A stretch of 64,000 bases of DNA from Symploca sp. SIO3C6. Its GTDB lineage: Bacteria; Cyanobacteriota; Cyanobacteriia; Cyanobacteriales; Coleofasciculaceae. The notes under the pieces were generated by a model. That model saw nothing but the letters and a program-made list of their open reading frames with translations. It was not told where the DNA came from and did no database searches. Below, one piece after another: positions 1 through 64,000 of the stretch (position 1 is its first letter; the number at the start of each line of letters is the position of its first letter). The stretch is taken from contig JAAHHJ010000020.1 of assembly GCA_010692425.1 (NCBI GenBank), positions 1-64,000 of the forward strand, in the 5' to 3' direction. Made by a program: the position numbers and the translations under genes.

Positions 1-46
1 AACCGTATTTACCACGAGTTTGTGTTTACTTGCTCCAAGAGAGGAA

Positions 47-275
47 GGATGGGGAGATGGGGGGATGGGGAGACGGGGAGACGGGGGGATGGGGAGACGG
101 GGAGACGGGGAGATGGGGAGATGGGGGGATGGGGAGATGGGGGGATGGGGAGATGGGGAGATGGGGGGATGGGGAGATGGGGAGATGGGGGGATGGGGAG
201 ATGGGGAGATGGGGAGATGGGGAGATGGGGAGACAGGGAGATGGGGAGATGGGGAGATGGGGAGAAGAGTCCTTA
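47..275. repeat. G-rich octamer minisatellite (GGGGAGAT-type)
   Basis: About 230 bases are built from units GGGGAGAT, GGGGGGAT and GGGGAGAC. Because the unit is mostly 8 bases, all three forward frames and a reverse frame stay open, giving low-complexity Gly/Arg/Trp/Glu/Met readings that I regard as not coding. The run of GGGG tracts on the plus strand could form G-quadruplexes (inference). Related purine-rich repeats occur in uvrC, in lpxB, at 13.94 kb and at 35.81 kb. The stretch from here to the uvrC start at 483 holds no gene that I can see. Confidence 0.93.
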
Positions 276-482
276 CTTTGTTTTCCTATTGTCAATTAGA
301 ATAATTTACTTTTTCAAGTTCTAGAAAGATAGGGGAGAGGATAAGAAATACCAGAGGTGTGGGGAGTATGGAAGGTGTGGGAAGATTTTTGTATAAATTA
401 TTTGTATAAATTAAGTGACATACTCCCGAGGTTAACCCTGCGGGTATAACGTTGGGCTTCTCGCCAGACAAGCTGAAATTTC

Positions 483-2408
483 GTGGTCAATTCTGATAAA
501 ACTCTGCCTCTAGTTAAAGACTCACAACGCCTCGAAAGTCGTCTCCAAGAGATTCCCTCTGAACCTGGAGTTTACTTGATGCGAGACGATAATGATCGTA
601 TTCTCTATATTGGCAAATCCAAAAAACTGCGATCGCGAGTTCGTTCCTATTTTCGCCAATCGCAGCCGCTGAGTGAGCGCATAGCGATGATGGTGCGCCA
701 AGTAGTAGAGATTGAGTTTATTGTCACCGATACTGAAGCTGAAGCTCTGGCGTTAGAGGCAAATCTTGTTAAACAGCACCAACCCTACTTCAATGTCTTG
801 CTCAAGGATGACAAGAAGTACCCATATATTTGTATTACTTGGTCAGAGGATTATCCTCGCATTTTTATTACTCGTAAGCGGCGAAGGGGAAAGCCAAATG
901 ATCGATACTACGGCCCTTTTGTTGATGCTGGAGCCTTGCGCCGCAGTTTACATGTAGTCAAGCGTGTCTTTCCAGTGCGTCAACGCCCTCAACCCCTTTT
1001 TAAAAACCGTCCCTGTCTCAATTATGATTTAGGACGTTGCCCCGGTGTTTGTCAGCAACTAATAAAACCAGAAGACTATCGCCAGACAATGCAAAAAATC
1101 GCCATGGTTTTCCAGGGACGTGCTGGCGAATTAATTGAGTTGCTTAGGGGTAATATGGAACAAGCTGCCGAATCCCTGAATTTCGAGCAGGCAGCCCGTA
1201 TCCGAGACCAAATTGCTGGACTTGAGTCTCTCAATGCTGACCAAAAAGTATCCTTACCTGATGATACCGTCTCACGGGATGCGATCGCTCTAGCAGCTGA
1301 TAATCAGCATGCCTGTATCCAGCTGTTCCAAATTCGCGCTGGGCGATTAGTAGGACGTTTGGGGTTTTTCGCTGATGCCCAATCAGGTACACCTGGAGCA
1401 ATTTTACAACGGGTACTAGAGGAACATTATCAAGCCGCTGAATCAATGGAAATTCCAGCGGAGATTTTGGTGCAGCACCAGTTGCCAGAGGAGGAAATGC
1501 TAGCTCAATATTTGAGTCAACGAAAAAAAGTCAAAGTACGTATACTCACTCCCCTGCGACAAGCCAAAGCCGAGCTGATTGAAATGGTGCAGCGCAATGC
1601 CAACTATGAATTAGAACGTACTCAACGCTTTGCCCGGAGTAACTTTCAGGCGATGCAAGATTTAACTAACATTCTCGATTTACCCGACTTGCCGCGCCGT
1701 ATTGAAGGTTACGACATTTCCCATATTCAGGGAGCCAATGCTGTGGCATCTCAGGTAGTGTTTATTGATGGCACACCAGCTAAGCAATATTATCGCCACT
1801 ACAAGATTAAGAATCCTAAAGTAACTATTGGTCATTCCGATGACTTTGCTAGTCTTGCAGAAGTTATCCGCCGTCGCTTCCGCCAGTATGAAGGGAGAGG
1901 GGGAGAGGGGGAGAGGGGGAGAGGGGGAGAATTTGATTCTCAGTTACTAATATCTCCCATCTCAAGTCAATCTGATTGGCCGGATTTAGTAATGATTGAT
2001 GGTGGTAAAGGGCAATTGTCGGCAGTTATCGCTGTTTTGCAGGAGATGAATTTACTTGAAGACTTGCGCGTTGTCAGTTTAGCCAAGCAACGGGAGGAAA
2101 TTTTTCTGCCTGGTGAGTCTTTGCCACTGCCAACGGATTCTGAACAACCGGGAGTGCAGTTGTTGCGGCGTCTAAGAGATGAAGCACATCGATTTGCTGT
2201 GAGTTTCCACCGCCAACAAAGGAGTGATAAGTTACGTCGTTCTCGTTTAGATGAAATTCCAGGTCTTGGTTTTCACCGACAAAAACAACTGTTGGCATAC
2301 TTCCACTCTATTGAGTATATTCGAGAAGCATCAGTTAAACAACTAACTGAGGTGGCTGGAATTGGACCACGCTTAGCAGCAGAAATATACAATTATTTTC
2401 ATCCGTGA
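483..2408 (+). CDS. uvrC: UvrABC excinuclease subunit C
   Basis: UvrC makes the two incisions around bulky DNA lesions once UvrA and UvrB have marked the site. The 641-residue product has the full family order: GIY-YIG nuclease at the N-terminus (GVY at 29-31, YIG at 42-44), a UVR UvrB-binding motif near 205-240, the RNase H-like endonuclease domain (GYDISHIQG and MIDGGKGQL), and a C-terminal helix-hairpin-helix pair (IPGLG, VAGIGP). The start is GTG at 483, with the conserved N-terminus following at once. Odd feature: between RRRFRQYE and the conserved PDLVMIDGG stretch there is a low-complexity Gly/Glu/Arg insert around residues 468-485, encoded by a GGGGAGAGG repeat. The reading frame is preserved. 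Cyanobacterial uvrC genes commonly stand alone, as here. Confidence 0.97.
1887..1931 (+). repeat. Purine-rich 9-bp repeat inside uvrC
   Basis: About five imperfect copies of a GGGGAGAGG-type unit lie within the uvrC reading frame and are translated as Gly, Glu and Arg. The 9-base period keeps copy-number changes in frame. The sense strand is the purine-rich one, which avoids stop codons. The site lies in the part of UvrC just before the strictly conserved IDGGKGQ motif. Confidence 0.88.
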
Positions 2409-2447
2409 AATTTAATTAAAAAGTATTTAACAAAATTAGATATATCC

Positions 2448-3146
2448 ATGAATTTAAGTACAAAAGCTCTTAATGAAGCCAGTAATTGGCTATTGTTTAC
2501 TTTAATAGTTTTAGAAATATTTCTGGTGATTATTTATCTCGCTGGCATAGTTTTGATTGAGAGACCTTTTGAGCTTTTTGATCTAGATAACAAAGATACA
2601 ATCCCTTCGTTTTTTCAAGCATCACAACTATTTATAATTGGCTTAATATCACTAGTCTTTTTTATTTGTGGACGTCATTCTTCCCAGCCTCCCTCTCAAA
2701 TTTTTCTGCTCACTGTAGCTTTACTGTTTTTCTCTGCCTGTGCTGATGAGGCTTTAAAAATTAATTATCTACTGCCTATAGAGGATCATCGCTCCTGGAA
2801 ATCGACATATCTAGGTATTGCTGTAGTTACTCCTTTTGTGTTTTATCGAGATTGTATTGCGCTCTGGCGTATTTATCGTAAAGCAGTGTTATTAATTGCC
2901 ATGGGTTGGGGAGTTTTTGTGATTGGGGGCATAGGTTTAGAAATTCTCAAAGATGAATTTTTACAGCCTAAGCTTAGTCAGTTCTTTGAGCGGGATGAAT
3001 TAATACCTTTTTTCATCGAAAAACTAAGGGCTGCTGTTGAAGAATTCTCGAAAATGCTAGGAGAAAGTCTGATACTTTACGGTCTTTTTTCATATATAGT
3101 CAAGCGTCTGGAATTAGAGAATTTAAGTTCAACTGATAAGGGTTGA
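2448..3146 (+). CDS. Hypothetical integral membrane protein
   Basis: This 232-residue protein starts at an ATG 39 bases after the uvrC stop, so it may be co-transcribed with uvrC. About five hydrophobic segments are visible (roughly residues 14-37, 55-76, 84-104, 118-136 and 147-166), then a polar C-terminal stretch rich in Glu and Lys. An acidic ADEALK motif in the third segment and a charged helix near 185-215 could be functional. I do not recognise a named family and assign no function. It is plausibly a lineage-restricted cyanobacterial membrane protein. Confidence 0.75.
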   Translation: MNLSTKALNEASNWLLFTLIVLEIFLVIIYLAGIVLIERPFELFDLDNKDTIPSFFQASQLFIIGLISLVFFICGRHSSQPPSQIFLLTVALLFFSACADEALKINYLLPIEDHRSWKSTYLGIAVVTPFVFYRDCIALWRIYRKAVLLIAMGWGVFVIGGIGLEILKDEFLQPKLSQFFERDELIPFFIEKLRAAVEEFSKMLGESLILYGLFSYIVKRLELENLSSTDKG

Positions 3147-3263
3147 TGGTGCATTGAATAATGAATCATCACTGGCTACAAACTAGAGAAACATTCAGTA
3201 AATTTAAAGCCCTTTAATGAAATCAGTATTAGTTTATAGCCATGAAACCTCAACCATGAATAA

Positions 3264-6200
3264 CTAATCCATTTTTACCCCCTCAATCTCCTCATCCGTT
3301 AAATCATACAACTCTCGCAACTTCTGCAATTTTTCCTCAGAAGCTTGCCAGAAACCACGCCCATGAGCTTCGATCATTCTGCCCACAAGATTACGGAAAG
3401 CTTCGGGGTTAGATTCTCGTAACTTCTGCGCCATTTCTGGATCAAAGGCATAGGTATCAGCGGCTTGATCATAAACCCAAGTATCAGTAAAATCGGCAGT
3501 ACCGCCCCAGCCAATTAAAGCTGTCATTCGCTGTGAAATTTCATAGGCACCACCAGAGCCTTGATTTGCCATGGCTTCTGCCCACTTGGGGTTAAGTAAC
3601 TTGGTGCGATACTCCAAGCGCAGTAAATCTTCTAAGTTGCGGGGTGTTGTATCTTTAGAGAAACTTTCGACAAAACTGGCATTTACCTTGGTGCCGCTTT
3701 GTTTCTCTGCTGCCCGCTTCAAACCCCCAGTATTGGCATAATATTCTTGGATATCGGTAAGACCGTATTCTACCGAGTCAATTTCTTGAACCACACGACT
3801 AGTAGTTTGTAGTAGTTGGGAGAGAATTTCTGGGCGTGCTTGACCTTTATCCTTTCTACCGTAACTGAAAGCATTGCGATCGCGCCAGGTTTTGGCTAAC
3901 TCATCCCCTGATTCCCAGTTACTATCTACTACTTGCTCATTTACCATCGAACCAAAATCCCCAGCTGGGTTAGAAAATAGCCGGGCAGAGGCATTTTCTA
4001 CTCCTTGAGATTGCAGTGCTAAAGCGTGTTTGCGGATAAAATTTTCTGATTCTGATTCTGGGGCTTGGGCTGCCCGTAGAAACAAATCGTCTAGTAATTC
4101 CAGAATATTGACGAAACTATCCCGGAAAATACCGGATAAATTAGCTAAGACATCAATGCGGGGATGTCCAACTTCTGCTAAAGGTTTTAATTCATAACGC
4201 ACAATTCGCCCTGTACCTTCTTTGACAGGTTGAGCTCCTACTAATTCCAATAAAATTCCCAAAGATTCACCACGAGTTTTAATAGCATCTAATCCCCACA
4301 GCATTACTGCCACAGTTTCTGGATACTGATTGTGTTCTTCGAGATGTTGGGCAATAATTTTTTGAGCAACTTCTCTACCTCTTTCATAGGCTGCTGGAGA
4401 AGGCATCCGATAGGGATCCAGGGCATGAATATTTCTGCCTGTGGGCAATACTCCAGGGCCATCCCGTAATAAATCGCCTCCTGGTGCTGGTGGAATATAT
4501 TCACCATTTAATCCCCTGAGTAGGTTAACCATTTCCTCACTAGTTTGGGATAGCAAGTCACGGATTCGTAAAGCTTCTTCTAATTTCGGGGTTTTGCCAT
4601 TGAGTTCAAATTTATTATCGATACTGGCGCTATCTGTTCCCGAGGCAATCTCGTTTACTAAATTTTCCGGTAAATCCTCTCCGAAATAGGCTTGTAGATA
4701 GGAAGCCAACTGCTCAGAATCTGGAACTTCACCCAAGGCATGTAAACCAGTGGAAAATAAGCGACTTTCTACTACTTGTAGGTATTCGTAAAGCTTTAAT
4801 AAATAGTCATTGAAGCTGTGATTACTAAACATCTGGGCATTTTCGGGAGTAAAGGCAATTCCCAATCTTTGGGCATCCTCAAAGGGGCAATCTGCCTCTA
4901 AGCCAGTATCGATAATCTTCTTACAAATCCCTTCCTTAAGGGCATAATTTTTCTCTGGTTCTTCCCGATACTCCGAGATTAAATCCCGCAGCGCCATTAA
5001 CTCCTTATATAAACCAGCACGACCATAAGGCGGTACATTATGAGAAATCAACACACCATAACCCCGGCGCTTCGCCAAAATTGATTCCGAGGGATTATTG
5101 GCAGCATAGATATAGAGATTCGGCATATCTCCTAATAAAATATCTGGCCAAGAATAGCCAGTATTACCAAGAGGAGAACCGGGCAACCATTCCACGGTGC
5201 CGTGCATACCAAAATGAACTACAGCATCAGCTTGAAAATCATTCTGTAACCATTTATAAAAAGCTGCATATTGAGGATGAGGAGTTAAATCTCTCTCAAA
5301 CATTAATCGCATCGGATCCCCAGCAATACCGAGAGGAGGTTGTACACCAATCCAAATATTTCCTAACTGTACACCGCCAAGATGGTATTCATCCCCATAG
5401 GTTTTGATACCTGCACCACTTAGAGATTTCCAATGTTTCTCAATACGAGTAGTTAACAGATAACCTAACCATTTTTCCAAGGTTTTAACATTAACACGAG
5501 AGGAACTATGAGAATTTTTCCTATTCTCTACTACTTCATCTGCCTCTTTTACCATACGGATTAACTCTTCACCATCTTCAGGTAAATCGCCAATAGTATA
5601 GCCTTGCTCTTTAAGTGCCTGTAGCAGTTTAAGTAGCGATCGCGGTACATTTAATAAAGCTGCTGTGCCTGTTGCTCCGTATCCAGGAGGGAAGCCATAG
5701 AGTAAAATGGCAATACGTCTGTTTGCTGCTGGCGTCTTACTCAGAGCTACCCAGCGTTTAATGCGCCCAGTTAGTCGTTTGACTCGCTCTGGCACTAAAT
5801 AAATTTCTTCTCCCACTAAACCACCGAGGGGTACTGGATCAATAGCTCCATCTAATTCTGGTAAAGCATATAAGACGACACTTTGCAATCCTCCGATACC
5901 CTGACGTGTCCAAGAATAAATATCTTGAATTAGCAGTGGTGCTGCCACAATATAAGGTACATTCTTAGCAGTGAGAATTTTTTTAGCAACTTCCACCTGA
6001 CGCCCTGCTTCCATGGAACCAGCAGGCCCTCCTACCAAGGGAAACCCGATAGTAGAGACAATCGCATCAACTTCCATTGCCTCAGTAGATAGGGAAAGAG
6101 TTGCTACTTTACCTAGCTTTCTTTGAGCAGTTTCGTAGGCAGATGTCATCCAATCCCTTACCGCCACATGCCCCTCAACACCATTAATAAATATAGGCAG

Positions 6201-6995
6201 TGGCACCAAACCAGATTGCTCAAAGTAGCGAATCATCTGGTTAATATAGGGTTGTTTAGTTACTACATGCTTGCGATAAAGTAAGATGCCTGTCACGGGC
6301 AGATGCCAGGTTTCCGGTTTAGTGCGGCGATACCACTCGAGATATTTTTGTGGCGATTCAAAATATCCTTGATAATCTGGATGCAATAATCCCATATTTG
6401 GGGTTTCTACTGGAGGCGGAATGGTTCCTACCTTCAACCCTAAGTATTTCTCAGCTATAGTCCAAAACATCGAGGCGACATTATCTGAGCCGCCAGCATT
6501 CCAGTAACCATATATAATTAGCCAGTTGCGTAAGTCTTGGACTTTTTGGACAGGGATAAATTTGAGGAGTTTGGGCCCAGTTTTTAAAAAGCTAATGTAT
6601 CCAGCGAGTTTATCTTCTTCTTTGCCACTGGAAAATTTACTAAGAATAAATTGAACTGGCTTCGGCATGCCTTTGGGCTTATCCCCAATTTTAAAGGCAC
6701 CGATTTGAGTCAGACTCATTAATTCTAGGGCTGACTCAAATACTAAGCGTATGGAGATATGTTGCACTCTTTGACGCAGCCAGATAACCTGGTCATAATC
6801 AAAGATTAAACTGGCGAAGAAGACATCGGCGTTTTGGAGGGCAGCTTCTACTATTGCAGCTTCAGTGTTGAGGGAGCGATCGCTAAACACTAGAATATCT
6901 AATTCCGGGCAGCGCTTAGTTGCTAACTCAGCTGCTTTGCGGTATAAGTCAGTGTTGAAAGATTCAAACCCGGCGATGAGTACAATGCGTTTCAT
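3264..6995 (-). CDS. bchH: Magnesium chelatase subunit H-like protein (BchH/ChlH/CobN family)
   Basis: The 1243-residue protein belongs to the large chelatase subunits that bind a tetrapyrrole and receive Mg or Co with ATPase subunits I and D. The central block GMHGTVEWLPGSPLGNTGY and the nearby NNPSESILAKRRGYG and NVPPYGRAGLYK motifs are characteristic. These match the BchH-type branch better than the main cyanobacterial ChlH, which is longer (about 1330 residues) and differs in this block, as I remember the family. It is therefore likely the second H-subunit paralogue many cyanobacteria carry. Its substrate here (Mg-protoporphyrin, or cobalt in cobalamin synthesis) is not proven. It is convergent with 2448-3146 and no chelatase I or D gene is nearby. 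Confidence 0.9.
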   Translation of the reverse strand: MKRIVLIAGFESFNTDLYRKAAELATKRCPELDILVFSDRSLNTEAAIVEAALQNADVFFASLIFDYDQVIWLRQRVQHISIRLVFESALELMSLTQIGAFKIGDKPKGMPKPVQFILSKFSSGKEEDKLAGYISFLKTGPKLLKFIPVQKVQDLRNWLIIYGYWNAGGSDNVASMFWTIAEKYLGLKVGTIPPPVETPNMGLLHPDYQGYFESPQKYLEWYRRTKPETWHLPVTGILLYRKHVVTKQPYINQMIRYFEQSGLVPLPIFINGVEGHVAVRDWMTSAYETAQRKLGKVATLSLSTEAMEVDAIVSTIGFPLVGGPAGSMEAGRQVEVAKKILTAKNVPYIVAAPLLIQDIYSWTRQGIGGLQSVVLYALPELDGAIDPVPLGGLVGEEIYLVPERVKRLTGRIKRWVALSKTPAANRRIAILLYGFPPGYGATGTAALLNVPRSLLKLLQALKEQGYTIGDLPEDGEELIRMVKEADEVVENRKNSHSSSRVNVKTLEKWLGYLLTTRIEKHWKSLSGAGIKTYGDEYHLGGVQLGNIWIGVQPPLGIAGDPMRLMFERDLTPHPQYAAFYKWLQNDFQADAVVHFGMHGTVEWLPGSPLGNTGYSWPDILLGDMPNLYIYAANNPSESILAKRRGYGVLISHNVPPYGRAGLYKELMALRDLISEYREEPEKNYALKEGICKKIIDTGLEADCPFEDAQRLGIAFTPENAQMFSNHSFNDYLLKLYEYLQVVESRLFSTGLHALGEVPDSEQLASYLQAYFGEDLPENLVNEIASGTDSASIDNKFELNGKTPKLEEALRIRDLLSQTSEEMVNLLRGLNGEYIPPAPGGDLLRDGPGVLPTGRNIHALDPYRMPSPAAYERGREVAQKIIAQHLEEHNQYPETVAVMLWGLDAIKTRGESLGILLELVGAQPVKEGTGRIVRYELKPLAEVGHPRIDVLANLSGIFRDSFVNILELLDDLFLRAAQAPESESENFIRKHALALQSQGVENASARLFSNPAGDFGSMVNEQVVDSNWESGDELAKTWRDRNAFSYGRKDKGQARPEILSQLLQTTSRVVQEIDSVEYGLTDIQEYYANTGGLKRAAEKQSGTKVNASFVESFSKDTTPRNLEDLLRLEYRTKLLNPKWAEAMANQGSGGAYEISQRMTALIGWGGTADFTDTWVYDQAADTYAFDPEMAQKLRESNPEAFRNLVGRMIEAHGRGFWQASEEKLQKLRELYDLTDEEIEGVKMD

Positions 6996-7037
6996 GAGTC
7001 AGGAGTGCAAAGCGATCACGATTCCTTTTCATGATAA

Positions 7038-7274
7038 TTAACAATCACGATAGTTAAAGCAGCATCGAAGTTTATAACTGCTGATCAATTCATTAGGCAG
7101 TACGGTGACAATCAATGCTATGAGTTAATTGATGGTGAATTAATTGAAATGGAACCAACTGGGCCACATGAGCAAGTAGCAGCCTTGATTGGGCGAAAGC
7201 TGAATGTGGAGATTGACCAAAAGTATCCTGATTTCTTTATTCCCTATCGATGTCTGATCAAGATTTATATTTAA
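7038..7274 (+). pseudogene. Uma2-family (DUF820) endonuclease fragment
   Basis: An open stretch of about 78 codons without a proper start codon encodes residues typical of the Uma2 N-terminus: FITADQF, YELIDGELIEMEP, GPHEQVAALIGRKL. It ends at a TAA after KIYI, before the catalytic Asp and Glu region (the EVVSP block) that full-length members of about 190 residues carry. It is a remnant truncated at the 3' side and lacks a usable start. A near-complete Uma2 domain exists at 11 kb, so the family has moved around in this genome. Confidence 0.8.
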
Positions 7275-7540
7275 CTACAGTCTGACCGTCAAAATCTTGA
7301 CGAGATCAAGGTTTGAGCAATTATATCAACCATAAGTGACAAAAGAGGGATAATTTCTCAGGTTTTGTTGCTACTTTGAGGTATTTTTCGATAACTAGGA
7401 ACTTTGGTTCATATCAATAAAATTTTTATTCACGGTAAGCTTGCAAAAAACAAATAATATGATATATATTTGACCATAAGGCTAATTTAAAAGCCTAAAA
7501 TCCAGTAAATCGCAGCTAATCTTTAAAAGAGAGGTGCAAT

Positions 7541-7783
7541 ATGGCAGAACTTATTCAACGTGAACAGGCCAATAAGACTAGTCCAGGTTCGTTAACCATC
7601 TCCTTTCCAACGAAATACAAATCAAAACCAGTTGTTGTGATATCTCCATACTGGCAAGGTCAAAACAAACAAATAAGTTATATCCCGACCATTAACAAAG
7701 TTACCAAAAAAAATTTCCAAGTAGTTAGTGATAACTATGCTGATAACTACTACGTAAGTTGGATCGCAGTTGGCGAGGTCTAG
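7541..7783 (+). CDS. Single-domain H-type lectin-like protein
   Basis: This 80-residue protein has a clear ribosome site (GAGAGG, 7 bases before the ATG). The pattern of a hydrophobic PVVVISPYW strand, a polar loop, then ITKVTKKNFQVV-like and a final YVSWIAVGEV fits the H-type lectin fold (PF09458; discoidin, Helix pomatia agglutinin), whose last strand typically reads WxAxG. It consists of only that domain and has no signal peptide or membrane segment. H-type lectins bind N-acetylgalactosamine-type sugars, usually as trimers or hexamers. Binding here is an inference from fold similarity. It stands alone, with gaps of over 260 bases on both sides. Confidence 0.72.
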   Translation: MAELIQREQANKTSPGSLTISFPTKYKSKPVVVISPYWQGQNKQISYIPTINKVTKKNFQVVSDNYADNYYVSWIAVGEV

Positions 7784-8099
7784 CAACAAAATTACATGCT
7801 CGAAACGGATCGTAAAACAACTGCTGTTGATCTATAAGCTGATGTACCCAGTACTATCAAGCTAAATATTTTGATTAGCTTGGTGATTGCTAGCGCTAGC
7901 ACTTTGCTGCCAATAACAAAAATAATGAATCTTTATAAAAATAAAAAAATCCATTATTTGTGTTGACTTGATAAAATATTATTTGAATTGTCCTCCAGCC
8001 AGAAGATGACAAAAGTAACAATGCTTATTTTGATAAATGGTAGTTGATTTATTCTTTGTATTTACTGCTGCATTTGTTACTCTTCACCACTAACTGGAT
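7784..8099. other. Intergenic stretch, AT-rich
   Basis: I see no gene here. The only notable item is the 14-base perfect palindrome TGCTAGCGCTAGCA near 7889-7902, downstream of the lectin gene. The rest is AT-rich. Confidence 0.5.
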
Positions 8100-8501
8100 T
8101 CATAGATACAGAAATCTTTTACGCTCTTGAGGAGTCAAGAGGCAACAACTACTTTTGCCTAGATGTATCTGCTTACGCACTGAAGCAATAAAATCGTACA
8201 CACCATCTCGAATAAATGACGGTATAGCCAAAAATATTCCTAGATGCCTAACCGCTCCTTCTGCTAATGTAATCCCCCTAAGAACCGCTGAACTCTTTTG
8301 ATAAAGACGGCCATTACTCAACAGGTAGGCAGTAGTTAAATCAGGCTGCTGATACCCATGCTCAGAGAAGAAATTCTCAGCATATTCGGATTGTAGAGGA
8401 CAAAACAGTAATGATGTCAAATTTGTCCTTTCTAGGAGAAACAGAACAGTGGCATTACAAAAACCGCAATCTCCATCATAGAAAAATATTGATTCTTTCA
8501 T
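8100..8501 (-). CDS. DCC-family (DUF393) thiol-disulfide oxidoreductase-like protein
   Basis: The 133-residue protein opens with the DCC signature: FFYDGDCGFC at residues 6-15, where the two cysteines form the predicted redox pair. The rest matches the family pattern (a Leu-rich helix after the motif, then PLQSEYA, LLSNGRLYQKSSAVLRG). The family is thought to be thioredoxin-like, but reactions are poorly known. It follows the DoxX-like gene by 88 bases on the same strand, which in turn follows an NDH-2 gene. This suggests a three-gene membrane redox unit. Confidence 0.88.
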   Translation of the reverse strand: MKESIFFYDGDCGFCNATVLFLLERTNLTSLLFCPLQSEYAENFFSEHGYQQPDLTTAYLLSNGRLYQKSSAVLRGITLAEGAVRHLGIFLAIPSFIRDGVYDFIASVRKQIHLGKSSCCLLTPQERKRFLYL

Positions 8502-8589
8502 GGTTTTAGCGTTAAGTGAATGAATCGACTTTGATTTTCATCAACACGCCACCCTGCTTCCCCATCCTCCCCCAATTTCTAACTACACC

Positions 8590-8997
8590 CTATTCTTGAG
8601 TAACTCTTACTCTATTTACTTTAGGATTAAAAGCCAATAAAGTTATATGCCCGACCATGATTAATAAATCCCTTTCTAATCCTGCTACCTTCTTGGCATC
8701 TGCGAGAAAGGCAGGAAGTTGGACAGTAACAATCGCTCCGGCAATAATGAACAGTAATAATAAATTAGCTGCTTGCCAGTACAAACCAAATATCAACAGC
8801 ACACTAGCAATCACCTCAGCAATACCAGTAATTGGACCAAGAAAACCAGGCAGTCCAAACCCGACAAACTTCTCTGATGCCGCTGACCAAAAAATAGCTT
8901 TAGGTAAACCATGATAGAGAAAAATAGCTACCAGCATTATACGTAGCAGCAAGAGAGAATAAAACTGAAACTTCTGATTAGAAAGAGTACTATTCAT
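8590..8997 (-). CDS. DoxX-family membrane protein
   Basis: A small membrane protein of about 135 residues with four predicted transmembrane helices and the DoxX pattern: RIMLVAIFLYHGLPK, GFGLPGF, ITGIAEVIASVLLIFGLY. I chose the ATG at 8997 because AGGAG lies 7-8 bases upstream; an ATG 20 codons earlier (9057) has no comparable site. DoxX proteins relate to the small subunit of archaeal thiosulfate:quinone oxidoreductase and to oxidative-stress membrane complexes in other bacteria. The neighbours (NDH-2 upstream, a DCC protein downstream) fit a quinone or thiol redox role at the membrane; that is inference. Confidence 0.87.
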   Translation of the reverse strand: MNSTLSNQKFQFYSLLLLRIMLVAIFLYHGLPKAIFWSAASEKFVGFGLPGFLGPITGIAEVIASVLLIFGLYWQAANLLLLFIIAGAIVTVQLPAFLADAKKVAGLERDLLIMVGHITLLAFNPKVNRVRVTQE

Positions 8998-9070
8998 TAC
9001 CAAATCTCCTAAAAATGTTTTACTAAGTTGGTGAATTTTTGCTTGATTTTGAAGCAAGGGAACAGAATAC

Positions 9071-10315
9071 TCAGTGGTTAGATAGAATCAGACGCACTGA
9101 ACGATCACCGACAATGTAAGCGTGTAGCCAACTCAAAAGAATCAGCAAACGATTACGCCAATCAGGTAAGTAAACTAAATGCACAGCCAACCACATAAAC
9201 CAAGGTAAGAAACCTTTGAGTTGCAGAAAGCCAATTTTGCCCACCCCAGAATAGCAGCCAATAATAGCCAATCTACCCTTATTGAAATAGCTAAAAGGTT
9301 TGAGTTTTTGACCTCTAAGTTTCCTTTGAATATTCCTGGCAACAAAAACCCCCTCTTGGAGAGCTTCTGGGGCTACACCAGAAAGGGGCTTCTGGTTATG
9401 ATCAAGGTGAGCCAAGTCTCCAATAGCAAACACCTCCGGATATTTTGAAACTTGCAAACTAGGTAAAACCTGAATTTTGCCCTTGTGAGTTTGAGTTGGT
9501 ATCGATGAGCTGGTAGGAATCGTACCGGCCAATCCTACTGACCAAATTACCGTTGCTGCTGATAACCAGGTATTATCTTGCAGGCGTACACCATTAGCAC
9601 TGACTCGGCAAACTTTTGAGTTGAGCATCACTTGCACACCCAGTTGGCGTAGTCGGCGGTAAGTATACTTACCCAAAGACTGGGGAAACTCTGCTAACAA
9701 ACGCTCTCCAGATTGTAGAAGAATCAGGTTAACTTCATGAGGATTAAGTCGAGGGTAATCCTTTTGCAGAGAATCTAAGACTAACTCCACTAATGCTCCT
9801 GCTAATTCAACCCCCGTAGCACCACCACCGACAATGGCAATGGTCAATAATTGCTGTCGTTTAGCACCATCTAACTCATCTTCTGCCTTCTCAAAGCAAT
9901 GTATAATCTGGTTACGTAAACTCACAGCATCAGCAAGAGTTCGCAGGGGAAAAGCATGGTCAGCAGCTCCAGGAATACCAAAGAATTGGGTGCGACTACC
10001 AGTGGCTAAGATTAGGAAATCATAGGAGATTATACCCTCAGAAGTTTGTAATAACTTGGCGGCAAAATCAATCTCTTTAACCTCTGCTTGTAGAAATCTT
10101 GTATTATGAGAGCGCCGTAAAAGGTTACGGATAGGAATAGCTATTAGATCAGGACTTAATCCTGATGTAGCTACCTGATAGAGTAAGGGGACAAAAGTAT
10201 GGTAATTATCGCGGTTAATTAAGAGTACTTCTACCTCAGTCTCGGCTAAAGATTGGGCTGCTTGTAAGCCACCAAAACCAGCCCCAACAATAACTACACG
10301 AGTTTTCTTTTTCAT
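9071..10315 (-). CDS. ndb: Type II NAD(P)H:quinone oxidoreductase (NDH-2)
   Basis: This 414-residue flavoprotein oxidises NAD(P)H and reduces quinone without pumping protons. An FAD-binding GAGFGG motif sits at residues 11-16, a second dinucleotide motif (IVGGGATGVELAG) near 160-173, and the second FAD motif (VFAIGDLAHL) near 300. The C-terminus has the amphipathic, aromatic-rich stretch (LPWFMWLAVHLVYLPDWRNR) seen in NDH-2 for membrane attachment. It heads a same-strand run with DoxX (gap about 73 bases to the chosen start) and DCC genes. It is one of several paralogues usual in cyanobacteria; I cannot say which (ndbA, ndbB or ndbC). Confidence 0.92.
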   Translation of the reverse strand: MKKKTRVVIVGAGFGGLQAAQSLAETEVEVLLINRDNYHTFVPLLYQVATSGLSPDLIAIPIRNLLRRSHNTRFLQAEVKEIDFAAKLLQTSEGIISYDFLILATGSRTQFFGIPGAADHAFPLRTLADAVSLRNQIIHCFEKAEDELDGAKRQQLLTIAIVGGGATGVELAGALVELVLDSLQKDYPRLNPHEVNLILLQSGERLLAEFPQSLGKYTYRRLRQLGVQVMLNSKVCRVSANGVRLQDNTWLSAATVIWSVGLAGTIPTSSSIPTQTHKGKIQVLPSLQVSKYPEVFAIGDLAHLDHNQKPLSGVAPEALQEGVFVARNIQRKLRGQKLKPFSYFNKGRLAIIGCYSGVGKIGFLQLKGFLPWFMWLAVHLVYLPDWRNRLLILLSWLHAYIVGDRSVRLILSNH

Positions 10316-10645
10316 CGCGACTAAAGGGATTGATAGCTAGTTATAATGGTATTTATTGTAGGTTGAAAAATCATAATTTGCTCAATCACGTTTGTGCTAA
10401 CTGCTCCATTCCAGGAAGTCAGCACTTGCGTTTAGTCCTCCATATTTGCTCTTGTTGTTAGTTTTCTGCTATCTTTAGCAGCCTTCAATAAGTTGCTTTC
10501 AAAAAGTATACGCACTCACTGCTCGTTTGGATTCACTTTTTTGATGAGAGTATCTAGGGAGATTTAAAATTTTTGGCTATGGTAGCAAATTGCTCAATTT
10601 TACGGTGTATTGCTGCAAGAGCAGATGGAAGGGGGTAAGCGATGA

Positions 10646-10753
10646 TATAGCGCTACGCGCAAGGCTCCAGGGCAGAAGGTAGAAGGCAGAAGGGGTGAAT
10701 TTGACAAACTTTTAGCGATTTAGCTTGTCCTAACCTTAATACGTACTGCTATA
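10646..10753 (-). repeat. Dispersed 93-108 bp inverted-repeat element, copy A
   Basis: The ends are near-inverted repeats: TATAGCAGTACG at one end and CGTAGCGCTATA at the other. Two more copies lie on the opposite strand at 33713-33820 and 50164-50256. The conserved core includes TATTAAGGTTA, GACAAGCTAAATCGCTAGAA and CCTTCTGCC tracts. With no coding capacity, it behaves like a miniature inverted-repeat or REP-type element. The flanking gap (10316-11010) contains no gene that I can see. Confidence 0.85.
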
Positions 10754-10801
10754 CTTGTTTTGCTTGCGCCTAACTCATATTGTTAGCTCACGCAACCCAT
10801 A

Positions 10802-10817
10802 AGGGCTTGCTGAATAA
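10802..10817 (+). repeat. Possible insertion-sequence end remnant
   Basis: AGGGCTTGCTGAATAA resembles transposon terminal repeats. A one-mismatch copy occurs inverted at 50304-50319. Both lie 48-49 bases from a copy of the 93-108 bp element, but no transposase gene is adjacent. Treat it as tentative. Confidence 0.35.
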
Positions 10818-11010
10818 ATCGACTTTACGTTTTATATTTCAATGCTTATAAGGAATCTTCGTAGTAGTTGTTAGAGGAATGTAGGTTAAAATATTTTCTA
10901 AATTTCAAACAAATAATTTTCTATTGTAAATAGTAGCGATCGTAAAATATTCTAAGTCTTACTGATATTCTTTGTGATCAGAGTTATAGTAAACAATGCC
11001 CATCCTAAGA

Positions 11011-12252
11011 TTACTGAATACTACCTGCTGCTAATACTTGCTCAACTGTTAGCGAAAGTTCGGTAAGTGTCTCAGAAACAAGAGATTGATTAACAATAAA
11101 ATTAGTTTCTTCATACAATCCCTCATTTAGTAACAGCAGTGTTATTTGATGTTCTTTGGGGTCAACAATCCAGTATTCAGGAATCTCTAAAGCTGCATAT
11201 TCTGAGCGTTTATATCGATAATCTCGCTTCACCGATTCTGGAGAGACTACTTCAACTGCTAATAAAGGAGGCGTTTGACAAACCGCCGACTGATCCAAAA
11301 ATTCTCTTACCTGCTCCGCCGTCACTACATAGACATCTGCTAAGCGCGACTTGCGCCAACCCGTGCGAATCCCTGCTTCTCGAAAACATAGCCAAGGCAA
11401 CTGCAAACGAGAAATTTCTTGGTCTAATGATCGCTCAAGGTATTTGGTAATCAGCAAATGTCTAAAGGTTGGCGGATTCACTAATTCCAATCTCCCGTCT
11501 ACTAATTCATAGCGATTATCCGTGCCATCGTCATAGTTAAGGTACTCTTCAAAACTCAATAAATCTTCTGTTGCCCAGTCTTTTTGAACAGTTCCTGTAC
11601 TTCGGGAAAGTTCCTTGACGATGCCATCAATGCCATTTGGACTGGTTTGATCTTTGCCTAACTTTCTTTTTCCCAGTGTCCATTGAAACAGCCCGTCATC
11701 TTTCTCAGTTTCTTCTGGTGCGTCATAATCTTTGAGAACTCTATTGAGAAAACGATCAGGATCTTCTCCCCTTTTGCTACAAGTCCAATCTAACCAAGTT
11801 GATAGATATTTCCTGCGATTGCGTCGGGTACGACGAGGTTTAGCTACATAAGAAAGTGTGATTTCAATTAGAATGTCAAACCCTTCCCCTTGAAGTAGGA
11901 AATTTTCTGGCACTTTTACTTGGTAAACCTTAGCTTGTCGAGCTTTAATATGTTCTAACCCCCTAGTTGTTAGCGTTACACGATTTGGGGAATTACCCAG
12001 AGCGCGATCGATATCTGGAATTTCATAACCCATAGTCCGAATGGCATGATAGAGTTCCTTAGGATCCAAACTATTCGTCCACGCTGGTAAACGTGCTGAT
12101 TGAACAATGAGAGCGCGGTAAAGTAGTGTGCTTTCTTCAGGAAATGCTGCTTCTAAAGCAGCAACAATATGTGTGACTTTAGGAGCGGCAAATGATGTCC
12201 CTACAGTATCAGCACTAACAGTTTTACCACCATCACGGGTTGAACGAATCAA
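11011..12252 (-). pseudogene. Chimera: subtilase C-terminal part fused to a full Uma2 domain
   Basis: Residues 1-227 match the end of a subtilisin-like S8 peptidase: the active-site serine lies in GTSFAAPK (Ser20), followed by typical C-terminal sequence. The Asp and His catalytic regions are absent. From about residue 229 (LSFEEYLNYDDG, RYELVDGRLELVNPP) to the end there is a near-complete Uma2 (DUF820) PD-(D/E)XK-type domain, with LADVYVV, LLAVEVVSP and IPEYWIVDP. The frame is open across the join. A TTG at 12252 is the only visible start. The 20-base overlap with the out-of-frame subtilase N-terminus at 12233-12640 indicates an internal deletion of the protease. The Uma2 half could still be made as a protein, so it may not be wholly dead. 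Confidence 0.8.
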
Positions 12253-12640
12253 TGAATTGCTGAATCTTTTTTCTGAGTTCCGAAAGCCCTATATCTGCCG
12301 ATGCTCCAATAATGTAACCCTTCTCTAGATCAGCAACAAGCTCAATCCCAAAACTTTTCAGGTTATCTGGGTCAAATGAACTAGGATCTACTTGCAAAAT
12401 GAATGAAACGGCATCTGGAAGCTCAGACTTACCCTCTTCCTTGCGCTTTTTACGTTCTGTTTCCCAATTTGAGATAATAGATGAAATGGAAGACTTTAGC
12501 TTGCTTCCGTGTCCTCCTGCATTGCCTCGATTAGCCAAAGTTATTTCAGAGACTTTGCCTCCACCTCCTGGAGGTTTAGCAGTCCCTTGATTTGTTAAAC
12601 GTAGGGGTAAATGAGAAAATTGATTTGATCGCTCAGACAT
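12233..12640 (-). pseudogene. Subtilase N-terminal fragment, partner of the AAA ATPase
   Basis: This 135-residue frame starts with an ATG overlapping the end of the AAA ATPase gene by 8 bases, a translationally coupled arrangement. It has a Gly-rich segment (KPPGGGGK) and a prodomain-like region (VSFILQVDPSSF, SFGIELVADLEKGYIIGAS, LSELRKKIQQFID) that I relate to AAA-associated S8 peptidases. It stops just where the catalytic domain should begin. The remainder of the enzyme resumes in another frame (11011-12252) already at the serine motif, so several hundred catalytic residues appear lost. Alone it cannot be an active protease. Confidence 0.72.
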
Positions 12641-13697
12641 GAAAAGCTATAACGTCTTTGATAGATGCCTCTAAGTGTTCTTGGATGACAAGTTCTTCCC
12701 GATCAAGGATGGCGCGTTTGGCAGCATCTTGAGCAACTCGAACAATCTGCGCAGCTGAAAGTTTATCGAGTTTCTGGACTATCATTTCCCAGTTGATTAA
12801 GCCAACCTCAATTGAGGAAAGTGTCTGTTTTAATATAGCCTCGATTTCTGCTGCTGTAGGTTTTGGCACCTCGATTACATCATCAAATCGTCGCCATACG
12901 GCTTCATCCAGAAATTTAGTTAGGTTTGTGGCAGCAACAAGCAATCCATTTGAGGCTTCGTACTCATCAAGTAACTGTAAAAAAGTGTTAACAACGCGCT
13001 TAATTTCTCCTACTTCCTGAACGTCTTCCCGTGATTTAGCGATCGCATCACATTCATCAATAAACAACAAACAAGGAGTTTGAGATGCTGTTTCAAATAC
13101 TTCGCGCAAATTCGTTGCAGTTTCTCCCAAAAAGGAAGAAACCATGGCATCAAAGCGTACTTTTACCAGAGTTATTCCTGTATTCCAAGCTAGACGTTCA
13201 GCTCCCATTGTTTTGCCGCACCCAGGAGTACCATAAAGTAGAATTTTTTGGCGGTAGCGTAAACCGTGATGAGCTAGTCTGTCACGCGCAACATATTCTC
13301 TTTCAATACGGCGGAAACGATCTTCGACAAGATCCGAAAGAATCATGTGATGTCGTAAACGCTCTCTAGGAATCGTAACAATGAAAGGATGCTTAAAACG
13401 CTGCTTACTGGACAGTAAGGTTAGGGAGTGAGTATCAGGTTTCTTTGAAACAGCATTGCTAGAAGGTAATTTATGAATTACATCACGAGATATTTCAGGT
13501 GAGAGCGCAGGCATCTCAGGAGGAATATGGCGCGATTGACGCCTGCTTTTGTGGGCTATATTTTCGAGTTGTTCAGCAAGGATGGTATGTCCTTTTTTAC
13601 GTTCATCCTCGACGACTACAGATAGCATACTTTGGATCGCCGTTTGATCTTCGCTAGCGATCGCTCTAAATAGCCGTTTAAGCAACTCTCCTTTCAT
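12633..13697 (-). CDS. AAA+ ATPase of an ATPase-subtilase gene pair
   Basis: A 354-residue protein. An N-terminal helical region (about 1-60) precedes a classical AAA+ domain with Walker A GTPGCGKT at 156-163, Walker B LLFIDECD at 210-217, a sensor-type ATNLTKFLD and an arginine-finger-like RRFD. It closely resembles the proteasome/FtsH-type AAA core. Directly downstream, with 8-base overlap, is a broken S8 peptidase. In intact loci this pair is expected to work as an ATP-dependent protease or conflict-type system; here the partner has lost its catalytic centre. The ATPase frame itself looks complete. Function is unknown. Confidence 0.88.
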   Translation of the reverse strand: MKGELLKRLFRAIASEDQTAIQSMLSVVVEDERKKGHTILAEQLENIAHKSRRQSRHIPPEMPALSPEISRDVIHKLPSSNAVSKKPDTHSLTLLSSKQRFKHPFIVTIPRERLRHHMILSDLVEDRFRRIEREYVARDRLAHHGLRYRQKILLYGTPGCGKTMGAERLAWNTGITLVKVRFDAMVSSFLGETATNLREVFETASQTPCLLFIDECDAIAKSREDVQEVGEIKRVVNTFLQLLDEYEASNGLLVAATNLTKFLDEAVWRRFDDVIEVPKPTAAEIEAILKQTLSSIEVGLINWEMIVQKLDKLSAAQIVRVAQDAAKRAILDREELVIQEHLEASIKDVIAFHV

Positions 13698-13937
13698 TTT
13701 GCCAATCTACTCTGCTATAGTACTATTGTACTACAAAGTGTGGTGCTGGGCATGATTGATCTTAAATACACGATTCCCTGTTATCTTACATTGCTGTTCA
13801 GAAGATCAATGGAAACAAAGATTTGAATCGTCATTCTAATTATCGCAGCAGCCTATTACTAAGTTTCATAGCAGTTTTCATTTGAATAAATTACAACACC
13901 TCTTAGCTCTCGGATAAAAGTCGATCCAGAAGAATAA

Positions 13938-14024
13938 TTTCTCCCCCTCTCCCCTTCTCCCCTTCTCCCCTTCTCCCCTTCTCCCCTTCTTCCCTTCTCC
14001 CCTTCTCCCCCTCTCCCTTCAAAA
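13938..14024. repeat. Pyrimidine-rich CTCCCCTT-type tandem repeat
   Basis: Runs of CTCCCCTT and CTCCCCCT form the complement of the GGGGAGA family. A minus-strand frame across it (13859-14149) reads EGEKGRRGEGEKG-type sequence, but I see no ribosome site or family match, so I do not call a gene. The region from 13698 to the tRNA at 14156 otherwise holds nothing recognised. Confidence 0.85.
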
Positions 14025-14155
14025 AGCTGTACTTCACTCAATTGAAAAAGGCTATCAGAACCCATTTTCGCGAACCTTGCCAAATATAGCCTCAAGACTC
14101 CGATGAATTCCGATGTTCCGACATTGCGACAATACTCACTAAAATGCATTTAAGA

Positions 14156-14227
14156 AGCGGATGATGGGACTCGAACCCACGACATTCAGCTTGGGAAGCT
14201 GACGTTCTACCACTGAACTACACCCGC
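14156..14227 (-). tRNA. tRNA-Gly (anticodon CCC)
   Basis: On the minus strand the sequence folds as a standard tRNA: seven-base acceptor stem GCGGGTG/CATCCGC (one G-T pair), a D-arm with AGTTCAGTGGTAGAAC, anticodon stem TCAGC/GCTGA with loop TTCCCAA, and T-loop GTTCGAGTC. The anticodon read from the loop is CCC, which decodes GGG glycine codons. The discriminator base is T. The 3' CCA is not encoded, which is common in cyanobacteria. Confidence 0.96.
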
Positions 14228-14590
14228 ATATTGAAGGTTAATTATTCAAGCTGAGATACCAAATCTACAAAAATTTAACAGGGCTCCGCTAGATTATAGA
14301 CTTTAATTATAGCAATTATCGTTTAAGTGAGGTAGATCTAAGCTTTTCAATAGTTCCCCATTAAAAAGAGTTAGCAAGATTCTGTTGCATCCTGATAGAT
14401 TAGAAGCATTATCACTTTTGTCTGCGCCCAAGGTCACAGCTGAGCGCCTGCCGTTTCTGCTTTGATGACCTAAGACCCAAAACTCTTGAGGAGAAAAGCT
14501 CTCAAACCATAATACACATCTACGAAAACCCTTAACGCAATTTAGTAGCACCCTCAACAGATTGCTTTGAAGCACAAGTGGGTACCAAGA

Positions 14591-15478
14591 ATGTTTAATG
14601 CCACGGAAATCTTAATTGACGCTTTCGTTCAAAAACTTCGAGAAGGCTATCGCCGTACTTACGGTGGGCTAAAAACCGATAACGAAGATATTATTGCCTG
14701 GGCTGGGAGCATGGCAATGGAAAATATTGCCAACAGCGACGCCCTCTATCATAATGTCGAACATTCCATCCTCGTCACCTTAGTGGGACAGGAGGTTTTG
14801 CGGGGTAAGCATATCCGCGAGGGCGGAGTAACTGCTGATGACTGGCTGCACTTTATCATTTCTTTGGTTTGCCATGAAATCGGCTATGTCAAAGGTGTGT
14901 GTCGCGCTGATCGAGAGGCAGAAAGAATGTATGCTACTGGAGAAGATGACAAAATGGTTTATCTTTCACCAGGAGCTACAGATGCTTCCTTAACTCCTTA
15001 CCATGTAAGTCGGGCAAAGTTGTTTATTGATGAAAGGTTTGGTGGTCACAAGCTCATCGACTCGGAATTGATTAAACGCAACATAGAACTAACTCGTTTT
15101 CCACTGCCGCAAGTGGGGGATCATTTAGAGACTCTCAGTTACCCCGGCTTGATTCGGGCTTCTAACTTGATTGGTCAAATGAGTGATCCTCGCTATCTTA
15201 AGAAGGTAAATGCTCTCTACTACGAGTTTGAAGAAACCGGAATTAATCAAGCTTTTGGATACAAAAATCCTACTGATTTGCGACAGAGCTATTCAAAATT
15301 TTACTGGGAAGGTGTCTTTCCCTACATCAAGAATGCCCTTAGTTATCTACAGCTAACACAGCAGGGCAAACAAATTATTGCCAACCTCTACTCCAATGTG
15401 TTTGTTATCGAACATGACAACTATCCACAGGAGCAAAGACAAAAAGACAAATCCAATCAAAACTCTCTAACAGCATGA
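14591..15478 (+). CDS. HD-domain-type metal-dependent phosphohydrolase
   Basis: I chose the ATG at 14591 (a TTG 24 bases upstream is less likely), giving 295 residues. Predicted metal ligands are visible: HNVEH at 54-58 and CHEIGY at 94-99. The protein is all-helical in pattern, as HD proteins are, which typically hydrolyse nucleotides or phosphate esters. Odd feature: the doublet that names the family (His-Asp) is His-Glu here (H95-E96). Its stop overlaps the start of the OppC-like permease by four bases (ATGA), so the two genes are translationally coupled. The substrate is unknown. Confidence 0.82.
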   Translation: MFNATEILIDAFVQKLREGYRRTYGGLKTDNEDIIAWAGSMAMENIANSDALYHNVEHSILVTLVGQEVLRGKHIREGGVTADDWLHFIISLVCHEIGYVKGVCRADREAERMYATGEDDKMVYLSPGATDASLTPYHVSRAKLFIDERFGGHKLIDSELIKRNIELTRFPLPQVGDHLETLSYPGLIRASNLIGQMSDPRYLKKVNALYYEFEETGINQAFGYKNPTDLRQSYSKFYWEGVFPYIKNALSYLQLTQQGKQIIANLYSNVFVIEHDNYPQEQRQKDKSNQNSLTA

Positions 15479-16593
15479 ACTGGTGGCAAAAACTTAAAAA
15501 GAATCCCCTTGCACGTTTTGGTGCATTGCTGCTTTTAATTTTTTACGTGAGTGTGATTGCGGCTGATTTTGTAGCACCGTATGATCCTTATAGTTCCCAA
15601 GCAGATGGTTCACTGCTGCCACCCACCAGGATTTACTGGCGTAACCAGCAGACTAATCAATTTATCGGACCTCACGTCTATCCTACAACTCAAGGTCCGA
15701 CTGATTTAGAGACGGGCAACCGCCCGTCTCTGGTAGACTTGGAGAAGCCCTCGCCAGTCAGGTTTTTTGTTAAGGGTTCAGAGTACAAACTATTTCGGCT
15801 TAGTCTGCCACTACCGCCAAAGTTTGAGGAGGTAGAGTTGTTTGCTGGCATTCCTTGGGATAGGCATCTCTTTGGCACCGTCGGCGAAGCCAAATTAAAT
15901 ATACTAGGTACAGATGAGCAAGCTCGTGACCAATTTAGTCGCCTGGTGTATGGAGGTCGAATCAGTCTTAGTATTGGTTTAGTGGGAATTTCTATTTCTT
16001 TTCCCCTTGGTCTTCTAATCGGCGGAATTTCTGGCTATTTCGGAGGTTGGATAGATGGCTTGCTGATGCGCCTGGTAGAAGTACTGATGACGATTCCGAC
16101 AATTTACCTACTGGTGGCGCTGGCAGCTGTGCTACCGCCAGGATTGACTAGCGCCCAACGATTTTTGTTAATTGTCTTAATTACTTCCTTAGTTAGTTGG
16201 TCCGGATTAGCGCGGGTGATTCGAGGACAGGTGTTATCGATTAAAGAGCGTGAATTTGTCCAGGCATCAAAGGCAATGGGGGCAAAGCCATTTTACATTA
16301 TTATTCGCCATGTTTTGCCCCAGACGGCTAGCTATGTAATTATTTCGGCAACCCTGGCTGTCCCTAGCTTTATTGTTGCCGAATCAGTGCTAAGCTTAAT
16401 TGGACTTGGTATTCAGCAGCCAGATCCCTCTTGGGGCAATTTACTTTCTCTGGCAACCAATGCTTCAATTCTCGTGCTACAACCTTGGTTGATTTGGCCC
16501 CCAGCAGTAGTGATTATTCTGACAGTGTTATCGTTTAACTTGCTGGGAGATGGTTTGCGAGATGCTCTTGATCCTCGCAGTTTCCAGCGCTAG
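15475..16593 (+). CDS. OppC/DppC-type ABC transporter permease
   Basis: This 372-residue inner-membrane permease belongs to the peptide/nickel ABC importers. After an N-terminal transmembrane anchor (residues 12-32) comes a long periplasmic insertion, then the binding-protein-dependent transport domain with the EAA-type loop (EREFVQASKAMGAKPFYII) near residue 260-280 that contacts the ATPase. No OppB, ATPase or binding protein is adjacent, so partners must lie elsewhere. The gene is coupled to the preceding HD-type hydrolase by a 4-base overlap. Odd feature: the periplasmic loop contains a translated palindrome (15708-15731). Confidence 0.9.
   Translation: MNWWQKLKKNPLARFGALLLLIFYVSVIAADFVAPYDPYSSQADGSLLPPTRIYWRNQQTNQFIGPHVYPTTQGPTDLETGNRPSLVDLEKPSPVRFFVKGSEYKLFRLSLPLPPKFEEVELFAGIPWDRHLFGTVGEAKLNILGTDEQARDQFSRLVYGGRISLSIGLVGISISFPLGLLIGGISGYFGGWIDGLLMRLVEVLMTIPTIYLLVALAAVLPPGLTSAQRFLLIVLITSLVSWSGLARVIRGQVLSIKEREFVQASKAMGAKPFYIIIRHVLPQTASYVIISATLAVPSFIVAESVLSLIGLGIQQPDPSWGNLLSLATNASILVLQPWLIWPPAVVIILTVLSFNLLGDGLRDALDPRSFQR
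15708..15731. repeat. Palindrome inserted in the OppC-like coding sequence
   Basis: AGAGACGGGC-AACC-GCCCGTCTCT is a perfect 10-bp stem with a 4-base loop, placed inside the reading frame around residues 78-86 (ETGNRPS). It resembles the GAGACG/CGTCTC-type interspersed palindromes described in filamentous cyanobacteria. The frame is not disturbed. Confidence 0.8.
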
Positions 16594-16602
16594 TTTTTTG
16601 TT

Positions 16603-16662
16603 GAGGCTCATGGTTCATTGCTCATGGTTCATAGGCTAATAAACAATGAACTATGAACTCTC
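16603..16662. repeat. Heptamer-type repeat (GGTTCAT/GCTCATG)
   Basis: Variants of GTTCATTGCTCAT and their complement (AACAATGAACTATGAAC) lie between two convergent gene ends. Copies of the same loose 7-base family occur near 20216, 26368-26465, 46630 and 49246. These resemble the short tandem repeated sequences known from cyanobacterial genomes. Confidence 0.7.
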
Positions 16663-17334
16663 AACTTTATTGAGGAGGAGTGTTTCCGTCATCGACGCTA
16701 AATGCTCCAGCCTCAGTTTTAGTTCCTGAGCGCGTTTTTTGTAGTTTAGCTTCCGTGCTAGTGCGGCACGGGCTAGATCCTCCCGGTTATTGTTCAGAGC
16801 TTTCATCGCTACTTGCTCCCAAGTATTGATCTCCTGAAGTGAGTGTTTATATTGGGGTTGTGTATCATCCCACACTACCTTAATATCAGCTAAGGCTTTG
16901 TTTAATAACTTGGTTGAATCATTCCGATTTGCTCCCTCAAATGCTTGTTTTAAGGGTTGGGATAAATTCTCTGTTTTGATCTTAGTAGTCAACGGCAGAA
17001 AATCTCTAATTTGCCGACTATCACTGACGCCAGTTTTGCACCAAGTAGCAAAGTGTTCACAGTTATTGAACAGCAGATTGTATTTTCTCTCCCCTAATCG
17101 GCTTTTGGCACGCTGAATCACCACATTTGGGATATAACAAACCTGATAATTTCTGGCATAGATTTTTCTGCCTTGAGCAAAAGTATCCACAGAGGTGCAT
17201 GCAACCATCTCGTAATCCTTAAGCTTGCGGTAGTGGATAACATGGCCGTCTCCACAGTCAATACCATGATGCTGATAGACAGCCTGAAGTTGAAGATAGG
17301 GTCGAATGACGTAGATTTGATCCCCTCGCGCCAT
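16651..17334 (-). CDS. LRAT-domain protein with PspA-like C-terminal helix
   Basis: The N-terminal half (about 1-110) fits the LRAT/NlpC-P60-like acyltransferase fold: HHGIDCGDGHVIHY gives the conserved His (22/23), and NCEHFATWC at 91-99 holds the catalytic Cys92. These are the residues used by lecithin:retinol acyltransferase-type enzymes to form an acyl-thioester from lipid. The C-terminal part (about 165-225) has a PspA/IM30-like coiled-coil pattern (AMKALNNNREDLARAALARK). The combination suggests a membrane-associated lipid enzyme or stress protein; this is inference. It is transcribed toward the OppC-like gene, convergent with it, with no same-strand neighbour. Confidence 0.8.
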   Translation of the reverse strand: MARGDQIYVIRPYLQLQAVYQHHGIDCGDGHVIHYRKLKDYEMVACTSVDTFAQGRKIYARNYQVCYIPNVVIQRAKSRLGERKYNLLFNNCEHFATWCKTGVSDSRQIRDFLPLTTKIKTENLSQPLKQAFEGANRNDSTKLLNKALADIKVVWDDTQPQYKHSLQEINTWEQVAMKALNNNREDLARAALARKLNYKKRAQELKLRLEHLASMTETLLLNKVESS

Positions 17335-17708
17335 ACTTGCCTCTAATGATTGTTATTGTTACTTTTGGTCTTGCCGACGGCAAGTTTTCTGGTGATATCG
17401 ATATCTTTTTAAGAAAAAAACAAAATTAACTAGATTTCTGGGGGAAAACTAGCCTTACTTTCAGCTGATTCTCAGACAACCAGCTTAGTCTTATAACCAT
17501 GAACTCAATGATGGATATATGAGGTTAGCTCACTTCCTAGTCACAAAGCTGATGGCAGAGCTTTCCCTAGAGTTTGATTATATTGTGGCAAAACTGGTGG
17601 ATTAACTGATGGCTTAATTAGTTTTCCCCTAGGAGATACTTTGTTAAATGAAAACTCTTATCCATCATATCATTAAGTCGATCCCGCTCAACTGCATGAG
17701 GCGAAGCC
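17335..17708. other. Intergenic region between divergent genes
   Basis: This gap separates the divergent LRAT-type and TVP38-type genes and must hold both promoters. I see the palindrome GATATCGATATC near 17396-17407 and no open frame worth calling. Confidence 0.5.
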
Positions 17709-18506
17709 ATGACCAATAAACAGCTCAAACGTCAATCCCGTGCCAGAAAATTAACCAAACTTTCTAGACTTACTCTCTTAACATTGCTTGCATTTATTAT
17801 TGCCCTTGTACTATCTGATGCTCCTGCATTCGCACAGGAATCTGCTCAGGCACAGGGATTTAATCCCCAAGAATGGTTGCGGAATGCCTTGGAGTGGATT
17901 GATAGTCTTGGTCCAGTTGGTGCGATCGCCTTTATAGTACTGTATATAGTTGCGACTGTGGCTTTCTTACCAGGGTCAATTCTCACCCTAGGTTCTGGCG
18001 TAGTTTTTGGTGTAGTTTTGGGTTCACTCTATGTATTCGTTGGTGCGACTGTGGGTGCTACTGCTGCCTTCCTGGTAGGACGTTATTTGGCAAGGGGCTG
18101 GGTATCAAGCAAAATTGCAGGTAGCGAAAAATTTCGAGCAATTGACGAAGCTGTCGGTAAAGAAGGATTTAAAATAGTCCTGTTGACGAGACTCTCACCC
18201 ATATTTCCCTTCAATCTTTTAAACTACGCCTACGGTGTAACCAAGGTTTCCTTAAAAGACTATTTCTTCGCCTCTGTTGGTATGATTCCAGGAACAGTAA
18301 TGTACGTTTACCTAGGTTCCTTGGCTGGCAATTTAGCAACGATTGGTAGTGGACAGGAGCCTACTAATGCTGCTGTACAGTGGGCAATTAGGATCATTGG
18401 TTTTATCGCCACAGTTGCTGTAACTTTGTATGTAACTAAGGTTGCCAGGAAGGCTTTAGACGAAACTGTTTCCCCAGATCAAATTTCAGACGAGACAGTT
18501 TCCTAG
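17709..18506 (+). CDS. TVP38/TMEM64 (DedA-like, VTT-domain) membrane protein
   Basis: A 265-residue membrane protein. An Arg/Lys-rich start and a hydrophobic segment (23-45) ending in AFA look like a signal peptide or anchor. The VTT domain follows: VAFLPGSILTLGSGVVFG, GATVGATAAFLVGRYLAR, and the re-entrant loop LTRLSPIFPFNLLNYAYG near 160-178. Such proteins are thought to move or scramble lipids in the membrane. The gene ends 119 bases before a MerA-like flavoprotein on the same strand; TVP38-type and MerA-like genes are often paired, so an operon is likely. Confidence 0.92.
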   Translation: MTNKQLKRQSRARKLTKLSRLTLLTLLAFIIALVLSDAPAFAQESAQAQGFNPQEWLRNALEWIDSLGPVGAIAFIVLYIVATVAFLPGSILTLGSGVVFGVVLGSLYVFVGATVGATAAFLVGRYLARGWVSSKIAGSEKFRAIDEAVGKEGFKIVLLTRLSPIFPFNLLNYAYGVTKVSLKDYFFASVGMIPGTVMYVYLGSLAGNLATIGSGQEPTNAAVQWAIRIIGFIATVAVTLYVTKVARKALDETVSPDQISDETVS

Positions 18507-18625
18507 TTAGTTTAAATACCCAGAATTTGCTCAAGAGGTTTTGTCCTTAAAATTCAGAACTAAAAATACTAGGAATAAGCCTCAGTTATTAATTGATAAT
18601 TTGTATTACTGATCAGGAGTTTTAT

Positions 18626-20173
18626 ATGTCAAATTCGGCGTTCGAGAGAGTGAGTATCCCACCGATGGATGAATATAACCAGAGGTTGGTTAACTACGTA
18701 CATCCGCCCGATTGGGTTAATCCTAGACCTGCTGAGAGTTACGATTTAGTTGTAATTGGTGCTGGTACTGCCGGATTAGTGGTGGCAGCAGGGGCAGCAG
18801 GTTTAGGTTTAGGTTTGAAAGTTGCCTTGATTGAAAGACATCTCATGGGTGGAGATTGCTTGAATGTTGGTTGTGTACCTTCCAAGTGTGTGATTCGCTC
18901 TTCTCGCGTAGTTGCCGATATCAGGGATGCAGAACAATTTGGCATCAAACCCCCAGAACATATTGACATCGATTTCCCTGCTGTGATGAGGCGGATGCGT
19001 AGACTCAGGGCTGGTATTAGCCATGTAGATTCTGCCCCGCGTTTTCAAAATCTTGGGGTTGATGTTTTCTTAGGAAACGGTAGTTTTATCAGTGACGGTG
19101 CTATTCAAGTTTGCGATAAACTACTGCGGTATAAAAAGGCAGTAATTGCTACGGGAGCAAGGGCATTACGACCTTCAATTGAAGGTATTGAAGAGACTGG
19201 TTTTCTAACTAATGAAACTGTCTTTTCGCTGACAGAACGCCCCAACCGTTTGGCTGTAATTGGGGGTGGTCCCATCGGTTGTGAACTAGCCCAATCTTTT
19301 CGTCGTCTAGGCTGTGAAGTAGTACTATTTGAGCGCGCTAATCACGTCTTAATTAGAGAAGATTCAGATGCTGCTGAAATTGTTCAAAAAAGCTTTATTA
19401 AGGAAGGAATTAACTTAGTTTTAAACTGTCAATTGCAACGGGTAGAAAAGACTCCAGAAGGTAAAAAAATTCACTTTACCAGTAACGGTAAGCAAGAATC
19501 AGTGACAGTAGATGAAATTTTAGTAGGTGCAGGCAGAGCACCTAATGTTGAAGACCTTAATCTAGAAGCAGTTGGGGTAAAATACGACCAACGTAAGGGT
19601 GTGATTGTCGATGACTATTTACAAACCACGAACCCTAAGATTTATGCTGCTGGCGATATCTGTATGAACTGGAAGTTCACTCATGCTGCTGATGCTGCGG
19701 CTCGAATTGTAATTAAGAATACCCTATTTTCTCCCTTTGGTTTGGGAAGATATAAACTCAGTAGTCTAGTTATGCCTTGGGCAACCTATACTGATCCAGA
19801 AGTTGCCCATGTAGGTATGTATGAACATCAAGCCCAGGCACAGGGTTTTGATGTCAGTACCATTAAAATCGACTTCAATCATGTGGATAGAGCGATTGCT
19901 GATGGTGAAGAGGAAGGGTTTGTTAAAATTCACCACAAAAAGGGTTCTGATCAAATTCTGGGTGCGACAATTGTTGCCCGCCATGCTGGTGAGATGATCT
20001 CTGAATTAACGACCGCAATTGTTAATAAAATTGGTTTGAGCAAGCTTTCTGGAGTTATTCACCCCTATCCAACTCAGGCAGAAGGGATCAAGAAGGCTGC
20101 AGATGCTTATCGCCGCACACTTTTGACACCGAATACTAAGCGATTTTTGGGATTGCTGACTAAGTTATCTTAG
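18626..20173 (+). CDS. MerA-like pyridine nucleotide-disulfide oxidoreductase
   Basis: The ATG at 18626 follows CAGGAG by a normal spacing and is preferred over the upstream frame opening at 18593. The 515-residue protein has an FAD site (GAGTAGLVVAAG), the redox-active disulfide GGDCLNVGCVPSK, the NAD site (IGGGPIGCELAQSF), the second FAD site (YAAGDI) and the dimer interface with the HPYPT catalytic His-containing motif. True mercuric reductases also need a C-terminal cysteine pair; this one ends FLGLLTKLS without one and has no NmerA domain. It is therefore probably not a mercury enzyme. The substrate is unknown. Confidence 0.93.
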   Translation: MSNSAFERVSIPPMDEYNQRLVNYVHPPDWVNPRPAESYDLVVIGAGTAGLVVAAGAAGLGLGLKVALIERHLMGGDCLNVGCVPSKCVIRSSRVVADIRDAEQFGIKPPEHIDIDFPAVMRRMRRLRAGISHVDSAPRFQNLGVDVFLGNGSFISDGAIQVCDKLLRYKKAVIATGARALRPSIEGIEETGFLTNETVFSLTERPNRLAVIGGGPIGCELAQSFRRLGCEVVLFERANHVLIREDSDAAEIVQKSFIKEGINLVLNCQLQRVEKTPEGKKIHFTSNGKQESVTVDEILVGAGRAPNVEDLNLEAVGVKYDQRKGVIVDDYLQTTNPKIYAAGDICMNWKFTHAADAAARIVIKNTLFSPFGLGRYKLSSLVMPWATYTDPEVAHVGMYEHQAQAQGFDVSTIKIDFNHVDRAIADGEEEGFVKIHHKKGSDQILGATIVARHAGEMISELTTAIVNKIGLSKLSGVIHPYPTQAEGIKKAADAYRRTLLTPNTKRFLGLLTKLS

Positions 20174-20180
20174 GTTGAAC

Positions 20181-20212
20181 CTCCTGCCACGACTAAAAGT
20201 ATAAGGCAGGAG
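20181..20212 (+). terminator. Hairpin after the MerA-like gene
   Basis: CTCCTGCC/GGCAGGAG, an 8-bp stem with a 16-base loop, begins 8 bases after the stop. There is no T-run, so it is a terminator-like or RNA-stabilising hairpin rather than a clear intrinsic terminator. Confidence 0.55.
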
Positions 20213-20468
20213 TGTTCATGGTTCATGGCTCATGGAGTTAGTATTGAGTAGTTGTGTTGTGAAATACATTCCCTATGAACAGTTTATGACAGTTAAATTT
20301 GTAAGTTTTGGTGATTTCTTTTAGTTAAGAAAAAATCAATTAAAATTTTATACAGTAACTATTATTAATTTAAAGGTAAATTATATCACAGATCAAGAAT
20401 TTTTTTGAGTCTGTATGACAGATTTTTTAGCGAATACTTAAATCCAGAGAAAAAAGTATCTGAATTGT

Positions 20469-20508
20469 AATAGTTCACAGTTCATAATTTCTAAGGCTGT
20501 GAACTATT
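20469..20508. promoter_or_regulatory. 12-bp inverted repeat upstream of the surface protein gene
   Basis: AATAGTTCACAG and CTGTGAACTATT form a perfect 12-bp inverted repeat separated by 16 bases, about 140 bases before the ATG at 20651. It could be an operator, a 5'-UTR hairpin or a dispersed palindrome. It is otherwise unexplained. The remainder of this 477-base gap holds a heptamer-type repeat near 20216 and nothing else seen. Confidence 0.5.
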
Positions 20509-20650
20509 AACATCTGATTCGGATCACAATATCAGCAAATTAATTATGGTATCAAGAGTTTGCTGATAATTTCTTGTGCATTTATACATTAGTAAAATCC
20601 TTGTGCATGCCAGGTTGCATCCCGTTATTTTTTGTGACTGAGGAGAAAAA

Positions 20651-23083
20651 ATGGCTCTTGTTACTTGGACTGGATCTGGTGATGGCTTATCCTGGAACGA
20701 TGCAGCAAACTGGGATATTAACGCAGTTCCCAGTGTGTCAGATGAGGTAATTATTAACACCAATGTTAACGTTACCACAGATGTAGATATCACAGTGGTT
20801 TCGTTGAATCTCGCCGCAGGTACACTGACGGGCACGGGAAATACTACCTGGAGTGGCAATTTCACTGTTGAAGAAAATGCTAGCGTAAAGTTTAGTGGTG
20901 AAACGCAAGCTTTCGGCAGCGGTACTAGCTTTCAAGGATTAGGTTTAGTTGAATTGGAAAGCGGTATTTTTAATGTCGATGAAGACCTAACTATTAACAC
21001 CAAGTTTACTAATAAGAGCGAAGTCAAGGTTAAAGCTGGCAAGAAGTTAAATCTAACTGGCGATAGTGAAATAAGTGGTTCTTTTGAGGTTGATGAAAAT
21101 GCCAGCTTAGAGTTAATTGGTCTCACACATACTTTTGCTGCTGGTAGTGACTTCCTGGGCTTAGGTACAGTTGACTTAGTTAGCGGTGAACTCAATATTG
21201 AGGATGAAGTCTCTATTAAGAGTAAGTTCAAAAGTAAAAGTAAAGTCAAAGTCAAAAACAAGTTTAAACTAGAGGGCGATAGTGAAATAAATGGTTCTTT
21301 TGAGGTTGATGAAAATGCCAGCTTAGAGTTAATTGGTCTCACACATACTTTTGCTGCTGGTAGTGACTTCCTGGGCTTAGGTACAGTTGACTTAGTTAGC
21401 GGTGAACTCAATATTGAGGATGAAGTCTCTATTAAGAGTAAGTTCAAAAGTAAAAGTAAAGTCAAAGTCAAAAACAAGTTTAAACTAGAGGGCGATAGTG
21501 AAATAAGTGGTTCTTTTGACCTTGATGATGACGCTACAGTTGAGTTTGCTGAGGGCTCTCATATCCTGGACACAGGAACCATTTTCACGGGTGCAGGTTC
21601 TGTTCGCTTAGTAGGGGGTACTCTCACTGTCAATGAAAACATTAATGTCGAGTTATTAGAGGTAACTGGCGGCACTATTGAGGGGACAGGTACCATTACC
21701 GCCAACAAACAAATTCAAACCATTGCTATCAACCTTGATGAAGGAGAAAGCAAGGTAATCAGTAACCAATTTCTGGTGGTTAGCGCGGGAAATACTTCTG
21801 CCGAACAAATTATCTACACCTTAACTGATTTACCTGATGAAGGTATTCTCTTACTCAATGGTATTGCTTTAGAAATTAATTCTACTTTCACTCAAGCTGA
21901 CATTAACAATGGTTTGCTCACTTATGCTGATGGCGACAGCGATGCCAGTAGCGATAGTTTCAGTTTCAACGCCACAGCTAATGGTGAATTAATCACCAGC
22001 AGCAGTTTTAATTTTACTGTCGAAGAAAACTTGATTGCTGAGTTCCGAAATATAGGCACTACTGGTATTTTCGCCTTTGAGGAAATCAGCTCCTCAGCCA
22101 AACTAAAATTTAGTGTTGATATCAATAGCAGCCCTAGTTTTAACAGTGAAATGGGGGTATTTTTTGTTGATGATGACCTAGGCTCTATCAACGGAATTGC
22201 TCCCGGCGAAGCTGGCTATTTGCAACTTGCTCTGAGTCGGGCGCAAGTAATTAGTTCAGTCCTCTATAACCCTCCCAACGGTTTTGAACAAGGTTCTCGT
22301 TTTTTAGAGTTTGCATCTAGCGATCGCTTAGGATTTTACTTAGTCTCACAGGGTACTACAGACCAAGTACTCAGCCAAGTTGCTGCTGGAGAGACACCTA
22401 ATAATGTAATCTTCTCAACTTCGACCAATCTACAAGTTTCCAACTCTACCAGTACTAGTTTTACTCTCAATTGGGAAGAGCAGCTAGATGGGGGAGATAC
22501 TTCTTTTGACGATGTGGTGATTAACGTTGAGTCGGTAGGCACAAACCCAACACCGGGGACAGAATTTCAAGCAATTGGGCAAAGAGAATTGCTAGATTTG
22601 CGTTCCTTTGAGGGCGAAGTTTCAGCTAGCTTCACAGTGAATCGGGAGGCTGCCTTTAACAATACCATTAGCTTTTATGTAGTTCAAAATGAACAAGGTA
22701 CAATCCTCGATGAATTAACTGGTCAACTAGTTAACCCTGAAGAGCAAGGCTATGCAGAAATCGCTGTCCGACAGAGTATAGAAGTCGAACTCTTTGTAGA
22801 AAACCAAGGTACTGTTAATATAGTTACTCAGCTACAGGGTGGGGAAATCCTCGCACCATTTGTTATTGCCGATGGCAGCATCAGCGATTTTCTCAACACG
22901 AATCCAGAGAATTTAGAGGATGAAGGTTCCAATGCCTACTTTACTTTCATAGGAGCCAACCCAGATCAAGCTGATCACTTTGCTATGCTTGGGGACAATA
23001 CTATTGGCGTTGAAGATTTGTTCGGTGGTGGAGACAACGACTTTAACGATGTGATTTTCAAGGTTGATTTTACAGTTCCCTAG
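20651..23083 (+). CDS. Large repetitive surface/exoprotein with DUF4114-like domains
   Basis: This 810-residue protein has a strong ribosome site (GAGGAG before the ATG) and no N-terminal signal peptide. The order is: a beta-rich start (TWTGSGDGLSWNDAANWD, as in extracellular repeat proteins), tandem beta-strand repeats including two nearly identical 72-residue units (about 138-281), a cadherin/CSPG-like repeat (LTDLPDEGILLLNG, FTQADINNG) near 395-465, then two DUF4114-like segments. The last ends in GGGDNDFNDVIFKVDF, an acidic motif typical of that domain. Lack of a signal peptide suggests type I secretion, like the RTX proteins in this window (inference). Its role may be adhesion or a sheath component. 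Confidence 0.85.
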   Translation: MALVTWTGSGDGLSWNDAANWDINAVPSVSDEVIINTNVNVTTDVDITVVSLNLAAGTLTGTGNTTWSGNFTVEENASVKFSGETQAFGSGTSFQGLGLVELESGIFNVDEDLTINTKFTNKSEVKVKAGKKLNLTGDSEISGSFEVDENASLELIGLTHTFAAGSDFLGLGTVDLVSGELNIEDEVSIKSKFKSKSKVKVKNKFKLEGDSEINGSFEVDENASLELIGLTHTFAAGSDFLGLGTVDLVSGELNIEDEVSIKSKFKSKSKVKVKNKFKLEGDSEISGSFDLDDDATVEFAEGSHILDTGTIFTGAGSVRLVGGTLTVNENINVELLEVTGGTIEGTGTITANKQIQTIAINLDEGESKVISNQFLVVSAGNTSAEQIIYTLTDLPDEGILLLNGIALEINSTFTQADINNGLLTYADGDSDASSDSFSFNATANGELITSSSFNFTVEENLIAEFRNIGTTGIFAFEEISSSAKLKFSVDINSSPSFNSEMGVFFVDDDLGSINGIAPGEAGYLQLALSRAQVISSVLYNPPNGFEQGSRFLEFASSDRLGFYLVSQGTTDQVLSQVAAGETPNNVIFSTSTNLQVSNSTSTSFTLNWEEQLDGGDTSFDDVVINVESVGTNPTPGTEFQAIGQRELLDLRSFEGEVSASFTVNREAAFNNTISFYVVQNEQGTILDELTGQLVNPEEQGYAEIAVRQSIEVELFVENQGTVNIVTQLQGGEILAPFVIADGSISDFLNTNPENLEDEGSNAYFTFIGANPDQADHFAMLGDNTIGVEDLFGGGDNDFNDVIFKVDFTVP
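21062..21493 (+). repeat. Two near-identical 216-bp tandem repeats inside the surface protein
   Basis: Units start at 21062 and 21278 (GATAGTGAAATAA...), and a third partial unit begins at 21494. The two full units (72 codons) are almost identical in DNA, even at silent positions; one visible change turns AGTGGT into AATGGT. This implies recent duplication or ongoing gene conversion. Unit content: GSFEVDENASLELIG, THTFAAGSDFLGLG and a Lys/Ser-rich KSKFKSKSKVKVKN stretch. Confidence 0.95.
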
Positions 23084-23194
23084 GAGTCTCAAGAAGTCGC
23101 CGCTCGAGTTTTCCACACTAATAGCCCTACGGGCATGCACCCGCATACCTAAAACCATCTACCTCTTGCTGCATTTTAATAGAAGTAATGGATC

Positions 23195-23226
23195 GGGAAT
23201 AGGGAATAATCTCTGTTCCCTATTTC
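23195..23226 (+). terminator. Terminator-like hairpin downstream of the surface protein gene
   Basis: GGAATAGGGAA and TTCCCTATTTCC pair with one bulge around an 8-9-base loop, about 110 bases after the stop. A short T-rich stretch follows. The rest of the gap up to 23533 shows no gene. Confidence 0.5.
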
Positions 23227-23533
23227 CTTATAAGTATGAAAACTTTAAGAAAAGTTAAAACTTACCAATGACAAATACTGATATCGTTTACTACACTATC
23301 TCAAACCCTTGTTAAAGTATGTAGTATGATTAATGATTATCCTCTAACCAAATCAAACTCTCTCAAATTTAAGGTAAAGTTAGAAACATCACAATAAATT
23401 CCAGCTTGTTTAGGTCTCAACGTCATAAATCTTTATCATTCATGTCCGATAATTGTAGTGAAGTTAGGTACAAGTCAAGTTGTCTCTGTAACATCAGGTA
23501 AATACTTCTAGATTGCAAAAGGAGATTTTAATA

Positions 23534-25327
23534 GTGTTAGATTTTCTCACCTCAATCCTAGGCAATAAAATTCCTTGGCATAAACTACCTACTCCCCTAG
23601 CCCTCCTCGAATTAGTTAAGTTTCGCGACGAACTGCGGGAGAAAAATCTCCACGACACATCACACTTACCTACTAAAAGTGATGTTGAACAACCAGTACC
23701 GAGTCCAGGTGATCTTCATCTAGTTACTCGCACAGCTGACGGCAGTTTTAACGACCTCAGTGACCCCAAAATGGGCAGGGCTCAATCCCGATTTGGGCGT
23801 AATGTCCCCCTGAAATATACTTATCCCGATCAAAGAAATTTACTCAATCCCAATCCGCGTGTAATCAGCCGCACCTTGATGACGCGAGATAAATTTGTAC
23901 CAGCTACCACCTTAAATCTGCTGGCTGCTGCCTGGATTCAATTCCAGACTCATGACTGGTTTGCCCATGGCAAAACTGAACCAGATAACAATTTTGAGAT
24001 TCCCCTAGAAGATGACGATCCCTGGCCACAAGAATATCGACCCTTAAAAGTTAGAAAAACTTTAGCAGATTCGACTAGATCACAAGAAAATACACAAGGA
24101 CCACCGACTTATTTGAACCAAGTAACTCACTGGTGGGATGCCTCACAAATCTATGGCAGTGACCAAGAAACTATTGATAAGTTACGCTCCCATATAGACG
24201 GAAAGATGATTATAGGAGATAATGATCTCTTGCCCGTCAACCCAGAAAATGGTATCGATCTGGTAGGCTTTGATGATAATTGGTGGCTAGGTTTAAGTGT
24301 ACTACATACTTTGTTCGTTAAAGAACACAACGTGATCTGCGATCGCCTTAAACAAGAATACCCGGAATGGCCCGACGACCAACTCTTTGAACACGCCCGA
24401 CTGATTAACGCCGCTTTGCTAGCCAAAATTCATACAGTTGAATGGACACCAGGTATTCTCGGACATCCTGCCCTGCAAATAGCAATGAATGCCAATTGGT
24501 GGGGTTTATTGGGTGAACAGCTAAAAAGACTTTTTGGGCGCATTGACGACAGCGAATTGATCAGTGGTATTATTGGCTCAGCTACGGATCACCACAGTGC
24601 ACCCTACTATCTAACTGAAGAATTTGTATCAGTATATCGAATGCATCCCTTGATGCCAGATAAATTTGAATTTTATGGGATTGAAGATGGTAAATTGCTG
24701 TCCGAGGAAAATCTTTTTGAGGTTTCTGGTAAAAGATCTAGAGCTTTGTTAGAAAAATTGGGAATACCGAATTTATTATACTCCTTTGGCATTACCCACC
24801 CTGGAGCAATAACACTGCACAATTACCCCTTATTACTGCAAAAACTAGTAAGAGACAACGGCGAAGTGTTTGACTTGGCAGCTGTTGATATTCTTCGAGA
24901 CAGGGAACGGGGAGTTCCTCGGTACAATGAATTTCGGGAACTAATTGGTCGTGGCAGAATTACCTCCTTTGAAGAGATTACCGATAATCAGCAATGGGTG
25001 AGGGAATTACGGCAAGTTTACAACAATGACATCAATAGCGTTGATCTTATGGTCGGCATGTTCGCAGAAAACCCTCCTGAAGGCTTTGGTTTCAGTGATA
25101 CTGCCTTTCGTATATTTATCCTGATGGCATCGCGGCGGTTAAAAAGTGACCGTTTCTTTACTAAGGACTACACAGCTGAAGTCTATACCCAATTCGGTTT
25201 AGATTGGATTGACAACAATAGCATGTTAAGTGTCCTACGCCGACACTTTCCGACAGTAGCACCCGCCTTGTTTGGCGTCGAAAATGCTTTTGCTCCCTGG
25301 CGTCGGGTGGGTTCATCTTCTCTATGA
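23534..25327 (+). CDS. Heme peroxidase-family fatty-acid dioxygenase (COX/alpha-DOX relative)
   Basis: I prefer the GTG at 23534, because AAGGAG lies 8 bases upstream; the frame itself opens seven codons earlier. The 597-residue protein has the heme and catalytic signatures of the animal heme peroxidase-dioxygenase branch: distal His in QFQTHDWF (about residue 140) and YRMHPLMPD with the catalytic Tyr (368) and proximal heme His (371). These match plant alpha-dioxygenase (YRMHSLLP) and cyclooxygenase (YHWHPLLPD). Such enzymes oxygenate unsaturated fatty acids, and a cyanobacterial relative in Nostoc has been reported as a linoleate 10S-dioxygenase. Substrate and position here are not known. 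A P450-like gene follows. Confidence 0.9.
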   Translation: MLDFLTSILGNKIPWHKLPTPLALLELVKFRDELREKNLHDTSHLPTKSDVEQPVPSPGDLHLVTRTADGSFNDLSDPKMGRAQSRFGRNVPLKYTYPDQRNLLNPNPRVISRTLMTRDKFVPATTLNLLAAAWIQFQTHDWFAHGKTEPDNNFEIPLEDDDPWPQEYRPLKVRKTLADSTRSQENTQGPPTYLNQVTHWWDASQIYGSDQETIDKLRSHIDGKMIIGDNDLLPVNPENGIDLVGFDDNWWLGLSVLHTLFVKEHNVICDRLKQEYPEWPDDQLFEHARLINAALLAKIHTVEWTPGILGHPALQIAMNANWWGLLGEQLKRLFGRIDDSELISGIIGSATDHHSAPYYLTEEFVSVYRMHPLMPDKFEFYGIEDGKLLSEENLFEVSGKRSRALLEKLGIPNLLYSFGITHPGAITLHNYPLLLQKLVRDNGEVFDLAAVDILRDRERGVPRYNEFRELIGRGRITSFEEITDNQQWVRELRQVYNNDINSVDLMVGMFAENPPEGFGFSDTAFRIFILMASRRLKSDRFFTKDYTAEVYTQFGLDWIDNNSMLSVLRRHFPTVAPALFGVENAFAPWRRVGSSSL

Positions 25328-25360
25328 GATCAACTTCATAGTATCTGAATAACTTACCTG

Positions 25361-25383
25361 TAGGGTGGGCAATGCCTACCCTA
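25361..25383. repeat. Interspersed palindrome TAGGGTGGGC...GCCTACCCTA
   Basis: A 10-bp inverted repeat with one mismatch around a short centre, lying between the dioxygenase and P450-like genes. It resembles the TAGGGTGGGC-type palindromes repeatedly seen in cyanobacteria. An apparent upstream start (GTG at 25365) of the next gene falls inside it and is therefore doubtful. Confidence 0.7.
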
Positions 25384-25466
25384 AGAAACAATGGTTTGTT
25401 GAGAAAAATCCGAGAACTCAAGACTATAGTATTTCAGGCAATCGAGCTTTGATTTCAGGGAAAAAC

Positions 25467-26366
25467 ATGTTAGATTTCATCAAATCTTTTTTTAATCCTG
25501 TTCGGATCACAATCCCATATTTGCTGGATATCATCATTGTTTCCGATCCCAGACAAATTCGGAAAATTGAGACTTCAGGGGATGTTAACCGTTTGCATAC
25601 TTATGATACTGCTTCCTTACCATGGTGGGTGAAAATTTATTTCAGAGCAACCAAGTTTCATGATGATCAGCGCGATTTGTGGTTTTGCCCCTTTGAGCCG
25701 ACATCTAATCCTACCTATCAAAGCAGACGGACTTATCTTGAGGAAAAAGTCGCAATCGGCTATAGCCAAGCAGACGTCAGGAGAATCGCCCAACTGTTGA
25801 ATACAAATGCAGATGATCAGACTCTCGCCCATGAAATGGTGCAAATAGTCAATCGTAGATTCTTTGAAAGCGAGATACCTCTAACTATTACTAAATCAGC
25901 CAAAGATACCTTACAAAATTTTAGTGAAGCAATCTTGCCATGGAACTATCTACGTGCTGTCCAATCTCAGCAGAAGATCATGAATTACTGTCAACGAACT
26001 CTCCCTCAAGGTGTCCATATCCTAGATGCTGGACATAATATTGGAGAAGTTGTGCAGACGACAGCAGGTGCATTAAGAACCTTAAAAGATAACCTGGAAA
26101 AGCCAGTGGCAGAAATCTTTACATCACACCCTCTCACACCACAGGTGCCTAGAATAGCTACAAGGTCTTCTAATTTTGATGGTTTGTTGTCTTATCCTAC
26201 CAGTGCAGGTCAAACGGTAGTGATATTTAAAATAGGAGAAGCTGCTGCCGAAACCCATGATATATCTTTTACTTTCGGCACTGGCAGAGAGGAGAGGGCT
26301 TGCGTTTTTCAAGAGTTTTTCATGAATTTTATGAATGATTTACAGCAGGAATTGAAGGGACAATAA
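25467..26366 (+). CDS. Compact P450-like heme-thiolate protein
   Basis: From the ATG at 25467 the product has 299 residues. I see a P450-like layout in short form: IIIVSDPRQIRKI near the start; VPRIATRSSNFDG (the PR..t...G-like region) about 235-250; AGQTVVIFKIGEAA; and FTFGTGREERACVF near 270-281, resembling the FGxGxRxC heme loop with Cys279 as likely thiolate ligand. The usual I-helix and ExxR region are not evident, so it is shorter than normal P450s (about 400-450 residues). It follows the dioxygenase by 139 bases. Similar two-activity arrangements occur fused in fungal Ppo/linoleate diol synthases. Allene-oxide or diol formation is a guess. Confidence 0.7.
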   Translation: MLDFIKSFFNPVRITIPYLLDIIIVSDPRQIRKIETSGDVNRLHTYDTASLPWWVKIYFRATKFHDDQRDLWFCPFEPTSNPTYQSRRTYLEEKVAIGYSQADVRRIAQLLNTNADDQTLAHEMVQIVNRRFFESEIPLTITKSAKDTLQNFSEAILPWNYLRAVQSQQKIMNYCQRTLPQGVHILDAGHNIGEVVQTTAGALRTLKDNLEKPVAEIFTSHPLTPQVPRIATRSSNFDGLLSYPTSAGQTVVIFKIGEAAAETHDISFTFGTGREERACVFQEFFMNFMNDLQQELKGQ

Positions 26367-26367
26367 C

Positions 26368-26465
26368 GTTCATTGCTCATTGCTCATAGTTCATTGGGTT
26401 AGTATTCGGCAATTGTGGAATAATTTACCAATGAACTATGAACAATCAACAATCAACTATAAACA
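26368..26465. repeat. Heptamer-type repeats (TTCATTG/CTCATTG, AACAATC)
   Basis: Between two convergent genes lie two facing blocks: one of CATTGCTCATTGCTCATAG and one of ATGAACTATGAACAATCAAC. They are nearly inverted to each other and could form a long imperfect hairpin acting as a shared terminator. They belong to the same 7-base family as 16603 and 49246. Confidence 0.7.
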
Positions 26466-26476
26466 ATCGTCCCAAT

Positions 26477-27736
26477 TTATTGAGTTAACTTCAGGATTTC
26501 CCTTGCCGCGCGTTCGCACACTCCCACTTCCCCTAATAAACTGCGCATTTCCTGATAATCTGCCAGAATTTGTTGACGCTTTTGAGGGTTAAGAAGAAGT
26601 TCTAAAGCTTTCTGAACAATATTTTCCGCTGTCGCTTGTTCTTGTAAAAACTCTGGTACAATCGAGCGCATTACCACTAAGTTAGGAGGCGACATAAAAG
26701 GAATAGAAAAGTTCAAGAAAGTGCGAGCAAACCAGGCAGTGAAAGGACTAACTCGGTAGAAAACTACCTGCGGAACATCTAACAACGCTAGTTCCAAATT
26801 GACAGTACCAGACTTAGTAATTGCCAAATCAACGGCTGCCAAGACTTCAGTGGTTTGCTCAGAGACAAGGGTAGCACGCAAACCATAAGACTCTATTGCT
26901 GCTTCAATGGGACGTCGATAGGCTTCTAGAGAAAGAGGAATCCAAAATAGCGGCGAGTTTTGTGAAAGTTTGAGATTTTGAGGCAATGAGCTATATAAAT
27001 TCTCCCCCTCTTCCCCTCTCTCCCTCTCCCCCTCTCTTCCTGATCCTGCCAATAATTGCCACTGAATCTGCTTAGCTGCCTTACAGATTACAGGTAGCAT
27101 ATACTTTAATTCTTGCCTTCTAGAAGCTGGAACTAGTGCGATCGCAATTTGTTCCGGTTCAATTCCTAGGGCAGCCCGCGCCTGTGGGCGACTAGGACTC
27201 GATTGCATTCTATCAACAAGGGGATGACCAACCCAACTGACAGATGCTCCTTTCTTTTGAAAATAGCGAGCTTCTTCTGCAAAAATCGCCAGCATCTTAT
27301 CTGTCATCTTCACTAATTTAGCTGTATTGCGACTAGAAACAGACCAAACCCAATCTTGAGGTGCAATATAGTAAACTATCGGTACTTGCGGTAAGCGAGA
27401 GCGGATCAGATTGCCTATTACCAGGTTTGGTCCAAAGTAGTCAATTAATACTGCGATATCAGGCGGATGTTGCTGGAGGTAGTGTTGAGCTCGACGTTGG
27501 ATTTGCAGGGTAGGTAGCACAAAGGGCAGAGATTCCAGAAGCCCTACGGAACCAATGCCAGTGGTATTAACTAACAACTTGGCACCGGCTGCCGCCATTT
27601 TCTCACCCCCTAGTGCCACAATTTCTAACTCTAAGCCTGTAATTTGGGCACAGCGTTTGAGAGCCTCAATCAGCATGGCTCCTTGCAAGTCTCCGGATAC
27701 TTCTCCGGTACTGATAAAAATTGTTCTGACAACCAT
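26477..27736 (-). CDS. lpxB: Lipid-A-disaccharide synthase
   Basis: LpxB joins UDP-2,3-diacylglucosamine and lipid X in lipid A synthesis at the inner membrane. The 419-residue protein has the conserved start (ISTGEVSGDLQGAML), GIGSVGLLESLP, VLIDYFGPNL, YIAPQDWVWS, WVGHPLVD and the C-terminal SGTVNLELALLDVPQVVFYR donor-binding block. Odd feature: a Gly/Glu/Arg insert around residues 231-246 (SGREGERERGEEGE), encoded by the same purine-rich repeat family as in uvrC. In other LpxB proteins this is a short linker between the two Rossmann-like domains, which explains how it is tolerated. It is not in an lpx operon here. Confidence 0.96.
   Translation of the reverse strand: MVVRTIFISTGEVSGDLQGAMLIEALKRCAQITGLELEIVALGGEKMAAAGAKLLVNTTGIGSVGLLESLPFVLPTLQIQRRAQHYLQQHPPDIAVLIDYFGPNLVIGNLIRSRLPQVPIVYYIAPQDWVWSVSSRNTAKLVKMTDKMLAIFAEEARYFQKKGASVSWVGHPLVDRMQSSPSRPQARAALGIEPEQIAIALVPASRRQELKYMLPVICKAAKQIQWQLLAGSGREGERERGEEGENLYSSLPQNLKLSQNSPLFWIPLSLEAYRRPIEAAIESYGLRATLVSEQTTEVLAAVDLAITKSGTVNLELALLDVPQVVFYRVSPFTAWFARTFLNFSIPFMSPPNLVVMRSIVPEFLQEQATAENIVQKALELLLNPQKRQQILADYQEMRSLLGEVGVCERAAREILKLTQ
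27001..27041 (-). repeat. Purine-rich repeat inside lpxB
   Basis: CTCCCCCT/CTTCCCC-type sequence on the plus strand is the complement of a purine-rich sense-strand repeat. It is translated as GREGERERGEEGE. The family matches the repeats at 1887 and 47-275. Confidence 0.85.
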
Positions 27737-28006
27737 ATTTTACCCTAAAAATAACCCTAATAATTTAGAGCAATTAGTAGCGGATTTTCATTTTCTATAA
27801 ATGGTTTTTTAGTTGCTTCAGCGAATTCACCTGAAGTACTAATTTTACCAGTTCTTCCAGTTGCTCCAACTCAAATGCTTATAAGTTTTGCTCCACAGTG
27901 GAAGCAAGGGATGCAGTGTAAGAATTGGTTTCATAATTTTCGTGAAATGTTATCAATTAGCTAATATGTCAATGTTTTCCTATAGAACTTTTTAATAAAA
28001 GTGGTA

Positions 28007-28513
28007 TTACTCAAAAGCTGACTGGATGTAATCTTGCAAGATAAATTGATATCCTGCCCATAATACCGATTTACCTAAATGTAATGAAGGTAGTAGTATA
28101 GTTGAATCAATCGCCACTGATAAATCGGGCAAACTGTTTTGAGCGCGGCGCGAATTTTGGCATAAGCGCTGGCAGCTAACTAAGGCAACATCAAACCTAC
28201 AAATCAGATTCTGTACTGCTGAATTATCTGCTAAAAATAACTCGGCGCTACGCCTTAGTCTACCTTGCTTTGACGGTGTAATTGCCAGCAAGCCATTTGC
28301 ATCCCAACTTCCCTGACTACGAGTTTTGACCTCGACAAAAACTAAGCATTCTTGTCTTTGTTTAGCTGCCTCTGATTTCCCTATGATGTCAATTTCTCCC
28401 CAGCGACAGCGCCAACGGCGATGTAGAATGACCCAGTTGTTTTGGCGTAACCACTCGGTAACTAGTTCTTCTCCCAATTGTCCCACATCTTGTTTGTGAT
28501 TGTGTTTGTTCAT
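28007..28513 (-). CDS. YraN/UPF0102-family predicted endonuclease
   Basis: The 168-residue protein has the PD-(D/E)XK-like core of UPF0102: an N-terminal GQLGEELVTEWLRQNNW, GEIDIIG (Asp42), then LVFVEVKTRS (Glu61, Lys63). It is longer than usual (about 120 residues), with a C-terminal extension from about residue 120. Family members are thought to act on branched DNA or recombination intermediates, but this is weakly known. It stands 165 bases downstream of dnaG on the same strand. Confidence 0.9.
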   Translation of the reverse strand: MNKHNHKQDVGQLGEELVTEWLRQNNWVILHRRWRCRWGEIDIIGKSEAAKQRQECLVFVEVKTRSQGSWDANGLLAITPSKQGRLRRSAELFLADNSAVQNLICRFDVALVSCQRLCQNSRRAQNSLPDLSVAIDSTILLPSLHLGKSVLWAGYQFILQDYIQSAFE

Positions 28514-28527
28514 TTCTCAATTGGAGA

Positions 28528-28636
28528 ATTAAGTAGGTAGGCGTAATTAAACCAACAATAGCAAAAACGGGAAGTATTGTTTAGTAAGGAACCTAGCTTT
28601 TTAGGTTTTACATTCATTTATATCCACCTGCTTATT
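28528..28636 (+). repeat. Miniature inverted-repeat element, TAAGTAGGTAGG family, copy 1
   Basis: The left end (TAAGTAGGTAGGCGTAATTA) and core (ACAATAGCAAAA, TTGTTTAG, GGAACC, AGCTTTT) match the element at 49806-50033. The right end TATCCACCTGCTTATTA is a diverged inverted copy of the left end. There is no coding frame. It lies between dnaG and yraN. This copy lacks the middle part present in the longer one. Confidence 0.75.
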
Positions 28637-28678
28637 ACTTATTACTTATTACTTATTACTTATTACTTATTACTTATT
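28634..28678. repeat. Heptanucleotide repeat ATTACTT, about six copies
   Basis: Perfect tandem ATTACTT units run up to the base before the dnaG stop codon. The repeat follows directly on the right end of the inverted-repeat element at 28528. Confidence 0.95.
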
Positions 28679-30619
28679 TTAAATAAGCTCTGATAGAGAA
28701 GCCCTACGTATTGGCTCTAACTCCTTTAGTCTCCTGTCTGCTTCATAAAATTGTTGCCAGTAATATTGTTTACTTCTAAAATCAGCTAGATGGTCTAGCT
28801 TCTGCCATTGCTCCAGACAATAGCGGCGACGCTTCTGGCATGCTACCTGCTCTAGACATGCTGCCGCTGCTCGAATTACTAAAGGAGTGCGAGTGAAATC
28901 TTCAAAGTGTATCTCGTCTAGATGGAAAAAATGAGCAACCTTTTTCATTTGTTCGGGAAACTCAATGCTCCGGTCTTGTAGTAATGAGATTAGTGACTCA
29001 ACGGTCTCATCTTGTCCTTCCTTTGTTGAGGCTTGCAGTTCTAAAATCTGTTGCCACAAAAATCGGTGATGGGAGAGACTAAATAGCAAATCTTGCTCTT
29101 CTAAAAGACTAATAATCTGGGTTCGATATTCAGGACAGTAAATGTAGATACGCAGCAGTGAAGCTTCTGCTGGTTCTAAGAGATTAATTTCAGAAGTAGT
29201 AGGTAAAGGTTGAAAAGATTGAGATATATGAGTATTATTTGAATCCTTAATTTTCCACTTTCGATACTTGCTAACTTGAGAGTTGAGATTTTCTTGAAGC
29301 AGCTTCAAATCTTGAGCATCTCCCCGACTTAGCAATTGAGCACAACGACTAATATAATAATTGCGAGTATTGGGGCGGTCGAGTTTACTGATTAACTTCA
29401 CCATTTCTTGAGCAACTCGCTGGAATTGGGAAACGTCTTTAAGATTTTGACCAACCAGGAGTTGTTCAATTTGCCAGTCTAACCAAAAGGGGGCTTCCTT
29501 AAGTAGCTGCCGATATTTGTCTGTGGCATCGGTATGCTCTTTGAGAAATTCATCGGCATCTTTACCATCAGGCAGATTCAGAGTCCGCAGTTGAACTTTC
29601 CCTCCGTAGACTAGAGGGTAAATCTTCTCAATCGCCCTCTCAAAAGCCTTGGTACCAGCAGCATCAGCATCAAAATTGAGGACAATCTGCTTAGATTCAC
29701 TATAGCGTAGCAACTGTCGCACTTGGTCTTGACTCAGAGCTGTACCTAGAGGAGCAACAACATTTTTTATACCGACTGCATGGAGGGCAATCGCATCAAA
29801 ATACCCTTCTACTATTACCGCCTGATCCTGCTTGCTAATCGCCCCGTAAGCTTTATCTAGAGCAAACAGAGTCTTGCTTTTATCGAATAGCTTAGTTTCT
29901 GGCGAATTGAGATATTTGGGCTGTTGCTCTGTCAAACTTCTACCACCAAAGCCAATCACCCTTCCCCGTGCATCACAAATGGGAATCATCAGGCGATCGC
30001 GGAAGTAATCATAATATCCATTACCAGATTTCCGGAGTTTAATCAAGCCTACTTGCTCCACATGCCCTACTGGCTTACCTTTTTGTTCCACTAAGTATCT
30101 GTAGAGAGTGTCCCAACCTGATGGCGCATACCCCAGATGGAACTCTTGAATCGTTGTCTGGCTCAAAAGCCTCTGAGATTGTAAATATTTTAGTGCTACT
30201 AACCCTTGAGGTTGCCGCAGAGCGTGCTTATAGAAAGAAGTTGCTAGGGCAAGAATTTCGTAGAGTTGTTCTTGTTCCGAGATTTGACGCTGTAATTGTT
30301 GCCGCTGCTCTGGTTCAAGGGAACGCACGCTCACCTGGTAGCGCCGTGCCAAATCGAGTACAACTTCGCTGAAAGATTGCTTCCCTATCTCCATCAAGAA
30401 CTTAATTGCATTACCACTAGCACCGCAACCGAAGCAGTAGTACATTTGCTTACTAGGGCTGACGGTAAAGCTAGGGGTTTTTTCCTGATGGAAGGGACAC
30501 AAGCCTACATAATCCTTACCTCGTTTGCGCAGCACAACCTGTTCAGAGATGACATCTACCACATCAGCTCTTTGCTTAACTTCCTCTATTGTTTCTGGGT
30601 GCAGGCGAGGAGTTTTCAA
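28679..30619 (-). CDS. dnaG: DNA primase
   Basis: DnaG makes RNA primers for replication. The 646-residue protein has the zinc finger (Cys41, His44, Cys62, Cys65), the catalytic RNAP fold with TOPRIM motifs (VIVEGYFDAI, LNFDADAAGTKA) and a C-terminal helicase-interaction region that is less conserved. Start: TTG at 30619, since the conserved PRLHPETIEEV follows at residue 4 and no ATG or GTG is available upstream in frame. A 35-bp tandem duplication (30590-30659) repeats the first codons upstream. No sigma factor gene is adjacent. Confidence 0.95.
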   Translation of the reverse strand: MKTPRLHPETIEEVKQRADVVDVISEQVVLRKRGKDYVGLCPFHQEKTPSFTVSPSKQMYYCFGCGASGNAIKFLMEIGKQSFSEVVLDLARRYQVSVRSLEPEQRQQLQRQISEQEQLYEILALATSFYKHALRQPQGLVALKYLQSQRLLSQTTIQEFHLGYAPSGWDTLYRYLVEQKGKPVGHVEQVGLIKLRKSGNGYYDYFRDRLMIPICDARGRVIGFGGRSLTEQQPKYLNSPETKLFDKSKTLFALDKAYGAISKQDQAVIVEGYFDAIALHAVGIKNVVAPLGTALSQDQVRQLLRYSESKQIVLNFDADAAGTKAFERAIEKIYPLVYGGKVQLRTLNLPDGKDADEFLKEHTDATDKYRQLLKEAPFWLDWQIEQLLVGQNLKDVSQFQRVAQEMVKLISKLDRPNTRNYYISRCAQLLSRGDAQDLKLLQENLNSQVSKYRKWKIKDSNNTHISQSFQPLPTTSEINLLEPAEASLLRIYIYCPEYRTQIISLLEEQDLLFSLSHHRFLWQQILELQASTKEGQDETVESLISLLQDRSIEFPEQMKKVAHFFHLDEIHFEDFTRTPLVIRAAAACLEQVACQKRRRYCLEQWQKLDHLADFRSKQYYWQQFYEADRRLKELEPIRRASLSELI

Positions 30620-30659
30620 TGTAGTGTTTCTGGGTGCAGGCGAGGAGTTTTCAATGTAG
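30590..30659 (-). repeat. 35-bp tandem duplication of the dnaG start region
   Basis: Two perfect 35-base copies: 30590-30624, containing the dnaG start TTG, and 30625-30659. In the upstream copy, TTG at 30654 opens a 12-codon frame repeating the first 10 residues of DnaG. It stops at TGA (30618-30616), overlapping the real TTG start by two bases. This makes a small upstream frame coupled to dnaG. Effect on translation is inference. Confidence 0.95.
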
Positions 30660-30808
30660 AAGGCAAAGTTATCTAAAACCGGAGTGTTGACTAATCGTTA
30701 CTCTATAATCAATCTTACTGAATTAATGATTTAGTAAATTTAGTTGAAAATTACTATAGACTTATTGGGAGTACTTACTCATCAAGGCACCGAGAAAAAG
30801 AGCAAGAG

Positions 30809-32164
30809 ATGGGAAGGATATTTATTTCGGCGGGTCACGGTGGTGTAGAACAAGGTGGTCGCGATCTCGGAGTGATTGCTGGTGGTACAACGGAAGCCCA
30901 GGAGATGATTGCCTTGCGCAATAAAATCGTGCCAGAGTTGCGATCGCGCGGGTTTGAAGTCCTCTCCGTTCCTGATGAACTGAGTTTACGGCAGACCATA
31001 GAATGGATTAATGCTCGCGCTCGTCCTAAAGATGTGGCGCTGGAAATTCATACTGGCTTCGCTTCCAATCCTGATGTTAGGGGAGCCAGTACCTTCTACA
31101 TTACCAACAATACTGAACGCAAAAAGCATGCAGAGTTGATGCTACTGGCTCTCCAACGGAGTCTTCCCCAACTAGAAAATCGAGGAGCCAAGCCAGATTC
31201 GGCTGCAGGCTTTGGGCGTTTGGCTTTCTGCCGCGATACTGTACTTCCCTCAATACAGATGGAGGTTGGGTATCTAACTAACCCAGGTGATCGATTTCTA
31301 ATCCAGAATCAACGCGCTAAGATTGCTCAGGGCATTGCTGATGGTCTTGCTGCCTGGAGCCGTGCTGTTTCTGGCTCTGGGCCGACAGATGAGTTGGAAA
31401 TCATTTACCCCTCAATTGACCTCAAAATCAACAATCAGATTTATGATGAACAGGGCATTATTGTTAATAGTAATGCCTATATCCCCATTGATTTGGCAGA
31501 CCGCTTGGGAGTCGATTTGACCAGAGCCCCTAATGTGCGCCGCTTTCAATACCGGGGTGTAGTTTATGTCAAAGCGATCGAATTGCGGGAATTTAATATT
31601 TCTGTTGGCTGGGAGAGTTCAACACGTACTTTGATTTTACGCTCTATCTTGAAGATCTGCCCCGGCTTTATGGACAGGATTATTGGCCATGGCAATACCT
31701 CGACAGTGCAATTGATGATGTTTCTTAAAGCTAACAATGACAAGGCTCTGGCCGAGTTTCCCGACATTGCCAAACTTTACAGGGAAGAGGCAGAAATTGA
31801 GGGAGTTAACTATGACATTGCCTTCTCTCAAGCAATGTTGGAAACTAACTTCCTGCGCTTTGGGGGCAACCTTAAAGCCTCTCAAAACAACTTTGGTGGT
31901 TTGGGAGATGTTGCCGGGCGTCCCGAGGGTGCAACATTCCCCAATGCTAGACTGGGCGTGCGTGCCCATATCCAACAATTAAAAGCCTATGCTTCCCAAG
32001 AGCCGTTGGTGCAAGAACAGGTTAGCCCCCGATTTCGTTTTATCACTCGCGGTATTGCTCCTTTGGTTGAACAATTGAGCGGGCGCTGGTCAGCAGATGC
32101 ACAGTATGGTAGAAGGATTATGGCAGTACTGAGGCGTTTATACGATTCAGCTGAACTGCTCTAG
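30809..32164 (+). CDS. Two-domain peptidoglycan hydrolase (amidase plus glucosaminidase)
   Basis: Residues 1-190 form an N-acetylmuramoyl-L-alanine amidase of the Amidase_3 type: zinc ligands His10 and Glu14 (SAGHGGVEQGGRD), a further His in ALEIHTGF and the catalytic Glu in IQMEVGYLTN. The middle (about 195-280) resembles a substrate-binding or copper amine oxidase N-like fold. The C-terminal part (about 295-451) is a GH73-type glucosaminidase with the Glu in FSQAMLETNFLRFGGN and the NFGGLGD motif. The enzyme could cut both peptide side chain and glycan strand. No clear signal peptide is visible, so export is unexplained. The 3' end overlaps the opposite gene by 47 bases. Confidence 0.93.
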   Translation: MGRIFISAGHGGVEQGGRDLGVIAGGTTEAQEMIALRNKIVPELRSRGFEVLSVPDELSLRQTIEWINARARPKDVALEIHTGFASNPDVRGASTFYITNNTERKKHAELMLLALQRSLPQLENRGAKPDSAAGFGRLAFCRDTVLPSIQMEVGYLTNPGDRFLIQNQRAKIAQGIADGLAAWSRAVSGSGPTDELEIIYPSIDLKINNQIYDEQGIIVNSNAYIPIDLADRLGVDLTRAPNVRRFQYRGVVYVKAIELREFNISVGWESSTRTLILRSILKICPGFMDRIIGHGNTSTVQLMMFLKANNDKALAEFPDIAKLYREEAEIEGVNYDIAFSQAMLETNFLRFGGNLKASQNNFGGLGDVAGRPEGATFPNARLGVRAHIQQLKAYASQEPLVQEQVSPRFRFITRGIAPLVEQLSGRWSADAQYGRRIMAVLRRLYDSAELL

Positions 32165-32543
32165 TTGGGCAATCGCAAAGGTTGTCAATTTCTGCTAGCT
32201 CCTGACACAGTTTCGTTGGATAGTTACCAGAATCATGCTCAATTAAAACATCGTTACCGTCAAAGCCGTAGCTAGCTAATGAATCTAGCTGTAAAGGCCA
32301 TGCCGCCAAGGGCAGCGCTCCCCAAATCTCGACAAATTCAGGGATGCTCTTGGGGCGCTTGGCTCTTTCTAATCCTTGCAAAGCGCAAGCAATAGCTAAT
32401 TGGTTAAAGCCTCTGAGCAAAGCATCAGGATAAGGGAATGGATCTTTTTCCCCGCCTCTGACTTGCTCGAGATAATCAATTAGTCCCTTAGCAAGTAAAT
32501 TCAGCATTTCCAAGTCATCCAGCTTGGTTGGATCATAGGTCAT
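32118..32543 (-). CDS. Hypothetical protein convergent to the peptidoglycan hydrolase
   Basis: About 141 residues from the ATG at 32543 (a GTG at 32564 is an alternative). It starts MTYDPTKLDDLEMLNLLAKGLIDYL and has a mainly helical pattern (YPDALLRGFNQLAIACALQGL). I do not recognise a family. The last 47 bases overlap the hydrolase 3' end tail-to-tail, so the two transcripts would be antisense there. Confidence 0.7.
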   Translation of the reverse strand: MTYDPTKLDDLEMLNLLAKGLIDYLEQVRGGEKDPFPYPDALLRGFNQLAIACALQGLERAKRPKSIPEFVEIWGALPLAAWPLQLDSLASYGFDGNDVLIEHDSGNYPTKLCQELAEIDNLCDCPTRAVQLNRINASVLP

Positions 32544-32700
32544 AGATGTCAATTTAACTAACACCAGCTTCTAATTTGGCTTAAGAGTCTTGGTAGTTGC
32601 CAATCCAAGTAGCCTTGGCTAGTGTAAATCCTGTCTGTGACGTTGCGATTTCCTCCTAGATACGACTTGTCAAATAGGCATCAAATTAGCGAAAATAAAA

Positions 32701-32836
32701 GCCTCTCCTAGGTTAATTAGGAGAGACTTGCTCCAAGTTTGACTACCCACTAGCTTTTTGAGCTACTTCAAGTATTAACTAAAGGTGGCATGGGAACCAT
32801 CAGCCCTCTGGGAGATTTCAGAGGGTTATTTTTTTT
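32701..32836 (+). ncRNA. Candidate structured small RNA with four hairpins and terminator
   Basis: No reading frame explains this stretch, yet it holds four consecutive perfect stems: CTCTCCTA/TAGGAGAG (32703-32725), ACTTG/CAAGT (32726-32738), TAGCT/AGCTA (32751-32765) and CCCTCTG/CAGAGGG (32804-32825). The last is followed by TTATTTTTTTT, a classic intrinsic terminator. A -35-like TTGTCA and AT-rich region lie just upstream. It could be a free small RNA or a leader for the tspO gene starting at 33089; the terminator 250 bases before tspO argues for a separate RNA or attenuator. I recognise no known RNA family. Confidence 0.55.
32804..32836 (+). terminator. Rho-independent terminator
   Basis: CCCTCTG/CAGAGGG stem with an 8-base loop, followed by a run of eight Ts. 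It is oriented forward, yet no plus-strand protein gene ends within 600 bases upstream apart from the hydrolase at 32164. Confidence 0.9.
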
Positions 32837-33088
32837 GTTTTAACAGAAAAGGTTCTGAGGCAGATGGTTCTAAGGCAACAGGTTGATTAAAATACTCTCT
32901 CCCTCTATCTGAAGTTAAATCTGTGGCAGATAATGGTCAAGTAGGTTGGCATTAATATTTGTCGTTGAGGCAAAGCAGAGGGTTCCAAGGCAGAAGGGAA
33001 GAGGATAAAATACTCTTAACATTTGTTGACATATCTTCGTTTGTTTCTGCCTGCCTACTGATCATGTGGCACAAGCAAACATTAAGTG

Positions 33089-33562
33089 ATGATTAAATCT
33101 TGGATGGTGATTGGTGCTCTTACCCTACTAGTGGCGTTTGCTGGTAGTTGGAGTACACCTAATAGTATTAGATGGTTCAACCGCTTAACTCGTCCGAGAT
33201 GGCTAACTTTTGAGCCAGCAATTCCTTTTATTTGGACGACTATTTTTATTTGCGGTGCCTGGTCCACTTATATTGTTTGGGAAAGTGAACCAGGTAGCGC
33301 AAAAACTTGGCAGCTGATGGGTTTATATTTGTTGCTGGAAGTGGTGACTATTGCCTATACGCCAGTAATGTTTAGGCTTCGCAGCCTCAGGGTTGGTACG
33401 ATAATTGGCGCTAGTGGTGCTATCTTGAGTGTCATCCTCGCACTGTTGGTCTTGCAGATCTCTGGGTGGGCATTTGTGTTGCTATTACCTTACTTAATTT
33501 GGAGTCCGATTGGTACTTATACCACTTGGGAAATGATTAAACTTAATCCGGAAGATGCTTAG
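33089..33562 (+). CDS. tspO: TspO/MBR-family tryptophan-rich membrane protein
   Basis: The 157-residue protein (ATG at 33089; a GTG precedes it) has five transmembrane segments and the Trp-rich TspO pattern: NRLTRPRWLTFEPAIPFIWTT near 31-51, IFICGAWSTYIVWE, and PYLIWSPIGTYTTWEM near the end. TspO binds tetrapyrroles and links stress and pigment metabolism in photosynthetic bacteria. It may be preceded by the structured RNA region at 32.7 kb. As a short family member with conserved spacing, the call is solid. Confidence 0.92.
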   Translation: MIKSWMVIGALTLLVAFAGSWSTPNSIRWFNRLTRPRWLTFEPAIPFIWTTIFICGAWSTYIVWESEPGSAKTWQLMGLYLLLEVVTIAYTPVMFRLRSLRVGTIIGASGAILSVILALLVLQISGWAFVLLLPYLIWSPIGTYTTWEMIKLNPEDA

Positions 33563-33712
33563 AATACTAATTCAATGACCAAGATTTGGAGAAGGTTTTT
33601 TAAAGTAGTTGAAGTGGCTGTTCAACAGTTCAATTAAGCCTTACCCATGGTTTGTGAAAAAGCACTTCAAGATTTGTGTGAAAAATTTTATTTCTAATTG
33701 ACAAAATTCTTT

Positions 33713-33820
33713 TATAGCAGTACGTATTAAGGTTATGACAAGCTAAATCGCTAGAACTTTGTCAAATTATGCCTTCTGCTTTGGAGCCTTCTGCCCTGGA
33801 GCCTTGCGCGTAGCGCTATA
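33713..33820 (+). repeat. Dispersed 93-108 bp inverted-repeat element, copy B
   Basis: TATAGCAGTACG...CGTAGCGCTATA termini; the internal sequence matches copies A (10646) and C (50164). It differs from C mainly by a 15-base repeat of GCCTTCTGC/TTTGGA. Apart from it and the hairpin at 33864-33896, the gap 33563-33916 contains nothing else seen. Confidence 0.85.
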
Positions 33821-33863
33821 AGGAGAATTGATTATCTTGGTAGGGCTTAGAAAACTAGGTTGA

Positions 33864-33896
33864 CAACAGCCCAGTTATACTAAAACTAGGCTGTTG
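33864..33896. terminator. 8-bp hairpin downstream of the RTX gene
   Basis: CAACAGCC/GGCTGTTG form an inverted repeat beginning 20 bases after the stop of the minus-strand RTX gene. A T-run is lacking, so it is a weak terminator or end-stabilising candidate. Confidence 0.4.
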
Positions 33897-33916
33897 AATA
33901 TTATTAGACTTAAAGG

Positions 33917-34693
33917 TTAGACAAAGTGGAACTGGTTAGAATTGTTCAAGTTTAGGTCGTGAGAATTTACGCCTTCGACTATGCCTATGAGTTCATATTC
34001 GTGAGAGGAGTGTTCTCTGACAAAGATACCAGCTGAGTGGTGATGGTTAGGAGCTGAACCTAGATAGTACTCAAACCCATGAGCAAGTTGGATGATATCT
34101 TCGTGGAAATTATAGTCCTTAATTTTAGCGTAGTCATGATCTCCATGACCACCATAAAAGAAGTGATGTTGTTCTCCTAAAACAAAGGTGTCTTCTCCTT
34201 TTCCACCATGGAGAGTATCTCTTTCTCCCTCGCCGTAACCGAAAGAGGTGTCAACACCAACTAGTATGTCATGACCATGCTCGCCCTTGAGTTCGTCATG
34301 CCCGGTGCCACCATACAAAAGATCGTCACCCTTACCACCTTTAAGGGTATCATTACCATATTCACCATAAAGTTTATCGTGACCATCGTTACCCTTAAGT
34401 AGATCGTCACCATAGCCACCATAAAGGTAATCATTGCCATCACCACCCTTAAGTGTATCATAGTCATGACCACCATAAAGCCAATCGTTACCACGATCAC
34501 CTTTAAGTAAATCATAACCATGACCACCATAAAGCCAATCATGACCATCACCACCCTTGAGTGTGTCATCACCCCCTAAACCTTCAAGGGTATCATTGCC
34601 CCCTTTGCCTTTAATATGGTCATCGTAATGAGTTCCTAGAAGATGATCGTTGTAATGAGTTCCTTCGATGTGGTTAATCATATTGTTAGTCAT
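33917..34693 (-). CDS. RTX-repeat calcium-binding protein, His/Tyr-rich
   Basis: This 258-residue protein is nearly all RTX nonapeptide repeats of the GGxGxD type, e.g. GGDGHDWLYGG and GGHGYDLLKGDRGND, arranged as about 12 blades that form a calcium-bound beta-roll. It ends in a C-terminal cap (about 185-258: DTFVLGEQ, KIKDYNFHEDIIQLAHG). There is no N-terminal signal, consistent with type I secretion through a C-terminal signal. Odd feature: His and Tyr are unusually frequent in the loops (HDWLYGG, HDKLYGE). The transport genes are at 53.6-58.2 kb. Confidence 0.93.
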   Translation of the reverse strand: MTNNMINHIEGTHYNDHLLGTHYDDHIKGKGGNDTLEGLGGDDTLKGGDGHDWLYGGHGYDLLKGDRGNDWLYGGHDYDTLKGGDGNDYLYGGYGDDLLKGNDGHDKLYGEYGNDTLKGGKGDDLLYGGTGHDELKGEHGHDILVGVDTSFGYGEGERDTLHGGKGEDTFVLGEQHHFFYGGHGDHDYAKIKDYNFHEDIIQLAHGFEYYLGSAPNHHHSAGIFVREHSSHEYELIGIVEGVNSHDLNLNNSNQFHFV

Positions 34694-34860
34694 ATCAGTA
34701 AATGCCCTGTATCTCTCAGCTACAATCCCAATCTATTACTGATTTTCAGAGGAGGCGATAACTAAAAGTTAAGTAAACTTAGGGAGTTAGGTTAAGGTAA
34801 AATTCAGAGCAAAAGTTAAGGTAGGATAAAATTAGAGGCAGCCTTGATTGTTACTGCATA

Positions 34861-35159
34861 ATCATATTGAATCAAGCGATTACCAATCGCCTGGATGAAA
34901 AAAGTTTATTTGAATTAAGTCAATCTCCTCAAGCGCCAGTGAGAACTAGAGAGAAAGTATCGGCAATAAGACTTTCACATATGGGTTGGAAAGTCGAGAA
35001 AATAGCCACCTATATGAAATGGACAAAAAAACAGTAAGATTTACGATACATAGATGGAATAAACTGGGAATAAGTGAATTATGGAATGCCTCAAAACTAG
35101 GAATAAAAAAGAAATGGGCTGAAGTTGATTTGGAGAAAAAGGTATCCTTTATTGATTAA
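34861..35159 (+). pseudogene. IS630-type transposase fragment with frameshift
   Basis: The N-terminal helix-turn-helix region of an IS630/Tc1-mariner-type transposase reads VRTREKVSAIRLSHMGW, KVEKIATYMKWTKK, then shifts by one base at AAAAAAAC (35024-35031) to TVRFTIHRWNKLG, ISELWNASKLGIKKKW. It stops at 35159 before the DDE catalytic region. No inverted terminal repeats are seen. It is a 5' remnant; the slippery A7 could also be a programmed frameshift site, but truncation makes activity impossible. Confidence 0.8.
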
Positions 35160-35305
35160 TTTTGTGAAGGCTACAAAGACCTAATTCCAAAGGTAAGTAG
35201 TAAGAGAAAGAAATAATTTGGTTTATTGTAGTTGTCACTAATTATGCCCAAAGTCTGGCAAAAGTACTTGCTTAGAGGCTAAGGTAGAGTCACCCCTGAG
35301 AGTCA

Positions 35306-35761
35306 ATGATGACCATGAAATTTGATCCTTACTCAAAAAGAAGGCAACCAGGGAAGTTTCAAAACCGCGCTTCTAGCAGAAGGAAGGCTCAGAAGGTGGT
35401 ATTGCTCATCTACCTTAGTGTAGTTTTTTCGATCAGTATTGGGGGGATATTACTCTTAAGCAATGCTCAAAATGTAACCATTGGCGGTGTTCCGGTGCCG
35501 ATTTTGTTCAGCTTTTGGCAAGACAAAACGGCGCGAAATGCCTATTTTAATGGGCATGGCAAGAAACTCCATGACCGCCTTGGTCAGATGGGCATCGAGG
35601 AACGCATGAAAGACTACTATCGAACTCAAATCAGTGATGAGGCTCAATTAGATCAACATATACACCAAATCCTCTACAATCGCACAGGCTATGTAGGCGA
35701 AGCCTACAAAGTCAACTCAAGAGGGGTTTTGGTGTTGAAAAATCCGGAAAATAGCCTCTAG
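35306..35761 (+). CDS. Hypothetical single-pass membrane protein
   Basis: A 151-residue protein with a very basic N-terminus (SKRRQPGKF...SSRRKAQK), one transmembrane segment at about 31-51 and a polar C-terminal part (FWQDKTARNAYFNGHGKKLH, YYRTQISDEAQLDQHIHQILYNRTG) likely outside the cytoplasm. The initial ATGATG gives two adjacent start choices. I do not recognise the family. Confidence 0.7.
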   Translation: MMTMKFDPYSKRRQPGKFQNRASSRRKAQKVVLLIYLSVVFSISIGGILLLSNAQNVTIGGVPVPILFSFWQDKTARNAYFNGHGKKLHDRLGQMGIEERMKDYYRTQISDEAQLDQHIHQILYNRTGYVGEAYKVNSRGVLVLKNPENSL

Positions 35762-36079
35762 CTATTGGCTAAGCACTCACGCATTTAACTTGGCTCTTTA
35801 TCAATAGATGGGGAGAGGGGGAAATGGGGAGAAGAGGGGAATATTTGAGAGTTTTCTTCAAATGGTTGAAAGTACAATTTAGGTGCATAACAGCTTAAAA
35901 TCAAAGGATTTTAGTTATGTTATTTGAGAATGGAGGCACTCGTAAACTGGATTTGGACTCATATGATGTCTGTCTAATTGCCTATAATAAAAGCTTCACC
36001 ACGTCTTTGCATCTCCGTTTCTCTATGTCTTTGTTTCTGTGCGTTATTCCTATACTATGGGTATTAAGCTGGTATGATA
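35762..36079. other. Gap with a GGGGAGA-type repeat
   Basis: A short GGGGAGAGGGGGAAATGGGG repeat sits at 35811-35842. A low-complexity TCTTTG/TTTCTCTATGTCTTTG tract lies near 36000. I see no convincing gene; a small open frame at 35917-36090 has no ribosome site. Confidence 0.55.
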
Positions 36080-38443
36080 TTACTCTCTAGTCTTGAGAAC
36101 AGCCACTAAATCAAGGCGATTGAGCTGCCTACGAATCAAAAGTCCTGAGAAAAACGCTGCTGCCATGACTACAAGAAAAGCAAACATATAGCTAGCTCTA
36201 GTAATAATTAGAGGAAAGCGGTAAAGTTCTGAATTATAGGCAGATGTCATCAAGGCAACTAGTCCAAAGCCAATTGCAAAGCCAAGGGGAATAGCAACTA
36301 AGGTCAAAATTGCCTGTTCACCCAAGAGAATAAAAGCAATCTCCCCTCTCGTGAAACCAATAATACGCAGTGTCGCTAATTCTCGCCCACGCTCTGAGAG
36401 GGCAATCCGTGCTGAATTGTAAACCACTCCAAAGGCGATAATACAAGAAAAGATGACGAGAACCGTCATGAAAACCACAAAACTTGCAGCAATAGTTTCC
36501 TCAAATTTAGCGATCGCTCTTTGGCGAATGGAAACACCTGTGATTGCTGGAGTCTTTTTAAGCAGAGAATAGAGCTGATTGCTATAGTACGGGTCAATCA
36601 TTAAATAAGCCCCTGAAATCGTGCGCCCTTCTCGCATCAGGCGATTGAGGGCACTAATATCCATATAGGCTCCCACACCAATTAGTTCATCTACCAATCC
36701 CACCACAGGAACTTGGCGAATTGGTCTTTCTCCTTCCAGTACCTCAGCTGTAAGCCTATCACCAATCTTAACTCCGAGAATCTCTGCCAATTTCTTAGTC
36801 AGCACTACCCCATCAGGGGGTAAATTAACTGTATCGAGATGGCGGTCAATTAAGCGGCGCAATTCACCTGCCGCATCGAGTCCTGTAATACCACTGCGGT
36901 GAGTGCGGTGTTCAAATCGCAGCCGCGCTGCCACCATACGGAAGGGTTCAGAGCGAATAACCCCAGGGAGATGATTCAATTCATAGCGGGTGCGGTTGGG
37001 GCGCGGCTCATTAAAGACAATCGTCACATCCTCTCGCTGGACATTGCGGAACTGTACTTCCACGATATGATTAATAGCATCTTTGCCGTAGCGACCCACA
37101 ACTAAAATTGCTACAGCTAGAGCAATCCCTATTATAGAAAGCAGGGCTTGAATCGGCTTACGCTCCAGGTTACGTAGGATAATACGACCAGCAGGAGAAA
37201 AAAAACGCTCAAGGCCGATACGTTCAATTAACGTTGGTTGATAGCGGGGAGGTGACTCAGGGCGCATTGCCTCAGCTGGTGGCAGTGTAACTGCTTTGCG
37301 GAGGGCTGAAAAAGCTCCTAGAATGGCAGCAGTTCCCGTAACTAAAATTGAGGTGACAATTAGCCCTACTCCTGCCTCGTAGCGAAGTACTGGGAAGTGA
37401 AAAAAATTCGTGTAGTATTGGGTAATTCCGGCTCCAAACCAGAGACCAAGGGCTGTACCACCTCCTGCTCCCGCTAGCATAATCAGCAGCACAAATTTCA
37501 GATAGTGTACAGCGATACTCAGGTTATCGTAGCCGAAGGCTTTGAAGACAGCAATTTGATCACGCTGCGTACTTACGAGTCGGGCTAGTACAATATTGAG
37601 CAGGAAGGCAGCAATACCCAGAAAAACACAGGGCACAAAGACTGCATTTACCTTCAATTGAGAGATTTCGTCGGTAAGAAAGCGATTAGAAACCTGATCC
37701 TCACGTCCGTAAGCTCCAAGTCCACCGTAGCGTTCTAGTAACTTATCAAGTCGAAATAAAACTTCTGACTCTCTAGCACCAGGCATTAGTGAGAGGGTAA
37801 CATCATTGAAAGCCCCATCCAAGTCAAATGCAGAACCTAGGGCATCGCGACTGATCCAGAGTATACCAAAGCGTTTATTATCAGGCAAGAAATCACTGCC
37901 CCTGATTTCGTAAACATACTCAGGTGAAAGTGCCACGCCCACAATCCTCAATCTTTCCCAACGCCCATTAATCACTGCGCCGAGAGTATCACCAAGATCA
38001 AGTTGATTAGCTTCAGCAAAGGCTTCACTAACTAAAACTTCATCTCTTCTTCCTGGCTGAATATATCGACCTCGGCGAATATAGATGTCATTGAGTATAG
38101 GTCTTGGTTGCTCTGGAATTGATACTAATCGTCCAGTTGCTGGTTCTTCAAGTCCAGGAACATCAAGAGTAACATCAACCACAACTCGTGTTCGGACTTG
38201 CCTTACTTCTGGGATTTCCTCAATTCGTTGTGCTAAGGATTCCGGTGCTCGTTTTAATTGTACAAAGACTTGGGCAAAGCGATAGTGGTCATAATAAGTT
38301 GCCTGGGAAAGTTTCAGGGAATTATAGGCACTGATCATCGTCACCATACCAGCAATGCCGCAGGCAACAATCAAGGCAATGGCAATAACTTGACCACGCA
38401 GGTGGAGGAGATCACGCAGTAATTTAAGATCGAAGGCTTTCAT
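36080..38443 (-). CDS. FtsX-type ABC transporter permease (MacB/DevC-like, long form)
   Basis: The 787-residue permease has an N-terminal anchor (20-40), a large extracytoplasmic MacB-like domain (about 45-255), a first FtsX block of transmembrane helices (about 265-375), a second extracytoplasmic domain (about 450-640), and a final FtsX block (about 655-780; ISERGRELATLRIIGFTRGEI is the coupling region). The gene ends a four-gene minus-strand cluster (ATPase, adaptor, RND pump, permease), which suggests it couples to the ATPase at 44386. Likely substrates are lipids or toxic compounds; unknown. Confidence 0.88.
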   Translation of the reverse strand: MKAFDLKLLRDLLHLRGQVIAIALIVACGIAGMVTMISAYNSLKLSQATYYDHYRFAQVFVQLKRAPESLAQRIEEIPEVRQVRTRVVVDVTLDVPGLEEPATGRLVSIPEQPRPILNDIYIRRGRYIQPGRRDEVLVSEAFAEANQLDLGDTLGAVINGRWERLRIVGVALSPEYVYEIRGSDFLPDNKRFGILWISRDALGSAFDLDGAFNDVTLSLMPGARESEVLFRLDKLLERYGGLGAYGREDQVSNRFLTDEISQLKVNAVFVPCVFLGIAAFLLNIVLARLVSTQRDQIAVFKAFGYDNLSIAVHYLKFVLLIMLAGAGGGTALGLWFGAGITQYYTNFFHFPVLRYEAGVGLIVTSILVTGTAAILGAFSALRKAVTLPPAEAMRPESPPRYQPTLIERIGLERFFSPAGRIILRNLERKPIQALLSIIGIALAVAILVVGRYGKDAINHIVEVQFRNVQREDVTIVFNEPRPNRTRYELNHLPGVIRSEPFRMVAARLRFEHRTHRSGITGLDAAGELRRLIDRHLDTVNLPPDGVVLTKKLAEILGVKIGDRLTAEVLEGERPIRQVPVVGLVDELIGVGAYMDISALNRLMREGRTISGAYLMIDPYYSNQLYSLLKKTPAITGVSIRQRAIAKFEETIAASFVVFMTVLVIFSCIIAFGVVYNSARIALSERGRELATLRIIGFTRGEIAFILLGEQAILTLVAIPLGFAIGFGLVALMTSAYNSELYRFPLIITRASYMFAFLVVMAAAFFSGLLIRRQLNRLDLVAVLKTRE

Positions 38444-38551
38444 TGGACATGTCCAATTGGCGATAAAATTAACGCATTCGCTTCATACCAATGGGAAGTT
38501 CTGCTTTTAGAATAAAGCTAAAAAAACTGGTAAGGTATATTTTCTATAATC

Positions 38552-41500
38552 CTATTGTGATACAAGATTGGCTCTTGCCTGATTAGGAGTTAACAACAGA
38601 TACAAACAGGGAATTACTAGCAAAGCAATCAGAGTAGAGGCAACTAAGCCAAAACCGATGGCACTAGCTAAAGGAAACCAAGTAGGATCACTTAAGGCCA
38701 GGGGAATTACACCAACGATGGTGGTAATACTGGTGGTTAAGATTGGACGTAATCTATCTGCTGCGCCTCTAGCTGCTGCCTCTTGGACATTCATTCCTTT
38801 TTCTCGGTGAGAGTTCATGGTTTCGATCATAACGATCGCATCATTAACTACAATTCCAGTAAGAGCGATAATACCAATTACAGCTGGGAAAGAAATCGGG
38901 ATTTGTAAGAGGAAGAAGCCAAGAAAAGTACCGATGAAGGCAAAGGGAATTGCCAACATAATAATAAACGGTTGGGTAAAGGAACTAAATTGAATTACTA
39001 AGACAGCAAAGACGAGAAAGAGGGCAACTATTGCCATTTGTCCTGCTGAACCAAAAGTTTCTCCTTGGGTTTCTAGTTCTCCTCCAAATTTATAGTCGTA
39101 ACCTTGGCCCCATTGACGCTTCATTTGGGCTAATTTGGGTTCTAAGTCGGCAACAATTTCTCCTACAGTACGCCCTTTATTTTTTGCCAAAACTGTAACA
39201 GTGCGTTGGGCATCTTTATGGGTGATAGATAAAGGTGCATTACCAATTTCTATTTCTAATACCTGACTTCCGCTAATGGTTTCTCCATCGTTAGTAAAAA
39301 TTGGAATACTTAACAATTCATCACGACGAGTAGGTCCGCCAATTCCCCCGCTACGGGAAGCCCACATCGTACTCAGGCGAATCTCTAAATCTTCTTCACC
39401 ACCACCAATTGGGAAGTCGCCAATATCATTATCGGTCATCAGGTAGCGTCCTTGTAAAGCTAGTTCTTGATCTGATAAACCATAGAAGTTAATTGCTTCA
39501 CGACGGGGACGTAGTTTAATATCGGGTCGTAATACACCAAGGTCATCTCGTACATCAATTGCCCCAGGAATTTGTCTGAGGGCTAGTTGTACTTCCCCAG
39601 ATATGCGGCGTAATTCATTCATATCTGTACCCACTAATTCAATTTCGATGGGGTCGCCTCCTTCTCCGGTGGATTGACCATTAACTACTAGAGATGCTCC
39701 TGGATATTGACGCAGAGCAGTATTCAATTCTTCTCGTAACTCATCTACATATTCAAACGAAAACTTCTCCCTATTTTCTTGGGGTGTAAAAACTGTAGAA
39801 AAGCCCACTAGATAATTACCAATATTGGGTTTTATCCCACTTTCTTGTACTAAACTACTCCTTTGTCCCACCAATTTAATTACGCTTTCTAAATAGTCTT
39901 TACTGCGTAACAACTCTCCCACTTCATCAGCAACTTTTTGGGAACTATTGAGTGTGGTTGTCGGTGGTAGTTCAATATTGATACTTAACTTACGTCCGTC
40001 ACTATCGGGAAAAAGAGTACCAGGGACAGTGCCTACTAAAATCGTGGCTGTTACAAATAAAGTGATCGCAGCTAATGCCCAAATCCTAGCAGTAGTTTTA
40101 TTGTGGATAGTAACTGCTAAACTCCATTGACGGAATTTTTCGGAAGCTGTTTCGGTTAAGCGATCAATCTTACTTTTCTGACCTTTGGTTTTAATATTGC
40201 CTAGTAGATAACGAGATAGAGGAATGTCTACTAATAAAGCAATGACATAACTGAGTAACAGACAGACAATGGCACTAATAGGAATCAGGCGGATAAATTT
40301 ACCCATTGTGCCGCTAATTGCCATCAAGGGGGCTAAGGCTAAAATAGTAGTTAATTGACCGGAAAAAGCAGGTACTGCATAGGTTTTAACAGTTTTTAAG
40401 GCAGCCTGATTAAAACTCAAGCCCTCAACAAAGATGCTATCATGCATCCCTTCCATCATCAGAATAAAAACATCTACTAGCAAACCTAACGCCAGAATCA
40501 TGCCAATTTGTACCATCTTGTTAAGGGTGAAACCGAACAAGAACAGCACTGCTAAAGTACCCAAAAAAGTTAGGGGTATAGATAACCCAGCAATAATCGC
40601 TTCGCGCCAAGTCAGGGCAAACAAGAGAACTATAAAAACCCCTAAAACTCCTTGCCAAGCATTATTGAAAACATTTAACAAGTCTTTGTTAATTTGATCG
40701 GTATCGGTATTAATTACCCGATATTCCATGCCATAAGGCCAGATACTGGGATTTTGTTGGGCTGATTCTATAGCTGCCAAGGAATCATCAATAACTTTAA
40801 TCGTATCCGAGCCTGGAACTTTCACTAAATCAACGGTAATAACTGGTTGAAAATCCCCTTGTTCCGCACTCAAAAAAGCCCGATTTTTTTCCCTCTCTAA
40901 ATCTCGCCTGACTTCTGCAACCTCTTGCAACCGTACTACTCGCCCACCCACATCTCCTTGCAAACGGGCTACTGGCAAGTTACGTAAATCTTCTAAACTG
41001 CGAAATCGTCCATAGTATCTTAACTGTGTACCAATTTCGTCACTTTCAATCTGATCCCAAGGTAAATCTCGGTTTCCGGCTTCAATTGCATCTTTTACCT
41101 GAATTGAAGATACCCCCATCGTAATCAGACGGGAGGGAATCAGCTGGACGTGAATTACCTCTTCCCGATTACCACTTAAATCTACTTTACGGACATTGGG
41201 AACAGTTTCTAAAATATCTTCAATATCTTCAGCTGCTTTACTCAATACTGCTAAATCGATATCCCCATACAACCCCACTGTTAAAACTGGAGTATCCTGA
41301 GTCGAGATTTGCTCTACCTTCGGTTCATCGGCATTATCAGCTATCTCTGGTTTGGCTTCATCTACTTCTGCTCTCACCAAAGCAATTGATTCGGCTATAG
41401 GTGCTTCAGCAACAAACTCCACTTTAATTATGGAAGAACCGCCAAAAGAAGCGCTACTTAAATCCTTTAATCCCTTGAGAGATTTTAATTCCTTCTCAAT

Positions 41501-41773
41501 TTTGTCTGTAACTTGATTTTCAATAGTTTCAGGATCAGCACCACCCCAGGTAGTCTCAATATTAGCGATCGCAATATTAATATCCGGATCGCCCTCTTTA
41601 ACCATCGAAGATGCACCAAGCAAACCACCCACGATTAGTAATAAAGATAGCAAAATAGCAAATACTGTCTTGAGAAAAAAGAACTTAGCAAAGGGTGAGG
41701 CTTTACTGGGATCTGGTACATCATGCCCTTCTCTTGATTCCGGTGTTTCTGGGGGGAGTAGTAGCTGACTCAT
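38552..41773 (-). CDS. RND efflux transporter permease (AcrB/HAE family)
   Basis: A 1073-residue inner-membrane proton-driven pump with twelve predicted transmembrane helices and two large periplasmic porter domains. An N-terminal helix at 29-53 is followed by TTWGGADPETIENQVTDKIE; helix 4 reads ALGLLVDVFILMMEG; helix 10 reads GIIALTGIVVNDAIVMIET. In AcrB the proton relay uses two adjacent Asp in helix 4; here only one remains. The gene is followed 108 bases later by the FtsX permease. The adaptor gene lies upstream, separated from it by a decayed gene. Confidence 0.95.
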   Translation of the reverse strand: MSQLLLPPETPESREGHDVPDPSKASPFAKFFFLKTVFAILLSLLLIVGGLLGASSMVKEGDPDINIAIANIETTWGGADPETIENQVTDKIEKELKSLKGLKDLSSASFGGSSIIKVEFVAEAPIAESIALVRAEVDEAKPEIADNADEPKVEQISTQDTPVLTVGLYGDIDLAVLSKAAEDIEDILETVPNVRKVDLSGNREEVIHVQLIPSRLITMGVSSIQVKDAIEAGNRDLPWDQIESDEIGTQLRYYGRFRSLEDLRNLPVARLQGDVGGRVVRLQEVAEVRRDLEREKNRAFLSAEQGDFQPVITVDLVKVPGSDTIKVIDDSLAAIESAQQNPSIWPYGMEYRVINTDTDQINKDLLNVFNNAWQGVLGVFIVLLFALTWREAIIAGLSIPLTFLGTLAVLFLFGFTLNKMVQIGMILALGLLVDVFILMMEGMHDSIFVEGLSFNQAALKTVKTYAVPAFSGQLTTILALAPLMAISGTMGKFIRLIPISAIVCLLLSYVIALLVDIPLSRYLLGNIKTKGQKSKIDRLTETASEKFRQWSLAVTIHNKTTARIWALAAITLFVTATILVGTVPGTLFPDSDGRKLSINIELPPTTTLNSSQKVADEVGELLRSKDYLESVIKLVGQRSSLVQESGIKPNIGNYLVGFSTVFTPQENREKFSFEYVDELREELNTALRQYPGASLVVNGQSTGEGGDPIEIELVGTDMNELRRISGEVQLALRQIPGAIDVRDDLGVLRPDIKLRPRREAINFYGLSDQELALQGRYLMTDNDIGDFPIGGGEEDLEIRLSTMWASRSGGIGGPTRRDELLSIPIFTNDGETISGSQVLEIEIGNAPLSITHKDAQRTVTVLAKNKGRTVGEIVADLEPKLAQMKRQWGQGYDYKFGGELETQGETFGSAGQMAIVALFLVFAVLVIQFSSFTQPFIIMLAIPFAFIGTFLGFFLLQIPISFPAVIGIIALTGIVVNDAIVMIETMNSHREKGMNVQEAAARGAADRLRPILTTSITTIVGVIPLALSDPTWFPLASAIGFGLVASTLIALLVIPCLYLLLTPNQARANLVSQ

Positions 41774-41947
41774 GGGCTATGTTTGCATTAGGGCAGCAGA
41801 AATATACTTTAGAGTTATTTTACTGTTACCAATTTAAGCTACTTTGATTCTTACTGATTTAATTTGTAATTAGAGTGATCGACAAGTTCTAGAAACAACC
41901 AATTCTATAATTTTAGACAAAGGTGGATTAATTGCAGTTTAGGTTGC

Positions 41948-42562
41948 AGTAGAAGAACGTGGTTTGATTAACCTTGAGACTCTGGAAAAATGGCTTGTTC
42001 AATTAGAAACCGAACATTTGGAATTTAAACAAGCTAAAAATCAGTTTGATACAACAAAGTTAATTTGCTATTGCGTGGAGATCGTGTTGAGATTTCTAAC
42101 CCTGGCATTCCTCCCATCAAAGTAGAACGTTTTATTGACGAATATCGTTCGCGTAATGAACAACTTGCCAAGATAATGCGACGCTTCCACATTTGTGAAG
42201 AAAAAGGTAGTGGTATCGATAAAGTTATTCACGCAGTAGAGAAGTTTCAGTTACCAGCACCAGATTTTCGAGTGGGAGAAACCCGTACTACAGCAGTTTT
42301 ATTTGCCCATCAGGACTTTTCCGACATGAGCAAATTAGACCGTATTCGAGCCTGTTATCAGCATTGTTGCTTGCTCTACGTCAGTAATCAACGAATGTCA
42401 AACCAAACTCTAAGAGAGCGATTTAGTATGAATAATTCAAAAGCATCTACATAAGCAATTTCTATCGTAATCAGAGCTACTAAAGAAGATGGTTTAATCA
42501 AGCGGGATGACTCTGAATCAGCTTCCACACGCTATGCTCGCTACATTCCCTTCTGGGGGTAA
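41948..42562 (+). pseudogene. Broken AlbA_2/RecG-like ATP-binding protein gene
   Basis: On the plus strand, an AlbA_2-type N-terminus (LETEHLEFKQAKNQFDTTKL) joins, with frame change and missing middle, to the C-terminal part at 42065-42452: DRVEISNPGIPPIKVERFID, EEKGSGIDKV, RIRACYQHCC, NQTLRERF. A second frameshift leads to IIRATKEDGLIK-like sequence ending RYIPFWG at 42562. At least three disabling lesions are visible. It sits between the adaptor and RND genes of the export cluster, opposite in strand, so it may have been inserted there. Confidence 0.8.
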
Positions 42563-42754
42563 AAGTGTTTAAAAGCAAATCGATTTTAGGAGTCTTTATC
42601 GAGCCAAACCCCTAACCAATAAGCATTTCAGTGTTTAAAAGCAAATCATGCGATTTTGTGTCACAAAGTATATTATCAGTCAAGTGTTAATTGATAAATC
42701 TTTATGAAATTCTCAACATTCTGCTGTTATCGAGATTTGGGACTTTGCCTTACT

Positions 42755-44236
42755 CTACCGAATAATTTCTACAGGTGCGCCATTCACCAGACGGTTTTTT
42801 CCATCTGTAACTAATTTCTCTTTTGGTTGAACTCCCTCAATAATTTCTCGTTTACCCAAACCTTCAATTCCTAGTTTAATAGCTCTTTGTTCTACAATTC
42901 CCTCTTCTTCATTGACGACAAATATATAAGGCTGGCGATCACGAAATACAAAAGCCTTAAACGGTGCAACAGTTGCGTTATCTTTTTCTTCTGTAGCTAT
43001 CCAAGCAGATACCTGTTCACCATCTTGAAGATTAGTAAATCCCTCATCAACACGGATGGTAACACTAATAGACCGCTCTCCAGGGGAAACCGAGGGACTC
43101 ACAGAAAAAACCTTTCCTTTGGCACTAGCTAATTTCATTAAATCTTCCCCTGTGATACTTCCCGAATTCGCCTTAGAGCGGTCGCGGTCTAAAATAATAA
43201 AAGCCCTTTGTCCAGTTTTTACCTCCTCTCCTTGAAATGCTGGTAATTCGACATTAACTTCAAACCGATTGGGATCGATCACAATAATTGGTATTCGTTT
43301 AAAAATCTCTTCAAAATCTCCCCCGGCATTAATTAATTGCGGTGTCCAATATTCTCCTTCGCGGATATTGAGGCGGGAAATAACACCATTAAAAGGGGCA
43401 ACTAGTTCTGTATCTTCGCTATCTACATTACTTTGAGTGAGTCTAGCATTAGCCGACTGTACACCAGCTTCGGCAGTTTCTACCTGAGTTTGAGCCGAAG
43501 CTACTTGAGCTTGAGCTGAACGTACCATAGCTTCTGCTACACTCACCGCAGCTTGAGCATTTTTATAATCTGTCTCTCTAACATCAACTTCACGTCGTTG
43601 TATTGCCCCTTGTTCTGCTAAGCTTTGATACCTAATTAAGTCTGTTTTGGAAAAAGCTTCATCTGTCTTTGCTTTCTGTAAATCTGCTTGGGCCTGAGAT
43701 AAAGATTCCTCTGCTTGTTTGAGGTCAGCAACTGCATTAACAACTTGGTTTTTGGCTTCAATTTGTCCGGCTGCAGCCACGGTAATATCTGCATCTTGTT
43801 TACGGCGATCAACTCTAGCTAATAACTCTCCTTTATTTACCAGATCTCCTTCTCTTAAATCCCGTCCTTTTACTTTTTTAATGTAATTAATTGTTCCTTC
43901 AGCTTGAAAAGTAAGGTGTTTTTTAGTAACAGCATTGACATCACCATCGCCATAAACCCAAGCTTGTATTGGTTCTAGATTTACAGGAACAGTTTTTACT
44001 GTTAGTCTAGCTTGCTCAATATTATTAGTTACTTCTTCTGAAGATTGTTGAGAACTAGAAACAGAACGCCAGAGCGTTACCACTCCTACAAACAAAGCGA
44101 TCGCACCTAACACAAATAGCCACTTAGGTTGTTTGGTAGTAGTTTTTGTAGTAGTATTTTTTGCAGTCTTTGAAACTTTGGCGTCTTCAATCAATTCAGA
44201 GCTTTGCTTAATACTGTCCTGCTGTTCAGTAGTCAT
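42755..44236 (-). CDS. HlyD/AcrA-type periplasmic adaptor of the RND/ABC pump
   Basis: The 493-residue protein has one N-terminal anchor (about 40-57), then biotinyl-lipoyl-like halves flanking a long coiled-coil hairpin (about 150-270, with QAQADLQKAKTDEA, AQAQVASAQTQVETA), a beta-barrel and a membrane-proximal domain (VAPFKAFVFRDRQPYIFV). It follows the ATPase gene by about 149 bases on the same strand. It should bridge the inner-membrane transporters and an outer-membrane channel not encoded here. Confidence 0.9.
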   Translation of the reverse strand: MTTEQQDSIKQSSELIEDAKVSKTAKNTTTKTTTKQPKWLFVLGAIALFVGVVTLWRSVSSSQQSSEEVTNNIEQARLTVKTVPVNLEPIQAWVYGDGDVNAVTKKHLTFQAEGTINYIKKVKGRDLREGDLVNKGELLARVDRRKQDADITVAAAGQIEAKNQVVNAVADLKQAEESLSQAQADLQKAKTDEAFSKTDLIRYQSLAEQGAIQRREVDVRETDYKNAQAAVSVAEAMVRSAQAQVASAQTQVETAEAGVQSANARLTQSNVDSEDTELVAPFNGVISRLNIREGEYWTPQLINAGGDFEEIFKRIPIIVIDPNRFEVNVELPAFQGEEVKTGQRAFIILDRDRSKANSGSITGEDLMKLASAKGKVFSVSPSVSPGERSISVTIRVDEGFTNLQDGEQVSAWIATEEKDNATVAPFKAFVFRDRQPYIFVVNEEEGIVEQRAIKLGIEGLGKREIIEGVQPKEKLVTDGKNRLVNGAPVEIIR

Positions 44237-44385
44237 AACAATTAAAATTGATTTTTGACCATATTATTTTGACTATATTATATTTTTGAACGGTGCTAGT
44301 CATAAACCCTTAAGTTTTAATTAATTTATTCAGATAAAATTTAACTTCGAGGAAATTTTGAAATATATCCTATATCAACTCAAAT

Positions 44386-45147
44386 TTACCACTCCAACTG
44401 TGCAGGGGCGACTTTAGTTTCGTTGCAGTGTATATGGATAATTTGACCACTACGCATTGTAATCACCCTGTCAGCCATGGCGGCAATACCAGCATTATGA
44501 GTAATTACAGCTGTGGTTGTCTTCAGTTCGCGATTGACGCGCTCTAAGGTTTCTAGTACTAACTTGCCTGTCTGGAAATCGAGAGCACCCGTTGGCTCAT
44601 CACATAGCAATACCTCCGGACATTTAGCAATAGCACGAGCAATGGCTACCCGTTGTTGTTCTCCCCCTGACAATTGAGCTGGGAAATGATCTAGGCGATT
44701 GCTTAAATCAACCCACCCTAGGGCTTCTCTGGGGCGCATCGGGCGAGTAGCAATTTCCGTAACTAGAGCAACATTTTCTCGTGCCGTGAGGCTGGGAATT
44801 AGGTTATAAAATTGGAAGACAAAGCCGACGCACTCCCTTCGGAAGCGAGTTAGTTCTTGGTCATTAACGGCGGTTAAGTCACGGTTGCGAAAGCGCACTT
44901 GACCGCTAGTAGGTACATCCAGCCCTCCTAAGATATTGAGTAGTGTTGATTTGCCGCTACCTGAGGGCCCTAGGATTACAATAAATTCTCCTTCGTAAAG
45001 ATCGAGGTTGACACAGCAGAGGGCTTGGACTTCTATTTCCCCCATGTGGTAAGTCTTGGTAGCCTCGCGCACCTCAAATATCAGCGACTGTAGAGTTGTT
45101 GTCGCTGGATTATCTTGGCTCAGTTGCTTGCCCTGCCTGTCTACCAT
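44386..45147 (-). CDS. ABC transporter ATP-binding protein (MacB/LolD-type)
   Basis: A 253-residue nucleotide-binding protein: Walker [11 protein letters not shown]-loop [18 protein letters not shown], signature [14 protein letters not shown], Walker [13 protein letters not shown]-loop ITHN. The RVAIARA-flanked pattern and DEPTGALD are typical of the MacB/LolD/FtsE group that drives FtsX-type permeases, matching the gene at 36080. It is probably first in the export operon. A low-complexity stretch lies 5' to 45147. Confidence 0.95.
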
Positions 45148-45534
45148 GGCTTTACTTGAGGCAATGGTTTAGCAGGAATTAATCCTTCTAACTATACTAC
45201 CATCAATAATTCAATTCGCTTACATAGTTTTTAAACTCCCATTATTCTATAAATTTCAATAATAGCACCTAACACAGCAAAAAAGACGAACAAACTGCTT
45301 ATATAAATTATAGTCAGTTTGTCAAGTCCTTAGCCTGCGGCAGCTTTACATATCTTTACAAATAAAACTTGCAACAAATAGACTAAATATAAGATATTTT
45401 CTACTGTGATTGTTTAAGGCATCTAATGAACCAAGCATTGATATTAAAGCAATGCAAGGATCTAATTCCTGAACAATCGATCTGTTGTAAGACCTAAAAA
45501 TCAGCAACTAAGGTTACAACCATGCTGAATTTTA
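45148..45534. other. Gap upstream of the export operon and PatG remnant
   Basis: This AT-rich stretch must hold the promoter of the minus-strand export genes. I saw no gene and no PatG N-terminal sequence in it. Confidence 0.5.
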
Positions 45535-46283
45535 GTGAGACTTAATGCACTGGAAAGTTTACAGACCATGGTACCGGGTATCGCTGACCAAGGACCCGCC
45601 TCACGTCATGGTACCCATATAGCTAGCGTGATTTTTGGTCAGCATGGTGGTTCCATCACTGGCATTGCTCCTGGATGTCGAGGACTGATTGTTCCTGTTT
45701 TCTCAGACAATGGTGGAGACTCGATTGTAGCAGCTCAGCAAGTTGACTTAGCGCGAGCAATTACCCAAGCTGTTGAAGCAGGAGCTAATGTTATTAACAT
45801 CAGCGGCGGTCAACTTACTTCATCTGGTGAGGCAAGTCAATGGCTGCTCAATGCCGTCCAAGATTGTTTCGACAACAATGAGAACATTGTTGCAGCAGCA
45901 GGAAACGATGGTTGTCAATGTCTCCATATTCCTGCAGCCATGCCCACTGTTCTCGCTGTGGGTGCAATGAATGCTCAAGGATTGCCATTCGATTTGAGTA
46001 ACTGGGGTGATGCTTATCAAACCCAAGGTATTCTTGCTCCTGGTGAAAACATTCTGGGGGCAGTACCAGGCGGTGGGATTGCTCGCAAGAGTGGTACTAG
46101 CTTTGCAGCCCCTATCGTCTCTGGCTCTGTCGCCCTGAGTCAGATTGTTGGGATGTGAAGCTAACCTTCTTTAATCCTTCACAGCGCTATAATCAGGCAC
46201 GGAAAGTGTATAGGTTCACAGTCGATGTTAGTGATATGGTTCCTGTGACCGTTGGTTCTGTACGCTCTTGGTCAGTTTATTAA
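45535..46283 (+). pseudogene. PatG/PatA-like cyanobactin maturation protease remnant
   Basis: The first frame (45535-46158) is an S8 subtilase domain in the form used by cyanobactin proteases: HGTHIASVIFGQHGG (catalytic His), GIAPGCRGL, VINISGGQL, AAAGNDGCQC and GTSFAAPIVSG (catalytic Ser). The catalytic Asp segment is missing at the 5' side; the GTG start is weak. At about 46146 it switches frame into CWDVKLTFFNPSQRYNQARK and YRFTVDVSDMVPVTVG, RSWSVY, the C-terminal tail of PatG-type proteins, ending at 46283. The large middle region of PatG has been lost. No cyanobactin precursor or other pathway gene is seen nearby. Confidence 0.85.
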
Positions 46284-46490
46284 GCAAACAAAAAAATAAC
46301 TTTAAGGGAGAGCGCGTTAGTTTTAACCAATGGTGAGGTTACGAACCAGATTTATCCCAGCAATAAATCACACTAGTTTTGGTGTACAATCACCGTATTG
46401 ATTCAAGTAACCTCAGTTTTTATTTCTAGCCACAGTTGGTAAGAAAACGACAGCTAGTTCTTTGATAGAAAACTGCTAGTCATGTAATAA

Positions 46491-46537
46491 CCTTGAGGCG
46501 GTGATTTGGCTTGTCACCTCCTCAAGGTTTTCCCTTT
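46491..46537 (+). terminator. Strong hairpin followed by TTTT
   Basis: CCTTGAGGCGGTGA and TCACCTCCTCAAGG form a 14-bp stem with one mismatch and a 9-base loop, then TTTTCCCTTT. It lies 208 bases after the PatG remnant and 156 bases downstream of the minus-strand GH5 gene, so it may serve either side. Confidence 0.65.
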
Positions 46538-46692
46538 AAAAGGCTAGAAAGGAAGGGGATTGAGGTTAGCATAGGGCTTTTGCCAGACAAACCAAAGAAT
46601 GGTTTATGGGCACCCCTTCCACAATCAATTATGAAGCCTTAACTATGAACTATCTTCACTCGAATCTTAGCTAATAAATCAGTACTCTAGCA

Positions 46693-49086
46693 TTATAAAG
46701 TGTCCAAGTCTTCTCGGCGGTGATTATCCTTCCAAACCTGTTGACCTAGCCAAGACAAATTAGTAGGATTATCAGGATTATTAATATGCTGACCACCACC
46801 ATTGTTGCTAGTTGTTAGGTCATTGTCATCTCCACCCCACCAAGACCAGACAACGCGACCGATTTCCCGGTCAACAGCCGTATTAAACATGGCACGGGTT
46901 GCAGCTGAGGTATCTCTGTCAGCATTCTCAACCCCATACTCTCCAACAATCAAAGCGTAATCTTTGTCTTGCACCCGATCAAAGTAATCGGCCATTCTGG
47001 CTTCACCGAATCTCCACTGGTCATACAGGTGAACACTGAAAACTACATTTTCACGCTCTTTACCGTCGAAGTTAAGTAGTTTATTTCCATGACTGAGAAT
47101 TGAACTATTACTTTCCTTGACAGGACTAGAACTCCAGTCTCCTGCATCTTGACCCCAGAAATGGGCATCGGCAACAACAATGTTATTAGCACCAACTTCA
47201 TCCCGGACTTCAATGATTTCTTGATACTGATGGACCCATTTATCAGTATTGGAGGTGCTACTAGATCCTCCTGGTTCGTTGATATTGAACCAAACATAGG
47301 GATTATCCTTGTGGCGCTCAAAGAGGTCTTTATACCAAGACTTCAAGGAATTTAAAGAACTTCCTTCCCAATAACCACCAGTACGATCATGAGCTTCCAA
47401 CATGACCACAACTCCTCGATCAGTAAACTCTTTAATCAAGCCATTGATGTCATTATTGTCGTTATATTGACGGCTACCTTTAGGATGAGGCTGAAATATA
47501 TAGTTATTGAGTCGAACCAGATTAAATTCCCAATCGTTTACAATCTGATCGGCAAAGCTTTTAGTACTTCCTGGCCAAACATATTGGAAACCACTGGCAT
47601 TAGTTCCCTTAGCAATGAACTCCTTGCCATTGGGATCGTAAATCTTACTACCAATGACCTGAAATTGACCATTTGCTTTCCCAGATGGTTGATCATCATT
47701 AGGTTGCTCATTATCAGAGTCACCGCCATCAGTGGGTGGAATTTCTGTATCTGGCTGCTCACCATCAGAGTCACCTTCATCAGTGGGTGGAATTTCTGTA
47801 TCTGGCTGCTCACCATCAGAGTCATCTTCATCAGCTGGTAGAATTTCTGTATCTGGCTGCTCACCATCAGAGTCACCTTCATCAGCTGGTGGAATTTCTG
47901 TATCTGGTTGCTCACCATCAGAGTCACCTTCATCAGTGGGTGGAATCTCGGTATCTGGTTGCTCACCATCAGAGTCACCTTCATCAGCTGGTGGAATTTC
48001 TGTATCTGGTTGCTCACCATTAGAATCACCGCCATCAGTAGGTGGAATATCTGTATCAACAGATGGACTATCCCCACCAGTGTCATTGCTACTTTCACCA
48101 GTTGCCCAATTGACAGCAGCATCAAATAACTCCCAACCTGAGGAGGTTAACTGAGTGCCTTCATTGTCGAGATTCGACAAGAAGAAACCAACTCGCCTTG
48201 CTGGTGCTTGTTGACCACCAATAAGTTCAGCACCCTCTTCATAGGCAAAAATCACTGATTTTTGCTGGTTATCTTTGAGGGAAGCAATCTCAACAGCATT
48301 GGCGTTGGGTACACCCCAAGCGATATGATCTGGACTCTTATATACCTTGGTGGAATTAGAGAAGTCAGACCCTAAAAGATTATCATCAGTAATCGCAATT
48401 TCTGGGCGTACAAATTCAAATCCAAAATCTTTATCTGCTTGGGAGCCAGTTAATTTCAAATCATTATATAGATAAGGCTCCAAGTTAACGATAGGTACAG
48501 AAGCATCCGTAAACTTGCTTGTTACCTTACCAGATATTACTGACTCTGAGATTATGATCAAATCTTGATTTTGAGCATCACTACTCTTGCTGGTGTCGTC
48601 TTCTTGGACAGTTACTTGGTAGCCTAAGTTTTCCAAGCGATTTTTAATTGCCTGATCCTTTAAGCCTAAATCTTTTGAATCAGCAACTAATAAAGCTTTG
48701 TTGTCACTACCAGAGGATGTTAAATCCTGCACTGGAGTAACTGAAGACATATCTAATAAACCGTCCTCCGTTGATTGTTCATTATTTATATTACCGACTA
48801 AACTATCATTGTTTTTGACCCCAATGATAAGATCTTCTGGTTGATTCATACGAGTCATATTACTACCTTTATCTTCTAAAGGTAAAGACTCGATGGACAT
48901 ATTGAGACCGCCTGACTGATTCTGAATCTCTCCTACTTCAGGTAAAGGAGATAGAGATAATGCCGCATTATTTGTTCTCAGAAATTCCCCATTATTTTCA
49001 AGGTTTACTTCAGGGAATTCAAGTTCTGGAGACAAGCTAAATTGTGATGATTGAGATTCAAGCATATCCACAGTGTCTGGTTTCAT
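46693..49086 (-). CDS. Modular GH5-type glycoside hydrolase with repeat linker
   Basis: A 797-residue protein in three parts. N-terminal unknown domain (about 110-335; LLVADSKDLGLKDQAIKNRL, DIIISES-like, RVGFFLSNLDNEGTQL) precedes a linker (about 342-462) of seven 17-residue repeats DTEIPPxDEGDSDGEQP. Then comes a GH5 cellulase/mannanase-type catalytic domain (470-797): FQVIGSKIYDPNGKEFIAKG, VRLNNY, the acid/base Glu in NINEPGG (about 604), and the nucleophile Glu in VGEYGVEN (about 716). No classical signal peptide is seen, so secretion would need another route, possibly type I. The linker repeats are unequal in DNA, pointing to older expansion. Confidence 0.88.
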   Translation of the reverse strand: MKPDTVDMLESQSSQFSLSPELEFPEVNLENNGEFLRTNNAALSLSPLPEVGEIQNQSGGLNMSIESLPLEDKGSNMTRMNQPEDLIIGVKNNDSLVGNINNEQSTEDGLLDMSSVTPVQDLTSSGSDNKALLVADSKDLGLKDQAIKNRLENLGYQVTVQEDDTSKSSDAQNQDLIIISESVISGKVTSKFTDASVPIVNLEPYLYNDLKLTGSQADKDFGFEFVRPEIAITDDNLLGSDFSNSTKVYKSPDHIAWGVPNANAVEIASLKDNQQKSVIFAYEEGAELIGGQQAPARRVGFFLSNLDNEGTQLTSSGWELFDAAVNWATGESSNDTGGDSPSVDTDIPPTDGGDSNGEQPDTEIPPADEGDSDGEQPDTEIPPTDEGDSDGEQPDTEIPPADEGDSDGEQPDTEILPADEDDSDGEQPDTEIPPTDEGDSDGEQPDTEIPPTDGGDSDNEQPNDDQPSGKANGQFQVIGSKIYDPNGKEFIAKGTNASGFQYVWPGSTKSFADQIVNDWEFNLVRLNNYIFQPHPKGSRQYNDNNDINGLIKEFTDRGVVVMLEAHDRTGGYWEGSSLNSLKSWYKDLFERHKDNPYVWFNINEPGGSSSTSNTDKWVHQYQEIIEVRDEVGANNIVVADAHFWGQDAGDWSSSPVKESNSSILSHGNKLLNFDGKERENVVFSVHLYDQWRFGEARMADYFDRVQDKDYALIVGEYGVENADRDTSAATRAMFNTAVDREIGRVVWSWWGGDDNDLTTSNNGGGQHINNPDNPTNLSWLGQQVWKDNHRREDLDTL

Positions 49087-49245
49087 TCATACTGGACTAC
49101 TGAGGAAGATTACACTCTGGTTATTGATAGGTTGAATGGTAGAAATACTGACCTAAAAATCTTTAAAATATTCTGAGATTTTGATGATTTATCACTCAGA
49201 ATATAAACAGTTCAAGCTCCATAATTTATCGTTAAACTTCTGCTA

Positions 49246-49282
49246 ACAATGAACAATGAACAATGAGCAATGAACAATAGGT
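49246..49282. repeat. Heptamer repeats AACAATG, about five copies
   Basis: AACAATGAACAATGAGCAATGAACAATAG-type tandem repeats in the 1.6-kb gap downstream of no gene but upstream of GH5. They belong to the 7-base family seen at 16603 and 26368. Confidence 0.85.
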
Positions 49283-49805
49283 CACACTGGTCAAAGATAC
49301 CAACGGGGTAGATTTCACAAATTTATGGGTACTCAAAACTTGAGATACCGCACCCTGTAATTCGCCCAAGAATTTACAGAGGCTGACTAGGCTTACACCA
49401 TATCTCAGCATGGGCTTGAGTAGCAGTAGAGATTACTAAGCAAGTGACTATTTTCCAACTTTTTGCTTATGGTAACTGCCACCAAGAAATTAGAGAGTTA
49501 TTGAATCGCAATTATCTGGGTCTACAAGTTTCCACATGTTAGAGCTAATGATAAAAACGAGTCAATCAGAGTTCTTAACAATTGGAGGATTAGTCTAGAT
49601 TGGCATCTGCTGTAGAACTCTATACAACTATAGTTTTACATTTATGTGTAGATTAGTCATGAGTCTTTAGTATGATTTTTCTTTAGTTTGGATAATATAT
49701 AGCGATTATCATACTCATAATGTAAATAATTTTCACTATTAGTCTACAGTCATGGACTTGAAATTTAAGATGTACCTCACAACTACGAGAATACTATATT
49801 AAGCA

Positions 49806-50033
49806 ATAAGTAGGTAGGCGTAATTAAACGAACAATAGCAAAATATAGAAGTCTTGTTTAGCAGGGAACCTTGCTTTTAGGATTTTACGTTTATCGAAAT
49901 TAATATGGGTCAAATACCCCACCGTCATTTGCGGTGTATAAAATTGGATGGGGTTAAATCACCATCCAATTTGTCCGGTGCGTCGACCTGTCGACCTGTC
50001 CCCACGTCCTTAATTATGCCCACCTACTTATAA
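49806..50033 (+). repeat. Miniature inverted-repeat element, TAAGTAGGTAGG family, copy 2
   Basis: The 228-bp element is bordered by TAAGTAGGTAGGCGTAATTA and its near-exact inverted form TTAATTATGCCCACCTACTT. Inside is an 11-bp perfect hairpin AAATTGGATGG/CCATCCAATTT (49941-49972) and a short one CACCG/CGGTG before it, then a direct GTCGACCT repeat. No reading frame. A shorter copy is at 28528-28636. The 1.6-kb gap 49087-50727 also holds repeat copy C and no real gene seen. Confidence 0.8.
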
Positions 50034-50163
50034 ACAGAGTTTGCCAAAAAAGTTTCTTGGTCAGAATACAGTAGACTCTGAGTCTCCGAGATTAACTCAG
50101 AATAATCTGGACAATTAAAAAATGCATTGGTTTTGAAGCTAGGTAAACTTATTTCTTGCATTT

Positions 50164-50256
50164 TATAGCAGTACGTATTAAGGTTAGGACAAGCTAAATC
50201 GCTAGAACTTTGTCAAATTATGCCTTCTGCCCTGGAGCCTTGCCCGTAGCGCTATA
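50164..50256 (+). repeat. Dispersed 93-108 bp inverted-repeat element, copy C
   Basis: 93 bases with TATAGCAGTACG and CGTAGCGCTATA ends; the same as copy B minus a 15-base internal unit. The copies at 10.65, 33.71 and 50.16 kb differ by a few substitutions. Confidence 0.85.
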
Positions 50257-50303
50257 CCAACTTCATCAGAGGGCTAAACAGTTGGTTTCTAAAGATTTTA
50301 GAC

Positions 50304-50319
50304 TTATTCAGTAAGCCCT
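50304..50319 (-). repeat. Possible insertion-sequence end remnant, inverted copy
   Basis: TTATTCAGTAAGCCCT is the inverse of the 10802 motif with one base changed. No transposase adjoins it. Confidence 0.35.
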
Positions 50320-50727
50320 AAATAGGATTTTTTAAATAAAAAAGCAGTCTAGTTCAGTTGACTACAATAATAGAGAATGTTAATTATCCGCAGACTATAA
50401 GTATTTAACACTAACTGATTGCTTCAAAAACAAATAGATATAGATGTCAGAACTAACTCGAACTAACTCTAAGATTTTGGTGAAAACCTTCATAGTAAGC
50501 GGACTAGATGAACTGAGAATCTCATCTCTTCATAACAGATATCATCAATCTTAGCTATAGGTATTTATTATACTTATTACAGAAATCGGAAACAGGAAAC
50601 GAATAACTTCTTAACAGTGGACAAAAATTGACATCAACAGTCTTAGAAAAATACTTTTGCAATAGGTCTATTGACAATTCATGATCACTGTTGTTTGGAT
50701 TTATGTCCCTGCTAGCAAGAATATTGT

Positions 50728-51693
50728 TCATCCTTGTGGTTTTTGGCTTGAACTTTTGGAAAATGGAGCAATTTGACCTTGTTGAGTTAACCAAGCTAAG
50801 CCTGCACCACTCGCTTCTGCCATAGTATTGATCAAACGATACATGGCGATAACACTTAGAACAACCCCAGCTGATAAAGGTTCATCCAGTAAGGCTATTG
50901 CCACCGCTTCAAACACTCCAATTCCCCCTGGAGCTCCTGGGATAACTAAACCTACTACCCAGGAGAGACTAAAAGCACTCAGCAGCAGAGGAATCTCTAC
51001 AGGTTCAAGCGGATGAAAAGCTAATACTACCATTAAAAATCCCGCGCCTCGTAGTCCAACAAAAACTAATTCTCCAATCAGAGGCAGGATAGGGTAGCTC
51101 TTCACCCGCACAATTGTTTTCTCACTAGTAGGTTTGATTTTTGTCTTGTTTTTTAATTTGGCTGTATATTGGAGCAGTCGGTTTAGTGCTTGAGGATGAA
51201 GTCCCACGAGGACAAAGGTGAGAATTGGTAGCTGAATCCCCAGATTAAGTTTGGGAGTGCAAGCTAAGGCAAGCAATAAAGCCGCAGCACTCATCAGTAA
51301 CGGTTCCATTAAAACACTCATACTAGCACTCAGCAAAGGAACTCCTACTGCTTGTGCTGATCTAATGCGACCATAAAAGTGCCAAACATTACCTGGTAAG
51401 TACTTGGCAATATTCGTGATTAAATAGACTCTGACCGCCCATAGACCACGCACAGGCTGATTTAATCCTTGGAGAATCCAACTCCATACCCAGCCGGAGC
51501 AGATATGGGCGCATAGAGTTACTGCACAGGCTAGGGTAAGATATGTCCACCCAGGGCCAATGATTCTAATTGCTAATACTTCCTGCCAATGGTCTTTTAA
51601 GGCTTTAGCTAGAAAAAATATTGTTCCGCCTAAGATGAACCAACGCAGATAGGGTTTTAGGTCTGAAATATTGAATTTGAGAGTAGAATACAT
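50728..51693 (-). CDS. LPG-synthase-transmembrane-like (UPF0104) protein
   Basis: A 321-residue multispanning protein with the pattern of the lysylphosphatidylglycerol synthase membrane domain/UPF0104: LRWFILGGTIFFLAKAL at the start, ITNIAKYLPGNVWHFYGRI near 92-110, GLRGAGF, SFSLSWVVGLVIPGAPGGIGVFEA near 235-260. Eight or so transmembrane helices are evident. Relatives move or modify lipids and polysaccharides, but no soluble synthase domain is present here. A close paralogue (52210-53220) lies 516 bases upstream on the same strand, implying tandem duplication. Confidence 0.85.
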   Translation of the reverse strand: MYSTLKFNISDLKPYLRWFILGGTIFFLAKALKDHWQEVLAIRIIGPGWTYLTLACAVTLCAHICSGWVWSWILQGLNQPVRGLWAVRVYLITNIAKYLPGNVWHFYGRIRSAQAVGVPLLSASMSVLMEPLLMSAAALLLALACTPKLNLGIQLPILTFVLVGLHPQALNRLLQYTAKLKNKTKIKPTSEKTIVRVKSYPILPLIGELVFVGLRGAGFLMVVLAFHPLEPVEIPLLLSAFSLSWVVGLVIPGAPGGIGVFEAVAIALLDEPLSAGVVLSVIAMYRLINTMAEASGAGLAWLTQQGQIAPFSKSSSQKPQG

Positions 51694-52209
51694 AGAGTTT
51701 TACAGGTAATTATGTTTCTAGTTATCTGTTAGTTGCAATTTAATTGCAGAGCTTCCGTTAACTTAAAACATGGGATGGTAGCCTCTATAACTTGGATATA
51801 GTAATCTCTACAATTGATGTCTAGTAGATATATAGCAACCGCTAAGCATATTTAAACAATATGCTTAGAGACTAACTCAACCTTTGACTACCTTGATATG
51901 TCATAAGCTCCCTGACTACTGCTATATCATAGTTTCTCTAAATAACAATCTCAATCATTCTTGAGACATAACATTCTCCACAAGCACATATCAAAAAAAA
52001 TAAAAATGAAGCGTTGTCCCTCTTTTGTCACTAAAGGAGATTTTTAGGAATTTATCTCATTTCAGCCTACGATTAATCAAGGTTTGAATCAAAAAGAAAA
52101 AAAGAAATTATAAAAAATAAATGCACAAACTTTCAAAAAATATAATTATTTAAGAGTAGATTGTTTTGTCGCACAACACCTAGCACCTAAAACCTTCTTC
52201 AATTCGTGT
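51694..52209. other. Gap between the two UPF0104 paralogues
   Basis: AT-rich sequence in which I see no gene or clear repeat. Confidence 0.5.
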
Positions 52210-53220
52210 TCACTCTTTTCCGGAGTCATTTCCGCATAGCAAACAATCTTGTTGCTCCTCAAGATCCTGGGATGGAGTCTTAGAAATTTGAGGGCTCAAA
52301 CATTTATTTAACCATGCCACACCTGCACCAATTACTTCTGCCAGAATACTGATCAGACGATAGAGAGCAACCGCACTCAAAACAATCCCATCTGAAAAGT
52401 TTCCATCTAAGAGAGTAATCGCCGTCGCTTCAAACACCCCGAATCCTCCTGGAGCTCCTGGGATAACCAAACCTAACACCCAAGAAAGACTAAAAGTACT
52501 CAGCAACAGAGGAATCTCGGTGAATGCAAATGGGCGTAAAGCTAAAACTGTGATCAAAAACCCAGCACCTCGCAGCCCGACAAAACCCAATTCTCCCAAA
52601 AGGGGTAGAAGTGGATAGCGCTTTAACTCAGCAATCCCCTTGTCAGCACCAGATTTCCTTTGTACTTTGCCCTTCAATATGGCTAAATATTGAGTTAAAG
52701 GATTTAAAACCCGAGGATGAACTGCTATCATGATCAGAGCTAAAATTGGGACTCTAAAGCCCAAGTTAGCTTGAGGGGTAGTAAAAAAAGCAATCAACAG
52801 AGCAGCAGCACTCATCAGCAGAGATTCCATTAATACGCTTTGACTGGTGATCAAAAAGGGAATCCCTACCGCTTGGGCTTCTCTAATTCGACCATAGAAA
52901 TGCCAAACATTCCCTGGCAAATACTTAGCAATATTGGTGATCAAGTAGACTTGGATACCCCAACCACCCTGCACGGGCTGTTCTAATTCGCGGAATATAC
53001 AACTCCAAACCCAGCCAGACCAAATATGTGCGCTTAGGGTTACTCCGAAGGAGATTACTAAACATATCAATCCCCAGCTATTGATACTAATTGCTATTTC
53101 TAATACTTCCTGCCAGTTATCTTTTAAAGTTTTAGCAATAAAAAACAATGTTCCGCCGAGGATTGCCCAGCGCAGGTATGGTTTCAGGCGCGAAAGGGTT
53201 TGCTGGATGGCACCATGCAT
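52210..53220 (-). CDS. LPG-synthase-transmembrane-like (UPF0104) protein, paralogue
   Basis: The 336-residue protein shares the same motifs as its neighbour (LKPYLRWAILGGTLFFIAK, ITNIAKYLPGNVWHFYGRI, LRGAGFLITVLALRPF, LSWVLGLVIPGAPGGFGVFEA) and differs mainly in the loops and an extended C-terminus with extra charged residues. The two genes look like an old tandem duplication. Cellular role unknown; the membrane location is clear. Confidence 0.85.
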   Translation of the reverse strand: MHGAIQQTLSRLKPYLRWAILGGTLFFIAKTLKDNWQEVLEIAISINSWGLICLVISFGVTLSAHIWSGWVWSCIFRELEQPVQGGWGIQVYLITNIAKYLPGNVWHFYGRIREAQAVGIPFLITSQSVLMESLLMSAAALLIAFFTTPQANLGFRVPILALIMIAVHPRVLNPLTQYLAILKGKVQRKSGADKGIAELKRYPLLPLLGELGFVGLRGAGFLITVLALRPFAFTEIPLLLSTFSLSWVLGLVIPGAPGGFGVFEATAITLLDGNFSDGIVLSAVALYRLISILAEVIGAGVAWLNKCLSPQISKTPSQDLEEQQDCLLCGNDSGKE

Positions 53221-53604
53221 AAGCTTTATTTTGTGCTGAGAACTTTTCCCTTGACACTGTTACATTAACTACAAATTTTGGCAAGCTTTATGGTAATACT
53301 TAAAATTTTAATCTAAGCCTCTTCAATTCCTCTGAGTAGAAAATAAAATCTAGCCTGTTTTCATAGCGTTTTCGTGCCTTAATTCAGGCTCTTTACCATA
53401 AAATCCCAACGCCTCAAATATTCTGATCACGAAAAGCGATGAAAGAGCGCTAAAGCATAATCTTGGGGAAAAGATATTAACTCCCACATCTTTGAATCTT
53501 TACACTCCCCAACTTCAAGAGAGAGAGTAAGTTAAATATTTCTGATTTATTCAGAACTAAAGTTCCCCCAAGAATTATAGACAACATCTTTACTTCAAGC
53601 AGCT
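53221..53604. other. Gap between the paralogue and the HlyD gene
   Basis: I see no gene and no obvious repeat; short hairpin potential only. Confidence 0.45.
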
Positions 53605-55167
53605 TTAACGCACAGTTTTCAAACTCTCAGTTGTGTTCATAAATTGCTCAGTGAAAATACTCATCACAGAGCGCTTGCGCGTCTTAATATTGACACTGAC
53701 TGACATCCCTGATTGCAATGGTATGGAGCGATTTTCATTAACTACTAGTGATTCTTTTTTCAAACTAATTTCAGCTGGGAAATGGTAGAAGGGACGATTT
53801 TCCTCTGGTTTAGGAGGCAGTGCATCCGAGCCAATCGAAAGCACTTTACCTTCAATATCTCCAAATTCACTAAAGGGAAAAGAGTCAATCCTGACATCAG
53901 CAGAAAAGCCTTCCTCGACAAAACCAATATCTTTGTTGGTAAGATAAACTCTAGCGACAAGGCCATCTTCAGGAACAATCTTGAGAACTGGCTCATTGGG
54001 ATTAGTAACATATCCTGGTGAAGGAGGTTGCAAATCAAAGATGGTTCCAGAGACGGGGGCTCTGAGTTCTTGATAGCTTAAAGAGAGATTCGCTTGACTC
54101 AACTGACTATCAATATCAGCGATTTGCTTCTCATTTTCAACAATAACTTTGTTCAACTGCGAGTCAATTTCAGCAATTCGTATTTCATTTGCTGCAATCT
54201 GGTCGTTTAAATCTTTGCGAGAGATAGCGATTGTGTTTTCTAATTGTTTTTGAGCCTTGACAATCTCTAATTTCAGACGTTCTTCTTCTAAAACTCTTAC
54301 CTCAACATCAGACTGGCGGGTTTTTACCTCCTGCTCCTGTCTGAGGTGTTGGATACGGGGAACTGCTCCTTCTGCCGCTAAAGGTGCAATTTCGCTGAGA
54401 ATTCCTTGCTCAACGTTTAAGCTACTTCTAGCAGTTTCTAGTTGGGCTTGATTTTGCCGAAACTGTTCTTGCAATTGCTCAACTTCCTTCTCGGCAGCAG
54501 CAACACGGGATAACAGTTCACTTCTAGCAGCTTCAAAACGCAAGCGCTGTTGGGGATTGAAGCTAGTCCCTAGGGAATCTCCACGTAGTAAAGACCTATA
54601 TAGTTCATTTTCTTCTAGCAAAGCTGCTCGATTTTGAGTCAGAGAGGTGATTTCTCTAGAAAGTTCTAAGTCTGATATTTCTTGATCTTTAAGATTTGAG
54701 AGCTCAGCATTCCTGAGTTGAGAGCGATAAAATTGATTTTCTTTAATTAAAGCGGCGCGAACTTTACTTAGAGAAGCTAGTTGAGCCTGAGGAACCTTAG
54801 GCTCGAGGGTAATGAGCAAATCTCCTTTCTCAACTTTATCCCCACTCTCAACATGAATTTCTGTCACTACACCGCCAGCAGGGGCTTTGACTTCATTTAC
54901 ATTGCCTTTGGGTTCAAGTTTACCTTGAGCGGGAACGGCTTGATCAATTTCAGCAATATTTGCCCAAATTACCAAGGCCGTACTTACACCTACAATTGTC
55001 CAGAGGATGGCATGTGACCAATTGCGAGATTGCCTAAGAATGACCGCCTGGTCAAAGGCAACATTGCTATTAGGGTTGGTGGTAGTAGTTTGGGCTTGGG
55101 GTTTTACACCTGATGATGGTGCTAAGCTAATTTGTCGGTTTGGACTTGAGCCGTTGGTTTGGTTCAT
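53605..55167 (-). CDS. HlyD-family type I secretion adaptor
   Basis: A 520-residue membrane fusion protein. An N-terminal tail of about 50 residues rich in Asn/Gln/Ser, a single transmembrane helix (about 52-72), a lipoyl half (KVEKGDLLITLEP), a long periplasmic coiled coil (about 130-375), the second lipoyl half (LRAPVSGTIFDLQP) and a beta-barrel with PFSEFGDIEGKVLSI. It lies 41 bases after the ABC transporter, so the two form a type I export unit. The outer-membrane channel is elsewhere. Confidence 0.95.
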   Translation of the reverse strand: MNQTNGSSPNRQISLAPSSGVKPQAQTTTTNPNSNVAFDQAVILRQSRNWSHAILWTIVGVSTALVIWANIAEIDQAVPAQGKLEPKGNVNEVKAPAGGVVTEIHVESGDKVEKGDLLITLEPKVPQAQLASLSKVRAALIKENQFYRSQLRNAELSNLKDQEISDLELSREITSLTQNRAALLEENELYRSLLRGDSLGTSFNPQQRLRFEAARSELLSRVAAAEKEVEQLQEQFRQNQAQLETARSSLNVEQGILSEIAPLAAEGAVPRIQHLRQEQEVKTRQSDVEVRVLEEERLKLEIVKAQKQLENTIAISRKDLNDQIAANEIRIAEIDSQLNKVIVENEKQIADIDSQLSQANLSLSYQELRAPVSGTIFDLQPPSPGYVTNPNEPVLKIVPEDGLVARVYLTNKDIGFVEEGFSADVRIDSFPFSEFGDIEGKVLSIGSDALPPKPEENRPFYHFPAEISLKKESLVVNENRSIPLQSGMSVSVNIKTRKRSVMSIFTEQFMNTTESLKTVR

Positions 55168-55208
55168 GGCGTTGAGGAAAGTGGCAGTTTATAAGTTCTT
55201 AATAAAAA

Positions 55209-58178
55209 CTAAGCTTGAGCATCTTGCTGCATATATAGACAGTAGTAGCGACCTTTGTGATCCATTAATTGATCATGAGTACCCTGTTCTACTAATGAGC
55301 CTTGATCCATCATCAAAATGATGTCGGCATTGCGAATTGTACTCAGACGATGGGTGATGAAAAAGACGGTGCGTCCTTGATATGCTTCAGCCAGACTTAG
55401 GGAAACCTGCCGCTCTGTCTCATAATCTAGGGCGCTTGTAGCTTCGTCCAAAATCAGCATCCGAGGAGACTGCAAAATTGTCCGAGCAATGGCAATTCGC
55501 TGCCGTTGTCCCCCAGATAGGGCTGAACCACGCTCCCCAACACGAGTATTATAACCACTAGGCAAACCCATAATGAAATCATGGGCTGCAGCTATCTTCG
55601 CGGCTTCAATAACTTCTTCGGCACTGGCTTCTGGATTAGTCAGGGCAATATTATCTTGAACCGTGCCATCAAATAACAGTGAGTCCTGAGGGACAATACC
55701 AATCTGGCGCCGTAGGGAATAAAGTTCTACTTTGGAGATATCGTAACCATCAACGATAATGCGACCAGAATTGGCTTCATAAAGTCGAGCCAAAAGCTTA
55801 GTCAGGGTACTTTTACCTGAGCCACTTTGACCAACAATGCCGACAAAAGCACCAGCTGGAATCTGTAAGTTAATATTGTTTAAATTTAGCGGACCGCTAG
55901 CGGCAAAACGGAAAGAAACATTGTCATACTCAACATTCCCCTGAATCGTTGGCAAGGGAATATTATTGCGGTCATCTTCAGAAACCTCTCGCGGCGAGTC
56001 AATAATATCGCTTAGGCGTTCCAGAGACAGTGCTGTCTGCTGGAAATTTTGCCAAATATTAGCTAAGCGCAGCAAGGGCTGAGTTACGTAGCCAGCAATG
56101 ATACGGAAGGCAATCAAACCTCCCAAGGTTAATTGCTGATCTAATACCAGATAAGCTCCCACCCAAAGTACAAGTAAGCCAGAAAGCTTGTTGAGAAATT
56201 GGCTGGTAGAACTAGCTGCTGTTGAGGTCAAAACATTCTTGAATCCCTCATTAACATAACGAGCATAACGGTCTTGCCAATTCCAGCGCGATCGCAACTC
56301 AATATTTTGGGCTTTAACAGTGGAAATCCCCGATAGCACTTCTACCAGATAGGATTGGGTTTGGGCATTGCGCTCTGCCTTGGTGCGCAGTTGTCGTCGC
56401 ACAATGGGGGAAACTAGTACCGTCAACAGTATAAACAGGGGAATCACCGCTAGAGTTACCAGCGTCAACACCCAACTGTAGATCAACATGACCACAATAT
56501 AGACGACGGAAAACACCGCATCTAAGACCACAGTCAAAGCTGTCCCTGTCAGAAACTGGCGGATATTTTCTAGCTCGTTGATGCGAGTAGCTAATTCTCC
56601 AACTGGTCGTTTCTCAAAATAGCGTAAAGGCAAGCGAAATAGGTGGTCAATAATTTCTGAACCCAGTGCCATGTCAATGCGGTTAGTGGTGTCTGCGAAT
56701 AAGTAGGTACGCAGACTCGTTAGCAGCCCCTCAAAGACTGCAAACACCACCAATAAAATCCCCAATACATGCAGGGTTTCGGGACTGTTTTGCACGATTA
56801 CCTTATCGATGATTACCTGAATCATCAAAGGATTCGCCAGACCAAATAGTTGCACAAAGAAGGAAGCAATTAAAACTTCCGTTAAGACTAAGCGATAGCG
56901 AATCAGGGAAGGTATAAACCAACTGAGTCCAAACTTTTTCTTGGGGGTGTCTTTAGTAAGTTTGAGCAACAGTACCTGTCCTTCTTCACCCCAGTTGTCT
57001 TGGAAAGAAGCTGGTTTGATGCGGATAATGCCTGTTTCTGGCACTGCCAGCACTAGTTCTCTTTCGCTGGCTTCATAGAGGACGGCAAAACCTTCGTGCC
57101 AAGAGAGCATTGCTGGCGTTGGCAGTCGGCTAACGGCTTTGGCAGGTACCTTTGCCAATTGTGCAGAAAGCCCCATCAGTTCAGCGACAGCACCACAGTG
57201 CTGGAGAGAGAGACTGCCAGCGCGGGATTGCTGATTTCCAATAACACGGCGTATAATATCTTTGCGGAAAGGAATACTCCAATACTTACTAAGCATGCCA
57301 AAGCAGGCTAAGCTACCATCAACTAGACCTCTACCGCGAACAAAAGGATATCTCCGTCGGACAGCTTGTTCCTCAGTGCTGTAGCCTAAGGACCCCTCTT
57401 CAACTTGTGCAGGGGCATAGGGGATTTCTGGGACTACTTCGGTACTTACAGCTGTTGATGTGGCTTCCTCTTCCAGAAGCTTGCTGGAGAGCATGGAGTC
57501 AGGAATACCTACCAAACGAGTTTTCCCAGGTCCGCTAACTTTGAGGAAGGCTACTGCTTCTGAATTGAGGCGAGTACCAACTGCTAAGTTAGCTGAAGCT
57601 CCGCCGCTGATAAACCAGGCGCGGTCAGCATCCAGTTGGCTGGAGAGTTGTTTGCCAGGAGCCAAGTTATAGATCAAAGCCTTTGACCAAGCTTTAATCG
57701 CAAGTCCTTTGAGATCGCCATCTACTTCGGCTCTATTGCCAATTTCTGCACCTAAGAGGTCAAAAACCTCAATTAAGGCGCAACGTGACCTGAAAGCTGA
57801 CGCCACTGAGGGTTCTTTCTCCAGCCAGTCTAAGAAATCCTTGGTGTTAAAGGTGATGCAAACTGCTTCTGTTGAGGCGATCGCAGTTTCGCAAGGTATT
57901 TTTCTAATTAAACCTACCCAGCCAATAATTGCTCCTGGTTGTAGCAACTTCAAAGTTATTGGGGTCTGGCGACGGGGATCGTAACCGAGGAGACGGGCTT
58001 GACCCTCAAACAGAATGGAGACTTGGGCTGGCATTTTCTCCCTTACCACGATCGGCTGACCCATGCGATAGCGCAGCAGTTGGCACTGTTTTAAGAGTTT
58101 ACCTCGTGCCGCTGATGACAACTGATCAAAAGGAGATATGCCGCCCAGGAATTCTTGAATGGTCGTAGTATAGGTCAT
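55209..58178 (-). CDS. Type I secretion ABC transporter with cNMP and C39-like domains
   Basis: The 989-residue exporter has four parts: a cNMP-binding-like domain (about 10-130), a linker including a second regulatory-like region, a C39-peptidase-like domain (about 275-420), six transmembrane helices (about 435-715) and an ATPase domain (about 745-985) with Walker [22 protein letters not shown] and DEATSALD. The C39 active cysteine appears absent: the place of DCG is DGS (VDGSLACFGM), so this is a C39-like recognition domain as in HlyB-type transporters, not a leader peptidase. It resembles HetC-type proteins. It should drive export of RTX or similar proteins. Confidence 0.93.
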   Translation of the reverse strand: MTYTTTIQEFLGGISPFDQLSSAARGKLLKQCQLLRYRMGQPIVVREKMPAQVSILFEGQARLLGYDPRRQTPITLKLLQPGAIIGWVGLIRKIPCETAIASTEAVCITFNTKDFLDWLEKEPSVASAFRSRCALIEVFDLLGAEIGNRAEVDGDLKGLAIKAWSKALIYNLAPGKQLSSQLDADRAWFISGGASANLAVGTRLNSEAVAFLKVSGPGKTRLVGIPDSMLSSKLLEEEATSTAVSTEVVPEIPYAPAQVEEGSLGYSTEEQAVRRRYPFVRGRGLVDGSLACFGMLSKYWSIPFRKDIIRRVIGNQQSRAGSLSLQHCGAVAELMGLSAQLAKVPAKAVSRLPTPAMLSWHEGFAVLYEASERELVLAVPETGIIRIKPASFQDNWGEEGQVLLLKLTKDTPKKKFGLSWFIPSLIRYRLVLTEVLIASFFVQLFGLANPLMIQVIIDKVIVQNSPETLHVLGILLVVFAVFEGLLTSLRTYLFADTTNRIDMALGSEIIDHLFRLPLRYFEKRPVGELATRINELENIRQFLTGTALTVVLDAVFSVVYIVVMLIYSWVLTLVTLAVIPLFILLTVLVSPIVRRQLRTKAERNAQTQSYLVEVLSGISTVKAQNIELRSRWNWQDRYARYVNEGFKNVLTSTAASSTSQFLNKLSGLLVLWVGAYLVLDQQLTLGGLIAFRIIAGYVTQPLLRLANIWQNFQQTALSLERLSDIIDSPREVSEDDRNNIPLPTIQGNVEYDNVSFRFAASGPLNLNNINLQIPAGAFVGIVGQSGSGKSTLTKLLARLYEANSGRIIVDGYDISKVELYSLRRQIGIVPQDSLLFDGTVQDNIALTNPEASAEEVIEAAKIAAAHDFIMGLPSGYNTRVGERGSALSGGQRQRIAIARTILQSPRMLILDEATSALDYETERQVSLSLAEAYQGRTVFFITHRLSTIRNADIILMMDQGSLVEQGTHDQLMDHKGRYYCLYMQQDAQA

Positions 58179-58421
58179 TATGGCGCTGGCAAAAGAAAAG
58201 TTAAGTTTTGGCTATGTAGCTATGGTAGTTATCACCCTTGATTAAGGTATTTTTCGCAATAGTTGGCTAATATTTACAGTTTTCCGCGCTGAGCTTTTAG
58301 AGTTTAGGATATTTGGCTTAGTATCTCTATTGTTTATCTTAAGCCTAAGATCTAAGTCTTGTGCTTGGGTGATGCTACTGAAAACCCTGATTCGTTCGTT
58401 TGAGCCACAAACAGCTAAGAG

Positions 58422-59147
58422 CTATTCGTTCAATTCCAACTGTTGATTAAGCTGTTGGGTCAGCCAGTTAGTAAAACACTCATTCATTAGTCTTTTGCGC
58501 ATGACCTCATCCAACTGGGCTGGAATAAATTTCTCCAAACGCACAACCACAAGCCATTCCCCTAGGCGTGTCGGTGGACAAACTTGCCCTGGTTGAGAAG
58601 CCATAAGCATTTTTGCCAGTATTGGGTGAGGTGTACTCATCTCCACTGGACCAATTAAACCGCCAGTTTGAGCTTCAGGACCTTTTGAGTATTCCCTTGC
58701 TAGTTCAGCAAAGGACTGCTCTTCTTCTTGAATCCGGAAGTATATTTCTTGAATAATTCCTGGGTCCTGAGTGCGGATCAGGGAATAAATTACCCGGTCT
58801 AATTTTGACTTGCGACCTAGAAAATAGGATTCTAGTTTGTGTCCCCAGGTCTGTTGTTTGAACTTTTCGATTTTCAGTTCTCGCGTTGCTAAGGCTTCTA
58901 GTTGCTGTAAACTCATGCCTTGACGCTTGAGCCAAGCTTGTTGAGCTTCTGGTGAGGTAATCTGATTTTGCTCATAGAATTTCTCCAGAGCTTGGTCTTT
59001 TTCCTCATCTGTACAGGTTATCGAAGCGATCGCTTCGTCAATAATAATTGCACGCAGCAAGGGTGGTAATAATTGATACCCTGCTAACAGAGGAATGATT
59101 TCTTCTGCTGTAATCGTGCGCTCGCCAACTTTTAATACTGCGGACAT
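58422..59147 (-). CDS. SurA/PpiC-type peptidyl-prolyl isomerase
   Basis: From the ATG at 59147 (the frame itself opens at a TTG eight codons earlier) the protein has about 241 residues. An N-terminal helical SurA-like region (about 1-130) precedes a parvulin domain with FAELAREYSKGPEAQTGGLIG and PHPILAKMLMASQPGQV. Such genes often precede type I transporters in cyanobacteria and may help folding of the exported protein or components. The ABC gene lies 243 bases downstream on the same strand. Confidence 0.85.
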   Translation of the reverse strand: MSAVLKVGERTITAEEIIPLLAGYQLLPPLLRAIIIDEAIASITCTDEEKDQALEKFYEQNQITSPEAQQAWLKRQGMSLQQLEALATRELKIEKFKQQTWGHKLESYFLGRKSKLDRVIYSLIRTQDPGIIQEIYFRIQEEEQSFAELAREYSKGPEAQTGGLIGPVEMSTPHPILAKMLMASQPGQVCPPTRLGEWLVVVRLEKFIPAQLDEVMRKRLMNECFTNWLTQQLNQQLELNE

Positions 59148-59262
59148 CCCTGAAATACCATCTTCTGTCAAGTATCGCTGCTGGAAGCAACTTCGTCAAT
59201 ATTGAATTGCGACTTAATAAATTACACCAACAACAGACCCTAACTGCAAATTTATGGCTGAT

Positions 59263-60072
59263 TTAATCATGTTTGCACAGTTGGTGCCAGAGTCGCCACA
59301 CAGCACCACCTACAGCCAACGCCAGTAAACTGGCGATCGAATTCGGTTCAGGAATTGAATTATAGTCACTACCTGGGGGGAAAGAGGGTGGAGGAAGCTG
59401 TTGCCTGACTGGGTTAATCCTGAACAGAGACACCCTATCTACCAGTAAACCTGAATCTTCAGCTCCATCCCCAACATCTACAACTCCGATTCGCAAGGTA
59501 TATGAACCAGCACTGGGAAACTGATAGGAGAATGATTTAAAGCCAGTTTCGCTGATAAATACTGATTCTGATGGCACTAAGACTGAGAAAGTATCAGCCA
59601 GTTCTTCAAAATTATCTGAGATAGCGACAAATGCAAAATCATTAAAAAATCCTTGAGAGTTGGCATTGGAGAGAAAATTCCAGTCAAAACTCAAAATGTC
59701 TCCGGCGACAGCTGTCAAGGTAGTTTTGATAGCAGAGCCTTCAAACACCTCTCCATTACCCAAACTCAGTAAGGGATCGCCTTCAACACCTATAAAATCT
59801 AATACTTCAGCGAAATTGCCTGTTTGCCCTGAATTAGAAACACCATTAGGTCTCGGGTAGACTGTATCCAACCGCACCTGATATTTTCCTTCCTGAGGAT
59901 TTATTCCATAGGTATCTGTAGTTTCAATAAAAGTCCGACCCAATTTTTCCCAATTGCTGAAATCACCAGTTTCAAAACCACCATTTGGGAGTACTGCATA
60001 GAGCGAACCAACGCTCATTAAGCTGGCTGTACCCAGCCAGTTTAGTATACCAGGTTTGAATAAGGGAAACAT
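59263..60072 (-). CDS. PEP-CTERM sorting-domain protein
   Basis: This 269-residue protein has a hydrophobic start (signal peptide about 1-30), then NGGFETGDFSNW and a beta-sandwich carbohydrate-binding-like body (GDILSFDWNFLSN, GSYTLRIGVVDVG), and ends in the PEP-CTERM anchor: SIPEPNSIASLLALAVGG followed by a Trp/Arg-rich tail. These proteins are sorted by an exosortase-type system to the outer surface or matrix. It follows the PpiC gene by 91 bases in the downstream direction of its own strand, but promoter sharing is not clear. Confidence 0.92.
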   Translation of the reverse strand: MFPLFKPGILNWLGTASLMSVGSLYAVLPNGGFETGDFSNWEKLGRTFIETTDTYGINPQEGKYQVRLDTVYPRPNGVSNSGQTGNFAEVLDFIGVEGDPLLSLGNGEVFEGSAIKTTLTAVAGDILSFDWNFLSNANSQGFFNDFAFVAISDNFEELADTFSVLVPSESVFISETGFKSFSYQFPSAGSYTLRIGVVDVGDGAEDSGLLVDRVSLFRINPVRQQLPPPSFPPGSDYNSIPEPNSIASLLALAVGGAVWRLWHQLCKHD

Positions 60073-60291
60073 ATCAGCATATTTGAGAGGATAGATACTT
60101 TTTACTTGCTTGTGAATTGAGATTGAGCCAGATAGAATTCAGTGAGTGTTCATCTGAACTTTTTCTTGCCAATCTGATCATAAATGAGTTTTCTAAAAGC
60201 TTATATGAAATTATCATCAAGCACCAACCTGGCTTTCAGATTTTTGTGATCATAGCTGCTAAATTTGTGCAAATTATATCTCAATCTCAGC

Positions 60292-60732
60292 TTAGATCAC
60301 TACGTTACCGCCCACTACCAAATCCGAGGCATTCGAGTTTAGCACTATGGCAATTGTCCTGGATGGTGCTGTTCCCAAACCGTCGGGATCGATTTGAATT
60401 CTGGTACTTGAGCCACTTTGTACAAGTTGTAGATATTGATCAATCAGGGGGCTATTACCTTGATCCTCAAGTTGGGCAAATACCTGTACTAGGATGATTC
60501 TGTCTTCACTAACACTAAAATCAGTGATTATGTCTGTACGTTCGTTAAAGCTCTTAAACAGGAAGTCGTCACTTCCCATACCTCCGGTGAGAATATCGCC
60601 ATCTAAACCACCAAACAAAGTGTCATCACCATTACCAGCATCGATTATGTCTCTACCTTGCCCGCCTTGAATGAGGTCACTAGCATTAGTACCAGTTAGG
60701 TAATCAGCTTCTTGTGTGCCATTAATTTCCAT
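60292..60732 (-). CDS. RTX-repeat calcium-binding protein, short
   Basis: The ATG at 60732 has GGAGG 5 bases upstream and is preferred over a frame 12 codons longer. The 146-residue protein starts EINGTQEADYLTGT and has about three RTX repeats (QGGQGRDIIDAGNGDDTLFGG, LTGGMGSDDF), then a cap region (ITDFSVSEDRIILVQVF). Lack of a signal peptide suggests type I secretion; the ABC/HlyD pair lies 2-7 kb away. Confidence 0.9.
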   Translation of the reverse strand: MEINGTQEADYLTGTNASDLIQGGQGRDIIDAGNGDDTLFGGLDGDILTGGMGSDDFLFKSFNERTDIITDFSVSEDRIILVQVFAQLEDQGNSPLIDQYLQLVQSGSSTRIQIDPDGLGTAPSRTIAIVLNSNASDLVVGGNVVI

Positions 60733-61171
60733 CACAGCCTCCAAGCAATTCGCTACAGAGATACTCAACTCTCAAGAGCAATCAAAAATTTTTGCTTTCC
60801 TATTCAGATTAACTGCAAAACAAGCCATTACTCACAACTCAAGCTGAAAATTTACCTATTCTGACGAGACACTTAACATCCTCAGCTCCAGTCATGCCCG
60901 ATAGCAGGGCTTGAGGCGAAGCGCGTTATTTTCAACTGGAGTACCAGATAAAAGCGTGGATTTCTTCATTCGTTGGGAGTTTTCTTCAATTTTCTTGCTA
61001 TATAATTAACCCACGGTGCTGCCAACGTTGAGCGCAAAGTAGAGATAAGGCTAGGCGCAAGTCTAGGCAAGGTTTGTAGGGCATTTTTGACCCCCGCCTA
61101 CCAAGTTTAAATCTGGAAAACTAAAGCTTAGGGGTTTGGTTTGAAAATGCCCTAACCTGCCATCTGCTTCA

Positions 61172-61195
61172 ATCTTCGTGTTGAAACACGAAGAT
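61172..61195. repeat. Perfect 10-bp palindrome upstream of the phasin-like gene
   Basis: ATCTTCGTGT-TGAA-ACACGAAGAT, 30 bases before the ATG at 61225. It may be a 5'-UTR hairpin or an interspersed palindrome of the kind common in cyanobacteria. The rest of 60733-61224 holds no gene I can see. Confidence 0.6.
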
Positions 61196-61224
61196 AGGTC
61201 AATAATAGCCAACTAGAACTTAGA

Positions 61225-61617
61225 ATGAACTCTGACAATTTTCTGCAATTACTACAGACTGGAATTCGCGCCTCCTTGGGAGCGACAACCTTACTTGTGG
61301 AAACTCTACAAGATCCTAGAAAGCGAGAAGACGGTTTTTCACAATTACAGTCAGATTTTAGTCAACAGTTGAGTCAGTGGGCAGAAAAAGGAGAACAAAC
61401 TGAACAAGAAGCGCGCAGTTTCCTTGAGCAACTTTTGAATAGATCAAGCAATCAGGGCAATACATCGGTAACTGTAACATCTACTGAAACCTCTGCAACT
61501 CCAACTACAAGCACTACCTCACCCAATACGCGGAGTTCTATAGAGGATTTGACTGCCCAAATTGCTGCCCTCAGAACCGAGTTAGAGCAATTGCGCCAAT
61601 CGGACTCCAATAGTTGA
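61225..61617 (+). CDS. Small phasin-like helical protein
   Basis: 130 residues: an N-terminal hydrophobic helix (NFLQLLQTGIRASLGATTLLVETL), a charged helical part (QLQSDFSQQLSQWAEKGEQTEQEARSFLEQLL), a Thr/Ser/Asn-rich linker and a C-terminal coiled coil (IEDLTAQIAALRTELEQL). The layout resembles phasin-type granule-associated or cyanobacterial conserved proteins. It stands alone, between a palindrome and a downstream hairpin. Confidence 0.6.
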   Translation: MNSDNFLQLLQTGIRASLGATTLLVETLQDPRKREDGFSQLQSDFSQQLSQWAEKGEQTEQEARSFLEQLLNRSSNQGNTSVTVTSTETSATPTTSTTSPNTRSSIEDLTAQIAALRTELEQLRQSDSNS

Positions 61618-61624
61618 TTAACAA

Positions 61625-61646
61625 ATTGTCTGAAAATTCAGACAAT
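61625..61646 (+). terminator. Hairpin after the phasin-like gene
   Basis: ATTGTCTGAA and TTCAGACAAT form a 10-bp inverted repeat separated by two bases, so the hairpin itself opens to a small loop. It begins 8 bases after the stop. No T-run follows, so it may stabilise the transcript end rather than terminate alone. Confidence 0.6.
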
Positions 61647-62080
61647 CAAAACTACACTCATCTCCAGTTGTTTCTCCCATCTGCTCCAGCGCCTAGGGCT
61701 TACCTAGGTGCGCCCCTAGTCTTGTGAGCATTACATTTACTAGATTTGTCTAAAGCTAATCCGAGCCTTTTTTGGGTAAGAGAACAATCTCTCACTATTG
61801 CAAATAGCCAAAAACAAAAAAATTATTTTTAAGCTTTGCTGGGGAGTATCAAGGCGGATTGCCGCAATTATCTGAGATTATTTTGACATAATCCTCCTAG
61901 TCTTTTTAATTGACTTTTGGCAAAACAGGCTGCTTGCCAAGCTGCTCGAGAGCCACTTTAGCTGATACCATCACGCTCAAACAGCAGCAGCTGACTTGGC
62001 TCTCAAGTTGAGATTAACAGCATTAACCAGGCTTGATCTCGGCGTCTTCGGGTTAAACTGAAACACTACCAAACTTATTG
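61647..62080. other. Gap with a stem-loop near 61689
   Basis: GCGCCTAGG/CCTAGG(T)GCGC (61689-61713) is a hairpin with one bulge; the rest shows nothing recognised. Confidence 0.5.
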
Positions 62081-62329
62081 TCAGTCATTGTCCCACTCCT
62101 CGGAGCCTAACAAATCACCAATGCAGTCTCTAAGCAAAAAGTCGCACTCCTCAAGTTCACACTCAACACAAACCCACTCTCGTGCAGGGATGTATTGGCA
62201 CAGGACATATATGGGCTGCCGACGACTTATAGTTCCCTTGTCTACTAGACAACGTGCTTCTTCTCTGATGACGTCGATGGAGTATCGGATTGAAGATGTA
62301 GATTGCACCGTTTCAACAATCATATGCAT
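62081..62329 (-). CDS. DUF4327-family protein
   Basis: 82 residues with the family pattern: RYSIDVIREEARCLVDKG, SRRQPIYVLCQYIPAREW, CVECELEECDFLLRDCIGDL, EEWDND. DUF4327 proteins are small, cyanobacterial and of unknown function. Two start codons (residues 1 and 3) are possible. Confidence 0.9.
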   Translation of the reverse strand: MHMIVETVQSTSSIRYSIDVIREEARCLVDKGTISRRQPIYVLCQYIPAREWVCVECELEECDFLLRDCIGDLLGSEEWDND

Positions 62330-62593
62330 TAGCCGGGTAAGGGTATATAACAGGGGTACGATTAAATCTTATCGAACTAGTCGTTATAGTGAAAATAAAT
62401 TTATTTCAGTATATTAAACTACAACTAACTTCAATTCTTTAATAAAGCTTGAAAAATGTCAAGGCAATGAAAAATTTCAAAATACTCCTTGAACTGCCCT
62501 CGGCTCACAGACCATAGTAGGCATTTTTTTTTGCAAAAAGACAATATAAATTACGAACTCACAAAGCTGGTATTAGTACAAGCTCCATCAAAC

Positions 62594-64000
62594 TTAAAGA
62601 AAATACGTAAAGGTATTCACCGATGTGCTTGGAGAGAACAGAACTTCAAGGGCAACTTCCTGAGCTTTTGGCATCTGTCCGTAGGAAAATACATAAGGTG
62701 TTTCTGGAGGCAATTCTGGTAAAAAACGCTTGAGAGCATAAGGGCTACCATAAATGATGATCGCTTGTAAAATCTCTTTTTTTAACAATCTCTTTAGTAA
62801 GTTCTCTGCGATTGGTGTGAATCCAGCACTACCTCGAAACGGGTTGCCACGGATGAATAACTGTAGGAGAGTTATTCTGGTGCCAACAGCATCGTCTATT
62901 GCGGCGAGGGGAGTTGGGGTATGGCAGTCTATTAATTGTAGTTCATAGCCCTTTTGGCTTGGTAGAAGTAATGCTGGTGAGTTTCGCCTTAAAAAGTCAC
63001 AAACCAAGGCGTCATCGACTACAATCAGGTTGCGCAGTTGGCGTTGGCTGTTAATAGACTCTGGCGGCAAAGGCAGCGCACCACCGCTCAACTGAGAATC
63101 TTGCAAAATGCTAGCAGCAGTCGCTAGAGCAACAGGCTGTGCTAATTGTGAAAGAGAATTTGTGACAGAATATTGATGTTCAGAAGCTTCTAACCTTTTC
63201 CTTTGTTCCTGTTGAGCTATGATCACCTTAGCTTTTGCTTTCCAGATGCGCTCTAGGGATGCTTGAATTCGCTCTCTAGATAGTCGCCCTGCCAACACAG
63301 CCTCACAAACTGCCTCAATTGTGCTTTCCGGATCAGTAGGCATCAGTAAAATATCTGCTCCGGCTTCTACAGCCATGACTGAGGCAAATTCTGCGCCATA
63401 GCTATTGGTGATTGCACCCATTACCAGGGCATCTGTAACGATCAAGCCCTCAAATTCTAGGCTGTTTCTGAGCAAATTAGTCAAAATCTGCTTAGATAAA
63501 GTTGCTGGGTGTTGATTGTCCCAGGCTCTAACTAGCAGATGGGCGCTCATTATAGCATCGACTCCAGAAGCAATCGCAGCTCTAAAGGGAGGCAATTCTA
63601 CTTGCTGTAGTCGTGATTCTGAGTGGAGAATGACTGGCAAGTCAAGATGAGAATCAGTTGCTGTGTCACCGTGCCCTGGAAAATGTTTGGCAGTAGTTAA
63701 GACTTGATAGTGTTGAGCACCACGAATGAAGGCACAAGCTAGCTGACTTACTATTTCCGGTGTCTCGGCGAAGGAGCGGATATTAATTACTGGGTTTTGG
63801 GGATTGTTGTTGACATCAACTACTGGTGCAAGTAACCAGTTGATACCAATAGCTAGGGCTTCCTGGGCGGTAATTGCCCCCATTTGTTCAGCATAAAACT
63901 GGGCTTGGGCTAAGTTTTGCTGTGCTAGTGAACCAACTGCCATTGGTGGTGGAAACCAGGTGGCACCTGTAAAGCGTTGACCAACTCCTTCCTCAATGTC
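62594..64000 (-). CDS. GH3-family beta-N-acetylhexosaminidase-like enzyme, 5' end beyond the window
   Basis: The frame continues past the right edge at base 64000 (upstream residues read ...DIEEGVGQRFTGATWFPPP, then MAVGSLAQQ), so the true start lies outside. GH3/NagZ signatures: TTAKHFPGHGDTATDSH (His-containing loop with catalytic dyad) and the nucleophile Asp in IVTDALVMGAI. NagZ hydrolyses N-acetylglucosamine from peptidoglycan fragments. The C-terminal part (about 265-449 counted from MAVGS) is longer than short NagZ and resembles the second GH3 domain. Confidence 0.92.
   Translation of the reverse strand, partial: DIEEGVGQRFTGATWFPPPMAVGSLAQQNLAQAQFYAEQMGAITAQEALAIGINWLLAPVVDVNNNPQNPVINIRSFAETPEIVSQLACAFIRGAQHYQVLTTAKHFPGHGDTATDSHLDLPVILHSESRLQQVELPPFRAAIASGVDAIMSAHLLVRAWDNQHPATLSKQILTNLLRNSLEFEGLIVTDALVMGAITNSYGAEFASVMAVEAGADILLMPTDPESTIEAVCEAVLAGRLSRERIQASLERIWKAKAKVIIAQQEQRKRLEASEHQYSVTNSLSQLAQPVALATAASILQDSQLSGGALPLPPESINSQRQLRNLIVVDDALVCDFLRRNSPALLLPSQKGYELQLIDCHTPTPLAAIDDAVGTRITLLQLFIRGNPFRGSAGFTPIAENLLKRLLKKEILQAIIIYGSPYALKRFLPELPPETPYVFSYGQMPKAQEVALEVLFSPSTSVNTFTYFL

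Follow-up and report, generated by a model that had tools for sequence, protein, structure and literature searches.

In the window, the whole stretch of 64,000 nucleotides of Symploca sp. SIO3C6 that was analyzed (contig JAAHHJ010000020.1), gene 1 and ORF2 form a pair that we take, with a probability of about 0.55, to be a two-step fatty acid oxidation module in which ORF2 is derived from a P450 and processes the 2-hydroperoxide made by the alpha-dioxygenase (alpha-DOX) encoded by gene 1. In the first step, alpha-DOX would use O2 and a tyrosyl radical to convert a free fatty acid to the (R)-2-hydroperoxy acid. In the second, ORF2, whose heme-thiolate ligand is probably C279, would accept the 2-hydroperoxide without a redox partner, and scission of the O-O bond with rearrangement or cleavage would yield a chain-shortened aldehyde, a 2-hydroxy acid, or a 2,x-diol. 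This conversion would replace the spontaneous decarboxylation of the 2-hydroperoxide. The hydroperoxide has been described as losing CO2 spontaneously (PMC9305512), and an enzyme for this step would thus supply what has been missing.

Gene 1 is assigned to the alpha-dioxygenases

Gene 1 (positions 23534 to 25327, plus strand; 597 amino acids) starts with a GTG preceded by AAAGGAG, and its stop codon ends at 25327. The protein matched the Pfam family An_peroxidase at 1.3e-120, and the top three PDB sequences were the plant alpha-DOX entries 4hhr, 4kvj, and 4kvl, with E values of about 1e-122; the alignment with 4hhr and 4kvj was full length (residues 11 to 590). The rice and Arabidopsis alpha-DOX are its best solved relatives, whereas COX among the PDB sequences reached only 1e-17, far below the alpha-DOX score. 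In a residue-by-residue alignment, all of the described heme, tyrosine, and carboxylate site residues, whose roles were taken from the literature (PMC8720084), were present: the distal heme histidine H140 (THDW), the catalytic tyrosine Y368 and the proximal histidine H371 (YRMH), the stacking phenylalanine pair F364/F528, and the substrate site H300/T305/R535 with its carboxylate-binding histidine and arginine and its alpha-carbon threonine. The distal histidine and the YRMH motif had been read correctly in the earlier note, but of its "COX/alpha-dioxygenase relative" only the second half stands, since the PDB matches rule out a COX or a dioxygenase of the fungal linoleate (diol synthase) type. 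By its sequence, gene 1 is a true alpha-DOX of the plant type.

Alpha-DOX enzymes, including three characterized ones from cyanobacteria, make (R)-2-hydroperoxy acids (PMC8720084, PMC9305512). Since gene 1 falls into this class, a 2-hydroperoxy fatty acid is its expected product; the conserved residues, together with the cyanobacterial relatives in the literature, lead us to infer the first-step chemistry given above. The genome of the window also encodes a second heme peroxidase-like protein of 798 amino acids (L025:3004-5400, plus strand), which is distant from alpha-DOX.

ORF2 is a conserved partner of alpha-DOX

ORF2 (25467 to 26366, plus strand; 299 amino acids) lies downstream of gene 1 on the same strand, after an intergenic gap of 139 bp. 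Its ATG at 25467 is the start in nearly all homologues, and its stop codon ends at 26366. Both open reading frames were thus recovered as the earlier note had placed them, adjacent and in one direction. The gap is no proof of cotranscription, and scans for promoters and terminators gave signals no higher than in shuffles. Inspection of the neighborhood of the pair revealed no further gene resembling lipid oxidation. Upstream lies a gene for an 810-amino-acid repeat protein (20651 to 23083, plus strand) in which a segment of about 70 residues (HTFAAGSDFLGLGTVDLVSGELNIEDEVSIKSKF...) is duplicated almost exactly, and downstream, on the opposite strand, is a gene that we take by inspection to be lpxB-like.

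ORF2 had no match in Pfam, NCBIfam, or the PDB sequences, also when profiles or 13 homologues were scanned. A scan of a public genome collection with the single sequence retrieved nothing, and a two-sequence alignment retrieved relatives at four loci. In the order, ORF2 is found in 11 of 391 genomes, and three more genomes belong to other orders of the class; within the collections searched, the relatives were restricted to cyanobacteria, and the plasmids searched gave no match. The 15 intact copies (the window and 14 others) align well, with 48 to 74% identity to the window copy. Weak matches to frames of about 698 amino acids (L008 and similar), by inspection a P-loop, coiled-coil SMC/DndD-like protein, were discarded as spurious, as was a match in L003 to what by inspection is a GGDEF-type protein. 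ORF2 is frameshifted in genome G453 (L074:2332-3238, minus strand), an intact ORF2 stands beside a truncated alpha-DOX (L073:7647-8315, minus strand) in G591, and G797, which has no full-length alpha-DOX match, carries an ORF2 remnant (L155:6842-7235, plus strand).

Of the 15 intact ORF2 genes, 14 directly adjoin alpha-DOX. Alpha-DOX precedes ORF2 in the window and in L071, L072, and L073; ORF2 precedes alpha-DOX in L018, L027, L066 to L070, and L153, as well as in the frameshifted L074; and the two are divergent in L029. In Iningainema tapete (L026), nature has fused them into one frame of 948 amino acids, alpha-DOX first and ORF2 second, with a Ser/Thr/Pro linker joining the domains. The 15th copy (L154:6418-7338, minus strand; 50% identity) is the most divergent intact one and lies elsewhere in a genome, G821, that also has an alpha-DOX; it carries Thr instead of N191 and may differ in function. 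All 11 ORF2 genomes of the order are among its 35 alpha-DOX genomes, and the pair is adjacent in each of the 11; over the 391 genomes, and with kinship ignored, the hypergeometric probability of this co-occurrence is about 6e-13. The intergenic gap and the differing orientations between genomes would be in keeping with chance neighbors that have no functional link, but adjacency of 14 of 15 copies in four arrangements, one of them a fusion, and the co-occurrence statistics refute this explanation for practical purposes. The pairing is real, far beyond chance, and independent of arrangement. Co-occurrence in other cyanobacteria had been proposed as a check in the earlier note, and the pair is conserved there; the parts, however, are separate as described in the window but not in I. 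tapete, where they are fused like a fungal DOX-P450.

Relationship of ORF2 to P450s

The candidate heme-thiolate ligand C279 lies in a Cys loop, F[GS][TA]GxxERxC[VS]F (residues 270 to 281; 26274 to 26309, plus strand), that reads FGTGREERAC in the window. F270, G273, R277, and C279 were invariant in 13 of 13 alignment rows and in both further homologues (15/15), and R277 stands at Cys minus 2, as in P450s. However, the Cys follows the Phe by 9 residues and not by 7, which makes the loop two residues longer than that of a canonical P450, and at C+2 a Phe takes the place of the P450 Gly. The canonical pattern FxxGx[RH]xCxG was found in 0 of 13 ORF2 rows versus 33 of 33 P450 controls. What had been called an "FGxG...C heme loop" therefore has a real and invariant Cys but is not the canonical signature. 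Lengthened Cys loops, as in ORF2, are known from CYP74.

In an hhalign comparison with 33 cyanobacterial P450s, the best segment was a K-helix-like stretch, ...EIFTxxxxTPQxPRIA (residues 210 to 231; 26094 to 26159, plus strand), which fell in register on the K-helix/PxxxR region of the P450s; the score was marginal, being equalled by 7 of 200 column shuffles. At the K-helix position ORF2 has no ExxR and reads E-x-F-T, with Thr219 replacing the Arg. An I-helix-like motif, DxGHNIGExxQ (residues 187 to 197; 26025 to 26057, plus strand), contains N191 in 14 of the 15 copies, L154 being the exception, and a low-confidence model of ORF2 has a helix at residues 188 to 204. Plant AOS (N321) and PGIS (N287) have Asn at the matching place (PMC13049297); a plant AOS segment that served only as a probe was letter-for-letter identical to the PDB chain. 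Since Asn stands where the usual I-helix Thr would be, ORF2 would fit peroxide handling better than O2 activation.

Both AlphaFold (AF2) models of ORF2 were of low confidence, with pLDDT values of 36.5 and 53.3. For one model, the 50 highest VIA rows included 49 P450s, with Z scores of up to 5.2. For the other, which had five rows, P450s took the first four places, and three of these were collinear with ORF2 from residue 5 or 7 to residue 299. A Z score near 5 can mean a shared helical arrangement alone, and Foldseek returned E values of about 0.5, with other helical proteins, such as TetR regulators and GST, at similar values. The structure prediction suggested in the earlier note thus gave P450s as the best neighbors, but at low model confidence and modest Z. 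Its "compact P450-like protein" is indeed small and a conserved partner, whereas the P450 identity rests on a noncanonical Cys loop and low-confidence fold matches. Hence, ORF2 is probably P450-derived but is not a certified P450; heme binding, a P450 fold, and action on the 2-hydroperoxide are what we infer for it.

H184, D187, and H190, three residues apart on one helix, are invariant in 15 of 15 homologues, and ORF2 has no P450 match by sequence; it might therefore represent a new fold that is not P450-derived, perhaps with a non-heme metal site at these residues, and still process the alpha-DOX product. We regard this as rather unlikely, since E194, which would complete the metal site, is lost in L154, R277-x-C279 with the flanking Phe and Gly is equally invariant, and P450s are the best structural neighbors of both models. 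Because ExxR and the canonical Cys loop have been lost, ORF2 could instead be a decayed P450 domain that is noncatalytic and stabilizes, localizes, or feeds alpha-DOX, a role that the CYP-like domain of fungal 10R-DOX-1, which is without the heme-thiolate Cys, may have (PMC13049297). In ORF2, however, the putative ligand Cys and its neighbors are invariant, in contrast to the degenerate fungal domain; moreover, most alpha-DOX genomes lack ORF2, purified alpha-DOX is active alone in vitro (PMC8720084), and an ordinary P450 takes the place of ORF2 at other alpha-DOX loci. A noncatalytic role is, therefore, unlikely. A P450-derived ORF2 acting on the 2-hydroperoxide remains our preferred reading. 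As a more tentative extension of it, ORF2 may be the smallest P450-derived heme-thiolate enzyme, one that has lost ExxR, has a reshaped Cys loop, and serves alpha-DOX as a dedicated 2-hydroperoxy acid isomerase or lyase; the pair would then form a bacterial alpha-DOX/P450-like pathway, and the Iningainema fusion would be independent of the fungal ones.

Comparison with known dioxygenase pairs

Gene 1 is homologous over its full length to the plant and cyanobacterial alpha-DOX enzymes (OsDOX, AtDOX1, CsDOX, CalDOX, and LepDOX) and has all of their described site residues, but for those enzymes the open-access literature searched describes no dedicated downstream partner, whereas gene 1 is paired with ORF2. 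In the same literature we found no alpha-DOX with a partner of its own, no ORF2 family, and no alpha-DOX-ORF2 fusion. Dioxygenases with a hydroperoxide-processing partner are known, however, from the fungal DOX-CYP proteins and from the Nostoc 10S-DOX with its catalase-related lyase (PMC13049297). While this kind of pairing is known, ORF2 represents a new family within it.

The fungal DOX-CYP fusions (linoleate diol synthases, 8/9-AOS, and 10R-EAS) likewise combine a heme dioxygenase of the peroxidase-COX superfamily with a P450-like part that processes the hydroperoxide, and they are fused as in Iningainema, whereas ORF2 is usually, as in the window, encoded by a separate gene. Their dioxygenases are of the 8/9/10-DOX type and not of the alpha-DOX class, and ORF2 differs from their P450 part in having only about 300 residues and neither the canonical Cys loop nor ExxR. 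By analogy, alpha-DOX/ORF2 can be seen as the bacterial counterpart of the fungal pairing. The parallel in architecture, separate and fused, and the Asn of the I-helix-like motif, which is shared with LDS, EAS, AOS, and PGIS, might even suggest that ORF2 is a diol synthase of the fungal linoleate diol synthase kind, forming 2,x-diols by intramolecular oxygen transfer, in line with the fungal comparison in the earlier note. However, this Asn is found in enzymes of differing outcome and is nonessential in LDS and EAS (PMC13049297), and thus does not select diol chemistry. Furthermore, the product expected from an alpha-DOX, a 2-hydroperoxide, differs from 8R-HPODE, so that the fungal diol chemistry is not directly transferable. 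We therefore consider a diol synthase doubtful.

The pair of Nostoc punctiforme resembles that of the window in that a cyanobacterial heme dioxygenase has a separate processing gene, but the 10S-DOX is nearer to COX, and its partner is catalase related and not an ORF2. The plant CYP74 enzymes (AOS and HPL) and PGIS (CYP8A1) handle peroxides without a redox partner, as proposed for ORF2, and have the I-helix Asn in common with it; they are full-size proteins with ExxR and CxG, both of which are absent from ORF2, and sequence comparison revealed no significant similarity.

Partner exchange at alpha-DOX loci

When the neighbors at 39 alpha-DOX loci were clustered, ORF2 was the partner at 14, a protein of about 303 amino acids at 8, and a P450 at 6; 11 loci had none of these, and none of the 39 had two partner classes together. 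The P450 partner is a divergent, full-size protein of 430 amino acids (Pfam, 5e-18; L019:3607-4896, plus strand; relatives in L101, L103, L105, L106, and L109) that lies upstream of alpha-DOX in the same direction in five genomes and on the opposite strand in L109. The 303-amino-acid family, to which no known family could be assigned, follows alpha-DOX at its eight loci (for example, L021:6318-7226 and L023:5102-6010, both minus strand, and L114:7404-8312, plus strand). By eye it resembled a catalase core, but this candidate was dropped, as Pfam, NCBIfam, and the PDB gave no match. A BLASTP comparison of ORF2 with the full-size P450 adjoining alpha-DOX in G360 found nothing, and hhalign of ORF2 against the 303-amino-acid family and the P450 partners gave no signal, while the P450 partner as a control scored 99.4% against other P450s.

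On well-supported branches of the alpha-DOX tree, the ORF2 label must have changed at least three times. The alpha-DOX of the Iningainema fusion is the most divergent (56% identity to that of the window), yet its ORF2 is the closest to the window copy (74%), and of the two alpha-DOX copies in G453, one is paired with the frameshifted ORF2 and the other with the 303-amino-acid protein. The three partner types look interchangeable, which suggests that they act on the alpha-DOX product in related ways.

Fragrance aldehydes are produced with alpha-DOX, whose hydroperoxide is assumed to break down without help. With ORF2, a conserved partner that is fused to the enzyme in one case, it can be tested directly whether there is a second, enzymatic step that leads to new products. 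Should ORF2 prove to be a heme-thiolate enzyme of 300 residues without ExxR, it would also illustrate to what extent P450s can shrink. That three partner classes replace one another at this locus further suggests repeated reinvention or swapping of hydroperoxide processing in cyanobacteria, similar to what is seen in plants and fungi.

At three loci, genes for a GMC oxidoreductase and for a patatin-like phospholipase come after the 303-amino-acid gene, an arrangement that resembles an operon leading from a lipase via the fatty acid to an oxidized product. A flavin oxidoreductase resembling old yellow enzyme is encoded near alpha-DOX at 10 of the 39 loci (L022:10192-11589, minus strand; L104, L107, L117, and others).
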